Shown here one piece after another: positions 1 to 64,000 of a DNA stretch of 64,000 bases. The translations under genes and the position numbers were made by a program. Within the stretch, counting starts at the first letter, position 1. Every line of letters starts with the position of its first letter. Source of the stretch: Fragilaria crotonensis (Eukaryota > Bacillariophyta > Fragilariophyceae > Fragilariales > Fragilariaceae); contig JAKSYS010000126.1 of the NCBI GenBank assembly GCA_022925895.1, forward strand, positions 1 through 64,000, read 5' to 3'. The notes under the pieces are model-generated. The model had not been told where the DNA came from, searched no databases, and worked only from the letters and a program-made list of their open reading frames with translations.

Positions 1-971
1 TACTGACTACTGACACAATGCTTCACAAGAACACTTCGTGAAACATTGCAACATGGCATCTCCTCTTCACAGATTGTGCCTTTTGCTCTTCAGACAATGA
101 TGCTCCTCAAGACAATTCCAAGCGTCCCGCTGGCATTCCAGCGTGTGACATTCCCATTCAGCTTCTCCACTGCCCAGAAGCTGCAATACGTTTTACATTC
201 ATGGGCAGAAGGCTCGTGGATTTCATCGTTTTTTGTCAACGCAGTCCTCAAATTATCAATGGCGCACTACTTTGATCGGCATTGTGTCAGTCAAGTTTTG
301 CACGCATTCATTACTAACGAGAAAGGCATCCGGTCGATTGAATTGAATATGCTGCCGGTACCATGCTGATCTGCATTGAAACAACATTCTTCACCGCAGT
401 TGCCGCACTCTCCGTGTGAAATGCTAACTGGTGGCGAACGTCTACTGCAGCCTATCAGCAGCCCTGGATCTATTGACTCTGCGATGGATATTGCAATACT
501 TGAACTTAACGAGATGATTGGCTGCGGTCAGAGATATTGGCAACAAAGATGCACAAAGCGTGAGTGGCTCCCCGTGAGAAGTCAGAGTGGTTCATTCTTG
601 CCGAAGTGCCCGAAGCCACTTGAAGCGAATGTGTTTGTTGACTTCTACACCCTGTCATGAGACAATGATTATCCAGCTTACATTCTGTGAGGTTTGTATA
701 CTATAGTGGAATGAATCTCTTCAATTAAGTCGCTCAGAACGACACGTGTTATCAGTTGAAGAGAACAACGGTCAGAATCGGTTGCTGCAATGCCACTGCC
801 GCTCTGACAGTTTGCATGAATTGGTTGTGTCCTTCTTAGTGCTCATCATTTGCTGTGGATCTTTTGATAAATTTGCACTCTTCTTTGACAGATGTTAAAG
901 TCGATGTCAATTTTTACTAATGGCATCGCTACTACTAGAATGATTTGACAGCTACACGCACATCTTCTACT
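1..971. other. No recognisable gene
   Basis: Short open frames occur on both strands, but none shows a motif, codon pattern or splice layout that I recognise. The stretch lies downstream of the hAT transposase stop codon. It may be the 3' part of that element, because no left-hand terminal repeat (CAGGG...) was found inside the window. A separate older fragment is equally possible. Confidence 0.5.
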
Positions 972-3481
972 TCACATTTCCTGAATTGCTCTGTATTGCT
1001 TTGTCTGCAGCACTGCCTGTAAACCAAAATCCGAGAGTGACTTGCGGAAGTCATCCTTTTCCCATCGCAAGATTGAAAAATCAGACTCAACCGTGCAAGT
1101 GCCTGGAAACAGGGTCGCAATCACTCCACAGAACTCGATCAAGTTTGGAAAGCTTGCATTGCCAAGAACACGCCAATTCTCTTCGAATGAGCACGTTGGA
1201 CGTAGGGAATCGATTGCCTGCTTGACAACATCATCTGTCCTGTAGTGCATGATCAGGGCTCTGTGCTCGTCTGCAATTATGTCAACCTGCTCATTTGAGT
1301 ACCGACTCTGCAGACGATGATTGTAGACACAGACCTGCCGAAGGAAATCCCCAGGACGTGTTGTAACCATTTTGGCGGCAATACAGGAGGCAACAAGTCT
1401 TCCGCCACATAAGGACGGTTGTCAGCTTCTCGGAAAACGCATATCTTGGTTATCCTATCACATGCCACAGTGAAGAGGCTTCCAACATCATGTATCAACT
1501 TGGCCTGAACTGCAGGGTCCGATTCCTCAATCAGGTCTTCCACCCAACTAGCAAGGCCAACAAGAAACTCACGAACATTCACCTTGAGAACAGCAAACGA
1601 CCCGTTGATAACATATGTTATTTGAAGAAGGTTGATCGCCTCATCATTAATGGACCATCAATTCTAACATCCTCTACCAGTGTCGCAACGAGCTTCAAAA
1701 GCTGCATTCTGCTGGTTTATAAGCATTGTCGACCCTTGAATATACTTGAAGGTTACTGCCGTTGCATTCGTGAAAGCATCAACAGCGACAAGATATACCC
1801 ACCAAATGCGAGGTGGAGCGGCGTTCAAATTGCTCTTCTCGATGTAGTGAAGGAGTTCAGCTCGGTGCAGTTTAAACCAGTTCGTAACCTTGTAGGTAGA
1901 CAACCAGCGGTTGACAACTCGAGGGCATGTAGTCCCCATGTCGGCCACAAGTTTCTGCTGACGACTGAGGTGAGTGATGAATGAGAGCATAATTGAAAAG
2001 AACGACTCGTTTACCACTTTCTTCATCACGTGCTCCATCACCAAGTCAAGTTGATGTGCACCACACCAAATTCGTAGCATGGGACACTTCGGGTGCATTG
2101 CTTGTTGAAGTCGGGTCACAACACCCACTGCACGACCTGTCATATTTCTTGCTCCGTCAGTTGCAACTCCTAGCATCGAAACCTTCCAATTGGGACACAG
2201 GACGTCAAGAAACTTCGTCAACATATTGAACATGACTTCACCTGTGTGACGGTCATGTAGCGGAAGTGCACAACCATGGACATTGTAGATCTTGCGATGC
2301 TTTTTACTATACAACCGAAATCGTAGGTCAAGGTATGAGGTGCTCTGATGGGTGGCACTATCAAGAGCGATGGAGAAACCCCAAGATTCTTGTAAGAGTT
2401 CAGAAATCTTCTGAAGGTTGGCAGCACATGCTACCCTTACCATCTTGCTGATGTCGCCGCGATGACAGACATCCTTAGTCCCACACACAACGGCAGTATG
2501 GTGGAGAATGTTTTTGCCATCCGGAACGAAGCTCCACATGATGTAACCAATGACCAGATCAAAGACCACGGTATTGGAGATAGATGCTATGTACTGGTAT
2601 GATGACTGTCGCTGCTGTGCTGCTCCGTCACCTACTTCAACACTAGTCTCGTTGCAATGATGACTGTCATCATTCTCAACCTGAAATAGGTCTTCTTGTC
2701 GCTCAAAGATTGACATGGCTCGTCGCTTCATTTCTTGATAGCTTGAGAGTCGATCGGCAATCACTGCATCATGCTCAGCACAACTGCCGAATGTAGGAAC
2801 TACTCGATCACCACGTTCATCTGTTGCTGGCTCGTCCTCATCTCCATAAATGTTGATATCATCTTCATCCATTGACTGTGCATTGCCTCCAACCAGCAAA
2901 ACTTGGGGAGGACAATAAAACATGTCGCCAATAATGTCGTCAACAATTCCTTTCTTGATGATGAAGACATATTCTTGTCGCTGTGTTGTGTTGCCCCAGC
3001 AGCGCACCAGCAGATCTCCCACTGCCATGTGGAAAATGTCCCTTCACTGAGCTGCTTCGCTTGCCATGATTCTGCAGAAAAAGTTGTCACACTCCTGCAG
3101 TCGAGTCTGGCATGCTAGTCCTCCCCATGCAATCTTTGCTTCCTCGAACTCTGCCCACTTTACTGCATGTTGGGTCTTCATGTGAGTTTCAATGTTATCG
3201 TACCGAAATGGAGCTAACCAAGACTGCCCAAGGCTTGTTGTCTTACGCTTTGCTCCCACCTTGTCTTCTCGGCCAAATGCAATGCAGAATCGACAGCGAA
3301 GCCCATTGACTACACCTGTGTGAATCACACGAGATGCAACACTGACTCCGAACTTGAAATCATTCTCCTTCACATATCCGCTTGATCGAGCCGAAGCACC
3401 AGTTGGAGATGTGCTTGATGTTGGAGACGAGGAGGGGCCCTTCTTTCTTTTTGCCATTCTTGATGATAGGAAGATACTCAT
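972..3481 (-). pseudogene. hAT transposase, decayed
   Basis: Order along the protein: a BED-type finger (RCRFC about 60 residues in, then HMKTQH; nt about 3170-3310); an acidic linker; the hAT catalytic core with LDSATHQST (first Asp) and GVATDGARNMTG (second Asp), followed by CGAHQLDLVMEHV (nt about 2010-2400); and at the C-terminus the dimerisation signature ESDFSILRWEKDDFRKSL (nt about 1020-1080). The start at 3481 is an ATG; a second ATG lies at 3456. There is an in-frame TGA at 3044-3046 between the finger and the core, and at least two frame shifts between 1,370 and 1,700, so it is read as a pseudogene. Introns could account for some interruptions, but no good splice sites were seen. 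Family assignment is solid; function is lost or would need other copies. Confidence 0.8.
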
Positions 3482-3593
3482 TTTGCTTGAAATGAAAACG
3501 CGGAGCAGCAGCCAACAACGAGCACTAGTACAAACATACGAGACAACTCGTCGTACAATTCCACTTGCTCCTATGTTTGTAGCGTAGAATCTA

Positions 3594-3680
3594 CAGGGTC
3601 TTATTTAAGGCGCGATTTTGAGGCTTCAAAAAGGCGCTTAGGCCCAAAATTAAGGCGCCCGCCTTAAATAGGACACCCTG
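3594..3680. repeat. 87-bp inverted repeat at the hAT right end
   Basis: CAGGGTCTTATTTAAGGCGC at 3594 is mirrored by the reverse complement ending at 3680 (CAGGGTGTCCTATTTAAGGC), giving about 20-bp arms around a short centre. It is either the terminal plus subterminal repeat of the hAT element or a tiny fold-back MITE built from two hAT termini. The 8 bases on either side (AGAATCTA and GTATGAGG) do not match, which speaks against an independent MITE insertion. Confidence 0.7.
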
Positions 3681-4023
3681 GTATGAGGTATGAGTACTCA
3701 GTGCATGGTACTTGTACCAGGTAACACGTACAAGGAACAGGGTCATATGCCATGTCTAGCTAGTACGGAGTACGGAGTAGAGTTTGTGCTCAGTACTGCA
3801 GTACGGAAATGGAGTACTTGTACTGTAGTACTTACTTTAAGTTATAGTAGTATGCATACGTGCATAAGAGTTAGAGTGCATCAACCCTATCTCGAGTTGA
3901 TGAGGCAATGAAAACGGAAAACGCAACACTACAAAATACATAAACAGAAGTTCTATGCATGTATGATATATGTTTATCAGTATCCTTGTTGAAAATGTGA
4001 GATCTGTGATCTCTGATCTTTGA
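3681..4023. other. GTAC-rich spacer
   Basis: No gene. The first 160 bases are dense in GTAC, AGTACT and GGTACC palindromes, the same spacer type seen between host genes elsewhere in the window. Confidence 0.6.
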
Positions 4024-4632
4024 AGAATCCACAGGATCCCCAGACGTTGCCTAATCGGCTTGTCAGAGCATCCGGCAATATGGCTTCTTGTTTGCATATT
4101 TGATGTCATAGTGACTGTGTTGGATAGTTTAGCACTGTGCATGTCTGTATGTAGACTCTAGTAGTGTTAGTTCTCTACAGGCAGTGTACTGGGCTAAAAA
4201 GGCAGTTGTTGCGATGTTACTGTAATCCTAGGAGTCAACCGCTTCTGGATGGCTTCACTACTGTAGCATAGGCCTGTGGGTGGCAGGTGGGTAGCAAAAA
4301 GTTGTTAGGAAGGTTTTACATCACCATTGCCCCTGATCTGATAACATGTGAGAAAAGTGAGCAATCGAATCTCTATCCCGAAACAGTACGACTACTTTCC
4401 CCCAGTAGTAGTATGGATACTACGCCCATGTCCTTGCTCCGACAAATCCAACTACGTACCTGGTACCAGTACTGTAGCGACTAAGAAAGCTGCATAATAG
4501 GGTACTGTATGCGCCAGTACTCCTACAGCAGTATTGCCCACAGTCTTATCTGTCTAATAAGCGCACGTGAAATAGGGTAGTGTATGCGCCAGTACTCCTA
4601 CTGCAGTATTGCCTACAGTCTTATCTGCGTAA
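4024..4632. repeat. Diverged solo copy of DIRS-type B and A terminal repeats
   Basis: From 4024 (GAATCCACAGGATCCCCAGA) to about 4260 the sequence follows the B repeat found at 17315-17557. From about 4285 to 4545 it follows the A repeat found at 17573-17814 and 25961-26202, in the same B-then-A order. Divergence is substantial, with many substitutions and small indels. The last 70 bases or so of the A part are duplicated in tandem (about 4488-4555 and 4566-4632). No coding body is attached. It is read as a fossil terminal block of an older member of the same YR retroelement family. Confidence 0.75.
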
Positions 4633-5046
4633 GGAGCAGATGACGACGCACGACATCGCGTACAGCAGGGAATCCACATCGGTGTACTGCATCAGTGTAC
4701 GGTAAGGTTTATAGGAAAAGGGTACAAGTAGTACAAGTACCAGATTACCATACAAGTACTGTACCAGTAGTATAGTGGTAGAGAGTACTCCAGTACTGAC
4801 CGGTACATATCTGATTACTGTATTCCACTACTATGATATTAGTTGTGGAACGTAATACAGAGTACAGAGCTTACTCAATCTTACACCGTACATGTAAAAA
4901 GCAAAAAAGCACAGCTGGTTGCGACGATCTTTACTTGACTGTCCACGAGCTTGTCTCTACCCTCTACTCTAGAGTACAGTCGTGACTACATCAATAGGAG
5001 ATCATGCATCCCTATCAGTTCACAGATGATACCACAAGCTCTGGTG
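4633..5046. other. GTAC-rich spacer downstream of chorismate mutase
   Basis: No gene seen. It contains clustered GTAC palindromes (4690-4830) and ends in sequence that is probably the 3' flank of the minus-strand chorismate mutase gene. Confidence 0.6.
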
Positions 5047-6244
5047 TCAGTGCTGGTCATAACATCCGTATCGGTTGATAGGGACAAGCGCTTGCTCGGG
5101 TGTCAGTGTTGAGCACCATTCGCAGCAGTGGCAGCCTTTACTTGAGCTCATGCGATCAGGACTATACTCCGGTGGCGGCTCTTTTCCACAACGTCTGAAC
5201 AAATAGGCAACTTCGATGTCCTTGGTAATGGGGATAATCAAATCCCTATAGATAAACTCGATCACAGTTGGATCCACTTTCCCGTGTTGTTTTCGGCCGT
5301 CCATGGCCTCAACAGCCGCCACAACTGCAGATGCAGCAGCTGCAGCTACGATAGCGGTATTCTCGTCAGTCACCTCTTCCATTTGTAAAGAAGCGCTGAG
5401 CAGGGTTCTCGTCCATACGTCGCTGCCTTCAACCTTGCCCGTCGAATCACCATCTTTTCTACTGGTGCATTAGTTAGCAACGCCATGACACCATCGGCGT
5501 CGTTCGCATCCACCAGTCGTTGATAGCCTTCCGGATCTCCACGGTATTTGATTCCGCCACAAACTTCCCATAGTGCACTCGCCTTGAAAGGGCTTGCAAA
5601 GCCGCGATATCACACAGCGTGCAAGAGCCATGTTGTTCATCGTCCCTGAGAGTCGTGAGCGAAGGGATGATTGTGTCAATATATTTTTGTAATAGTATTT
5701 GATTGAAGTTGACCTTGGCAGCATTTGAGGCCAAGATTTCTGGATAATCTAGCTTGGGAAGATTTTCCACTGGACCGTCAGGCAATCGTTCAGGGAAGAA
5801 GGCAGCCTCTTCAGGCGAAGTATAGCGTCGCATTCCACAGTGAAGTGCTTCCTGGCGAGGCAAGAGAAGAATTCGGTTGGAAGGCGAGAAATCAATCACG
5901 GGTGTTATAAACTGAACTTACGGTGCCCATTAGCATGTACTCTAGAAAGCTCAGTTCGCCATCGCCATCCTTACTACCTAAGGGACAGCCCAGATCACCG
6001 AATCCACCCTTCTGATAGACAATATCATTTCGGCGAAACTGCGCTCGTTCAATCAATGCAAGATGATGGTCTCTCCTGGCGGATGAGTGTCGATCGAATA
6101 GATTCGAGGCTCAAAATTTCCGAAGTCTTTACACACATCATCGATCGCCATGTTTTGCGATACAAAAGTTGGAGTTTGAGGCCCCCATGATGCAAAGGCC
6201 CTGCATGTGGTCATGAGTGAGAATAAGAACAGCAGGACCGGCAT
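5047..6244 (-). CDS. Chorismate mutase (AroQ/eukaryotic type), plastid-targeted, with frame shifts
   Basis: Converts chorismate to prephenate, the first committed step to Phe and Tyr. The ATG at 6244 opens a signal peptide (MPVLLFLFSLMTTCRAFA) ending in an ASAF-like CRAFA motif, so plastid import is inferred. Family landmarks in order: SIRSTLIRQE, LIERAQF (nt about 6040), LSFLEYML, the RRYTSPEEAAFFPERLP segment, CDIAALQALSRRVHYGKF (nt about 5570-5630), DPEGYQRL, and a C-terminal PTVIEFIYRDLIIPITKDIE. One clean intron (GTAAGT...CAG) spans 5921 to 5852. The conserved text changes frame near 6120, 6070, 5548 and 5388, each by one base, one of them in an A run. With the motifs intact this suggests sequencing indels rather than decay, but a recent pseudogene is not excluded. 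It is head to head with LSM7. Confidence 0.88.
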
Positions 6245-6622
6245 GGCGAAAAACCGACTGTCGACTTTCGCAAGACACACTCGTCACAGTCACACAATCT
6301 ATTTTTCCATTTCATCAATGTATTGTCGCTTTCAGTACATGCCAAACATGCTCATGTCCAGATGGAAGGTAGCGGTTCGCTCCACCGTCAACCGAAATTT
6401 GCTGGAACGCGGCCCGGGTCAGGGGTCAGGTCTCGAATTGTGAGTAGATTACTGTACTGTGTACTGTAGCAACGTCGTGTCTGGAGTCTGGACGCCAGCC
6501 GCCGATGTCGCCCTCACAACCGAAGTTGAGAAATAAATGGCGTGCTGCCCCTTGCTTGTCGCAGTGTTTGCCCCCTGAAGCAAGTCGCTACAAGCAGCAA
6601 CTCACGAAACATTCAACACACC
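6245..6622. promoter_or_regulatory. Shared divergent promoter region, chorismate mutase / LSM7
   Basis: The 378 bp between the two start codons must hold both promoters and 5' leaders. A GTAC cluster lies at 6440-6470. No specific element can be named; a bidirectional promoter is inferred from the geometry only. Confidence 0.5.
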
Positions 6623-7017
6623 ATGAGTGACAACAAGAAACCACCACCAAAAAAGGAAAGCATCCTGGAGCTTCAAAAGCTCATGGATACGACGGTGAGA
6701 GTCAAGTGTGTCGGAGGGCGGGAGTTACAAGGAATCTTGAGGGGCTATGACGAGCTCGTCAATCTCGTCCTTGATGACTGCGACGAATTCTTGAGAGGTA
6801 AGATACGAAGGAACGTTGCTTGGAAATCAATTTTGCCCGGTTCTTCTTAACGGATTGCTAACAATATCTTGCAGATCCTGAAGATATGGAACAAGTGACA
6901 GACAAAACAAGAAAGCTAGGCCTCGTGGTTATCCGCGGAACTCAAGTATCATTAGTTTCGCCAGAGGAGGGAATGGAGGAGATAGCCAACCCATTTGTAC
7001 AGCAAACAGGGGAATAA
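6623..7017 (+). CDS. LSM7: U6 snRNA-associated Sm-like protein LSm7
   Basis: Subunit of the Lsm1-7 (cytoplasmic mRNA decapping/decay) and Lsm2-8 (nuclear U6 snRNP) rings. Two exons, 6623-6797 and 6875-7017, are separated by a 77-bp intron (GTAAGA...TTGCAG); joined they encode 105 residues, the usual LSm7 length. The Sm1 motif covers LQKLMDTTVRVKCVGGRELQ and GILRGYDELVNLVLDDC; the Sm2 motif is LGLVVIRGTQVSLVSP in exon 2. The ATG at 6623 has an ACACC context and gives the typical short Lys/Pro-rich N-tail (MSDNKKPPPKKE). The frame is intact throughout, unlike its neighbours. Confidence 0.96.
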
Positions 7018-7535
7018 AATGAATTTGATCGCGATCCCGAGTAATAGTAGACAGCTATCATCGTTTTGTCGAGATGTTGCTATCGCATTAAGACTATGGC
7101 CATGGACCTATCGTAACACACAACCCGCGACCTAGTACTACTGAGTGCTCGAGCATTGCGAATGTCACAGTGTGCTATTAGGGAGACGACAGCGCAATGA
7201 CTTCATTCTTTGTTGTTGTTATTCGTTATTCATGATTTCATAGAGGTCATTAAGGAGGTGGTCGAGAAGGCGAGACCAAGGACTGTACTCAGCACTGTAC
7301 AATTTACTGGTGTACCGTAGAATCCAAACGGAACCTTACATTCTGTACTGAGGACCTTATACGACGTATCATACTGTATGCCATTAACGTGGAACGGGGT
7401 AGTCTGCGGTGTGCAGTACTGCTTGATAGTGCTACGGTATGATAGTTCCTGGGGTGACTGTCCTAGTACAGCAGTAGTCAGAAAATACGAGGGACTTCAC
7501 ATTTTCGATCGCCGATCCAATTTTGTCAATTCACC
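7018..7535. other. Spacer between LSM7 and the tRNA methyltransferase gene
   Basis: No gene. GTAC-type palindromes cluster at 7280-7480. The last 60 bases are probably the 5' leader of the next gene. Confidence 0.6.
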
Positions 7536-8429
7536 ATGAAGGTATTGTCAATGCAACTATTTTCATGCATTTTTCTCAGCCTGTTCCTCCAATGCCCTGC
7601 CTTTATCCTGATACGTACAGAGCGACAATTGTTGTCAGTACTGGCAGATACAATGTACACTATCAACGACGAAAGTTGTCCGCCAACGGACGAAACCATA
7701 TTGAAGACTCTCATACATCGAAGCTGCAATTCCATAGACAACTTTCTGGAGCACAAACCCATCGCAGCACACACACGGTCCGCGTTTGATCTTATCAAGG
7801 AAATTGTTGACCCCACAAAAGATGTTGTTCTGGATAGTGGTTGTGGAACCGGTCGCTCGACGATTTTGTTGGGCGAAATGTATCCTGACAAACAAGTGAT
7901 AGGAGTTGATCGATCTTTTGTTCGACTCAATAAAAATGTGAGACTGAGGAACGAGAATGACATTTCATTCGAAGAAAGTCTTCGACCCTTTCAGGCAGTT
8001 TCATCCAACGTTGTTTTGATGCGCGCCGAGTTGGCAGACTTTTGGCGATGTTGTTTGCACGAAGGTTGGCATGTATCACACCACTACTTACTCTATCCGA
8101 ATCCTTATCCTACGAAAGCTCGCATTAAACAGCGCTGGTATGGACATCCAGCCTTCCCATTGATCCTTCAACTGGGTGGTGTAATAACGGTGCGTTCCAA
8201 TTGGGAGGGCTTTCTGCGCGAGTTTGCGAAGTCGGTGGAGTACGCAAGCGAAGCCTTGGACCAAAGCGGCCTTGTGCACAACTACGCGTTACCGTACCTA
8301 GAAGATGCCAAGATGGGACCCACTGAACGCTTAGACAAGTCCCAAGCGTGGACCAATTTTGAGAAAAAGTACGATGATGCTGGAGAGCCAACATTTGAGC
8401 TATTGCTTCGACCAACACGCACCAAGTAA
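7536..8429 (+). CDS. TrmB-like tRNA (guanine-N7) methyltransferase, probably plastid-targeted
   Basis: 297 residues in one exon. Residues 1-25 form a hydrophobic signal peptide ending CPAF, an ASAF-like plastid pre-sequence. The SAM-binding motif I is LDSGCGTGRST (99-109), followed by the acidic end of strand 2 (VIGVDRS, 121-127). The TrmB signature lies at 187-205: YPNPYPTKARIKQRWYGHP, matching the family's PDPWPKKRHHKRR..HP segment that carries tRNA-binding and catalytic residues; here Asn replaces the usual Asp. A C-terminal patch (PTFELLLRP) resembles the family's last strand. Known role of the family: m7G46 formation in tRNA. Organellar tRNA as substrate is inferred from the targeting signal. 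The start has a TCACCATGA context. Confidence 0.82.
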   Translation: MKVLSMQLFSCIFLSLFLQCPAFILIRTERQLLSVLADTMYTINDESCPPTDETILKTLIHRSCNSIDNFLEHKPIAAHTRSAFDLIKEIVDPTKDVVLDSGCGTGRSTILLGEMYPDKQVIGVDRSFVRLNKNVRLRNENDISFEESLRPFQAVSSNVVLMRAELADFWRCCLHEGWHVSHHYLLYPNPYPTKARIKQRWYGHPAFPLILQLGGVITVRSNWEGFLREFAKSVEYASEALDQSGLVHNYALPYLEDAKMGPTERLDKSQAWTNFEKKYDDAGEPTFELLLRPTRTK

Positions 8430-8828
8430 GCCATCTTATCACATCCATGTAGCATAGTTGAACGCATCACATCCAGTGGAGTTCATCTGTGCTACATCAA
8501 TTCATCCTGGCGACAACATGGACTTCGCCAAGCTGATTAGCAACCTGGAATCATAGGAAAACCAGGTACGCATGCAGTACTTGTACTGATTCCTGATACT
8601 GTATGGAAACCACGTATACAGTACGGAGTACTCCAGTACTGTACTCGAATACCAGGTAGACGGTATAGTCTACTGGAACGGCTTTTGTAGTCACATCACT
8701 CAAAATTAAATGATTTGATGGTCCAGGTTCCTGGTCAATGAATTGTGAGCGCGTCTTATCGTATTCGAACTGAACGTTACCTGTTAGCAGTGCTGTGATC
8801 ATAGTCTACATAGTCCTTAGGACCAACC
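8430..8828. other. Spacer with GTAC cluster
   Basis: No gene seen. A dense run of GTAC/AGTACT palindromes sits at 8570-8660. The final 30 bases probably belong to the leader of the following AAA+ gene. Confidence 0.6.
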
Positions 8829-10818
8829 ATGAAGCGTCGGACATGCTCAAATTTGTCTCTGGTAGTCTTGTTGCAATGGAGCTTGGTTGCGTCAGCCTTC
8901 TCACCTATTTATGCGCGGTCGTCGTCCTTCTCCAAGCATTCCGACGGATATCATGCAGCTGAACCAGATTCCGAAGTCGCGGCAGACAAGCCGGACCTCG
9001 CGCAGAATGAAATCTACGTTCAAGGCCTCATTAACAATCTTACCACGGCTCTTGATCGGTGGGTAGTAACTGGTTCTCCAGTCAAGGTGAGGACAGTCTG
9101 TTTTATTCCACGTATTGTAATGGCACTTGCCACGAACCCCTGCAAAAGCTCACAAAGCAAACCTGAATAGAAAACCCAAGTTCAGAATATTCTCTACCAA
9201 ATTAGGCGCGAGTCCAAGTCAGATGCCCTGATAGTGAGTGCAACCCGCCTTGCTCAAAGCGCTGGTTTTCCTTTAGACGAGAACAAGGAGTTGGGCAAGA
9301 CAGATGCCGAGGCACGACGCAAAGGAGTTGACGCTCGCAAGGAGGGAGGAATTTCGAGAAGCTGTCGAGCAGGCAGTTAGTGGGTCGCACGAAAGACGAC
9401 TCACGGTCAGCGTTGACATCACGCAGGAATGGCGACCGCAAACGAGATTTGTTCATGGGGACGTTGACGACCGCCTAGTACCAGACAATCTGGAAAAAGA
9501 TGCAAAGCAAGAGCCGATAGTTAATGTTGACACAGCGAGCAAAATTAATGGACTCAGTATGGTCAGCCCTTCCAAGGGCCGAGAAACTATTTCAAGCTTG
9601 GCGAAGATGCATTGGTGGATGCGCAATTGAGAACCTCTGAAATGGTAGCGAAGTCGGGAGCTGATTTTGATGGGGAAATGCTTGGGATTGGAGGATTGGA
9701 TGGTGCTCTGGTTAAGAGACGAATTTGGGTCCCCTTGGCAGCCCGCCGGTTTTACTGCAAGAGCTGGGTATCTCGCCAGTAAGGGGCCTCCTACTCTATG
9801 GCATGCCCGGTTGCGGCAAAACACTCATCGCTCGAACAATTGGTCGAATTCTGTCTCCAGTTCGACCGGTGACTGTTGTGAGTGGCCCTGAACTGATGGA
9901 TAAGTTTGTCGGTTCCAGCGAACAAAACGTTCGTAAGGTCTTTGACTCGCCACCTCCAATCTACGACCATGTTCGTGTTCACGAGGTTGACGATGGCAAA
10001 GCTTTGTCAACTGTAGCATTGCATGTCATCATTATGGACGAATTCGATGCAATGGCTCGGACTCGAGGTGGTAGCAGGCTCTGGCGTTCAAGGTGACGCG
10101 GGTGTTGCTCGTGACTCAGTAGTCAACCAAATCCTTGCGAAGATGGATGGGGTTGACCCGCTACCAGTTCCAACACTAGTGATTGGCATGACAAACAAGC
10201 GCAGCCTAATCGATCCCGCACTTCTTCGACCTGGAAGATTTGAGGTACGGCCATCCTTATGCGGAGATATTGCCATGTATTTGCTTTCTAATCAATTTTG
10301 ACTCGCAGGTACAAATTGAAGTTCCCCTCCTCGGACGCAAGAGCAACGAGTAAGCATTTTGAAGGTTCACACGAGAAGCATGTTCGAAGCAGGGAGGCTG
10401 CTGGTCAGAGAGGCACCCAAAGGTTCTACGGCTGGTCGAAAAGTGATGGTGAGTTCAACGTTAGGGTTGTTGTTATTGTTGCATTGCTGGAAGTACCTTT
10501 TCTGAACGAGCCTCGCTCCTAAGCAGATGGTCGATACCGAGGATGTACCGAGCTACGAAGAACTATTAAGTGAAATTGCTAGAGATTGCGAAGGTTTCAG
10601 GCGCTTCGCTTGCTGGAGTTGCTCGTGCTGCTGCCAGTCACGCATTGGAAAGATCTGTCAATGGGTTCTCGATGTCACCTTCTGGCAGCGAATCGATGCT
10701 CGATTGTTTGGTGACTAAGGAAGATCTGCTGCTGGCGATTATTGATGTCAATGCAAGCAGCGGTGACTCCGACTGGGCAATCCAAGTAGAACCCCAGAAC
10801 GCGACAACACCAGTGTAA
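8829..10818 (+). CDS. NSF/Sec18-like AAA+ ATPase with one AAA domain, plastid-type pre-sequence
   Basis: Exon 1 (8829-9086) starts with a signal peptide ending VASAFSP, a textbook diatom ASAF plastid-import motif. Introns: about 9087-9185, 10245-10308 (GTACGG...GCAG) and 10449-10526 (GTGAGT...GCAG). The AAA domain follows NSF D1 closely: [34 protein letters not shown] (Walker A, nt about 9785); [37 protein letters not shown] (Walker B, nt about 10023); [36 protein letters not shown] (sensor 1 and Arg finger region); [19 protein letters not shown]. The gene ends soon after, so there is no D2 domain and no recognisable N-domain. NSF uses ATP to take SNARE complexes apart; what a plastid-routed version would act on is unknown. 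The conserved text changes frame about six times (near 9360, 9590, 9745, 10085, 10330, 10600), mostly by one base, so assembly indels or decay must be considered. Confidence 0.8.
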
Positions 10819-11102
10819 GACTATTTATGCAACATCTCGCCTCCGCTTTCATTTCGTGTTATGGTACTCTACTCTACTGTACCGCGTGTACAAACCGAGT
10901 CAAGAATAGTAACAGTGAACACATGCGACCAGTTGTGGTCGTCATCTCCGAGCTTCGATTTTGTCGTGTGACACAAATAACGCGTAAAGTTCTTCAATGC
11001 AGGTGTCAACGTCAACTTAGTAGTTTTCAATGTTGGGGTCGATAGCAAGCTTCCCTTCACGTTAAACACGTTGCGCTTCTTGCGCGACAACATCAAAGCA
11101 GT

Positions 11103-12174
11103 CTAAGCAATCTGCTTCAGCCCCTCTTCTTTCTCCGACTTCTTCTGGAGGCGACGTTTAGGCAAAGGGTGCTGAACATCTGGCATCTTCGACAAGAGAG
11201 CCGCCTGCACCAAGTCAGCCAACTCAGTTTCTGACTTTCCGGCAGGATTGATTGGCTTATGAATGTGGATGTGCAGCTTTCCTCTACCGGGCTGGACGGG
11301 AAATAGCGAATTAGCAGGCATTATCGCGTACGTGTGACAAGGAAATTGGGACGATAGGAACATTTGCCTTTGTGGCCATGGAGAAGATACCACCCTTGAA
11401 ATCCATCAATCGCCCGTCTAGTGATCGCTGACCCTCCGGGAAGGCCATGAGTGGAACACCCTTCTTTAACCATGCTATGCCTTCCTTGAATGTTCGAAGT
11501 TGAGACCTTCGGTCTTCACGATCAATCAGTATATGATGCCCCTAAAAACGGAACGAGTGAGGATTATCTGCAGACAATATGCCCTGATGACACGATAAAT
11601 ACGTACGCCCTTAAGTTGTTGACCAATACACGGACCTTCGCCAACTCTGCCTTGGCAATGAACTTGAATACTGGGTCCAAAAGGTGCAGATATAGGAATG
11701 TCCAACCAAGAGGCGTGGTTGGCAACGTAAAGGCAAGGCCCTTGTCCCTCTCGGACTGCATCGGTATCGCCAGAGACGGTAGGGCGTGACATGCACATCG
11801 TGAGCCAAATTCGAGACCATATTTTGCCTGTGTAGTCGAAGACGGCCCTGTTGGGATCCAAGGTCTCGTTCATCCGATAAATCATGTCGACAGTTGACAT
11901 GGCGAGCATCCATATCGGTCCGGTCACGAGCGACGCCATCAATGTGACGACGCCAAAGGCATTAACAATCTTTTCCTTTTCTCCTTCTCCGAGGGTGAAA
12001 AGAGGTTTGACTTCCTCCCTGACAAGGCGAAGTTCTTGGCCATTATGTCATTCGCTGGAATGCTAGCAAAAAGTGGTCTTTGAACGTTTGTGCAGGTTTT
12101 ACGCTGGGGACGAAGCCCTGAACAGACAACACTGCCAGCACAAACACAGATGCTGTCTTTGGAATGTAGCTCAT
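11103..12174 (-). CDS. 1-acyl-sn-glycerol-3-phosphate acyltransferase (PlsC/LPAAT), probably plastid-targeted
   Basis: Makes phosphatidic acid from lysophosphatidic acid and acyl-ACP or acyl-CoA. From the ATG at 12174 a hydrophobic signal segment ends VQGFVPS (Phe at +1 as in ASAF signals). A membrane-spanning stretch follows ([15 protein letters not shown]). Block I is NHASWLDIP (NHxxxxD, nt about 11700); block III is [18 protein letters not shown] (nt about 11400-11450); block IV is [10 protein letters not shown]. The C-terminal [20 protein letters not shown] and [15 protein letters not shown] segments resemble plant-type plastid LPAATs. One intron (11606 to 11542, GTACGT...TTTAG) splits the protein after a Lys-Gly pair. 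The coding text shifts frame about three or four times by one base (near 12010, 11690, 11345), as in neighbouring genes. It is convergent with the NSF-like gene 284 bp away. Confidence 0.87.
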
Positions 12175-12854
12175 AGTCCTAGTTAAGTTACAAACTGAGA
12201 GAATGCTGAAAGCTATAGTATGGTGAGAAACGAGAAACCAAGGTGTCACCAAGAGTATATCGAATAATGTCGAGAGTTGAGGATTCATTTGGCAATTGGC
12301 ACAACTTATAAAACTGAATACTGTAGTACTCGTTCCAGGTGTGTACCAGTACACGGTATGCATTTGGAAACGTCACTCTTAGATTTGTAGGTTGTAGCTA
12401 CGGGCAAGATCGTACTTCGAACTCAAGATTCAGGGTCTGTATGTCTGTATGGATTCCATGGCACAACCTACAAGTACAAGTACTGCACTGTTCGGCAGAG
12501 CAGCAGCGTGATGAAGTCGAGTATGCATATCGTACGGAGTACTTGTATGTTCATACCTGTACTGGTATGCTCCTTCGAGTATGTACTACTGGAGTATGTA
12601 CAAGAGATTTCATGCCCAAAACATGCAACACCATAGGAAGGGGCGTGGAGATACAAGGTATGTCGAAACAATACGGAGACTCCACTAGAATTACCGAAAC
12701 ATTGTAGTACTGTAGTTATACTACGGTAGAGAGATTGCAGCCACATTCGAAATTCCTAGGTTGCGAAACCCATCGCATGTATGATTTGAATTATCTAATC
12801 ACCTAAATTTGAAGATTGGGATTGAGAGTCCCATTGTTTTTGTCTTTCCGGAGT
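12175..12854. other. GTAC-rich spacer
   Basis: No gene. A very dense field of GTAC/AGTACT/CAGTAC palindromes runs from 12320 to 12720, between the LPAAT start and the 3' end of the Crypton. Confidence 0.65.
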
Positions 12855-14942
12855 CTATTTATAATCTCCGTCACATCTTGTTTGAGGGCCATAGACATTG
12901 TAGATCATGTCTATGGCCCGTTGCGAACTGTGCCCCAAGCTCACAAGGTTGCGAATCACATCCCAGATCACCTTCCGTCTCGAGTACTTATACTTCACCT
13001 GCCCTGCTCGGTTTCGAGAAAAGCCTTGCAGGCTTTCTCCCCGACCCCGTAGATACTCATTCCACAAGTCGTAAAGACTTCGTGGATTCGGCATGAGGTT
13101 GCGGGATTCGTCATCGCGAGGGCAGGCCGGAGCAAAGCACGTCTGAGAGCCTCACCCTGATCGTCAACACCAGCAGCTGCAGCAGCAATTGCAGCTGCAG
13201 TAGCTGCCGTTGCTGCTGCAGTTGCTGCTGCTCCCGGTGGTCTTGGCACACGTCGCGCTGGCTGCAGTGCAGCCTCCTGACATTTCCATTGATTATGTGG
13301 AATCCTCGTTCCATCGCTTGCAGTATTCCAGCAATATCGTTTCGAATTTCAACGTTCTCGCGTCGAAGACTCAAACCGCTTGCAACTGAAGCATCCAGTT
13401 TTGAAGTTGGTCGCCACTCGCTTGATTGTTCTGTAGAAGTCTCTGGTTCAGTCTTCGATGCTCGGCCCTTGGAGAAAATTGATTGTCTCGCCTGCAGGTT
13501 CTCCATTTTCATTCTCCGCTCCCACAGCATCACCTTCGATACTTGTTGTTGGAATCTCATCAATGAAGACTGTACCTTGATTGCCGCTCACTAAAACTGG
13601 CACCTTTGAAATCGGATTCTGACCTTCGGCACAACAATTCCTGTTTCCGACAATTCCCTCTTCACTCGATCTCGGTCTCCTGTTGAAATGAAATCAGAAG
13701 CAACACTCGAAAACACAAGCCAAAGCACAGCCTTACCCAGCACAATTGCTGTCGAATCCGGAAGTCGTCGCCGAATGTTAGGAACGACTTTCGTTAGAAT
13801 AAATGTTGTCATGACATTCGAGTTGCAAATTGAATTATTGATCAAGTAGTAACAAGCTCCGCCCATACACAGTTTCTCCGCCACCTTGCAATCTGGATAG
13901 GGCAGTTCGACATCGTCGTATCGATCCGAAACCCGTCCCCTCCCTTTCCAACGGCCTCTCGTGTCCTTGTCGTCCTTGGAGATTCCGCATCGACGAACAT
14001 GAGTGGAAGCGAACTTGCGAATAGAGTGACTTCCAAGAAGATCCGGACCGGAACTCCTCCATTCGCAATACTTTCTGTCCGAATATATTCTGTGCAGTTT
14101 CCTTGGCCTTGAGCCCGCCACCAGGTACTGTGATATCATCAGAGAATGCAAAACGTAAGGCGAGGCCATCGCCGTCGCATTCGATCTCGTTGAATTCGCC
14201 ACAAACCCAAACTGATGAATATGCAGAAAATGGGTTCATACTCCCAAGCACAATCTGCCACGGTGCATCCCTTTCATCCTGTACATTCTTACTCCAGTTT
14301 AACCTTGTTTTCAATGCATTCTCAAAATTGTCGTGAACACGAATGTGGTCCATCACGACCTGTGTAGTATCATCAATTCTGGCAATCATGTGAAACTGAA
14401 AGTTGATAAGCGCCGGCATTCCAAGCCCAAATCCCTGAACTATGAGAACCACCAAATGTCTTGAAAACTTCATGCAAACGCCGAAACTCCCTTTCTTCCA
14501 TTGGACGCCGCGTCTTCGATTCTGCTCCTTGTTTCCTCGCTTCCAGCTTCCTAAGATACTTAACAAAATCGTTCACTTCGGCACACTTCGTAGGATTTCC
14601 ATCATTTGAACCTGTTCTCCAACCATGCAAACGATCTGGCATATAGAATGAAATAGCTTTTTTCCAAAAGGCAACAGTGTTAGCACGTACCAAGGGTCGA
14701 ATCGCCAACTGTGGCCCGGGGTCAGGAACTCTGAAAGTTCTTATGTTCAACCATCGCATCAGTTCTTCTGGGGTCACCTGCCTCTTCTCGTTGTCAGTAT
14801 ACACTCGCCCATAGTCATATTGCTCCCCTGGACCCAACCGATGGACGCTCGACATCAAACTGTCCAAGATTCGCTTGTAAACCTTCTGACCTCTCATGGT
14901 GATCCGTGTCTTGAATGGTGTCAAAAATAAGAAATCATGCAT
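12855..14942 (-). mobile_element. Crypton-like tyrosine-recombinase DNA transposon with GCR1-like C-terminal domain, decayed
   Basis: It codes on the minus strand from an ATG at 14942 (or the MRGQKVYKRI Met 15 codons on). N-terminal SAM-like DNA-binding part: FWKKAISFYMPDRLHGWR and KCAEVNDFVKYLRKLEARKQ. Catalytic part: MIARIDDTTQVVMDHIRVH (first Arg box), NWSKNVQDERDAPWQIVLGS, then HSIRKFASTHVRRCG (HxxR), RGRWKGRGRVSDRYDDVELP (W/H box and Tyr nucleophile, nt about 13910-14010). Downstream: PYPDCKVAEKLCMGGACYYL and VVPNIRRRLPDSTAIVLGK. The C-terminal YDLWNEYLRG...KYSRRKVIWDVIRNLV...AIDMIYNVYG (nt 12860-13090) is the GCR1_C-type DNA-binding domain known from Cryptons. An Ala/Gln-rich spacer lies near 13180. 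Frames are interrupted about four times. Cryptons have no terminal repeats, so ends are set by the coding limits. Confidence 0.8.
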
Positions 14943-16152
14943 TCGATATCAACAATCATGTTGTTCTTTCTGGTACACATTCTACGATTCTACGTCCGAT
15001 GCCAGGTTGCATCCGAAGCAAATTTGATACGAAATTATGACCCTACATGCGTCATGGTTGCATACAAGTATTATCCCAAGTCTGATACAAGCTACACAAA
15101 TCTACGTTCCAGATACTATACAGTACTACAGTATTAATTTTCGCCTCCGCGAAAACCCACGCAACAATACCACTTGGGTTGCATTTCCCAGACAATACTA
15201 CAGTACACCGATTAGTCGGTATGACATACCTGTACTGGAGTACTCGGTACCATTAGTACTCAGTACAACTATGACATACTGGGTACTCGTACTAATCCAA
15301 TACTCCTACTGTAGTATCTCCCATCATACTGTACCAAGTTTTTCTAGGGGTAGGCTGCGATCGCTCTATCAGGCAGGTATCATAGATGCGCCCACTAAAT
15401 GTGCTTACGAAAATAGCTTCAGCATGCGCAATGCGCAGGTGGGAATGATCGGACGTCACTCGGGTCACAGCAGGACCAGTCGGAGTACAAGGACAGACTC
15501 CGGCCACCAGCACGATCGAATGTAGTGGAACACTTGAACTCGAACTCGGAGTATGATTGGAGATTGGAGTGTCGCGCGAGAGATCCAGCACAAACCCACT
15601 GTATCTGCTACGTTGTGCTACTCGTACCAGGTAGCAGCCTGCAACCTGCTACACTGGTATGAAACCTGCGACGGAGTCTAAATAATGGGCGGTGCAATGG
15701 TCTATACTGTATACGCTAGTATTCATGTCATCCAAGTACGGTCGAACTGGTACCAGTACAGTGTACTGGGTACCAGGTACACTGGTACTCCGAGATACGA
15801 GTACCAGCCTACCGGTACCAGGTACTCGTAATGAAGGATTAGGACGTATGCCATATCATGATATCATACACAAGGAACTCGACTGGGACCTGGGGCCTGG
15901 TGCCCCGCAAGATCATGCCATATATAATATACTAGCTCCAATGCGGCGGTTTGAGGCACACGGTTGAATAAAGGTCCACGACACATTCACTACTCGTACC
16001 AAGGTGCTGGTATAGATTCTACGCCATATCCTTCGTTAGGCATTCTGTGGATAACACAGGATATTAACCCGACGAGAACAACGATTTGACCATGACAAGC
16101 TAGCATTGTCCACCTCTGTTCTTCCTCTTCTCACTACATCTGCTTCATTGAA
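14943..16152. other. GTAC-rich spacer, 1.2 kb
   Basis: No gene recognised. Two very dense GTAC/GGTACC/AGTACT fields (15050-15320 and 15600-16010) flank a more ordinary centre. It may hold the 5' flank of the Crypton. Confidence 0.6.
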
Positions 16153-16860
16153 ATGGAGACAAGCAATGCAGCATCGTGTGCACTTTGTCTTGAAGGACTT
16201 TTGTACAAACGAACAGGGAATGCTTCAATGTCATGGAATGCCAACAACCTGAAATGCGCCGCCGCGCAAGGACGATTCACTAAGCAGATCAGTGATACCG
16301 ACGTATGTTCCACACTTATTGGCGCAAATTAAGAGGTGTGCTTCGATCCCGCAGAACTTCAAAACATCAGTTGTCCAATGTGCCCCAATGGCGGCACACC
16401 AAATATCCAATGTGCCGCGGAATGCTGGCATGTGATCGAAGGGGACATAAAATCGGCACGAAATTGGCTCAGCCAAGTGTGTTGTGGCTCAATCACAACA
16501 AGAGGACATTGTTGCATCTATAATCTCGCTCTTCTGCTGATCAAAGCCAATTGCTGTTTGCCATGCACCGGAGGCTAGGATGAACCAGCAACTGATAATG
16601 TAACAAAAGGAAGATGTGGTGATACAACATGCAAATTTACTTGCAGCGGCGTTGGTGATGACTAGTTCATCGGATTCATGTTATCTGCTGTACTTCCAAG
16701 GAGTTTGATACTGTGGTTGCAAATCACATGAATGTCTTCTTTGCACCCGCCCTACTTTGCTCCGACCCTGCTGATCCAGATGACTTGATTGATAACACCT
16801 TCGCAAATGCGACAAACTATTGCTGTTCCGATGCAGCAGTGCGTTAGGCATTTATGCGAG
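16153..16860 (+). pseudogene. Cysteine-rich protein remnant
   Basis: An ATG at 16153 opens a frame with CALCLEG, KCAAAQG and DTDVCSTL. It reaches an in-frame TAA near 16330, then continues in the same frame with EVCFDPAEL, CPMCPNGGTPNIQCAAECW and CCGSITTRGHCC to 16578. A further piece near 16790-16850 encodes DDLIDNTFANATNYCCSDA. The spacing of Cys pairs resembles a widespread diatom family of secreted Cys-rich repeat proteins (CxxC..G then C..L..CGC units), but no signal peptide is seen here. It is read as a broken or partial copy; family assignment is tentative. Confidence 0.4.
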
Positions 16861-17314
16861 TGGTGATGTTCGAAGGAGGAGCACCTGAGAAGTCAGGCCC
16901 AAGCAGTTATTGATTGTGGCTGCTAAGTGCATCAAAATGAGTGCAATTATTTGTGTTTGCAACATCAGTGGCGGTCGTACAGATACGGCTATGATTTCCA
17001 AAGCAGGATATAGTTGGTTGCACTGACTCCTGTGATACCCTGATGGTGTAGCAATGGACGACTGCTGTCATAGTAGATAGGTAGCACTGTTGTAGTAGCA
17101 TCAAGTATTTACATGCATGGTTATCTTCTTCTTCATGATGGTGGCATCAAGAAGAAACCAGGGATCAAGAAGTACGGAGATGCTGGTGTCAATTTTCACG
17201 TCGATGGCGATTAGTACAGAATAGTGTCTACATGCGATTGCCGTAGGGCTAGTAGTAAAGCTACGACGAACGAGAAAATACCAACCGTGCACTCGAACCG
17301 CCGCCTTGGAGGTC
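16861..17314. other. No recognisable gene
   Basis: Flank of the DIRS element. A short open frame on the minus strand (17101-17322) overlaps the terminal repeat and shows no motif. GTAC density is ordinary. Confidence 0.5.
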
Positions 17315-17557
17315 GAATCCACTGGATTCCCAGATGTCGCCTCGGCTTTTCACAGCTTCCGGCGATACGGCTAGTGTGCGTTGTGAATGTCGTAGTAACT
17401 GCGATTACTGATTTGCACGCTACTTGTCTGTAGGTTGACTCTAGTATGGCTAGGTCTCTACAGGCGTTGTAGTGGGCTAAAAACGCAGTGGTTATGACGT
17501 TAGTGTAATCCTAGGAGTCAAACGGCTCCTGGATGGCTTTCACTAGCACATGCCTGT
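17315..17557 (-). repeat. DIRS terminal repeat B2
   Basis: 243 bp, identical to B1 at 17815-18057. It contains an imperfect hairpin around AGGAGTCAAACGGCTCCT near its right end. It is separated from A2 by 15 bp (17558-17572). Confidence 0.9.
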
Positions 17558-17572
17558 GGGATGGCGGGTGGG

Positions 17573-17814
17573 GTAGCGAAAAAATGGTTAGGCAGATGTA
17601 ACATCACCATTGCCATCGATTCGATCACTCATGAGAAAAGTGAGTGATCGATTCTCCATCCAGGTACAGTAATTTCCCGCCAGTAGTATGGTACTACTGG
17701 CTGTCCTTGGTCCATCATACTCCGACTACGTAGCAACTAAGGCTGTAGGCTATGGTGTAGTGTACTATGTGCGCTAGTACGCCTACTGCAGTTTGGCCTA
17801 CGTCTTATCTGTAA
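17573..17814 (-). repeat. DIRS split repeat A2
   Basis: 242 bp, one mismatch to A1 at 25961-26202. It holds two perfect palindromes: CGATCACTCA/TGAGTGATCG at 17622-17631 and 17641-17650 (9-base loop), and CCAGTAGTA/TACTACTGG at 17680-17688 and 17692-17700 (3-base loop). Confidence 0.9.
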
Positions 17815-18057
17815 GAATCCACTGGATTCCCAGATGTCGCCTCGGCTTTTCACAGCTTCCGGCGATACGGCTAGTGTGCGTTGTGAATGTCGTAGTAACT
17901 GCGATTACTGATTTGCACGCTACTTGTCTGTAGGTTGACTCTAGTATGGCTAGGTCTCTACAGGCGTTGTAGTGGGCTAAAAACGCAGTGGTTATGACGT
18001 TAGTGTAATCCTAGGAGTCAAACGGCTCCTGGATGGCTTTCACTAGCACATGCCTGT
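17815..18057 (-). repeat. DIRS split repeat B1
   Basis: 243 bp, identical to B2. It abuts A2 directly, so A2 and B1 share an exact junction at 17814/17815, as expected when the split repeats template a circular intermediate. Confidence 0.9.
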
Positions 18058-18588
18058 CCCGTGTCGTCTGCTGACGCTGTCACCTCGCAGAGGTGGCAGT
18101 GGTGGGTGCCGTATCGATCGGATGCAGACGTTAAAGCCGGTGCACTCGAAAAAGAAAAAGAAAACATTTAATGGAATGTATTTTGGGGTGGCTGCGTAGG
18201 TGTCACTATGACTTTTCTCGTACATTAGACTGATGCAGTGTGGGCATATCGGCATATGTCATAGTGTCGATACTGCGTTGCGAGCAAAATTTTAAATTCG
18301 TTTACTTCGTTGCGCTTGCGTTTGTGAGTAATGGGCTTACGCGTTACTACGCTGAGTACCGTGAGGTAGCATGCACGAATATGTGGTACCTTGAAGAGAG
18401 GTTCGGTGTTGCGAGCGTAGCGAGGCGAGCCTTTTTGGTGTCGTTTGGTTTTAGTTGTTGCATTGGGATTGTTGCCATACTTGACTACTTTAGTGTTGGT
18501 AGTATTGCGTTTTAGTATGGATTTTGCGTTTGCATTTATATGATACCTCGGGGTGTGGGAGATTGGTTGGGATAAGGTGCTATTTTGA
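18058..18588. other. DIRS 3' non-coding segment
   Basis: Between the recombinase and B1. No gene; an A/T-rich tract (AAAAAGAAAAAGAAAAC) lies near 18150. Confidence 0.6.
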
Positions 18589-19850
18589 TTATAGGAAGTT
18601 TGGGATGCAGCTAGCATCGTTAAGGGCTTCGTTATGTCGGCGAGATGTGACGGCGAGATTACGAAGGTAAGTCATGAATGCGTTTGACTTCCATCGCAAT
18701 AAATGTTTTATTTCCATTTCATGGAAACCCATTGCATATAGTGTGGTACATGCGCCAACGCGCAATGAATGACTTGACCACATTTGCAGTTCTGCTCGGT
18801 TGGCGATGGGGTCAAGGTTGAAAAGTTTGGATGCGGCGTTGCGTATACCGGTTTCGACGTCTGCAGACGTGATGTTGTAGATACTGCCATTACTGTGGCG
18901 ATATATACTCAATGGCAGGTTTGGGTGTTTATTGGTGAGTTCTGCATGGCGCTTCAGGATTTGCATGAAGTTGGTTACGAAGCAGATTGCAGGATTTTTA
19001 GTGTTGCGGACAAAAAGTTTTTTCTCTCCATTCTCACCGTTTTTTTGCTCTTCAAATCGCAGGCGGATACAGCCGACGGCGTTTGGGTTTTCAAAGCGTC
19101 GTGTATGGTTAGTAGTTGGTTGGATGCTGTTGTACATTGACGTCGCGCAGGGTGAATGCGTACGCGTTCCCGAACCGGTTGAGGTGGTGCGAATGGATTA
19201 GTTGGTTTGTTGAGTTTGTTTGCATCCATTCAATGCCTCTGCATCCGGCGTATAGATTGCACAGGGTCCAGTTTGCGAGGGCAGCTTCGATACAACAATC
19301 ATCCGCTTGGGTTGCTGCGGATTGTGCGATATACTTGTGCATTTCGAGGGTAAATGGCTCGCGTCTGTTAGGGACTGACTCCCATCGTTTTTGTTCGTCG
19401 AGGACTTTTGCTATGGCTGGTGCCAATCGCGTATCAGCTGTTGATCGAAATCTGGGGTCAACGTCTCGGTATCGTCCGAGAAATTTTGCAACGTCGAGTA
19501 AGTAACTTGCGATTGTGCTTGCTTTTAGCGACTTACAATGGAGCGATGAGCCTGTTGCGAGGTGTGTAGCGTACAAAGCGAGTTGGTAGTTGGCGCGCTC
19601 TTGTGGTTGATTTGCAAGGGTCCAGTCATCATCTAAGTTCAGAGTGTGACAAAAGATGAAGTAATGGATGCGGCGACTTCGAATTGTCCGAGCTGTCTTG
19701 GCAGAGTTGTGGTTGCGTTCCATTGCTCGCTGAACAGCCTGGACTCCAGGTTGGATAAAAGTTCTGGATGAGGGCGGAAATAGCGATAGGATGCGAGTTT
19801 CGGCGCCTTCTCGAATATCTGTTGGTGGCGCCAGGCCAGAGACGGTATGT
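18589..19850 (-). other. DIRS tyrosine recombinase region
   Basis: The C-terminal catalytic part shows SSHSLRVGACTTLYAMG (HxxR), HLLRWKSNAFMTYLRNLA (Trp/His box and Tyr nucleophile; nt about 18660-18770). The N-terminal core-binding part (TIASYLLDVAKFLGRYRDVD) and the first-Arg region (LANWTLCNLYAGCRGIEWM, nt about 19230-19290) lie upstream. The enzyme family joins a circular DNA intermediate to the genome by site-specific recombination. The fossil rule applies, so breaks are not itemised. Confidence 0.85.
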
Positions 19851-22466
19851 GAGTTGGTGGGCGTGAAATAAAATCTGCCAGGGAATTGTTTTCCCCCTTT
19901 GATGTGGTTACAAGCGACTGCGATTGAGGTGCGTTCTAAGAGGGCTGCGTACAAATGGACCAGTTGTTGGCCTTTTTCCGAACGCGATGAGACTTTATGG
20001 GCCCAATTTTGAGAAGGGCTGTTGTCTGTGCGGATAAGCAGTTTTGCTAACGCTGGGATTCCGCGAGGGAATTTTGTTGCGAGGGAAGGTTGGAGTTGGT
20101 TTTCTTCCAGGGTTGTAACGACTGCTGCGAGTTGGAGGATGACGATTGTGAACTCCATGACATTGATATGGAGGGTTTTTGCTGCGATGGCTTGTTTGGT
20201 TTTGGTTGACCAGTGTACTTCGAACCAAAATTCAAGTTCGTCACAAAATGCTCCGCCGGCTGTCAGACATGCGTCTCCGAAACTCGTGAATTGAGGGTCT
20301 CTCGGGATGACATGTCCAATTTGCATTTCCCATTTGTAGGTTGGGTTCGCAATGAGACTATGGATATGAGTGAGTTCGCATAGTACGGATTGCGTGAGTG
20401 GGATTTTGACTTTTTTGCGACCAGAGTAGAGCTGCCATATCTCTTGCGATCATGGCGTCGATACGATGGTGCAAGTGTTTGGGCAGTTCAGATTTGTATT
20501 TTTTGGTTTTCCCTTGACGACTGATATAGCCTCGGACTTGATGGAATCGGGTTTGGATGGCTCGTCTCAGGGCGTTTTGGAATCCGAAGAAAAGGGTTCG
20601 ACCTTGGCGGTTCGCTCGCGATGCGTCTGCGAGGGTTCCATGTAAAGTTGCTGCTTCAATAATGGTGCATGTGTCTTTGGTTATCCATGATGCGAGCATT
20701 TCTGTGAGTGAGTTTCTCTTGTCCTCTGGTAATGTGTATGTGAGTGTTCTCGTGTTGAACTCCCATCCAACGACCCGGCGTGTGTGACCATATGCTGATC
20801 CAAATTTTTCCCAAGAAATTGGGTCGGAAATCTGCCGTCAGGGTACCCCAGGATTTCATACAGGCTAATGATGCTTGCTGCTGCTGCTCTGGGCATGAGT
20901 TCCGATATATCTCCATACATGTTATCATCGACGTGATGATTATATCGGGGTGCTTGCCTGTTTCCGTATTTGTCGAAAACTCCTCGATTTTTTGAGTCGG
21001 GTATTGCGATTGCGAAAGTTGTTCTTTCTGCTTCTGTCGCTGGTTGCGCAAATGAAATTGGTGGCATGTATTTGGCTGCGCGGTTGACAATGTCGGGGTC
21101 GTGCCACAGTTTTTGTGCAAGTTGTTGTCGGGCGCGTGCGATTGGTTCCCAGTTGGATGGGCTTGTGTTGTCGCCAAACGTTAATCCTGTGTGCATGATG
21201 AGTGTGTCATGCGAGATTGCACTGTGCATTGCGACTAAATTCGGGTTGTATTTGATCCGAGGGAATGCGCATTGAACATCGTCGTCGCCTGTGTGTCGAT
21301 CGTTCTTTGGGTATGAGATCGCTAGGTTCCAGTGCCAAATGCAGAATTGTTGGAACGAATCGGCGAAATGAAGCGGTGGTTCGTTTACTTTGCTGGTCCA
21401 GTCGTTTATTGAGTGTGCTCCTGCCCAAGGCCTGAAACTGCTATCCGATACTGGTCGTGGCTTTCGTCTGTGGTGCAGTATGTCGACGAGGCCTTGCGGT
21501 GTCAGGTGGGTATTGAGCGTGAAATGGACGAGCGCCGGGTCCATAATTAAGGTAAGGCCTCGTTTGCTTTGCTTCACGATGGTGCTTCTGAATGCGTCTG
21601 GGTTTTCCTTGCTGACTTGTGGTTCCCATAATTCAGATATGCATTGAAGTTTTCATTTGTCGCTTCCGCGTTGCAGTATGCTGGCGCCCTGTTGTTAGGA
21701 TCCTGTCAACGTCATCGTACACATCTTTCGTGAGTACTGGTTTGAGTTTCGCGAGTACTTCGGGGTGTTGATGTGTTGGTGCACGTGGTCCGCCAATGAA
21801 ACGAACGACTGTTGCTATGTCTCCATTAAAATGGAGGGCACATGCTGATGTCATCGCTTTCCAGTCGTCTCTTATTGTTGCCGTCTCCTCCCAGCCTTGT
21901 TGGTAACCTTGCAGGCTTCGAAAATCCAGTGGGACATACTTTTTTCGAAGTTGCTGAAGTTGTCGTACCCGATACGATGCTTTTTCGAGGGCTTTGGTTG
22001 CCCGACATGACAAGAAGCCGCTTTTCAGGAGCGGCAATAAAATGTGACACAATGATTTTGCAGAGTAAAACGATTGTTGTAATGAGTCCTTACCGAATGG
22101 TTGGTCGAGTTGAACTTGGACACTTGTTGGCAAGATTGTCGCAACGAAATGCTCGAGCCGTTGCGTTGTAAGTTTGCCTGGTGCGAGCCATGTTGCCTGC
22201 TGTTTTTGCTTGAGGATGCTTTCATTGCTGGTATTGCCTTTTGGACTCGCTTTGTTCGTTCCATTATTGCTTGGAACTTTCGTACATTCTGACATCACAG
22301 GCGGTAAGTCTGAGTTTTCGTTGTGTGATTTTTGTGATGACTTGTTTTCTGTGCCGTGCGGTACTGCTCTTTTGTCTTGTTCTTGTCTTGTCGGCTGTGG
22401 GTTTTTGTCACTTTGTGCTATCTTGTGATAATACTTTGGCTTGGTGGACATTGCTGTGAGTGGCAT
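19851..22466 (-). other. DIRS reverse transcriptase and RNase H region
   Basis: The RT region shows RRKPRPVSDSSFRPW, DDDVQCAFPRIKYNP, LTFGDNTSPSNWEPIAR and HHVDDNMYGD (the YxDD catalytic box in a VDD form), nt about 20900-21500. RNase H follows with FGDACLTAGGAF, INVMEFTIVILQL and LIRTDNSPSQNW as the Asp-Glu-Asp set (nt about 20020-20300). The segment upstream of RT (to 22466) is a polyprotein N-terminus of unknown fold. The RT type is the DIRS one, not Copia or Gypsy. Confidence 0.85.
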
Positions 22467-22584
22467 TCGGATGTGTGTAGTGACCGGCGTTGCTAATTGG
22501 AAACTAGGCAGCAGGAGTGGTTCTACAGTGCGATAAATGAATTGACTTCGTGAGTGATTTTGAATGGATTTTATTTATGGCACT

Positions 22585-25076
22585 TTATGCGGTTGAGTTT
22601 GTTGTGGACGATTGGTTTGACGAGGAGTTACCTGCTGGTGTTGCCCATGCTGCGGCTTCGGGCGTCCATTCAACTGCTGCTTGGGATTGAACCCACGTAA
22701 CCATCTTTGCTTTGATGTCGTTGCTGACTGAATTGTTGAGATTGTTCGGGAAATGGAAGAAGTTGCACGTTGGGTACGTGCATGTTTTACCTTCGTATGC
22801 GCTGCGACAGCACATTAAAGTGAACTTGTTTGGTCTCGATGGATGAGGGAATATTGGCCCAGGATGGAGTAGCTTTGCAGAGGAATCGGTGGCCAGCTGT
22901 TTAAGGATTGTTTTCCCTTGCGCTGCGGTTGGCTGTGCAATGTTGTCCAGCAAGTTGCTAGCGTTTGGGGTGTTTCCTGTTGTGGGGTTGCGGGGGATAC
23001 GATTGGTGTTGGTAGGCGTGGTTCCGGTAGTTCTCGTTCGGTTCGTTGGTGATTCGCCTGCTGCTTCTCCTTGGGCTTGGCGTTTCTTTGCTGCTTCTGG
23101 TGGTTGAAATTGCTTGAAAACAAAAGATGCTTCTTTGTATGGTCCTGCCGTCATCGTCAAGATTGTGCTTTGGAGATTTTGGCGGAGTTGGGTTCCTTGC
23201 ATTTGTGGGTGCTTGAAGATTTCTGGCGAAATTGTTCCTGTCGATACGGCGTTTCGATATCCTTGGCGGCGGGCGACTGCGACGAAACCTGCAATTGTTG
23301 ATGTGATTTCTTGGAACACATTAAACATGAGCTCTTTTGCGCTAACCAGCGACGTCCTTCGGCGCATGACCTTGTCAAATTCAACAATTTCGGTCCATAC
23401 CGTTGGTGGATGGGCTGTGTCCATGACGATGATGGTATTCATGAGGCAATAGAAGTTGCCGATACTTGTGTTGATGTCGTTGATGCCTCCCATCTTGCCG
23501 AAGTGGTACAGTTCGGTTGATTTGGCGTTAGTTCGGGAGCTTGCTTCTTCGACTTGCTCTTGTTGGATGACTTTAATGGCTCCTTCCATTCGAGTCTTGT
23601 ATTCTGCAGTCCATGTTCTTGCTGGTGCGAGATGATGAAATGCGAAATGTGTTTTGATACCTTCGGGATGGAGAACTGTGTGCTGATGCGCCCATGTTGC
23701 TGTCCTGATTGCGGCTGTGAGTGGTTGGTCGAACAGTTCTGCTTTCAAGTCGCTTGCTGAAGCGAAGCGGTTGTCTTTGAAGTTCATTTCGGATGCGACT
23801 GCTTCAATTGCTGTTTGGAGAAGTTTGGTTGCCTTGCTGTTTTTATTTGCCTTCAGAACTTGAATGAAGACGCTGTCGAGGGCGGCTTTTTTGAACGTTT
23901 TCGTTGTTGTTCCATCATCGTTTGTTGTTTCGATAATACTCGCGAAGAGGATCTCGTAGAAAGCTTGATTTTCCTTTGCTTCGCTCTCGTGCTCACGTTC
24001 TGTGCTCGTCATTGCTTTGGACGAATTATCGGTGATTGCCGATGTGAGGTTGAGCAGGATTGCTTCGACATTATCGGTTGGAGTGATGTGTGTTGCACTT
24101 GCGTTGATTCGTTCTGGTGCTTTTGGCGGGGTTGTGAATGCAATTCGACGAGTGAGTTTGCTTCCGTACGTGACGTATGCGTTTTCTTTGGTTGCGAGGA
24201 CGGCGCTTGTGACTTTGCGATACAATGGGTCGTTTGAGTCAAGAAGTTGACTACGACTGTAAAGCGGCTGACGAGGTTGGTTTCCGTGTGAAGGGAGTTG
24301 CGTCGAGTTGGGTGTACGTGAAGAGTGTATCTCGTGCTTGGATGGAGTAGTTTTTGAGGTTCACTACTCCGTACCTCATAGATTCATACCAAAGATGGAA
24401 TTCGTCGAGGTTTGGCGAGCCTGGGAGGTTTCGGATTGTATCGGTGGTTGTAACATCGATGATGTTAGCTGTTGGAATGCTGTATCCTCCTGTGAGTGGG
24501 AAGATTTTGGGGATCAGGGTGATGCATGGAGTGTCAGTTGGGTCACTGATTTCGATGCCAAGGCGGTCTGGTCCTGGAGGATCTGCGACGGTTCCTTCCT
24601 CGATCGGGACCTTCTTCGTTCAATGGGTCGGATGCAGAGATTGCCATGCTGAGGAGGGTTGGAAGGCTCGTCATAGGTGCGATGGTGATACACTGGCCTT
24701 TGACGTCTCGCATGCGGATGGTGACAGGGCAGATTACATCCATGGCGTCGCCAAGAGAGCCGGCGAAGACGGCTTCGGTTCCTTTTGCGGTTGGGAAAGG
24801 ACAGGAGAGAATAGCTAGCGTAGCTGGTCCGTTTGGGACGTCCATGAGGAAGGCCATTTGGTTGACTAGTCCGCTGTCGCAGAGGTTAGCGAGACGGGTA
24901 TCCGCTGGGAAGTCTTTGGAAAGAGTTGTTGCAACGCGGAGAGCCTTGGATGGATCGGGTTCGTAAGCATGAGCGAAACTGTTGAGCTTCGCATCGCTGG
25001 CGGCTTGGTGAGCTAGATCACGGAGGGTAGGTTCTGCGGCTGCAGGGTTAGGAACGTTGGTTTCGACTGTCAACAT
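22585..25076 (-). other. DIRS Gag-like region
   Basis: A long helical region is followed by a Pro/Thr/Asn-rich linker and a Cys/His cluster, CCRSAYEGKTCTYPTCNFFH (nt about 22760-22820), plausibly a CCCH-type nucleic-acid-binding finger rather than the CCHC knuckle of LTR elements. Position ahead of RT supports a Gag role; no close family is recognised. Confidence 0.65.
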
Positions 25077-25960
25077 GGTTGAAAGAGGTTTGTTGCACTT
25101 TGGAGTTTAGACGGGAGGTTGTTGAGATTGCTTTTTTTGTGTGCGATAAATTCACTTTATACATGGGTGTGTGAATGGCTTTGCTTTCTAGTATTACTTT
25201 GGTGTATAAAGCAGGGTAGAATGTTTGCTGTATCGTTGGGACTGGATTCGAAGTGGGTTTGGGGTTGTTTGGAAATGGGGCAGGTATTATAGGTGTGCAT
25301 GTATATTTAGTCACACAGACGATAAATCTCTTGATTTTGAATGTTTTGTTTTTGCGGTCATTGTGGTCTTAGTTTTCCATTGTATTTCGGGTACTACTTC
25401 GTTTGTGTTTGTAGGTGTAGGTACGCTATTTAAGTAGTGTACTTAAGCTGTATATGGTAGTACGTTGTACTATTTTTGTTGGGTAGGATATATTGGTCTC
25501 CTGTATGTATAAATTACACGTTGGCTATTTAGTGTTCTTGGATGTCTGCGTGTTTGGATTGCTCGTATTTAGTACAGTTGGTGTGTGTTTGAAATGTCTT
25601 TTTACAGATAGAGAACTTTTTGAGTACATGACTCGGTTTGTTCGAGTTTTATGATGGTGGCGCCATCATTGTGAAGTTGCAATGATGTTTATTTGTTGTT
25701 GCACTACTACTCGGACTAATGTATTCGTTTACAAAAGTTGTAGATTGGGTTGTTTGGTTGATCGCTTGATCGCTAGTTTTGTTAGCATCGCTTGATGCGT
25801 TTGTAATGTGTGATTTTTTATATGATGATTTTTGGCGGCGGCGCCGATTGCAGGATCGCAGGATCGCGTTTGTTGCTGTAATGGTTGTACAACTGTTGTA
25901 TTGACACATACATTGCTATAATGTAGTGTCGTATTTGTGTTTTTACTCGGCTCACAAGTT
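25077..25960. other. DIRS 5' leader
   Basis: About 880 bp between A1 and the Gag-like region. No gene seen. T-rich on the plus strand with several short tandem-like motifs; likely leader and promoter of the element. Confidence 0.55.
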
Positions 25961-26202
25961 GTAGCGAAAAAATGGTTAGGCAGATGTAACATCACCATTG
26001 CCATCGATTCGATCACTCGTGAGAAAAGTGAGTGATCGATTCTCCATCCAGGTACAGTAATTTCCCGCCAGTAGTATGGTACTACTGGCTGTCCTTGGTC
26101 CATCATACTCCGACTACGTAGCAACTAAGGCTGTAGGCTATGGTGTAGTGTACTATGTGCGCTAGTACGCCTACTGCAGTTTGGCCTACGTCTTATCTGT
26201 AA
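25961..26202 (-). repeat. DIRS split repeat A1
   Basis: 242 bp, direct copy of A2 with one mismatch, which falls in the left arm of the 10-bp palindrome. Its outer edge at 26202 abuts Copia gag-like coding sequence without spacer. Confidence 0.9.
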
Positions 26203-29200
26203 TGAAACCGACACTTCGCACACCGAAACACCCTCAAGGTCACCTCAATCAGCAAATGCAACACCTGGACCACTTCAGCGCATTTCTGACGCTTTTTCAA
26301 GCATCATAACGCCGAAAAACGCAAAAACACCTCACGTCCCGGCTACAACCGACTCGAACCCCAGCTACCCGGTTTTGACAACTTTTTCTACCGCGACCGA
26401 AAATATACGTTCCAAAAACCCATCACCTACGGATTCGAACCCCGTGCAACAAAATCCGTCACTAAATCCGTCGCTGCTCCCAAAACATGAGGACGAAATT
26501 CTTCAACCGTCGAAAATGTCAATACCCAAATCTACACAAAACCCCTCAATGACCGGAAATAAATCAACAAAATGACAAAAACTCAAAACCTTGAGTCCGT
26601 CAACAAACTCCGCGCCCGGCGACCCACGCTACCTTTTCCTATCCACCAACAATTGAAACATTCTTTGACAATGATACTGACCATGACTCTGAAGAAGATC
26701 CAAAACAGTTGAAGCCCACATCACCTGATGTGCTGACATCTTCCACCCGGACTGATTTCACCTATCCTCCGATTGAAGATCTAACAAAGACTCTTCTGAA
26801 GTACGCCAAAAATGCAAATCTTCGCAAACTGGCCTATCCAACAGATTTACAAGCCCGTCGACGCCATTTCAATACATTTATGGACAATCTCCGCATTGTC
26901 TGTAACATTTCCCCCTGGACTCGCCAAGTCTTTGATCTTTGGCCCCAACAAGTATGTTACTCCCATCCATTTGTTGGCACAGCCAGCTCTCTACAACTTG
27001 ATCTTCACCAACATCAGTGAACCCTGTCAAAAACACATCATTGATGGACCTCCAGATGCAAGAACTGCTATCTTCACCCTGCGTCGCCACTGTGCTCCCT
27101 TAACGCCAGATCATATTGAACGCTCGCGAAGCTTTTGCTCTATCAAACAACCGCACAACGAGTTGCTACTTCCTATCTTAACCGCATCCGCACCATCTCG
27201 CGTGATTGTTACCATGCTGGAATACCAAACTCTGATGCTGAACTGATTAAAGAACTGTCCGTGGAGAAGCAATCATTCCTTTTATGCTGCATCATACCAA
27301 CGTTTTGATGCCGACATTCGCGCGCCGAACTAAACGACGAAGCTCTGCCACAATTCTCCGAACTTGAAAGTCATCTTCTCAACATCGATGAATCCCGTGG
27401 TCTTACAATCCCATCTATGAGTCACCGCCACTTTAATCAACATGCAAACTCTGCACGCCAAACGACTTTCCGTCCACAACAAGGCACCACTGTTCGAAAC
27501 TTCACTCAACGACAACAACAAGCTTTCAGCTCAATCCTACGTCCTTATACCAACAATGGTGGAAACAACCCCACCCGACAACAGCATCGACAACACCGTG
27601 GACCTCCCTACCGAACGCCCAGCGACAAACCCGCATAACACCAACAACCACCGTCGCACCAACGCTCCGTCAACACGTCCATCAACGCAACAACAGCGTA
27701 CAAATCGACCACCTCTTCGTCAACTGCCGAATTCAAATCACCGCCCATCTACCAACGGTAACACTAACAATCAAAACCGCAACCAATCCAATGCTGCAAA
27801 CATTGTCTGCAACAACTGCGGCAGACTCGGTCACTATTCCCGCAACTGCACCAACCCCGCACGCAATGCAACTTCCAATCGAGGCCCATCCTCTCGATCA
27901 TCTTCGAACAATGAAAATTCCGCTCCCCGCAATCAACAACGAGCCTACTTTGTCACTGACTCAGGAGAAAACATGCAAGAAAATGTTTATCACCAAGCTT
28001 TCCGTGCTTCATCTCTTGACCCAATGGATGACACTCCTGACTCAATCCCTTGGCCAAACCCAGCCCTTCCCCAAATGGAGATCAACCAACACCTCCTTGA
28101 TCAAGACTTTCAACCTTCTGGCAATCACTCTCCTCCCAATTCTGGAGCCACAGACTATTTCCCTGATGACCCACAATCTCCTCATCAACGTTTTGGCCCA
28201 CCTCTTCTTGAAAATTGGCTTCCTGACAGTGGTGCAACCAGCCACTACACACCAGTCTTCAGTGACCTCCATGATGTCACACCCTGCAGTGTACCTGTCT
28301 CCCTTGCTGATGGCAGTACTAAATTGTCTACCTACAAAGGCACCACAGAATGTCCCTTCACTACTGATGATGGTATGAAATCCATCCTTGGCCTAACTGA
28401 TGTCTACTATGTTGAAGGCCTCAGCCATCGCCTACTTTCCTTGACCGCACTATCATGCACACAAAACTTCAGTGTCTTGATTCACAATCGTGCCACCACC
28501 ATCCAACTTCCAAACAATTCTACGTACACGTGGCCCATCCTACGCCGTGAACTACCACCACATCAAGCCTTCTCAGCCATCTCTTTACCCAATGTCAACC
28601 TTGAATCTGACTCTTCACCAGCAGAAGACCACTTTGCTGACACTGTTGACACCATCAACCCTGATCAACGGAGATCCGTAACCACTCTACCTCTTGAGCT
28701 TGTCGCTCGACGCCTTACCGCAATTTCCGAAATCTAATGGTTGGATCTCTTCACCAAACCTGGAATGACCATGTACTCTCTCAACCATTGATCCAAACAC
28801 TTGGCCTCTCCGTATATCTATCAGCCAAAAACGTGCTCGAAACAAGACCCGCAACGTGAAGGTACCGATCCCTTCCATCGACTACATCTTGACTTGATGC
28901 GCAACCCATTCCGTTATGGTCTTACAACAAACACCAACTATTCTGCCTATCTATTCATTGTCACAACACCTGGCAAACTTACTGGCTGGATTGGTCTACC
29001 AACTGAAAGCACAGCATCCATCATCACAGCCCTCAAGTCATGGCTGACCCAAACAGAACTCCTTGGCCGAACACAATCCGTCCGCTTCATCCGCACCGAT
29101 GCTGGAACCGCATTTACCTCTGCAAAATTCATCACTGAATGCACCAACCTTGGCATAAAAGTTGAAGCTGCTGCCCCAGAACATCAAGAAATGAACGGTA

Positions 29201-31950
29201 TCTGTGAAGCTAAATGGCGTGAAGTCCACAACACAGCCAATACCCTCCTCAACAATGCCCGACTTGGCGGTGCCTTCTTCCACCATGCACATGCCTATGC
29301 TGTCCACATTATCAATGTCTGCCCAGCCAAGAATGTCACTGACATCAATGGAATCCCAACAACTCCATATCAATTCAGCTACAAACGCAAGCCCAATCTA
29401 GGCAATTTCCGCGTCTTTGGTTGCCCAACCTTCTTCAAGCGTTATGAACCAACTTTCCGCAACAAGATCATTACCTATAAGCAGCAACTCCAACGCGCTT
29501 CCCGTGGTATATTCCTTGGATTCCCTGAAAACTCTGCAGGCTGGCTCATCTATTCTCCTGATCAACCGCAAAGCCTCATTATCACACGTGACGCCTACTT
29601 TGATGAAGACTTCAACTCTGCCCTATGCTTTGATTCAAAGCCCTTTGCTGGAGCTGTTCCTATACGCTCCCATTTCAATCCCAATGGCCTCCGCAACACT
29701 GCTGAAAACTCTGAACCTGCCACTTTTCACCAAACTGGCTCAGCCGCTGATCTCGGCAATCCTCCATCACACTTCCTTGATGCCTCGAACTCCCAACATC
29801 ACTTGTGGCACTTCCTGATGCCTCCCATAATGATGATCAACATGGCCCTACACCACCAACACCACACCAAGTGAACTACATTGGCCACCAACACTGCCAT
29901 TCCAATCTACAAAAGATGATGACCCTCTACTTCCAAGAGTGTAATGAAGATCCTCCTTCCATTGATCCCATTCACACTGCCATGCTCACCATTGATAATG
30001 CAACTATCAGTCAAGAAGAACCTGCTGAACCTGTTGACAAATACCTTCCTGAGCCACAATCTCTTAAAGCTGTCCTCAAACTTGATGATGACATACGCTC
30101 TGCCTGGCTACATGCAATCGCATGGAAATCAAGAATCTCATTGATCATGGCACATTCATCCTTGGACAAACTCCATCCCAAGCTGACCCTATCATTCCTG
30201 TCAAACTTGTTCTCAAAGCCAAACAAACAGCAACTGGCAAACTTGAAACTTAAAGCTCGCCTGGTGCCCGAGGCGACTTGGAGAAACGTCTTTTAAGAAA
30301 GCAAAGCCGCACATCAGCAACATCTCCTTCAACAGCGTCAAGACATTGCAATGCCATGCCTCCCAACACCAAAGTCCAACCAATTGAAATCCCTCAACCC
30401 TTTGAGGACACTTGGTCACCCTGTGCATCTTCAAGAGGGTCAAGCTCCTTCTCTCCACAATTTGTGCTTCCCAGCGACACTCAAAGTGCTGACTTTATTG
30501 GCGCCTACTTGCAAGCTAAAGTCATTGGCCGCCACTTTGTCAAGCTCCCATTGGAATATGCTTTTCATTTCCCTGAATATGCTAAATTCTTTGGCAAACC
30601 ACTTCTCCTGGACAAAGGAATCTATGGCCTTGTCTACTCTGGCAAATACTGGAACATTGAATTTTCTGAATGGCTATATTCCCAAGGTTTTATCCAATCC
30701 CAATCTGAACCATCCTACTTTGTCGATATGACAAACACAACCAATGGCTCCGCCTCCTTTTCTTCGTTGATGATATGCTGTATGCTGGCAGCAATGATTC
30801 CATTGAAAAACAATTTGAAGATTCCGTCAAAAACCGCTTGATGTCAAATTCCTTGGTCCTGCACAATGGTTCCTGCAAATGCGCATTCACCAGCACCAAG
30901 ACTCAACCTATACCTTGGACCAGCACCGTTATGTCTTGAACACCCTTCAACGTTATGACCCGAATTCCGATTCCCGAACGCGACACTCCATTCCCGCCAG
31001 ACTACACCTTCAGCAAAGAAAACCGTCCTGTCACAGAACAAGACATTGCACTTGTTGCACAAAAGCAGCAACGACTTCCCTTTTGCTCCGCGTCTGCACT
31101 CTCCTCTACCTGGCATACAACACCAGAGCTGATATCCTCTTTGCTGTCTGCAAACTTGCCAAAGCCTGTATTGCTCCTGGAATTCTTGACTTCCGTGCCT
31201 CACCTGGCTCATCGGCTACCTCGCCGCCGTCCCTACTATGCACTCAAGTTCTACCCTGATTGCACATCCAATCCTATCTATGAGATCTGCCTACAACATC
31301 GCATTCCTATGCTGATCTTACAGGTTTCTCTGATGCCAGCTGGCAAGACTGCCCAGACACTGGCCGCTCAACCATTGGCTACATGATCTTCCACAATGGA
31401 GCACTTATTGAAGCAAACTCAACCATGCCCACTCCAGTTGCCATGTCAACCTCTGAAGCTGAATACATGGCTGCATGCTCTGCCACCATGGCCACCGCTC
31501 ACATCCGCATGCTCCTCTATGACATGCTCTATCTTGGCACAAAACAATGGCGCGAATCCACCCAGCGTTTACCAACCACTCCTGCAATCTTAATGATTGA
31601 CAATGAAGCCACTGTCCAGATTGCCAAAAATGGCAAACTCACCCGCAAGACCCGTCAAATTGAACGACGCTTCCATTTTGTCCGCCAAGGCCAACAAGAC
31701 GGTATCCACCAACTTCACTGGATCCCCTTGTGACTATCAACTTGCTGATATTCTCACCAAGACACAACTTTCTGGCAAAATTGATCCACACCTCAAGAAG
31801 ATTCTCTGCATCCTACCTGACCACATGCTTTCTTCACCAACTTTGGGACCTGAGATCTGATCCAAGAGGGGTGATAGAGATCTACTGTTGCACCGTCATG
31901 AGTCGTCTGACCACTTTCCATCACAACACTAGCTCCTGAGAATCAGACCT
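26203..31950 (+). mobile_element. Copia-type LTR retroelement (CoDi-like), broken
   Basis: Parts in order: Gag N-terminal region; CCHC knuckle VCNNCGRLGHYSRNC (nt about 27805-27850); aspartic protease WLPDSGATSHYTP (nt about 28215); integrase with HLDLM, RTDAGTAF and the EMNGICEAKWRE Glu box (nt about 28880-29220) plus FRVFGCPTFF; RT region from about 30060; RNase H with STSEAEYMAA and MIDNEATVQIAKNG (nt about 31450-31640). Integrase before RT defines Copia. A purine tract at 31864-31871 precedes TGATAG at 31872, the likely 3' LTR start. The 5' LTR is absent: coding sequence joins the DIRS repeat directly. It is broken in roughly half a dozen places or more; age cannot be read from LTRs. Confidence 0.88.
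31872..31950 (+). repeat. Start of Copia 3' LTR, cut by the next element
   Basis: The sequence begins TGATAGAGATCTACTG right after the purine tract and runs 79 bp to the terminal inverted repeat of the large DNA transposon. The rest may continue beyond 41,797 but could not be confirmed without a second LTR. Confidence 0.5.
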
Positions 31951-31977
31951 CATCAGAAGGCCGCTTTTGTTAACTAT
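31951..31977 (+). repeat. Left terminal inverted repeat
   Basis: CATCAGAAGGCCGCTTTTG then TTAACTAT; matches the reverse complement of 41771-41797 with one difference. Confidence 0.9.
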
Positions 31978-32456
31978 GTCAAAAAATGGTTACTTTTTGG
32001 TCGTAAGTCATTAATATATTGCCTAATGTTAACATATAATAATCAAAAGTAAGTATAGTCTTATGATAACTGAATATTATAATTTATGTTTCTACAATGT
32101 TTGTTTCTTTCCATTGACGGTAAATAATAAGCAGTGAACATCTTCAATTTCCGATGAACATCGTTTTTTTTGTCATGGTAACTTAGACCATACTTCAAAC
32201 AGATATAGTAACATATCTCAAGGCGTCAAACCATACATAACATATTTCAATAAAATATATTGATATTCAAACATTTCTTTTTTACCATTCCATTATGTAC
32301 GACTTCGTCATGCTGATTGTTGGTATGTCGTTTGACAAGGGAATTATATTCTCACCACCATATCTGGCAGTTCTTAAAATATTACATTCGTCTGATCAAA
32401 GAATTGTGCTCGTATTGCAACACTCTTCACTCGTTGTCTATCTTTAATCTACTACT
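31978..32456. other. Left subterminal region of the transposon
   Basis: AT-rich, no gene. It contains copies and variants of the GGTAAC/GGTTAC motif (31987, 32168, 32207) also present at the right end, probable transposase-binding sites. Confidence 0.5.
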
Positions 32457-35400
32457 ATGTCGACATCACTTTCTGAGGATTGTGCTGTTTGTGGGAAAAG
32501 TTTCAAGAGGCTTGGTGCGCACCTTGTGCGTAGTTTGGCATGTGGTTCTTATTACATGCCACGCCGCGCTGACACAGATGAGTGTCGTGAAAGTGAAGGC
32601 GCTGATCATGGCACCCGTCCGAATTTGAGATCCTCTTCGTATAGCACTCTCTTTCGTGCACAACGTGCAACTGTAAGAGGAGAGGCGGATGACGAGCCGC
32701 CAATCATCAATGTGAATGGAGTTGACGACGAAGACTTTTTTGTGATGGATGACGATGATGGTTTTCCGAATGACAATGTTGATGAGGAGGATGTCCCCAG
32801 TGATGCAAGTGAAGGCGAGGAAGGTCCGGATGCCGGTGTTTTGGACTTGTATCTGAAACTTTTCCAGCTGCGAGATAACCCGCTAGGTCTTGCGCGTTTT
32901 TCTCGGGAAGAGGAGGTCTTAATTGAGTTATTGCAGCTCCTAAAGGAGCTCCATTGTCCACTCAAAGCGTTTGAGATCATACTCAAGTGGGCTGCAAAAT
33001 CAAATGGTAGTGGTCATACTTTCCGCGAGGGTTGTCAACCCAGTCGCAGCAAGGTAATCGCTAACTTGTACGAAAGGTACAACATGAACGGATTGATCCC
33101 GAAGGAGAAGAAATTGTACCTGCCTTACACCCAGAGAACAGTGTCCATGATTTACTTTGATGCCCGCGAAGTGTTTGCGTCACTTCTCTCATGTCCCACA
33201 CTTAATCAAGACGAAAATTATTTTTTTGACGACGCAAAGGATCCATTCATCGCACCACAAGCATCGTCTGATGTTGGCGACATCCACACTGGTCGTTGCT
33301 ACAGAAAGACATACGAGGCTCTAATAAAGAAGTTTGGCGTTGATATGCTGTTACCTTGCGTCATAGCAATGGATAAGACACATATCGATATGGCAGGACG
33401 GCTCCAAATGGAGCCCATAACAATCTCACACGGTCTATTGAATCACACTATGCGCCGCCTCCCAAGTGCCATGCGCATCCTTGGATACATCAATCACAGC
33501 ACCCCCCGCGCACCTCCCAACTAGCGCAGATGTTGATTCCGATTTCAATTCTCCAGAAGATCTGGCGGATGATGTTGTGCGAATCAAGAACCCAATTCAT
33601 CCGCCCGCCAACGGTGATCTTAGTTGGGCAACGTTACTCCTCAATGAAACACACATGCAGATTCAGTTTATACTCGAAGAGTCTGGATTTTTGATTCTAC
33701 AGAACAGTGGCTTCAAATGGAATTTGCATTACAACAACACCATTCACAAAGTGGTGTTCCACCCCCTATGTACCTTTCATCGTCGGCGATACAGAGGGTC
33801 ACGACCGTCTCTGTGGTCATTACACAGCAAGATTCATGGAGGTCAAACAGCTTTGCCGAATCTGTGAATGCCCCAGTTACTTGACGGGGTATTCGAAGTC
33901 AAAGTTCCCCCCACCGTCTCCCAAAAAAAGTTGATTCCTTAGTGCAGAGGGGCTTGACTGCTGAGCTCCAATCAATGTCTCAGAACTATCTCAAGAACGG
34001 GTTTGAAGGCGTCCGATTTGGCATGCACAATAAGCGCGGAATTTTTGGTGCGTGCCCAGGCGAAATGCTGCACTTGATCTCGCTTGGTTGGTTTAAGTAC
34101 TGCCTCCAGGCTTTCTCGGCTCAGGCCGGTCCCAAGTCCCAGGCATTGAAGGATTACGATGCACTGTGCGCCAAGTTGGGCTGCACCCTATCAAGGCAGA
34201 GTGACCGTGATGTTCCACGAACAAATTTCTCTCGAGGTTTTTCCTCTGGCTCCAATCTCATGGGACACGAGATGGCGGGATGCCTTTTGGTGAAACTATT
34301 CGCATTGCACACGACGTGTTTCCGCTCCATCTTCAATGTTGGCAAGAAGGTCACCCCAAAAGAAGGGGTCAACGATCAAAGGCTATGTTACAGCAATCAT
34401 ATCGAAGATTGGATAGTTGTCGTATCCTCCCTCCTGGTCTGGCACCAATGGATGAAGCAGCCAACAATCCCGAAAAAAATGGTGAGGCGCTCCCATGTTG
34501 CTGTGCAGTGGTTGATGCGGTTTGTCGCTGAAGTAGCACCTCGTCCTTCAGGCATGGGAAATAACACCATCAAAACGCACTTGGTCCTGCATCTGTGCGA
34601 GGACATTCTGGACCATGGGGTTCCAGAGAACGTGAACAGTTCGTACGCTGAATCAGCCCACATTCCCCCTTGCGAAGATAACAACAAGAAACTCGCAGAA
34701 ACGAGCTGTTTCTTTCACAAAACAAGCAGCCCATCGGTACGTTGAGAATCTCGCTGTATCACTTGCTTGGGCAGATGTTGAGAGCGACAAAAGGCAGTGC
34801 CATACCAACATCAGGGAAGAAGAACCAGAGAGAGGAACCAGCAACCATCAATTCGACCCTGGACGTGAATTCCACCTTGTGTGGAAAACTGGTGATGAAT
34901 TCCCTCGTGTCGTTGGACACATGTGCGTAGCGGTCAGAACGCAGAGCCAGTCGTGAAACTTCCACCTTTGGTGTCAAAGTTTCTTGAAACTTCTGCCTGC
35001 CCCAAATGCCACAACAGTCTCTTCGGTGCTTTACCTCGTACACAGATGAAAGGGGTAACATGTACCGAGCACATCCATGTTATGACGGTAAACCTTGGAA
35101 TGATTGCGCAATGATCGACTGGAAAGGGGAGAAGCATGACCTTCCAGCATTCATCCATACATTCGTTGATCTGCGCCAGCTTCCGAGCTCAATCAGAAGA
35201 ATTGAAGTGAATGGGCAGACAAGTGTGCAACCTGGATTGTACGCCGTTGCCCACACCTTTGACCCAGTTAACCCCACCGACTTCAACACGCCCAATGTCC
35301 TCATAGGGCGTTACAAACCCATTTTATTCTCCCGACCACAGACAACCAACATTGTTCCTTGTGGATGTCAAGGCGATATCCTCGCCGCTACTTGGCACAG

Positions 35401-35762
35401 AAGACATCCCACCATTTGGAGAAAAGAAAGCGTCAAGGTGGGATCGGCATTACCTTTTCCTCATCAGAAGGAAAGTGGAATGGTCCCTTGCATGGGACGC
35501 AATAATTGAGCGGGAGCATAGTGATCTGGAAAACAATGTTGAAGATGACACCTGGTTCGAAGAGGATTACGAGACAAAAGATGTTGACCACCATGTCTTG
35601 CCCGGTGGTAGAGTCGTCTTCGGCGTGAAGACACCCGAAGACAACGCCAAGGAGGTGGCAGCAAAGAAAGCAGAAAAGCTTGCCACCAAAAAGAAGAAGG
35701 AAGACGAAGCAGCGGCCAAGAAACGCAAACGAGCTGCGGGAAGGGAGAACGTTCGCAAGTAG
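32457..35762 (+). CDS. Plavaka/CMC-like DDE transposase
   Basis: The ATG at 32457 opens a protein with an N-terminal zinc finger CAVCGKSFKRLGAHLVRSLAC, the single finger typical of Plavaka-type transposases, then an acidic linker. The core shows VIAMDKTHIDMAGRLQMEP (first Asp), VGDTEGHDRLCGHYTAR with the CRICECP cluster (second Asp; nt about 33790-33890) and GACPGEMLHLISLGWFKYCL (nt about 34050-34110). The C-terminal part has YRAHPCYDGKPWNDCAMIDW and AFIHTFVDLRQLP, a small beta-rich domain seen at the end of CACTA/Plavaka transposases, and a Lys-rich tail. Total near 1,080 residues, usual for the group. Frame changes occur near 33520, 33760, 33940, 34740 and 35450; some could be introns but no strong splice sites were found. 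It cuts and joins transposon ends in the nucleus. Confidence 0.78.
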
Positions 35763-35790
35763 TAGACTTATTTTTCACGTTCTTCGTTTT

Positions 35791-38216
35791 TCAATAGTAA
35801 CGTGCAGGTCTTCTTGCCCCCGTACTTCGTCCTCCTGGTAACAACGAAGCGGTTAAGTCAACCGCCGCAGTAGCCCCCTGCACATCACCAGCTCTTTTTT
35901 TTCTTGGTACCGTGTATGCGCCACCAATTGCCAGGTCAGCTGCTGTAGGCTGTCTAGGTACGGCCTTTCGTTCGCCATCAACACCACCCCCATTCGCAGA
36001 GGTCCCCATTCCTGGCTCCACTTGCGGTTTCCTCTTTCTCCCAACAAGGGAAAGCTGTCGAGACACCGTGACAACGTGCTTCGGCAAGCGCACACTGATG
36101 GGCTCGACAGCAGCTGCTTCAAGGGTGGCTGCCGTTGCGATCACCTCGTCTTCAATTGGGTTTTGGGCAACCGTCAATTCATCCCGGTGTTTCCGGCGGC
36201 GCCGACGTTTTCGGTTCAAGCGCTTCTTACTGGGCACCCTTTCCCTCCAAGGATCGGGTCGGAGAACAGGCCGATAATTCGCAGCACACCCAGCACGTCC
36301 AGCCTGAACGATCTTTTCCTTGGCGCAGGTGAACACCCCGTAGAGGGTGTTCACGAAGGATGTAGAATCCTTTGCAACACCAACGTAACCGCTGTCCAAG
36401 CCATCAGGACATGAAACAGACGTGCAGTGCCTTACAATCCTGCCATCCCAGCTGATCGCGATTCCGTGGCCAAGTTTTATGGCCAAACCAGTGAACTTGG
36501 TTCCATTCGGTCGCTTGCCTTCAACATTGGGCATGATGAAGTACCAGTTCTCCCCCCAGCCAAGCATCTCCTCTGTCCAACAACTGTACCCCTGCGAGGC
36601 ATCGTTAACGTCAAAGTGAGACGAGTTACCCAGGTTATAACTCAGGTCGATAGTGTACGCAACCCGTCGCCGACGCTCCAACACCGCAAGCAGCCCCTGA
36701 TTTTCCTGCTTAGGAAATCCAGGCGGCGGGCGTTGGCGGTATTGGCCTGCGTCTTCTTGGCCTGGGCATCGGCCAACAAACGAGCAGTGATGAAGAGATC
36801 ATCATCAACAACGCCACAGTTGTAGTTGCCGCCGTCATCCCCATCATCGTCATCATCATCGTCATCGTCGTGCCGTCGTCGTCATCGCTGTCGGAGTCGT
36901 CCCAACCAAAGGCAACGCCATCCATTGGTGCCACCGGGCTCAAGCCAGAATTCACCTCCGTGTCTCTTATCACAGAGTACACCTGGGGAAGCAACAGCTC
37001 CCGACATCCGCCAAGTCCACCACAAGCCCGCGGACGACATCCTCCCCAACAATCGAGTTTGCAGCGTACGGAACCTTGTCGTGGACAGCGGGACAATCGA
37101 CAGAATCGCCCTTCTTCACGGTGATCCTGGTCCCAATTGCAATCATCCCCCCAACATCAGAAGACTTCGCCCTCGCAGTGCCCTTCCCACCGGCAAGTTT
37201 AATTGCACTGCACCTCTCCGTAAGCTCATCCAATAACTGCTGTCGATCATCACGGGGGTCCATTTTCCCAACGTTCCTCACCATGACAACCGACACCCGA
37301 TCCGGGATCTCGTCGATGGCGATGTGCACGTCAACGAAATGATGCACGTTGGGGTCAATAATCCAGCAAGACTCCGGAAGGTCAGTGTGACGGGCCCCGT
37401 CCACGTAGTGCCGACAACCCTCCCTTGCACTGGAGGAAGCCTTCAGCCGGTCAAGGTATTCGTGGGCGCGGTAGTCGGAAGGAACATCCCGATAGTCCAT
37501 GCCGCCGATGAAGTCTGGGGGGGAGCAGGGGCAACTCTCCATCCCCTCCCTGGCTTGCCCGGTATACCAACCGTACCTGCTGACCCGGGAGCACTCGCCC
37601 AGTCGAGAGCCTCCACGCTGACACTTGACGGGTACCACAAGGCAATGTGGTATCAGAATAAAACCGCTGCACATAGCTGTCATCACCAAAGGTGTACGAT
37701 GGCAAACAGTGCTCCGATTCAGTCCTGACCAAGCGAAGCCAGCTCATGTCGTAAGCCCTCAATGTGCCCTGCAGTCCAGCATCACCAGCGTGGCGATCAC
37801 GACTGCAGTAGAAGACCCCACACTGGGGTAGGAAGAGGATCACCGCCCTGAACTGGTAATCCCCATCCGGTGCCCCATCGTCAGGGATGTACGACTGGGC
37901 GTGACAAACCGCATGGCCGCCGCCCGATGCAGCAGTCAAAGGAGCCGACCGGCGGTTCACGATAACGTCCATAACGTAGAATTCGTTCAAAAAATTGGAC
38001 TGCATCCCCGATTCGGGGGAACATGTCCGCAATTGAACGCAGTCGGAACGGCTCCCACCCAAATGCAGTTGCAACCACACGGATCGGCGTCCGACCACCC
38101 AAGAACCCACCGACCAGCCCGCACTCCCCCGGCGCACTCGCCTTCTTCGCACGTCGGAACCGTCGCCGGAACGCACGCCTTTCTTCCGGTACGACAGCCA
38201 TGGACAACAGCGACAT
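35791..38216 (-). CDS. Transposon-borne protein with 2OG-Fe(II) dioxygenase-like domain
   Basis: Opposite strand to the transposase, tail to tail, 28 bp apart. The C-terminal domain (nt about 36300-36690) reads RRRVAYTIDLSYNLGNSSHF then DVNDASQGYSCWTEE, NWYFIMPNVEGKRPNG and KLGHGIAISWDGRIVRHCTS. HFD supplies an HxD pair and the later His an iron-binding triad, as in double-stranded beta-helix dioxygenases; the GxAISWDGRxxRH strand resembles the TET/JBP/AlkB type. The expected 2OG-binding Arg/Lys is not obvious. The upstream 500 residues are of unknown fold, with SYIPDDGAPDGDYQFRAVIL and HFVDVHIAIDEIPDRVSVVM as the most conserved-looking strands, and an Asp-run linker. A basic Arg/Lys tail (NRKRRRRRKHR) may be a nuclear signal. 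About three frame interruptions. The likely role, if active, is oxidation of a base or a protein side chain. Confidence 0.55.
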
Positions 38217-39768
38217 AACCGACGAGGAGTCGGAAGACTCTCTCTTGTCCCACGCCTGGAGGAGGCGATTCCGCCCCGTCCACGATTGCCTGCGACCCCA
38301 AAACACGGGGCGACTGCCCTAGATTCCGAACGGACATCGCAGTCGGCATCGTCCGGTTCCCCGCGGCACCCTTCTCTTCGACAACGTCGAATCTACCCTT
38401 CCCGACCGCCAACCCCGTCGACTGGATGACATTGTTCGGCCTTCTCCTGCTGCCTGGCAGGTAAGGTCCGCGCGACGCCACTTCGTTCGACAAGAATGGG
38501 ATGGTGATCACGCACCACGACGAGGAGACAACCCAACACCAGACCAATGGCAACAGTCGCGAGCGCGTCCTCCTCCCGTACTCTTCGTCCACAAAAACGA
38601 CAATCAACCCGCTGCCTGGCGAGGACTGTGCAGTTGTTGCAGAAGAAACGCACGCGGCAAGAAAGGATCGACAACAACGCAAGACCACTGACAACAATTG
38701 CGAGCGCGTCCTCCTCCCCGTACTCTTCGTCCACAAAACGACAATCAACCCGCTGCCTGGCGAGGACTGTGCAGTTGTTGCAGAAGAAACGCACGCGGCA
38801 AGAAAGGATCAACAACAACGCAATGATCGGGCGAGAGGCTTCATTGAATGTTCTGATTCAATGGAGGTAATGGTGCAATTCTGGTGTCAGAAATTGCATA
38901 CCAGGCGCATACGACATGGTACACACAACTCTAAGGGACTCCACACCTGGGACTTTATTGCAAGCCCTCTAAATAAATTCGATTTTTATCTAACAAATAG
39001 ACGCTATATTTATTTATGATACGGATATGTGGATTCGATATTAAGTCAATAGTACTTCAATGCAAATACACCAAAACCATTGAACAACACAGAACACCAA
39101 TATTTCAATAAGTGCGTTGACTTTATTATGCATGTATAATATATTACTTTCCCAGGACCGTAGTATGCACTGTAACAGCGCTACAATACTACACTGTACA
39201 TTGTGTAAAATTGCGCACATTTAGGAATCTTGTATCCAAAGTCATCATGTCATGTATCATGCTGCCCTAAGTACAACAAGTCACATGTATAGAATTTTTG
39301 GCTATGTATAGCATTTATAAAAGTATATGAATGGAATGTATTTTTAGTCGCCAATAACAAGATTTATTGACGTGATTGAAACGCAGGACACTGCAACTTA
39401 TACCATTACGTGTACAACGATGTACACAGTACCTAGTATGATGCATGACACCGAGCGAGTACAGTCCATGTGTACCATATATGTATTTGAAAAGCAATAC
39501 ATATCCATATAAGATCATAGAGTAAAAACGGTGGATTATGTATTAAATGTGTATGTACATTCAAACAAAATAAAAGCATACAGTGTTGTAGTAAATTGAC
39601 ATGTTTGGGATAAAAAGATACGATATAGTCGTGTAAAGTGAACTTCAAGCAAACATAATATTGCAATAATTGATCCATCTCTCATTTTCAATTGATGCGA
39701 TCTAAAATACAACTTGTTGCTTTCGCTAACACTTCGTCTTGTTGCTTGCTCTATTCCCTTTTGTCAGC
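38217..39768. other. Transposon spacer with a 124-bp tandem duplication
   Basis: It holds the duplicated block 38559-38682 and 38700-38823 (offset 141) and otherwise AT-rich sequence without a recognised gene. The GC-rich part (38220-38860) probably contains the 5' end and promoter of the minus-strand gene. Confidence 0.5.
38559..38823. repeat. Direct duplication, two ~124-bp units
   Basis: GCGAGCGCGTCCTCCTCC at 38559 recurs at 38700, and the match runs to the GGATC(G/A)ACAACAACGCAA ends with only a few differences. A 17-bp spacer separates the units. Confidence 0.85.
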
Positions 39769-41452
39769 ATGTCAAATCCACAGAATCCTGCTCTAGCATC
39801 GCCATCTCAGAACCTTCGGAGTTCTTCGCGACGCATTCGCGAACCACCAGCTGACCAAACACCCGTTCGCGAAACACCGTTGGAGCGTGCCGCAAAGGAG
39901 AGAGGCAGAGACGAAGAAGGCTGAAAGACGTGCAGCTAAAGCAGCTAAGGCAGCTAAGGCAGCTAAGGCAGCTGAGGCTGCTGAGGCAGCTAAGGCAGCT
40001 AAGGCAGCTAAAGCAGCGGAAGCTGCTGCAGCAGCAGAGGCAGCGGAAGCTGCTGCAGCAGCGTCTACGCAACGGAAACGAGTTGTTGGCGCGGGGAACA
40101 AGAGGAAATATAGACAGAAAAAAACAAAGGAGTCCAAAAAAACGAAAACAACAAAAAGTGCATAACACCTCGTCAGATTCTGGCGACATTGAGTCGGCGG
40201 ATGATGATTCTTGTTTTGAACCCACCGATGGCGCTGAAGACGAGGCTGATGATGACGACGACGACGACCAGGCTGATGACGACGACAATAATGATGACGG
40301 GGCAGAAATTGATTCTTACGTTTCAGCAAACTCATACCTTGACGACGACCCATTGGCATCGCCGGAGGAAGGTAGGCGCGGTGCCCGCGAAGCTACTGAA
40401 GAGTCGAGACGCAGTGCCCAGGCAGGCGCAGTGAATCCTCTGAGGACAAGCAACAGCGAGGAACACGGTACGCCACCTCCACCACCGGCGAGAGCTGATT
40501 CCAGGGAAATTGTTAGCAGGATGCCGTTGGAAGCTCCAACAGCACAGAAGAATGTTGTACGGAGGATTGTTTTGTTTGTTAAAAAACACACTCTTCCGTC
40601 AGATCAAATTCGTTACCAGTACCAAGTCATTTAACGAAGCTTTTCAAAAGGTGCTGGCGGAGGAAAGGCCACGGAATCCATACATATTTCAGTTGACGTA
40701 CCAGAATTCGTTCAAGACGGCCTTGAATCAGAAGCGAAGTACGTGTGAGTTGTCTGGCAAAAAAGATTGTGGTCAAAGCTATCAATACAGTGTTCAAGAA
40801 TCGTGAAGAGGAATTCTTCACTTTTGATGAATTCTGCAAGCTAAGACGAGCGACTACCGAAAGAGAGAGGAAAGCGTTTCTCTGGTTCTTCGACAGTTTT
40901 TTGGAGTGTGTTTGCGGGGCTACCGCATGGAATAATGCGAAAACAAAGCAGCTCGTTTCGGAGGCGAGAGACCCCAGTGGATCAAAAATTGTCAGTGTGA
41001 GTGATGAAGCATTTGCGTTGTTGTTAATTGACAATTACTTGGAAAAGTGGAAAACCAGGGCTGGTGAAGAAGTCGCAGCCCGCATCGACTCGGTAGCAGG
41101 TGGCGCAGCTGCAATTGCGACTGAAGGTGAGGAGATCACGAGAAGGAAACAAACAAAGACAGCCGGTAAATACACTGGAAAAGCTCAAGGACAGTGTAAG
41201 TGGGGTGGCTGGAGTCCCGAAGGCATCAAACAGTTCAATTTTCTTCGCAAGTTAGTGAAAGCAGACAGGGAGGCTGACAAGAATTGTGACGACGAGCCGA
41301 AACGGATGGAAAAGTTGCTGATGGATTTCTGCCGGACAAAGGCCGGAATAAAGGACCCACAGGATAACGCAAACCTAGACGGTGCTCACAACAATGCAGC
41401 GGCACGGGCAATGGAGAATGTTGAGGCAGAATGGGACTCTGATGACGACTAG
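39769..41452 (+). CDS. Transposon accessory protein, unknown function
   Basis: The ATG at 39769 starts MSNPQNPALASPSQNLRSSS. Then comes a tandem array of about a dozen 9-bp units (GCAGCTAAG and variants, nt 39932-40055) encoding an Ala-Lys/Glu repeat that should form a long charged helix; then a Lys-rich block, a long Asp/Glu tract (nt about 40190-40310), and a conserved-looking C-terminal domain with RATTERERKAFLWFFDSFL, KTKQLVSEARDPSG and QCKWGGWSPEGIKQFNFL. Frame changes near 39920, 40165 and 40640. No catalytic motif is seen. By position it is comparable to the second, DNA-binding protein of CACTA elements, but that is only an analogy. Confidence 0.5.
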
Positions 41453-41797
41453 GAGTTTGTTTTACTGCCATCCACTTTAAAATGCAATAGAATGACTTTC
41501 GTATGAACAATATCTGTTGTATTAAGATGAATAACCTAATCAATTAATCAACATAAAATGTAACTATGACTTAACATGAATTGCATAATTACAATATATA
41601 TCGTTGACTTGAGTAAAAATAAATGGTAACTAAAGCGTGCTTTATTTTGAGATAAATTATCCAAACTTACAATATATAATAGAAGTAGTATTTTATTGTT
41701 CAAGTTACCATTTCTGTTAATAAGTAAAATCTAACTGATAAAAAAATGGTAACACTTAACACCAAAGAAAATAGTTAACAAAAACGGCCTTCTGATG
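41453..41797. other. Right subterminal region and terminal repeat
   Basis: AT-rich. ATGGTAAC/GTTACCAT motifs at about 41623, 41704 and 41746 precede the terminal inverted repeat at 41771-41797. Confidence 0.6.
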
Positions 41798-42085
41798 CTC
41801 TTGTCCCGCGTAACCATTTGAATTTGAGATGCCATCCGGCCTAATGTAGATGCCATCTCATTTCTACGTACCGGTCTACACACACGACCCCTGGTACTAA
41901 ATCGGATGCCATCTACATTAGCCTCGGAGTCTCATCTGCACCTCACTTTTTCATCATTTGGTTCCCCCCACTTCTATTCTCATTATTTTCCATCTACTAA
42001 ATTGTTTATCACCCAAAGTAAAGGCCTTTACTTCCCTCCTATTGTTTCACTACATATCTACACATTTGTACTACTTCCATTCACC
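41798..42085. other. Flank right of the transposon
   Basis: No gene. CCTAATGTAGATGCCATC near 41838 has an inverted, imperfect partner near 41910-41925 (GATGCCATCTACATTAG). This may be the continuation of the Copia 3' LTR or a separate small repeat. Confidence 0.4.
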
Positions 42086-42319
42086 ATGGTCAACCCTACT
42101 ACGTCGCCCAAAGCCATGTCCGCCAGTGGCCTGTGCTCCAAGTCTGTCATGCGTACGCCCGGACCTACCGTCCTTCAGCGTACTGTCGGCCAGTATTCGC
42201 GTACCGTCTACACGAATACTGTCAAGATCAGATCCAGTACAGTAGGTGGTATGTGCACCCCTAACCGTTCAAGTGTACTTTCCAACCACCATGCGTTTTG
42301 TTCAGGTCTCGGCTCGTGA
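42086..42319 (+). CDS. Short open frame of unknown nature
   Basis: 77 codons from an ATG in a favourable TCACC context: MVNPTTSPKAMSASG and TVLQRTVGQYSRTVY. No domain is recognised. It lies just ahead of the second YR retroelement relic and may be part of it. Weak support as a gene. Confidence 0.2.
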   Translation: MVNPTTSPKAMSASGLCSKSVMRTPGPTVLQRTVGQYSRTVYTNTVKIRSSTVGGMCTPNRSSVLSNHHAFCSGLGS

Positions 42320-42839
42320 CTACCTCCGAGGAGTTGAAACCAATGTGACACTGAGCCCTATGGGGGGTGGAGCACTTGGAACTCCACACACTTGTCACTG
42401 ATCTCCGGCAAGGCACCTTCCAACACATGAGCAATTGGCCACGGCTCCCGAGACCCACCAGCTCCTGGGCAAGAGACCGCAACCACAGGAATGATGCCAG
42501 CCATCACTTCTGTGTGGCATGGTGGATCCGAGAGGGGTGTTTTCCATACTGCAAGAGGAGAGCAACACACTCACCGTTTGCCTCCAAGAACACTAACCTT
42601 TTACCTTTTGTTGCGAGCACCTAGCCACACCCCAGCCGCTGCCAGAGGAGGCAGCACTAGCTTGACGGGGAGGCCAAACCGGTTTAGCTCGTGTGCCACC
42701 AGGCGCTACTAGCGCTGAATCTGCTTGGCTTCGCTCTCCATGAGCCGCGGGCCAACAACGCAAACGCAATGCCAGTCAGATCTCCCAGGCAGAACGCACC
42801 CTCGGAAAGGTAGCTTCGTTCTCTGGCTGCACACACTGT
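42320..42839. other. Probable 5' part of the second YR retroelement relic
   Basis: No intact gene. GC content is like the relic that follows and unlike the AT-rich element on the left, so it likely belongs to it. Confidence 0.35.
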
Positions 42840-44740
42840 TGGACGGTTGGGATGGGCTTGGTACGTGGAACAGGCACGACGGGGCAGATCCAACCTGGCA
42901 AACGCCGTACCCTCCCTACCCCACAAGGCTGCTCGTCTCTTGCAACATCTTCGGAAATGGGGGGGCCAGTGTGGTGGCCTCCCCTTCACCATGAGGACGC
43001 CACGCTGCACCAACGCCCAATAGCGACCAAGGGAATTATGACCGAGGATGACCGAAATTGAAACGGCCCTAGTTTTGCACCCAGCCGAGAATCCTCGGTC
43101 ATAATTCCCTTGGTCGCTATTGATCAGTCGCTCAAGATCCTCATAAGTCCTACCAGACTGAATGCGAGTTCGTCGCAACCGAGATCTTTGATTTTTGTGC
43201 ACAATGATATTGGGCGGTTTTGCATTGCCCAATTGATGATTGCTCCCGAGGATAGTGGATTATCCCCGTGGTGAATGACCACACCACACCGTTGGTGCCC
43301 AAAGCGTCAATGCAATTTGGGAGGCACTCCAACATGTCCCATTGTCCATGCAGATTCCAGCTATGATGCTGGCATTGTCGGTCTTACCAAAATCAACATT
43401 GCTGACTGTTTTTATTGGGTATGAGTCCAGATCTCAATATTGTCACAAAACTGGGTGTGGTCCTGTCCACAGCGCCTGATCAACCGCAGCTGATGGTGGT
43501 TTTCCCCTTACCGCTTCCAATGGGCTTGGTGGAATCCCGCCCACCCTTCTTCACTGCCATCACCAAGATGGTGTGCAACCTTGCTAACACCATCCTGCGT
43601 CATTGCTCACTGCCCAACTGCTGTGCCTTCTCAATGCATGTTGAAGGGAGCATGAGGGATAAATATATTTGGCCTACTAAAACTTTCCTGCACGGTTTGA
43701 ACCCATGTCCTCATCATGGAGGTGCACCAGGAATTAAGCCACAAGGCTAAGGACCAGTCCTCTCTACTCTGGGCAATCTTTTCTTCTGTGCCAAGCTATC
43801 CATCACTTGCTTGCCAGCACCAGAACCCCTCCACTTGCTTCAAATCTTTGCCTAATTCTTGCTTGCTGGCACGCTTTGCCCCCCCCCGTCACGGACCCGT
43901 TTGCACTTGCTCAGTGGAAGACAGGGTCCGAGCCGTGTGGCAGGTGTACGTCGGGATGGGGTCCGAAGCAATCCTTGCGTAGACGCTCACGGCAAATTCA
44001 ATTTTTGTCTCAGCACGTCCCTGCACAAGTCTTGGACCCGTGTTGATGAACCACCCTCCCGTGTCAAGCCATTGCCCTTCTCCTCACCCACTTTGTCACC
44101 ACACTTGCTCACCAAGATGACACTCCTTGGCACTTGCCGCATCCGAGGAGTACCTTGTCTTTGGCAGGTTCTACATTGGCCCCTGGATTGGCACTTGTGC
44201 ACTTGGATCTCCTTCACTGTCATGTGGTGAATCCCCAAGCCCCCACGTTCACCACCGTTACCTTCACCTGCCAGAAGAACAGCATCCGTAATGAGACTAT
44301 CAGCCATGGACGCAGTGGGCATACGCGGCCTTGTCACATCCTGCTGTGCTTGGTTGATCTCGGTACTTTGTTGCGGGGGCTCAAGGACCCTCCATCCACA
44401 CCACTTAACGCCTACAGCATGGCGCCTGCTAGCCCCCCTTTCGCTGCTACGTCCTGCTGTCCAGTGACATCACCCGCCGCCTTAGCGTCGCGTTTCCCTG
44501 TTCCTGGACCCGTCCTACCTCCACTCCGACGTGTCCGCCCGCCATACACGGGCCAGCAGGACCACGGCGCTTCTGTGCGCCATGGTCGGCAGCCACCACA
44601 TTCGGCTGGTGGGGCGGTGGCTTTCTGAAGAGCTCTCCCGCTATCTCCACAACCAAACCAAACCCGTCATCATGTCAGGTCTCTTTGCCGCCATGCTAAG
44701 TGGCAGCAACAAATGGTCAGGTTGCCCCTGACTTACCCGC
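42840..44740 (+). mobile_element. Second YR retroelement relic (RT plus tyrosine recombinase), degraded
   Basis: Plus-strand RT traces: SLPHKAARLLQHLRK (nt about 42915-42960), LTKINIADCFYWV (the first catalytic Asp region, nt about 43385), and LPMGLVESRPPFFTAITKMV (nt about 43525-43580). These resemble an RT family I know from diatoms, with ADGFYR and ESPPYFTALTE signatures. Near 44540-44700 comes a tyrosine-recombinase end: ARHTRASRTTALLCAMVG (HxxR) and IRLVGRWLSEELSRYLHNQ (GRW box and Tyr). RT followed by YR on one strand points to a DIRS/Ngaro-like element of a different lineage from the young one. The spacing is much shorter than normal, so internal sequence is missing, and it is broken in many places. 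Old. Confidence 0.6.
43019..43121. repeat. 103-bp perfect fold-back
   Basis: Arms 43019-43049 and 43091-43121 (31 bp each, AATAGCGACCAAGGGAATTA...) are perfect reverse complements around a 41-base loop. It sits inside the RT-side of the relic. The perfection contrasts with the decay around it. Confidence 0.95.
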
Positions 44741-45160
44741 CCTTTCGCCTTCGCGCGTCACCTGCCCTGTCCTTTGGCACTAGCAGGGCCAGCACTGGTT
44801 TAGTCCCCGCCGTGCCCGCACTGGGCCAATACAAGACTAAGTTAAGTTTGTGGCGCAATTCACTGGACAGCCATAATTATCCTCCATCTCCCCAAGTTTT
44901 GCATACACCTACGCACATTTCAGGCACAACACAGCAGTCAATCAGGGCAAGAAGTAACAACTGACGCGGGGCAACTCCAAGTCCCACCATTGGAAAGTGT
45001 GAGAACTCTGAACATACAACATACAGTACAATATACGTACAACATGAGACGTAAATTTGCATGACTGGTTTCATCCTCAGAGTGAATCTTGTTGTAGAAA
45101 CATGAACACTCCGTGCTCTAAACATTAAGTTGCAAATTCTTGTCATCAACCACATCAATC
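44741..45160. other. No recognisable gene
   Basis: Boundary between the GC-rich YR relic and the AT-rich DDE relic; the composition changes near 44960. Confidence 0.5.
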
Positions 45161-47220
45161 TCATTTTTTCTTCACTAATTGGCTGATCACAATCACTCCA
45201 TCCTTAATGGCAGGCACAAAGTCATAAACGAAGCCTACATTGAAGTTGATTGCTGCTTGATGCATATAAAACGCCTTGCCAAGGCGGTCAATTTGTGGAG
45301 GTACAAGTTTTGTAGTTGCATCTCCCCTGTTTGAGCTCTCATAAAGCAAGTGAGTGATCTGCGCAGATGTGAGATTTTGCTCGCCTTCAAAGTCTGTCGA
45401 CTGTCTTGGGTGTGCATTCTTCCAAGATCATTGACTTTTACTTAAATGATCCCTTGCGTTGTTAAGAATTCAATGGTTTTCTTCTGTACATTCCCTTTGC
45501 AATACCCCAACTGTATTCATCTCCTTCCCCAGTGCATCAATTCAGCGTGAAAGTTGCTGTGATGATGATTTTGGCTAGTAAGCTGAGGCAACTGGCATCA
45601 TCTATTGTATACTTGTCAAGCTGTGTCCCACGTATCCATTGCGGTGTTCACTCAGCTCTGCTTAGGCTTTGATCGTCACGATTAAACTCTCATCATCAGT
45701 CGGTTGAAAGATACAACCTGGACGTCGCGAATGTTTAAGGTACGTTGATGAATCCCAAGAAAGCCATCATGATCTCATTTGCGGCTGCGCTCCACAACAG
45801 CATGAAGTGTCTAATCCATTTGAGAGTTTTTTGCATCATACCCTTGTAGTAACTAGTCAAAATGGAAGGAGATATTGACATGAGGATGAACAACCTTAAA
45901 GCAATTGACACAATCTATGAATTGTATGAACATGGGATTAAAGGTCCAATATCCTTTATTGATTGCTCTGAGCTCAACGTAGATTATAAAAGGTGAATCT
46001 TTGAGCCCTTTCTTTGTTGCTTAACCTTGGATTGAGGCATCCAGATCAGCATAATTCTTTCCTCGTTGCAATTCATTGATCTCAGCCAATTGCATTCTAC
46101 TCAGGTTGAGCCCAAACCCGGTCTCCCGAAATTAAAATGCTGATGTCATCAAACTCAAATCATCTGCCTTTGGCAGAAGCGCACGCTGCCCTTCAGGTCC
46201 AACCCATCGTCTGTTGCCGAGCACAAATCGATTGAAAACACTCTCGTCTTGCACAAAATTGTTGGCAATTCTGGCTTTCTGACACTGAAGTTTTCTCCCA
46301 TCAAACCATACCCCAAATGAATTGCAACAATATAGAGAAAGCTGTGATTGTTGACATGAAATTCCACAGTTTAAATGTTGTCATTAGAAAGGTAAGAGTA
46401 TCCGCTGGTTTCTCTTTGGATTCTGAAGGCTTTTTCTCTCATCTCCAGTTCACTGCGGATGGCATCGCGGCTCTACTAGTTTACAAAGATAATTATTCCA
46501 AAACTGATTCCTGTTGCAAAGAACATTTGGTCATTTGTGCCCACCAATGACAAATGCTTTCTTTTGAGTGTAGCGTGAGAATCAGAGGCAACAAAGCCAG
46601 CGCCAGGTTGTATAATATGAGATTGGACACTCTAAATAAAGATTCAGTATCGGACAGTCTAATTGAATTCTTAATCATTTGTTGTTCTTGTTGTTGTTGC
46701 CTCTCTCCGTCATTATCTCCCTTGTTATGTTTAGATTCCTCTTCACCTCCTTGCTTACTCATGATGCCAATGCCTACCTCCTTTGCGCTCAGAAGAATTT
46801 TCGTTATCACGAGCTCATTTCTTGCCAACTCAGTTGTGAGATTGGCACCATTGTCAGTGCAGCATGGATGCCATGGAAATTGTTATCTCCTCATGGAAAT
46901 ATTCAAGCAGATCTTGAATTAAGTTTCTTCTGCTTGAGAATCTTCGGGTGTGGAAAGCCTTTGCATTTTACCCTCAAGAGAATGTTCAATCCTGCAAAAG
47001 TCCCTTCATTTATTCCAGCAGCTTCAATTCCCACCTTCCTGCTCACAAAGATGGCTTTTGCACTAAAATTGTTAACCCATCTTGCAGATTTCAAATCCTT
47101 TAGTGTCATCATGGTGAACATCAGAAATTCATCAAGACAACAACCAGTGCCACATGTCTTGAATCCCATAGTCCATGAGCCTCTACCAATAACAAAGTTC
47201 ACATTGCATCACTTGTGAGC
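45161..47220 (-). mobile_element. DDE-type transposase relic, minus strand
   Basis: Read from 47220 leftward. The best-preserved part (nt about 46050-46260) has VQDESVFNRFVLG, RRWVGPEGQRALLPK, FRETGFGLNLSRMQLAEINE and LQRGKNYADLDASIQ. This is the same signature as the plus-strand relic at 56.5 kb (QDESIFVQYLLGAKTW, GPKGQRL, SREFGFGR). I recall proteins with a GQDE..F....W.GP.G...L.PK...SAF..REFGFG pattern as a repeated diatom DDE-endonuclease family; the superfamily name is uncertain. Frames are heavily interrupted. Upstream fragments (47200-46900) may encode the N-terminal DNA-binding part. Confidence 0.55.
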
Positions 47221-48108
47221 ATCACTGGCGTCGATGCAGAAATGATGAGCATAAAAGCAATGACAGAGCAATCAATAACTGCAATTCTGTCTGCATTCTA
47301 CGCTTGAGTGTAGGGCAGAGTTTCTTGCAAGATTTGATGAATGAAAGGGTGTTATTGCTAATTTTGGAATAGATATTGTGTGTTTTGTACTAATTTGTAT
47401 CTATTACAAAACGTTGGTAAAGAACAGGATGATTGATGTGATTGAAAATGGCAAACTGAATTAATGTCATTGCAATTTTCCTCTTCATAAATTACGTGCA
47501 GGCAAGTTCAATCAAGGCCATCTCCTGTGTGCCTGCATCACCTTCCAAAAGTTGAGCCTGATTTTGTGCCTGATATATGCAAAGTTGCTCCATGTGCCTA
47601 GTTGGAGCGTGAGTTTGCCCACTTTTTGTTTCCTTGTTCATTGCACTACTCCACAGTATTTCTATAGACAACGCTTGTAGGATTTCTACACAAAAAATTC
47701 AAAAGTTTGTAAGTTGCCGAAAACTCACAAGTCATACTCTGATTAGGTGCCTAAATAGCTTACTCTAGGAAGATAAGGCTACTGCCTTGAGTGAACATGC
47801 CTCAATACATGTGATGGAGAAAATTAAAACTTGTAACTATCCTGGGTATTAGTAATGTACCATCTATTTTAGATAATGGTTCAACTAGCGGCCTCTTTTT
47901 ATTGTGTCAACATAGTTTTGTCTTTGCTTTCCCAATGGTGTTGCTTATCCATGTAGTTATAAGTACTTAATACTGGCGTAATGGGTACTCGGTACCTTTT
48001 GTCATCCTGTTCTTCGTCAGATTATTTGTCGTTCATCGAATCGCTTCGCGATTTACGTCATGACTTAGCTCTTTGAGTTAAATCGGCTGTTTCAAAAATG
48101 CTACACAG
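47221..48108. other. No recognisable gene
   Basis: AT-rich flank of the DDE relic, turning into ordinary spacer near 47950. No motif seen. Confidence 0.5.
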
Positions 48109-48447
48109 TCAAACCTTACCCTTCGTATCTGATGCACTCCCATCTATTGGATCTTGATCAATACAAGTACTTGTGATAGGAATATGACATTGAGATGCCA
48201 AGGAATCAGCAGTGTCAAATCTTGAATCCACGTGGAAGGTGCGCCAATTAGAATGTTGTTCAACTGAGACATCGGATGGGCTTTTCAACACATAAAGGGG
48301 TGAAAGGAAGACATCATGGAAACGGGACCAAAGGAAGAAAATGTCGAGCGTCTTCATCAGACCTGCAGCCGGGAGAGGCCTCGTGCCTACAAACTTGTGC
48401 GGCCGAAACTGATTTCGACGTGAGGTTTCCCAGCGTTCAGAATACAA
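48109..48447 (-). CDS. Hypothetical open frame, possible exon
   Basis: 112 codons with balanced composition (LPAAGLMKTLDIFFLWSRF, HVDSRFDTADSLASQC). A consensus donor, AAGG|GTAAGG, lies at about 48117, 9 bases before its stop, so it could be the first exon of a minus-strand gene. No matching downstream exon was found and no family is recognised. It could equally be chance. Confidence 0.25.
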   Translation of the reverse strand: MYSERWETSRRNQFRPHKFVGTRPLPAAGLMKTLDIFFLWSRFHDVFLSPLYVLKSPSDVSVEQHSNWRTFHVDSRFDTADSLASQCHIPITSTCIDQDPIDGSASDTKGKV

Positions 48448-49403
48448 GCTACTGACTCCTAGGCCCTTCGTGTCCTACCAAAGACGACCAAGTAAAAAGG
48501 AGCGTCTGGCGCTGCCCACAAATGCAGCACTACACTTTGCCAAGGATAAAAACACCTAGCCCAGATAATTATTTCGCTGCACAAATCGAGGTGAATCAGG
48601 CTTGCCTATATCGCTCTCTGTTCTGTGCTCTCTATATCTCCAGTCGGGTACAAGTATTGTGCAAGTAGGGCGTGATAGCGTTGTGCATATATGATAGAAT
48701 TTGCTTTCCCCCTAAAATTTATGACGTCGACACTTACGCGGCATCACTCGTGCTGCTGATTCGTAGAAATTGGGAAGGGAATTGCTCACTCGAACCGAAA
48801 ATTGTCCTCGTTTTCCGTAGGTTTCTACTTACATCTAATTTTTATAGAAGTTACTACGTACGTTCTTTTTGGAAATCAGTACCTGGTACTCAACGCACGC
48901 ACTCACACTACTTGGGAAGGCCCTCCTCGCAAATCGCAACTCGCTACTCGTAGACGCGCAAGTCGCAAGTTTATAATTATGTCGAAGTGTATACAAGACT
49001 GGCGTACTTGAGTACGTACAATGAACTCCTGAAGTCCACGAACTTGTGCATACAGTATGTACGATACGATGTAGTAGTACTCTCTAGGTCGAGCACCATC
49101 ATATGCATACATGTACATTGTACATACTTGGATGCTCAGTGTGCATAGGTACTCCGGCACTCTACTACGCATTTCTATCGCAGTTAGCAGGTACAGTACC
49201 GATTGGAAGTCATTCTCTACTTTGTGTGGTCGGAAGTCGGAGGGTGCATTCTTGACGCACCTGTACTTCCAACATCCCGAGCAGTCGCTGAAGAGGTGAT
49301 AACGTTGTTTATGATTCTGGCCATCGAAAGATTTCATTTGAGACTAGTGTGATTTATTATTGTGTCTTTTGAGGAGGACGCCGACTACTCCTTATTTGCA
49401 ATC
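48448..49403. other. GTAC-bearing spacer upstream of the PHD gene
   Basis: No gene. GTAC-type palindromes concentrate at 48840-49200. The last 100 bp are the probable promoter and leader of the plus-strand gene. Confidence 0.6.
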
Positions 49404-51995
49404 ATGGACGTGGCCCATGATGGTACGCAACCAAGAGGGCTTTTAATCGTAGGTCAAACTCATTGCACTCCGTTGCTGACAGACACATCAAATGATGATC
49501 GAATTGTTCAGGAAACCAACCCTTCAATCAATGCCCATCAATTATTTGAATCCGCTGATGATGAGCAGATACACGTGTCAACAAGTAGATTCGAATGTGA
49601 CATTGCCAAGGGGGATGTACCACCAAGATTCGAAACCGATTCCGAAAATCAGGGTTCGGTAGTGCTTCAATCGAGTTCTGAACGGCGCGCTGTAGCGGTG
49701 AAAGTGGACATTAGTGAAAGCGTGACCGGTTCAAAAGAGCACAGAGTTTCAGAGAACAAGCCTAACCAAGTTTCCTCGAGGGCTTTCTATACTAGTGAAG
49801 ACATGCGTGCCGTCGCACGACGAACGCAGCATGGGTGGGTCAACGCATCTCACAGAGATATCTTATTTGGGCTGTTCCTTCACTCCGATGCATCGGATCT
49901 TGAGGATTTGGCAAAAAACACGCGTGTGCGCCTTCTCGGGAAGACCACCGCCAAGTGCAAATCAAGTCGAGGGCATGCCTTTGGGAGTGAGAAACAGGAC
50001 ACGTCTCTTCGTTCATCCCCGTTGTCTGTATTATCTCTCGTTCCTCTGGCTTTGTCAAAATCAGCACTTTCTTTGTCTAGTTGCGACGAAGCCCGGTCTG
50101 GCATTGGTCAGAACCGTAGTGACTTCCAACGACCTAACCTTCAAAGGCTATCGCTGTCGGAGCTCGAAGCCAAAGTAATTGCAAAGTTTGAAATCAGCTC
50201 TACTGGGCAGAGTGCAATTGCGACAGAAAACCCCCAATATGCATGGCTCTTCAACCAGATTGGCAAGGAATTATCGCGACCGCTTGTTCCGCAGAAGACG
50301 AAGAGGTTCACCGCCATGCCCATACAATATAACGAATGTTCAATGAGTGCATTTGCAAAATGGGCCTTTTCGTCTCCTGATACCCACATGCGCAAGGAGG
50401 ATGTAGTGGGTCCACCTGGTGCAATGGGCACTGACTTCCCTTCGTCTCCTCCAATGTTCCACTTCTGTCACATATGCAGACATTGGGGGCACTTCGAGCT
50501 AGATTGTACAGATTTATCTCGATCAGAGCTACGGACTGTGTTGGATGTGGAAGCGACTGCGTGTCAAGGTCTGCATGGAATGGAAGGGCACTCTGACATC
50601 GGCAAAAAGGAGTACTTGAGATCATCGAGACCACCAGCTTCTTTACCTCGAGGATGTGTTTTTTGTAAATCGTGTTTGCCGGCGCCTACACTTGTTTGTA
50701 ATGAGTGCGCGTCCCTCTGCCATCCCGGATGTGTGGAAGCCCCTTTAGAGCGAACATATCTAGTCGAATGGTTGTGCCCTTCGTGTGAAACGAACGACAA
50801 GAGCAGAGAACTTGACTCTGTGGTGGAGTTAGAAGGTTGCGAAGGGTATGTTATTGAGCAAAGGAATCTTCCATGTTATCTTTCAGTGGGCGGTACTCCG
50901 TCAAAATCTCGCGGAATATCCTTCAACGAGAGATCATGGTCTAGAGTAATTGCAATTTTGGACAACAAGGTGATGACAATCGCCCCGAAACCTGCAGAAC
51001 CAAGCACTGTGGCATCAAAGAGTGTTAATGAGAAACAATTGCTTCCTGTCGGAGAGTTCTGTTGGGCGAAACGACAGCACGCTTCAATCGGGACAATTGG
51101 TCGCGATGAGTGGTGGCCGGCTCAGGTGATTGGAATCGTGGCAAATGATTTGAGACAAATCTCTGGTGATTCGGTCGAGGTGACGCCATACTTGGTCAAG
51201 ATGCTCGCCGTTAGTCGAGCTTCTCGTGTGCGAGCGACATCAACCCTTCCTTTCCTAACGAATTTTCGAACTGTTGGCTACAGGAGGTTGTCTCACCGAA
51301 AGAACTCTAAATCATACGTGGAAAAGAGGTTTCGTATTGGAGTTCAGGAAGTGATCGAAAAAATGGGTTTCAAAACAATTCATAATGCGTTGACTGAGAT
51401 TGACGAGCTCCTTAAAACAAATCAGAATCCTGAACACCAAATGTCGCCGCCGGCGAAGCGCGCCCTTCCTTTAAAGGATCAGAATTCTGAGCACAGTACA
51501 TCGCTGTCTTCAAAACGTGCCCGTCCGGACAGCGAAGTTGCCACCTTCAAGCAAGACGGGTTCGTCATACGTGCTCGGATCTCAGGAAAGTCCGAAGAAA
51601 TGCTTGGCGCGACCCAGCATGAGAGCTGCGACCTCGGTCGTGGGATCCAAAATTGTGCGAAGGTTTATTCCCGAACAAAGCTCACAGGTTGTCTAGTTGC
51701 TTGGCTGTCAGTAGACCAACCTGATGTTCAGATGAGAGTTGGAACCATTCTCGCTGCTGACATCGAAGCCAAGATGGCGCTTGTGAGTGCTATTCCCCAG
51801 TGGGAAACCAAGCTCAGGCCCGCGCGTTCTAATAACGGAGTCGTCCTCTGTGCCTACCAAACCACAGCATCGGTATGGATGCCCATGCATAAACTACATA
51901 TGATCTCCAATGGACCAGAGAGACACTACGAACGTGAATTATCACAGACATTCGTTGACGAAATGCTGGAAAAGCTCAGTGTCCAGTCAAAATAG
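49404..51995 (+). CDS. CCHC, PHD-finger and PWWP-like protein, candidate chromatin reader
   Basis: 863 residues in one exon. The open frame extends 14 codons upstream without an ATG, so the ATG at 49404 (ATCATGG context) is chosen. The N-terminal 350 residues are low-complexity, Ser-rich and probably disordered. A CCHC-like knuckle CHICRHWGHFELDC lies at about 355-368. The PHD finger, about 416-462, has CVFCKSC, LVCNECASLCHPGCV and VEWLCPSC in the C4HC3 order. A PWWP-like segment, about 548-642, begins VGEFCWAKRQ and has WWPAQVIG and YLVKMLAVSR. Basic stretches (KRALP, KRARPDSE) near 683-711 could be nuclear signals. PHD and PWWP modules read histone tails; DNA or nucleosome binding is inferred. 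The frame is fully open, in contrast to genes in the left block. Confidence 0.75.
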   Translation: MDVAHDGTQPRGLLIVGQTHCTPLLTDTSNDDRIVQETNPSINAHQLFESADDEQIHVSTSRFECDIAKGDVPPRFETDSENQGSVVLQSSSERRAVAVKVDISESVTGSKEHRVSENKPNQVSSRAFYTSEDMRAVARRTQHGWVNASHRDILFGLFLHSDASDLEDLAKNTRVRLLGKTTAKCKSSRGHAFGSEKQDTSLRSSPLSVLSLVPLALSKSALSLSSCDEARSGIGQNRSDFQRPNLQRLSLSELEAKVIAKFEISSTGQSAIATENPQYAWLFNQIGKELSRPLVPQKTKRFTAMPIQYNECSMSAFAKWAFSSPDTHMRKEDVVGPPGAMGTDFPSSPPMFHFCHICRHWGHFELDCTDLSRSELRTVLDVEATACQGLHGMEGHSDIGKKEYLRSSRPPASLPRGCVFCKSCLPAPTLVCNECASLCHPGCVEAPLERTYLVEWLCPSCETNDKSRELDSVVELEGCEGYVIEQRNLPCYLSVGGTPSKSRGISFNERSWSRVIAILDNKVMTIAPKPAEPSTVASKSVNEKQLLPVGEFCWAKRQHASIGTIGRDEWWPAQVIGIVANDLRQISGDSVEVTPYLVKMLAVSRASRVRATSTLPFLTNFRTVGYRRLSHRKNSKSYVEKRFRIGVQEVIEKMGFKTIHNALTEIDELLKTNQNPEHQMSPPAKRALPLKDQNSEHSTSLSSKRARPDSEVATFKQDGFVIRARISGKSEEMLGATQHESCDLGRGIQNCAKVYSRTKLTGCLVAWLSVDQPDVQMRVGTILAADIEAKMALVSAIPQWETKLRPARSNNGVVLCAYQTTASVWMPMHKLHMISNGPERHYERELSQTFVDEMLEKLSVQSK

Positions 51996-53686
51996 AGCCA
52001 AAAGTGACGAATGAATATGTTATATAAGTAAGGTCTGGACTTCTAGCAGAGGTGGCAACTGGTGCACCTTGTCCGCGAAACTCGAGTTCGCGAAGGTAAA
52101 TTGCATTGCGTGCAAGTACAGCCAACGAAACAATATGCTGTAGAATGATTTCCTTTTGCCTCATGACGTATGGACTTGCGACAAAGGCCGAAACTGCAGC
52201 GTTTCCACGAAAACTCGTCATCACCATGGTGAACATGTATTTGGCTGCAAGAGTATCAATCAATCATCACGTGTCGAATTCTATGTCACTGCTGTCCACT
52301 TTGCTATAGAAGGTCTGAAAAATGATTGACACGTTTACATTGTCGATGTGAAGTGAAGCCTGCTCGTGGTGAAATCGTCACTGTCTTTACTTCCTCTTGC
52401 TTGTCGAAACGTGACCATGGGAATCAATCACAAACAATAAATATGGCGGCTGAACGAAAACACCACAAATAACCATACGTGGCAGATGTGAAGATATCAC
52501 GCTGCGTTGGATACAAAGAGAGGGGCAAGGATCGTTTTTGTTTACAACACCAGTCCTTATTTGCACTCCAGTACGTAGAAGAAGAGGAAAGTGATATCAT
52601 TATTATGGAATTTGTGTCAAAACTGGATTGCAGAACATTCCGCTCCGAAAATATGTTGATAAATGATGAATGATCAACATTTCACGCATAACATCTGACA
52701 TCCATGTGACGCTTTTTGAGTGGTATCACGTCGTGAGATTTTGTTGCGGGGTCAAGCGTCTATTTTTGTTTCGACCAAAATGATCGTAAGGTCCGGGTTA
52801 TATTATGTAGAGTCTACATCAATTCTCTAATACTGCTGGCGTAAGTGCGTTCGTCGAGATCGACCCTGCAGCCCCCCATCGCCAGAATTGAGTGTAAACT
52901 GTAAACGGAACAGGACTAAAATGTCGTATAGACACGTGATAAACGTATGTCGCAGTTATCATACGACGATACGCGGTTGGGTTTGCACATCCACGAATCG
53001 TATTCAATGTTAGAAAAATTAATAGCACAAGGTACAAGTATGCAATGATACAGACTCCAGAGGAAGTACGGAGTAGTACTACGGGAGGTCCGGTAAAATC
53101 ACTTTCCTTCTCGTAGCTTCTACATGCAATTAATACCAAGCAGAGGTGCGTGGCCGGACCTTCCCTGGACAACCCTGTACTTAGTACTTCGAGTACCATA
53201 GTACCACAAACACCTGTCCAATATTGTCCTTTGTCCACGGTAAGTTTTTGAGCAGGGTTCTCATCTCATTTTCTCGGTCATTTCTGTAGAGACTTAGTAA
53301 TATCCAACGCGTAGGCGATGCTGGCGTCTGGCGGAGGGCATTTAGAATTACTGCCCCTGCATATTCTGTATACATTTTTTTTTGAATGAACGTCAGTGAG
53401 ATGCAGTGATCTGATTATCTTTGCAATCAAGCCTTTAGAAATTTATCTATGTTGACCAGTGCACTTCTACTACTAGAAGGTCCGGTATGTCTCTTCTTGA
53501 AATGTGTCCGGTTTTTTTTTCAACATCCGAGTTTGCAAGTACTCATAACCAATATATCGGGGTTCCAGTTCCTTTTTGATTGGATCAAGTATTGCCCATT
53601 TGGGAAAAGGAAATTGAAGTCCCAAGAGTTCCAATTTCAACCGTAGTTGAAGCAATGGTGACAGTACTTGGTAGGGTCCTAAGGCC
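51996..53686. other. Spacer, no gene recognised
   Basis: 3' flank of the PHD gene, then AT-rich sequence. Short open frames (for example 52479-52673 +, 52819-53238 -) have no recognisable features. GGTCCGG motifs occur at about 52790, 53086, 53155 (reverse) and 53475. Confidence 0.5.
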
Positions 53687-56350
53687 ATGAAATCCATTTG
53701 TCAATGCTTGCATGCACCTTCAAGTGCAATGAGTGGAAGGAGGACACAGAGGATGTCATATTCTGTCAATGAGTTAGCATCAACGCTTAATCCTGTTGTG
53801 AATATGTCTACTTTGAGTGCACATCAGCTTATTCTTCGGCAGCACTGTCAAAGAATGATCAATCATGGCAGTTCTTCCCTCCGATGCAGTGCTTGCAAGT
53901 ATCAAAATTGTCAGTTTAGGACATCTATGAAGAACTTTGATACATCTATTTCCTACATGCAAATCATTTAAAATTTGATACTTTCACCTGTTGTACCTGT
54001 TGGTAAGTATTAACATAATTGCATCATATGCTGGCAAGAAACAAATGAAGTATTGAAACAACAGAGCAATAGTGGCAGACGTTTGCCTAGTATTGTGCAT
54101 TGTACACCATGACATCATTTGGCACCAGTCACACCAATGCCATCAATAGCAGCTGGCTTGTTGTTGATACCATCAACTGGCATCCATGTTTGCTTACAAG
54201 CAAGTACCCATAAATCTACAACCCAATACTCTGTTGCAGAAGGTTTCTGACAAGTTTTAAGTCTTGATTTTTGGTGCTGCTATGCAGCGGTCAATGATGA
54301 AGTACTGATTTGAATTCACATGCCAAACATCTAAAGATTGCATCAAGCCCTGACATAGCAGCAGTGTGTGATACTTGGTGATGGTTTGTAATTTGCTTGT
54401 TGATTGCAAAGCATGGCTCGCTCACCCTTGGATTGCCTTACATTTGAAGAGGTATTTCTCCTTCAAAAAATGAAAGAGGGAAAATGCCAGTGCTAGTTGA
54501 ACATGCCATACCTGGCAACAACATCAGATGCTGCTATGATAACAAGAGGGACAGAAGGTGTGAATACCACAATTATTCACAATGCTCACACACAAGTATG
54601 CAATTCTAAATGGAGACAATTGCTGCACATGTGCTTGCTCTGGTTGCTAAGCAGCACAACTTCTGCTCCCATCACCAATGATATCAACACTCTTGTTCTA
54701 CCTGCCACTGCAAGGGATCAGTGGAAGACAAGCAAGGTAAATGGTGTTGTGCTGTTGGTCCACTTTACTCAAGATCCTCCTGAGCCCAGTGGTGTCATGG
54801 AGAGAAAACATTATCATGCTGGAAGCAAGGGTTCCACAATTGTATTTCACGCCATTGCTTCTTGCAATACCTGCACTCTTCACAATCAACCCAGCCCCAA
54901 CAGCAGCCCTCTCACTATTCTTGAGAAGCCAACTGACGACTTAGAGAGGTTGATTGCACACATGTCTGAAAAGGCATCCAACACATCATTTTGTTTAGTT
55001 TATCATGATGTTGCTTTGTGCCGACAATAAGTATGAGCCTCGCCGAATGTCAAATTGTTGGCTCCCTGCTGTAAACTGGGAAAAGCAATAAGGAAGTCTG
55101 GTCACGTGGATGATTCCGTCATGATTGATGTGCAAAAAACAGCAATGTCAAAGTCAAGCTTATTTGAAGAACTGGTGACAAAGTTTCTTGATGGCTTAAG
55201 GTATCTGGCATGTTAGCTACCTAGGTATCAATTACCTACACCAATAAGTCTACTATTTCATCAAGGAAACAAGACAGGGGGCTTTCCCGCGGCCTTTAAA
55301 TGTTACAAGCAAGAAAGGGTCCAACCAAATGCTGCAAATGTACACATAATTTCTTCAACAAGAGGGAGATAGAGTACTGTCAAAAGTGCACCAGTTCTGC
55401 TATTGACAAGATTGGGCATTCTGGTGCGCACCAATCAAAATGAGAATGAGAAAGAGGGTTCTTGATAATGTTGCTGATCCAATAGGTTGGTATTGGCTTG
55501 AAAGTCCAGAAACATGATATAAACTCGCTCTTCAATCAACAAAGGAGCGAATGCAGTGGAGTTGCCAATGTGGTGAGCAACATCACTGATAGTACAACCA
55601 CTATTGAAAGTCCCAAGGAGTCCTAGGAGCACTGTATCATTCAGCTTCAGGGTGTTCACAAGAGCAAAGGTAGCTGGTGTGGTAGTTTTTGAGATTTGAC
55701 AGAGGGCTGCGTTTCTCTGTTTGGCTTACCAACTGGCACTTGCCAACATGAAAAAATGGACACGGTATCACGGCTGCAAAGTAGCTTATCAAACTTAGAA
55801 CATAGCCGTAGGAGCTCAAACGATTTCCTCATCCAAAGCCATACATCCATTGTGGAAAAATCCCCTGCCAAGCTGATGGAGATGTTTCCCCGATGCATAA
55901 GACCAGATTGTTGTTTTCGGACTTAGAAATTTGGAAACACTAACAACCTTACACGACTTCTTTGCTTCTTCTGACTCTGATCCCAGTCTTGGTATCAGAG
56001 TGGCTGAAGGATGAGGAGGTCATCAAGGCAGCAGATACTATAACTAGTAGTACTACCGAGAGCAACACACGACTGCAACTGGTGATCACAACCACACCAA
56101 CCATGAAGTTCTTAAAAGATAGTACTTTCTTTGGGCTCATAGACTTCAAAAGATGAGCTTCTCAACAGCATGGCACTGGATCCGTCTACTAGGCTTCGGT
56201 TTGATGCATGACAAAAGAGCTCCTTGATGGTCATGAGCGGGACAAAGTTGTGGCTAATTGCTCACACTTGAACTAGTATCTGACAGAGTCAGAACCCCAT
56301 AATTATCAGTTGATACAAGTATCTACTATAAGAGAAGCTATGACCGGTTG
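53687..56350. other. AT-rich region with anonymous open frames
   Basis: A 177-codon plus-strand frame at 54497-55030 is the longest but shows no domain; others at 53687-53971 and 55696-55926 likewise. Composition matches the DDE relic to the right, so this is probably its decayed N-terminal side or a nested unknown element. Confidence 0.4.
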
Positions 56351-57670
56351 TAAAGATTTGGTCATTGGATTAGGACACAGCTAGTTTGACATTGTGGTAA
56401 TGAACGACGACTCATAGAATTCCACATTGGCTGACTACTGACATTACATCCGAGGAGGCACTGCTGGTGCATTGATATGAAGGCTGGAAGATGCCAAAGC
56501 AACAACCGGCATACAAGTGTCTTCAAGAGCAAGGCCGCTCATGATTGTTGGGCAGCAAGATGAAAGCATATTTGTACAGTATTTGTTGGGAGCTAAGACT
56601 TGGATTGGCCCAAAAGGTCAGAGACTGCGAGTACTCCTGAAGTCTGAAGAAAATGGTTACATACTGTCGGTATTTGCTGTATCAAGAGAATTTGGATTTG
56701 GCAGACTGTTGATGAATCATGAGTTGGAAAAGATCATCTCCAAGAGGTGAGCAAGCACAGCATCATACACCAATAAGAATGCAACAATGGAGATTTTGGG
56801 AACTTTCAATAAACTAGTCCTGACAGAATCTCCATTCATAAATACTTACTTATTGGAATAAGCAATCAAGGCTGAAATCTGTATCACATGAGTCTTCAAT
56901 TTGAAGACATGATTGTTGATTGTTTGCGAACTGTACCCCAACTATGACTTGGTATTCATTTTTGATCACACGACGCGGGGACATGCTTGCCAGCAATGCA
57001 AGCATTTACTCAGTGCTCAACAAATGTTGAGTTCCTATAGAGAAGCACAGCCAAGAGAGAGATAAAACAATCATGACAGATGAGGGGTCTCTCAGTCCAA
57101 TTAACACCATGCAAACATTCAGTCTTTGGTATTTCAAGTTGATGATGTTGGTCCATGTTATCTATCTGAACATCAACATAGTAGTAGAATTTTTCAATGT
57201 CATGACCAACCAACAGGCAAAACCAAAGTTGTTCTAAGGTGCAAGAATGTGCTACTTGAGGTTCTGAAAGATAGTTCTTCAACAGTAACAATGAGGGCAT
57301 ATGAAAAACAAGCTCAAGATTTTGCAAGAAACAGTGGCATCAAAGTAGTTGATATTAAGGAACAAATTGCTCCCGGATAGGAGGGAAAGCCTTAAGGCCT
57401 CGTCCTGCAAGCAAGTTCTGGGGGCAAGGACTAAGTGACGACGGAGCATCATTAGAACAATACATGCTTGAAGAAAAAGATGCAATCACAGGCATTGTAG
57501 ACTTACATTTCTAACTTCGGCACCTTATGGCCGAACGTTGTGATTTCAAAGAGTTCAAGAGAAAGGAAAGTGCTCTTCATTATCTAGGGTCTTGCTTGGG
57601 CATGTTTTGGTTAATCTCATGCCAATCACAGTTTCATGCCATATTGGCTGGTGAGGATATTGGCTGAGTG
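56351..57670 (+). mobile_element. DDE-type transposase relic, plus strand
   Basis: Signature segments in order: QDESIFVQYLLGAKTWIGPK and SREFGFGRLLMNHELEKI (nt about 56550-56745); CELYPNYDLVFIFDH with a following Ser-Tyr region (nt about 56925-57050), which I take as the second catalytic Asp box; HDQPTGKTKVVLRCKNVLLE and FARNSGIKVVDIKEQIAPG (nt about 57200-57380); HLMAERCDFKEFKRKESALH (nt about 57520-57580). The order matches the family also seen at 45.2-47.2 kb. Many interruptions. It was probably a full transposase once; terminal repeats were not found. Confidence 0.6.
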
Positions 57671-58627
57671 CAGCTGGGCACACACCAAAGTATTCATCCA
57701 ATCCATGAGATTATCAAGGAAATGAGGTTATGACAACTTTAAGCAGCATGATAAAGATGCAATCTGTAAATCTGCTCACAAAAGTGCAGATTTATACATA
57801 TGCACTTGCCAACATCTTGAACATCAGCACCAGCAAGCTGCTGCTGCTGCTGCAAATGATGGTATGAATTCCTTGAATTCCTCTTCTGCCGGCAGTTTGA
57901 CTCGTGTTACTCTGATTCCTACACACCCAACAGGAACTCCTAAGGGCTCTACTCAGGTATACCCTATTTGCATTAAATGGGTCATCCTTGTCATTTCACC
58001 ATACAGTACTCATACACAGTAAAGTAGGAATTTTTGTACAGTACATGGTTTAATGCAAACAAGCTGAGTGTGATGCATCTTGGGTATTTAATGACTCTGC
58101 ATCTTGGGTATTTAATGACTCCTAAGGCTGCTGAAGAAAGCCTCCTTTATGAGTCACAGGTGTGCTCACCGCTTTGACAGCAGCTTTGTTCATTCCAAGT
58201 TGAGGAATGCGAGATTCTTAGGTGACTTATTGTGAGAGCAGCAACTGTATCATGAAATAATAATTCATAACGACAGATATGGATTGCAGAATTATTGGGC
58301 GGGATTTTACTCTTGGACTTGTAGATTCACATATAATGTACAACTAGTGGGTTCCTCACAACTGATCGGAGTAGTATGATACATACCACAGGATGCAGGA
58401 TAGAGGACGCGCAGTACAGTACCCCAACCCCAAACTTGTCAATACTCCGTAAACACACCATTTAAGTAGCATACATTTTTTGTTCTACAGTACCCTGGAA
58501 GGTCCGGCAATACGGGCGAAGTCCTGAATAAAGGAAGTATGCGCGCCCGCCGGGAGAAACAAGTTCCGATCTATGTCTGGCTGGCGCAAATTGGATGTGC
58601 CGGCGTGGTGGTGACGGCGGACGTCTG
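57671..58627. other. No recognisable gene
   Basis: Tail of the DDE relic (a GCT trinucleotide run near 57837-57853 may belong to it), a short tandem repeat of TGCATCTTGGGTATTTAATG at about 58074 and 58098, then GTAC-bearing spacer. Confidence 0.5.
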
Positions 58628-58861
58628 TATTTGCTTACAGCGATTGCTTACGGATGAAATTGCTTGTTACTACATTGTAAGCAGAAATGCTTAGCTACCC
58701 TGTCTTTCTACGTAAAACATACCAATTTTCAAACACCTAAATAAAATTTACTTACAGCAAAGAACGAAAATCAAATTTGCTTACAGAAAAATTTGCTTAC
58801 AAATTTGCTTACCGGCATAATTTGCTTACTGATTTGCTTACTGTCAAGAAAATTTGCTTAC
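58628..58861. repeat. Cluster of TTTGCTTAC motifs
   Basis: TTTGCTTAC or a one-base variant occurs about nine times, all on the plus strand, with irregular spacing; six copies fall between 58776 and 58861. One reverse copy (GTAAGCAGAAAT) lies near 58677. Not a regular tandem repeat, because the spacers vary in length and sequence. Confidence 0.8.
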
Positions 58862-59292
58862 GATGCAGCAACCTTGCCGGCTCGGACATTACGATTGCTA
58901 AAATTCCCCAAATCGGAGCAAGGCTGGCGCGCAAACTCAACTGCCCCTGGTACATGCCGGACCTTCCTGGTACCAACTACAAACGGCGGAAGCTACTACA
59001 TGACGAAAAGTACACAGTACAGTACCCCCAATGTTGTGGTCATCCGCCCCAGTATTGCAGTTCATCGCACGGTATGTTTTACAGTAGCATCTGTGAAGCA
59101 ACCTGTTAACAAGACGAATTCATATGACTATTCCATCCAGTAACTTTGAATACGTACAGTACATTACTACAGTAAGGTAAGACACTGTCGTTTCAACATA
59201 AATTACTGTCGATTTATGTACTGTAGACCTGTAGTACATGTACTCCACGTAACAGTGCAACAGTACCCCAGAGTGGTCATACTCCGTAACAG

Positions 59293-59323
<31 letters not shown>

Positions 59324-59685
59324 CGCACCAAGCAAATTTAAAAAGGAGTAGGATATACGGTACAAGTACCAAGCTGTACGCTAGGATGGTTAGGCTGAAA
59401 CCTCCCATACGGATCTTCTTGGAACTTCGAACTCGTGTGATATGCAAACTTGCATACTCGTACCAGGTACCAGGTATTGTACTATTGCGAGTGCTCTCTC
59501 GATTAGTGGTACTTGTACCTTGTACAGTACAAGTAGCAGGTATGATATGATATGCACATAGCAGTATGCTCTTTTTTACTCCTACTTAGCTAAGTAGTAG
59601 AGTAGACTGCAGTAGAATCATACTCCGAGTATCTTGATTTCAGGGAACACGCCACTCAAAAGGACCCCAGTATCTGAGCCTGAAC
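58862..59685. other. GTAC-rich spacer upstream of PAN2
   Basis: No gene. Contains GTAC palindrome fields (58950-59260, 59440-59560) and the (CA)n tract. The last 60 bp should be the PAN2 promoter and leader. Confidence 0.6.
59291..59328. repeat. (CA)n microsatellite
   Basis: About 12 CA units followed by interrupted CACG units. Confidence 0.9.
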
Positions 59686-62600
59686 ATGAACCAGCTTGGT
59701 GACGGCTTCGGCCCATCGGCTGCACCAAGATTGTTCTACCCAGATGCTGATGAGGGCACACTTCCCTACCAACACCAAAATCATTATGATGGAGCTGAAT
59801 TCTATGATCAGGCTCGAGCTATTCAAGGCGAACACTTCGGTGGAACTCAATATGGAGCCGTGTGTCAGGCAGAATATGTTGGATGGGATGCTGCTGGGAT
59901 TTCACAGATTTCAGATCCCGGATACTACTTTCCACTGCCTCATTTGACACCGGCTATTTATTCTGCGCCTGTCAGTGCCATTGCTTATGATTCTCACAGC
60001 GCCGCAATGTACGTGGCTTCGCATACGCAGCCTTTCGGGAATCGTCCCACAAGGCCTCTATGTTGGTCACCCACAACACTCTGGATGGGACCCTCTACTC
60101 GTCGTGTGCCGGGCACCCAGAAGCTGAAGCAGAGACTCTGCAATCAGTCTACAGAACGTTCTACGATGGCCGCAGCCAGGTGACTTCGAAGCAAATACGA
60201 CCCCAACATGTCATACCACCTCATGCATACCAACCCTCGTTTGGCGCTGGCGGGCAACAACTCCGAGGGGCTCACATGGGCATCACAAAGCTATTATCCA
60301 TCACGCCCGGCTTTGTGACCTCAGTGTCACCAGCCGGAGTCCGTGTTCACACTATTGGCGGCCTTTGCGTCAGCGACAACGATATCACTGGAATGGTTTG
60401 CGGCACGCCTCATCCCGAAGTTGGATCCACTCACGTCTCTGTGGGCGGACACAAGTCACAAATTCATTGTTTAGATCTCTATCAAGATCTTCAAATAGTG
60501 TCCTCCCATACCTTTCCTGGGGACCTGGGGGTGATGGATCTAGACAGAAACGAGCTCAAGCGAGCACTAGTCGCTGGCTGTTCTGATGGAACTCTGCGAC
60601 TGCTGGATGGGAGAATGCGAGGGGCGGAGGTAGCCAAGATTAAGAGCCACGCTGGAGGGATATGCGCGGTAGCAACATCGCATGATGGTACGCTGGTCGC
60701 AACTACTGGGTTCACTGCCAAGTCAGGGGCCGCATCCACAAATTTAGGACCTTATGCCTTCCCTGACCCCAACGTGCTCATCTACGATATTCGTTACTTG
60801 GGGCGAGGAGGAATTGCCCATTTTTTCTCCGGGTTGAAAAGCAGCCCTCGTTTTGTGTCATTTCTCCCCGCCATGCACGACCAGCCGAGCAATCGATTCC
60901 TTGTTGCTTCAGGCCAGCCTAATGGCGGCCTCCAAATTCTTACACCATTCGAAGACACTACCGAAAATCAATCAAACTTCATCTTTCCACTAGTTGATCA
61001 AGGTGTATCTATTACTTGCATGACTCTTTCGGAACAACACGTTGCGTTGGGTACGTCACAAGGAAATGTGCTCCAATTCGAACTCGCTGGGTACATCAAG
61101 CATCGTACCCAGGGCCCTATCAACCTAACGGTAGACGCAGCAGCTTTTCCGAGTGCGAGAGAAGCGAATTTCACTTCCCCATCAAATACACCAAGCGATA
61201 TTCCACCAGGAAAAGATTCCTTAGTGATGCCTTCCTCGATTGCAGCTTCGCCATCAGTTTTGATTTGTCCTACCGTTCTCCAGTCCACACACTTGGGTGG
61301 AATGACAGGGTTTAGTTCGTTCATCATGTGCGGGAACCCAGTTGTGTCCAAGGTGGGAAGTCGTGCCGAATCGAGCTTTGGTCCGATGGCAATTAAGCCG
61401 ATGATACCATCGCCTAAGCGAACCGTCGCCGAAACAATTCTCAGCGCTGGTTCAAGGAAGGACGGCGACCGAGGACAAATCATTGCAACAGCGGCGGTGG
61501 ATGTATCGCTTCATCCCAGAACAACAGCTATGGTTCGTAAGGGACGTAAACCATGGGCGCTAAGAGAAACCCGAACAAGTTTATCTTTTCGGAAGGCTGT
61601 CGTCTTCATGCTACATGCCAGATAGTAGACGGACAGGTAGAGCTGGGAAGTTGAGTTCCGCAGTTTCAAATGCTTTGGTGAGTACGCACGTATATTGGAC
61701 GCTCATGTGGAACGTTTGTGATAACGCTTATATGTGTCTTGTCGTCGTTGCAGCCTCATGTTGACGGTGTAGTTGACAATCGTAGACGGCCGGTCGTTCC
61801 TGATCGGTATAGACTGACACTTCGACCACAGCGTGTTACAACTGAGCATTTCAAGCATAGTACGCACAATGCAACTGGAATGTGGCCAGGATGGGATTAT
61901 CCGCCATCCATGCCGAATGCTCACGTCCCCGCTGTGCTGGTGTTGCTTTACTTTGAACCCGAGGTTAGGACGGCGATGCTCGAGCGCCAATTTGACAAGC
62001 GACTGTACACGTCTAAGACAGTCGAGCAAGTACCTATTTTGAGTACTGAACTTGGGTTTCTTTACCATTACATGGAAAGCATCTCACACAACGCCATGAT
62101 ACACCCTGGTGATGAGGTGGATCCACAAATTGGTGTGTTTACACCCGTCAATTTTCTTGCCGCATTCGCTTCCATGCCGGAAGCCGCAAATCTTGCGCTT
62201 CTTGACGACAACCCCGCTGTGGCGGTTACTGCCCAACGACCTGAAGCATTCTATCGATTCTTGTTACATCACCTTGATAAGGAGGCTGGCTCAAAGAAGA
62301 GCCCGAAGAAAATTTTGGATTCTGTTCATGGAATCAGCTTTATAAGCTCAAATGAGTTCGTCAGTGGGAATGGGAAACCAACCGTATCTCAGTCAAGAGC
62401 CCTCACATTGATTTGTCGTACAGTGTTCCTGTTCGCTCTAAGGAGACGAAATTGCGATTTGGTGAGATCCTCCGTCATTCTTTGCGAAGAGAGACGAAGC
62501 TTCGCGCATGGAACAACACCACACAGTCTTATGAGACAGTAGTACAACGAAAGGTTGCTACAACTCTACCAGCCATACTTTCTATTTCGTGCGCTTGCGC

Positions 62601-64000
62601 TGGAAGACAAGAAGGGGAAGGCCTTTCGATATGGCGCACATGTTTCCATGATCATAATCTTTGGCTCCCTGAGATAGTGGAGATCGAACTCGACGAGGGC
62701 GATGACGTCGTAGTAAGAGAACTAATAGACTGTGGAGAGTTAGAGGAGAAGTGGATCACTTTTGATGCTAAGTCAACCATGGCGCCGAAAATGTCGACCC
62801 CACTTGTAAAGGATCGTGCGTCGAAAAATGCGAAGGTGCGGTATCGACTAGAATCTGTTCTGTCGTTCGTTCGTGACGATTCTGACTTCAGAGTTGATAA
62901 AGAAGGGAAATCGGAAGGGCACCATGTTCTCCATGCACGCGTTCCTCTTGATTACCGGAAAAGGGCATTGTCGAAGCAACTCGAGCATGTTGAGGAATTA
63001 TCGAAACTTCTGCAGCAGGAAGGTGGGAAAGGAAACCACGAATTTACCCTGACATCAAATCTCACTCATGATGTAATCGCGAGTCGAATTGAACGATTAA
63101 AACATTGTCGCAAAGTGATTCCAAACCAACCTGAGTGGGTGCTGTTCAATGGGTATGTTGTCACGCCCACCTCTGTGGAAGACGCACGTTCGTTCCATGT
63201 TGGCTTCAGGGAGCCATGCATACTGGTGTATCGATCAATTGCTGAGAGCGCAAGAGTCAATCCTAGAGTCAACGCGATGCATGTCGCACCAACTGCCAAG
63301 ATATCATGAACGTGATACAATCCAAGTCTTTGTCTTCTGGCCACCCTCAAGCATGCTATAAAGAGCATTAGTGGTAAGTTCTTAGTGCTTCCTATGTTCA
63401 TTCTCTAGGTTGCTGACACTTTAGGACTTCCATCGCAGACCTGCCTGGCGAAGGAGATATTGTCGCTCTGGATGCCGAGTTCGTTTCTGTTCAAGAGGAG
63501 AAAATTGTAATCGGCGACACCGGCGACAAGATTATCTTTAACGAGACTCGCCATGCACTTGCCAGAGTTTCTGTTGTTGACTGCCGGTACAACAGTGTTT
63601 TGATCGACGACCATGTGCTCCCAAAGGAGCCGGTGGTGGACTGTCTGACTCGCTTCAGCGGCATTCGACCGGGCGATTTGGACCCCAAAACAAGTCCACA
63701 TCATTTGGTACCAGCGCGAACAGCATATCTGAAGCTGCGATCGTTACTGGAGCGAAGATGCATATTTTTGGGTCACGGTTTATCCACCGACTTCTTGACT
63801 GCCAATCTCTTTGTTCCACCCCATCAGATCATCGACACAGTTGAGCTGTATCACAAGATCGACATCGATATATTTCTTTGCGCTTCTTGGCCAATTACGT
63901 TTTGGGGAGGGACACGCAGCAGGAAGTTCATGATAGTGTGGAAGACGCCATGACAGCATACGAGCTTTCCAGCGAGCCAAAGAGCTTATGGCGAACGGCT
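59686..64000 (+). CDS. PAN2: PAN2, poly(A)-specific ribonuclease catalytic subunit (3' end outside window)
   Basis: With PAN3 it trims mRNA poly(A) tails in the cytoplasm. The ATG at 59686 starts MNQLGDGFGPSAAPRLFYPD. An N-terminal WD40 propeller spans about 60060-61100 (HTIGGLCVSDNDITGMV, GCSDGTLRLLDGRM, VAKIKSHAGGICAVATSHDG). A linker holds a PAN3-contact-type MWPGWDYPPSMPNA, then the UCH-like pseudoprotease (TELGFLYHYME, NFLAAFASMPEA, WVLFNGYVVTPTSVEDA). The DEDD exonuclease starts near 63440: IVALDAEFVSVQEE (Asp and Glu), FLGHGLSTDFLTANLFVPP (Asp), DTVELYH, and near the edge HDSVEDAMTAYEL (His/Asp). An intron lies at 61678-61753 (GTGAGT...TTGCAG) and probably another from 63374. The text changes frame near 60060, 61620, 62400 and 63900 by single bases. 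Assembly indels are likely, since every domain is conserved. Confidence 0.93.

Follow-up and report, generated by a model that had tools for sequence, protein, structure and literature searches.

Does the DNA transposon at positions 31951-41797 of the stretch studied here carry a dioxygenase as cargo, and of which kind? The window, the whole stretch of 64,000 nt that was analysed, derives from Fragilaria crotonensis (GCA_022925895.1, contig JAKSYS010000126.1, positions 1-64,000, forward strand). A preliminary description had reported a complete-ended element of 9.85 kb with a Plavaka/CMC-like transposase, a tail-to-tail gene with an HxD...H arrangement, and a third gene, and had proposed a diatom counterpart of the TET/JBP dioxygenases found on other transposons. 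Our best reading, with a probability of roughly 0.6, is a decayed Plavaka-type element whose cargo would encode an Fe(II) oxygenase-like protein that counters silencing, and would have moved between Plavaka and Mutator-like lineages.

Structure and classification of the element

The ends of the element were described correctly. Its 27-bp terminal inverted repeats (TIRs) match in 26 of 27 positions, its termini read CATCA..TGATG, as do those of the copies C529 and C30, and the dinucleotide CT flanks it on either side as a 2-bp target site duplication (TSD, Table 1). The first and last 200 nt of the element have 18 and 21 matches in the genome, respectively. A 2-bp TSD is found in 7 of the 8 copies with paired ends, the exception being C1 (TG/CG). 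The transposase assignment holds as well: the ORF 32448-33524 matches the Pfam domain Plavaka (PF18759, E = 6e-7) with 29.4 bits at a cut-off of 26.3, and the domain is also found in C529 (31.8 bits) and C30 (30.5 bits). In the available text of PMC12730594, CATCA..TGATG termini are part of the definition of PlavakaB elements. The PF18759 domain, the termini and the 2-bp TSD (2 or 3 bp expected) agree with PlavakaB, and the window element is a decayed copy in a large Plavaka-type family with PlavakaB-like ends.

The gene order is fixed and consists of the transposase (plus strand), the dioxygenase-like gene (minus strand, tail-to-tail) and the third gene (plus strand). The third gene is indeed present and conserved. 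The genome contains 170 matches to its ORF 40727-41452, and of its 50 pairings with the dioxygenase-like gene, 46 show the expected side and strand.

Table 1. Features of the transposon, in coordinates of the window.
Feature	Position	Strand	Evidence
Left TSD copy (CT)	31949-31950		flank comparison
Left TIR, CATCAGAAGGCCG...	31951-31977	+	96% complementary to right TIR
Plavaka-type transposase gene, broken here; start codon placed by eye	32457-35762	+	PF18759 and alignment to 1155-aa C529 protein
Dioxygenase-like gene, broken here, tail-to-tail with transposase	35791-38014	-	alignment to 741-aa C529 protein
Putative core HxD...H domain; HxD codons within 36610-36618, distal His 36427-36429	36298-36666	-	alignments A1 and A2, 48-row count
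141-bp unit, two copies, upstream of the aligned part of the dioxygenase-like gene	38534-38823		repeat search
Third, accessory gene, broken here; start placed by eye; conserved part 40522-41446	39769-41452	+	genome matches and C529 alignment
Right TIR	41771-41797	-	complementarity to left TIR
Right TSD copy (CT)	41798-41799		flank comparison

Decay and unbroken relatives

The genes of the window copy are not intact. Alignment to the C529 proteins yields 7 separate pieces for the transposase, 4 for the dioxygenase-like gene and 2 for the third gene. The alignment of the dioxygenase-like gene begins at residue 129 of the C529 protein, hence the 5' end of the gene is located further upstream than position 38014. 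The broken frames are most likely caused by frameshifts; introns are not needed as a reason, because the C529 copy reads every gene in a single ORF. The C529 copy carries three unbroken ORFs (1155, 741 and 578 aa) between Plavaka-type ends. Unbroken proteins also occur in C592 and C87, and unbroken copies provide a concrete protein on which to test the oxygenase idea. A single copy, C295, was compared with the window element over its whole length; it has the same ends as the window element and an identity of 98.4% over 9888 aligned columns. For pairs of 70-99.5% identity, dN/dS is 0.05-0.18 in many comparisons, and the HxD...H domain is under selection. Among decayed copies, in some pairs within the window's own subfamily, dN/dS reaches up to 0.91, which fits decay.

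The HxD...H domain

The C-terminal ORF of the dioxygenase-like gene (35791-36798, minus strand) contains the motifs SSHFDVND and GHGIAISWDGRIVRHC. Whether homologues keep the HxD...H pattern had been raised as a decisive question, and they do: in 48 aligned copies the pattern is intact wherever it is covered, with the HxD His in 46 of 46 covered rows, the Asp in 47 of 47 and the distal His in 48 of 48. The 48 rows were drawn from 73 loci, the other 25 having a piece under 100-105 residues or a sequence identical to a kept row. Judged from these sequences, the C-terminal domain (~130 residues) of the ~740-residue protein most likely holds a His-x-Asp...His active site that depends on Fe(II) and resembles that of 2OG oxygenases, and both Fe(II) binding and a double-stranded beta-helix fold are proposed on the same grounds. 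A low-confidence single-sequence AlphaFold2 model of the window domain alone (pLDDT 34.5) has only suggestive strands within residues 51-90. By eye, no conserved Arg is seen after the distal His; a conserved Lys (46 of 48 rows) follows further on.

We note that the triad does not stand out alone, since H, D and H are three of the 24 invariant columns in alignment A2. Other polar columns are strongly conserved (D7, N14, D22, E32, D74, R76, R79 and K116), the protein has a basic C-terminal tail, and its gene adjoins transposases in the neighbourhoods examined. These features would also suit an accessory of transposition that is not an oxygenase, such as a factor that binds DNA or metal, with H, D and H serving the structure or another chemistry. 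We consider such a role unlikely: the spacing of 61 positions between HxD and the distal His suits the oxygenase pattern, and the gene also occurs on Mutator-like elements; their transposases are of another superfamily, and a component dedicated to Plavaka transposition would not be expected there.

Searches for known families

The dioxygenase-like protein has no credible family match in Pfam, PHROGs, NCBIfam or PDB, and its N-terminal ~500 residues, singled out earlier as unlike known TET/JBP proteins, are without a family match. Several low-ranking hits were taken as chance: RCDG1 (E = 0.036) and FAM221 (E = 0.045) in Pfam are below cut-off or partial, and neither the arenavirus glycoproteins (best E = 0.043) nor p-aminobenzoate synthase (E = 0.37 and 0.014 in two profile searches) in PDB keep the whole HxD...H pattern. 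Outside this genome, no relatives were found in viral contigs (queries: window ORF, C529 protein and A1), among the genome contigs searched with A1, or in phages searched with the C529 protein (tblastn).

A narrower case of the oxygenase reading is that the protein is a true member of TET/JBP, that is, a divergent dioxygenase of 5mC (or thymine), of the kind found on the TET+ Plavaka elements of Agaricus and Gymnopus. It is in line with the HxD...H spacing, with a resemblance to TET2 in the sequence surrounding the distal His, recognisable by eye and weakly by profile, and with the occurrence of TET+ PlavakaB elements in fungi (PMC12730594, available text). However, a direct profile comparison with human TET2 gives 2.8 bits at best, and for each profile some of 5000 shuffled versions of the TET2 stretch score as well as the original, namely 27 with A2 and 37 with the 48-row profile. 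The family profile PF12851 (Tet_JBP) has no match among 15 members of A1 or 21 members of A2, nor in the genome, where the controls of the search were equally silent. In TET2, a 2OG-binding Arg follows the distal His; it is without clear counterpart here, and fungal PE-type proteins have HxE rather than HxD according to PMC12730594. Membership in TET/JBP, as suggested earlier, is therefore improbable; of the proposed diatom counterpart, the Plavaka element and the HxD...H pattern stand, while the family assignment is not supported.

Spread across transposon superfamilies

The dioxygenase-like gene is found at at least 158 loci in the genome; all locus counts are lower bounds, with pieces merged at 1500 bp, some second pieces of listed loci left out, and further places that match the N-terminal part only not counted. 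Among the matches listed, 65 of the 158 loci adjoin a Plavaka transposase within 6 kb, and all 65 are tail-to-tail on the expected side and strand. Nine loci are tail-to-tail with one Mutator-like transposase, in a comparison of all 158 loci that extended a first one on 28 chosen places. A second Mutator-like type accounts for 20 neighbours, 18 of them head-to-head with the gene. Altogether 97 loci are linked to a transposase (5 of these by single flanks only, with transposases that are weak or Pfam-negative) and 61 are not. In a MULE-type element (C20 and C346), the gene is enclosed between ends common to both copies; a putative TSD, TGCG, can be read on either side of C346 when one G is counted with the flank, and C20 shows none. 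Tree labels were assigned by hand, and C193 is labelled MULE from its domain identity to MULE-linked copies rather than from a MULE neighbour.

The gene is shared between the Plavaka and Mutator-like superfamilies, and it seems to be cargo traded between them, as fungal TET/JBP genes are according to the available text of PMC12730594. That it is instead a mobile unit of its own, inserting beside transposases, would fit its presence beside several transposase kinds in one genome but is very improbable, as the gene is enclosed by the TIRs in four elements (window, C295, C529 and C30) and by the ends common to C20 and C346, with side and strand nearly fixed per transposase type.

A possible role in countering silencing

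Under the reading as an Fe(II) oxygenase that counters silencing, the transposase would cut and paste the element, leaving a 2-bp duplication, and the middle gene would supply the ~740-residue protein with its C-terminal oxygenase-like domain. This element-borne cargo would have passed between Plavaka and Mutator-like lineages, and the enzyme would act on DNA or chromatin, oxidising a silencing mark there so that the element stays expressed. Substrate and anti-silencing role are here proposed from sequence and genomic context. The counter-silencing role is plausible, and is indirectly supported by the gene being common to unrelated transposon superfamilies: relatives that ride on unrelated transposons in one genome suggest a common tool against silencing. 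More specifically, though at somewhat less than even odds, the protein may represent a new transposon-borne family of Fe(II) enzymes, unrelated to TET/JBP at the family level, that has spread as shared cargo through Plavaka elements and several Mutator-like lineages within a single diatom genome, all of which would use it against silencing.

Relation to known systems

Cargo dioxygenases on fungal DNA transposons have been described and tied to escape from methylation, including TET+ Plavaka (PlavakaB) elements in Agaricus bisporus and Gymnopus confluens (Kojima 2025, PMC12730594, available text). With the latter, the window element has in common the Plavaka transposase, the CATCA..TGATG termini, the 2-bp TSD and a dioxygenase-like cargo. 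In contrast to them as described there, its host is silicifying and probably a diatom, its cargo has no detectable similarity to TET/JBP and an N-terminal part without family match, and it carries a third gene. The HxD in all 47 covered rows also differs from the HxE of the PE-type. The same source, as far as available, reports fungal TET/JBP genes on several DNA transposon superfamilies. The gene family described here likewise rides on unrelated superfamilies within one genome, whereas its carriers include Mutator-like elements, absent from the 11 lineages named in the introduction of that paper, and its enzyme family is not recognised.

Outside fungi, Plavaka elements are reported for the green alga Auxenochlorella (PMC12636532) and for Amoebidium (PMC11244446). 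The available excerpts of both name no dioxygenase-like cargo; those on Amoebidium name repeated genes as neighbours, many of which encode tyrosine recombinases. Human TET2 and other Fe(II)/2OG oxygenases share with the present family the HxD...H pattern and, by inference, the strand order around the distal His, but not a significant sequence match. New here is the occurrence of a dioxygenase-like gene on both Plavaka and Mutator-like elements of one genome, with a protein not recognisable as TET/JBP. If the oxygenase reading is true, this would suggest that transposons of distant eukaryotes have repeatedly armed themselves with oxygenases.

The host genome

The host genome has matches to C5 DNA methylases, with 13 pieces above cut-off, and a mark to fight is therefore plausible. 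In support of a silicifying host, probably a diatom, it also contains 19 silicon-transporter matches, 18 of which are above cut-off; among the controls, 1 of 14 genomes matched, below cut-off.

Ends and class of the element

The preliminary description had proposed a complete-ended transposon with 27-bp terminal inverted repeats (TIRs) and a Plavaka-like transposase, and both points are borne out. The TIRs are 27 nt long with 96% complementarity, and the window element is flanked on either side by the dinucleotide CT. In the host genome (62.1 Mb, 881 contigs, here denoted C plus a number), the first 200 nt of the element yield 18 matches and the last 200 nt 21. We surveyed both flanks of eight copies (C33, which is the window copy, C508, C392, C156, C1, C295, C529 and C30) and found a perfect 2-bp target-site duplication (TSD) of varying sequence in seven of them (CT, GA, AA, AT, AG, CA, TC); the flanks of the C1 copy differ (TG versus CG). 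Since a dinucleotide is expected to match by chance in only about 1 of 16 cases, yet seven of eight copies are paired, the termini are genuine transposon ends. The transposase ORF matches Pfam family PF18759 (Plavaka; E 6e-7, exceeding the curated cut-off), as do the transposases of the C529 and C30 copies, which share about 52% identity, and the PlavakaB end sequence (CATCA..TGATG) together with a short TSD is present in all three copies. Pairs of element ends only about 2.5-2.8 kb apart, found at C476, C197, C182, C445, C458 and C87:218188, look like non-autonomous deletion derivatives.

An intact three-gene copy in the host genome is that of C529, whose transposase, dioxygenase-like and third genes are single ORFs of 1155, 741 and 578 aa, respectively. 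Against these proteins the window genes align in 7, 4 and 2 pieces; because C529 reads every gene as a single ORF, the breaks are most likely frameshifts rather than introns. An identity of 98.4% with the C295 copy across 9888 columns suggests that the window element was copied fairly recently and then decayed. The third gene, for which a Pfam search gave no match, may encode a DNA-binding factor that assists the transposase.

Copies and carriers of the dioxygenase-like gene

Host-genome matches number 128 for the C-terminal dioxygenase-like ORF, at least 157 for the transposase ORF and 170 for the third-gene ORF. Among at least 110 merged dioxygenase-like loci, 47 lie within 6 kb of a listed Plavaka transposase, which is invariably on the expected side and strand (47 of 47); the third gene, where paired with the dioxygenase-like gene, has the expected side and strand in 46 of 50 cases. 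When a divergent member served as query in a further search, the set grew to at least 158 loci. A listed Plavaka transposase lies no more than 6 kb from 65 of these, always tail-to-tail; chance alone would yield about three, by our own estimate from the 108 listed transposase loci in the 62.1-Mb genome.

Flanks were inspected at nine copies without a listed Plavaka transposase (C87, C592, C20, C76, C131, C471, C659, C63 and C108), and a transposase lies on one side of each, at C131 recognised only via a locus-wide comparison with the C87 transposase. That of C592 is Mutator-like (985 aa; PF10551, E 6e-12); used as query, this type occurs within 6 kb of 9 of the 158 loci, the nearest being tail-to-tail in all nine. 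The transposase at C87 is Mutator-like too but of another type (PF10551, E 4e-9); it is adjoined by a Ulp1-like ORF (PF02902), and the opposite side of the C87 locus holds a DEAD-box helicase gene. The C87 type, again as query, occurs within 8 kb of 20 of the 158 loci and is head-to-head in 18, of which 16 are spaced 3.4-4.0 kb, one 0.7 kb and one, the doubtful pair at C873, 7.9 kb. A third, weaker Mutator-like type is found at C63 and C108 (PF10551, E 0.0045 and 0.007, under the cut-off). The transposases of C471 (23% identity across 719 residues, E 5e-36), C76 (E 1e-11) and C659 (E 4e-15) are distant Plavaka relatives, none of which matched PF18759 in a Pfam search. Altogether, a transposase could be assigned to 97 of the 158 loci (65 + 9 + 18 + 5), leaving 61 without an assignment.

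In one Mutator-like (MULE-type) element, copies on C20 and C346 have both breakpoints in common, enclosing the dioxygenase-like gene between inverted repeats that extend for 35 nt or more. Judged by sequence, the dioxygenase-like proteins are alike along most of their length between carrier types: relative to the C529 protein, that of C592 scores 48% over residues 45-624 and that of C87 44% over residues 10-632. A tree built from 48 domain rows, of which two carry the label MULE, has long branches and requires 10 changes of carrier label; it does not fix the direction or number of transfers.

Conservation and nature of the HxD...H domain

The preliminary description had made its reading depend on conservation of HxD...H in homologues. 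In an alignment of 48 rows drawn from 73 loci every covered row retains it (HxD His 46/46, Asp 47/47, distal His 48/48); a WDGR Arg is present in 48 rows and a Lys near the domain end in 46. These are not the sole constrained positions, as a 21-row alignment (A2) has 24 invariant columns, H, D and H among them. The dN/dS ratio is 0.05 for C85 versus C131 and 0.10 for C108 versus C286, with values of 0.07-0.18 in the more distant comparisons listed; it scatters among closer pairs, reaching 0.91 within the window's own subfamily. The protein seems to have been kept functional as the elements spread and to degenerate once a copy is dead.

We predict, with a probability of about 0.7, an Fe(II) oxygenase-type protein. 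The HxD...H arrangement, the Asp-to-distal-His distance of 61 positions and the likely strand order suit the usual form of Fe(II)/2OG oxygenases. Several results count against this reading: family profile searches, including Pfam, and PDB searches gave no credible match, a clear 2OG-binding Arg was not found in the domain, and a single-sequence structure model of the domain reached a pLDDT of only 34.5. Within the Fe(II) oxygenase-type reading, the TET/JBP membership proposed earlier is unlikely: the conserved motif stood, but family searches lend it no credible match, and a TET2-like stretch, spotted by eye and hence selected after the fact, has a weak score of only 2.8 bits with A2 and 2.1 bits with the 48-row profile, equalled or bettered by 27 and 37 of 5000 shuffles, respectively.

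Proposed role, host and relation to known elements

The element is a cut-and-paste transposon with a cargo gene that is under selection and common to unrelated superfamilies. A gene that serves carriers with unrelated transposases probably does not belong to any single transposition machinery; more likely, its protein would act on a target common to all carriers, such as silencing, and may oxidise a DNA or chromatin mark.

The host is probably a diatom, or less probably another silicifying alga: its genome gives 19 silicon transporter family matches, of which 18 exceed the cut-off. Thirteen C5 DNA methylase pieces in the host genome exceed the cut-off, and DNA methylation in diatoms is reported (PMC4247016, PMC9998398).

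In fungi, TET/JBP cargo on DNA transposons is described from 11 lineages (PMC12730594). Here, by comparison, Mutator-like carriers occur as well, the protein family is unrecognised and the host is probably a diatom. Non-fungal Plavaka elements are reported from a green alga (PMC12636532) and Amoebidium (PMC11244446). The open-access literature searched yielded no report of Plavaka or dioxygenase-like cargo in diatoms; publications in it naming both Plavaka and diatom deal with a mushroom or a green alga. Relative to that literature, the novelty lies in the host, in the unrecognised protein and in the Mutator-like carriers.

Surroundings in the window

The upstream neighbour of the element is a degraded retrotransposon, with zf-CCHC, Pol_BBD and SH3_retrovirus matches in the ORFs at 27421-29874; the copia-type assignment of ORFs beyond 29874 was judged by eye.

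Coordinates of features in the window and in sequence stretches from genome copies (L047, L092, L096)
Feature	Position	Remarks
Copia-type retrotransposon remains	27421-31733	directly upstream of element
Element	31951-41797	
Transposase ORF	32448-33524	
Inverted repeat pair	41841-41921	23 nt, 87%, adjoining right end of element
Perfect inverted repeat	43018-43122	32 nt, spacer 41 nt
ORF, 880 aa	49353-51995	weak PHD-finger match, E 0.00047, under cut-off
Third gene, 578 aa	L047:7452-9188	basic start, acidic middle, conserved end
Ulp1-like protease ORF (PF02902)	L092:2260-3768	in or beside Mutator-like element bearing dioxygenase-like gene
Ulp1-like protease ORF (PF02902)	L096:2679-3821	in or beside Mutator-like element bearing dioxygenase-like gene
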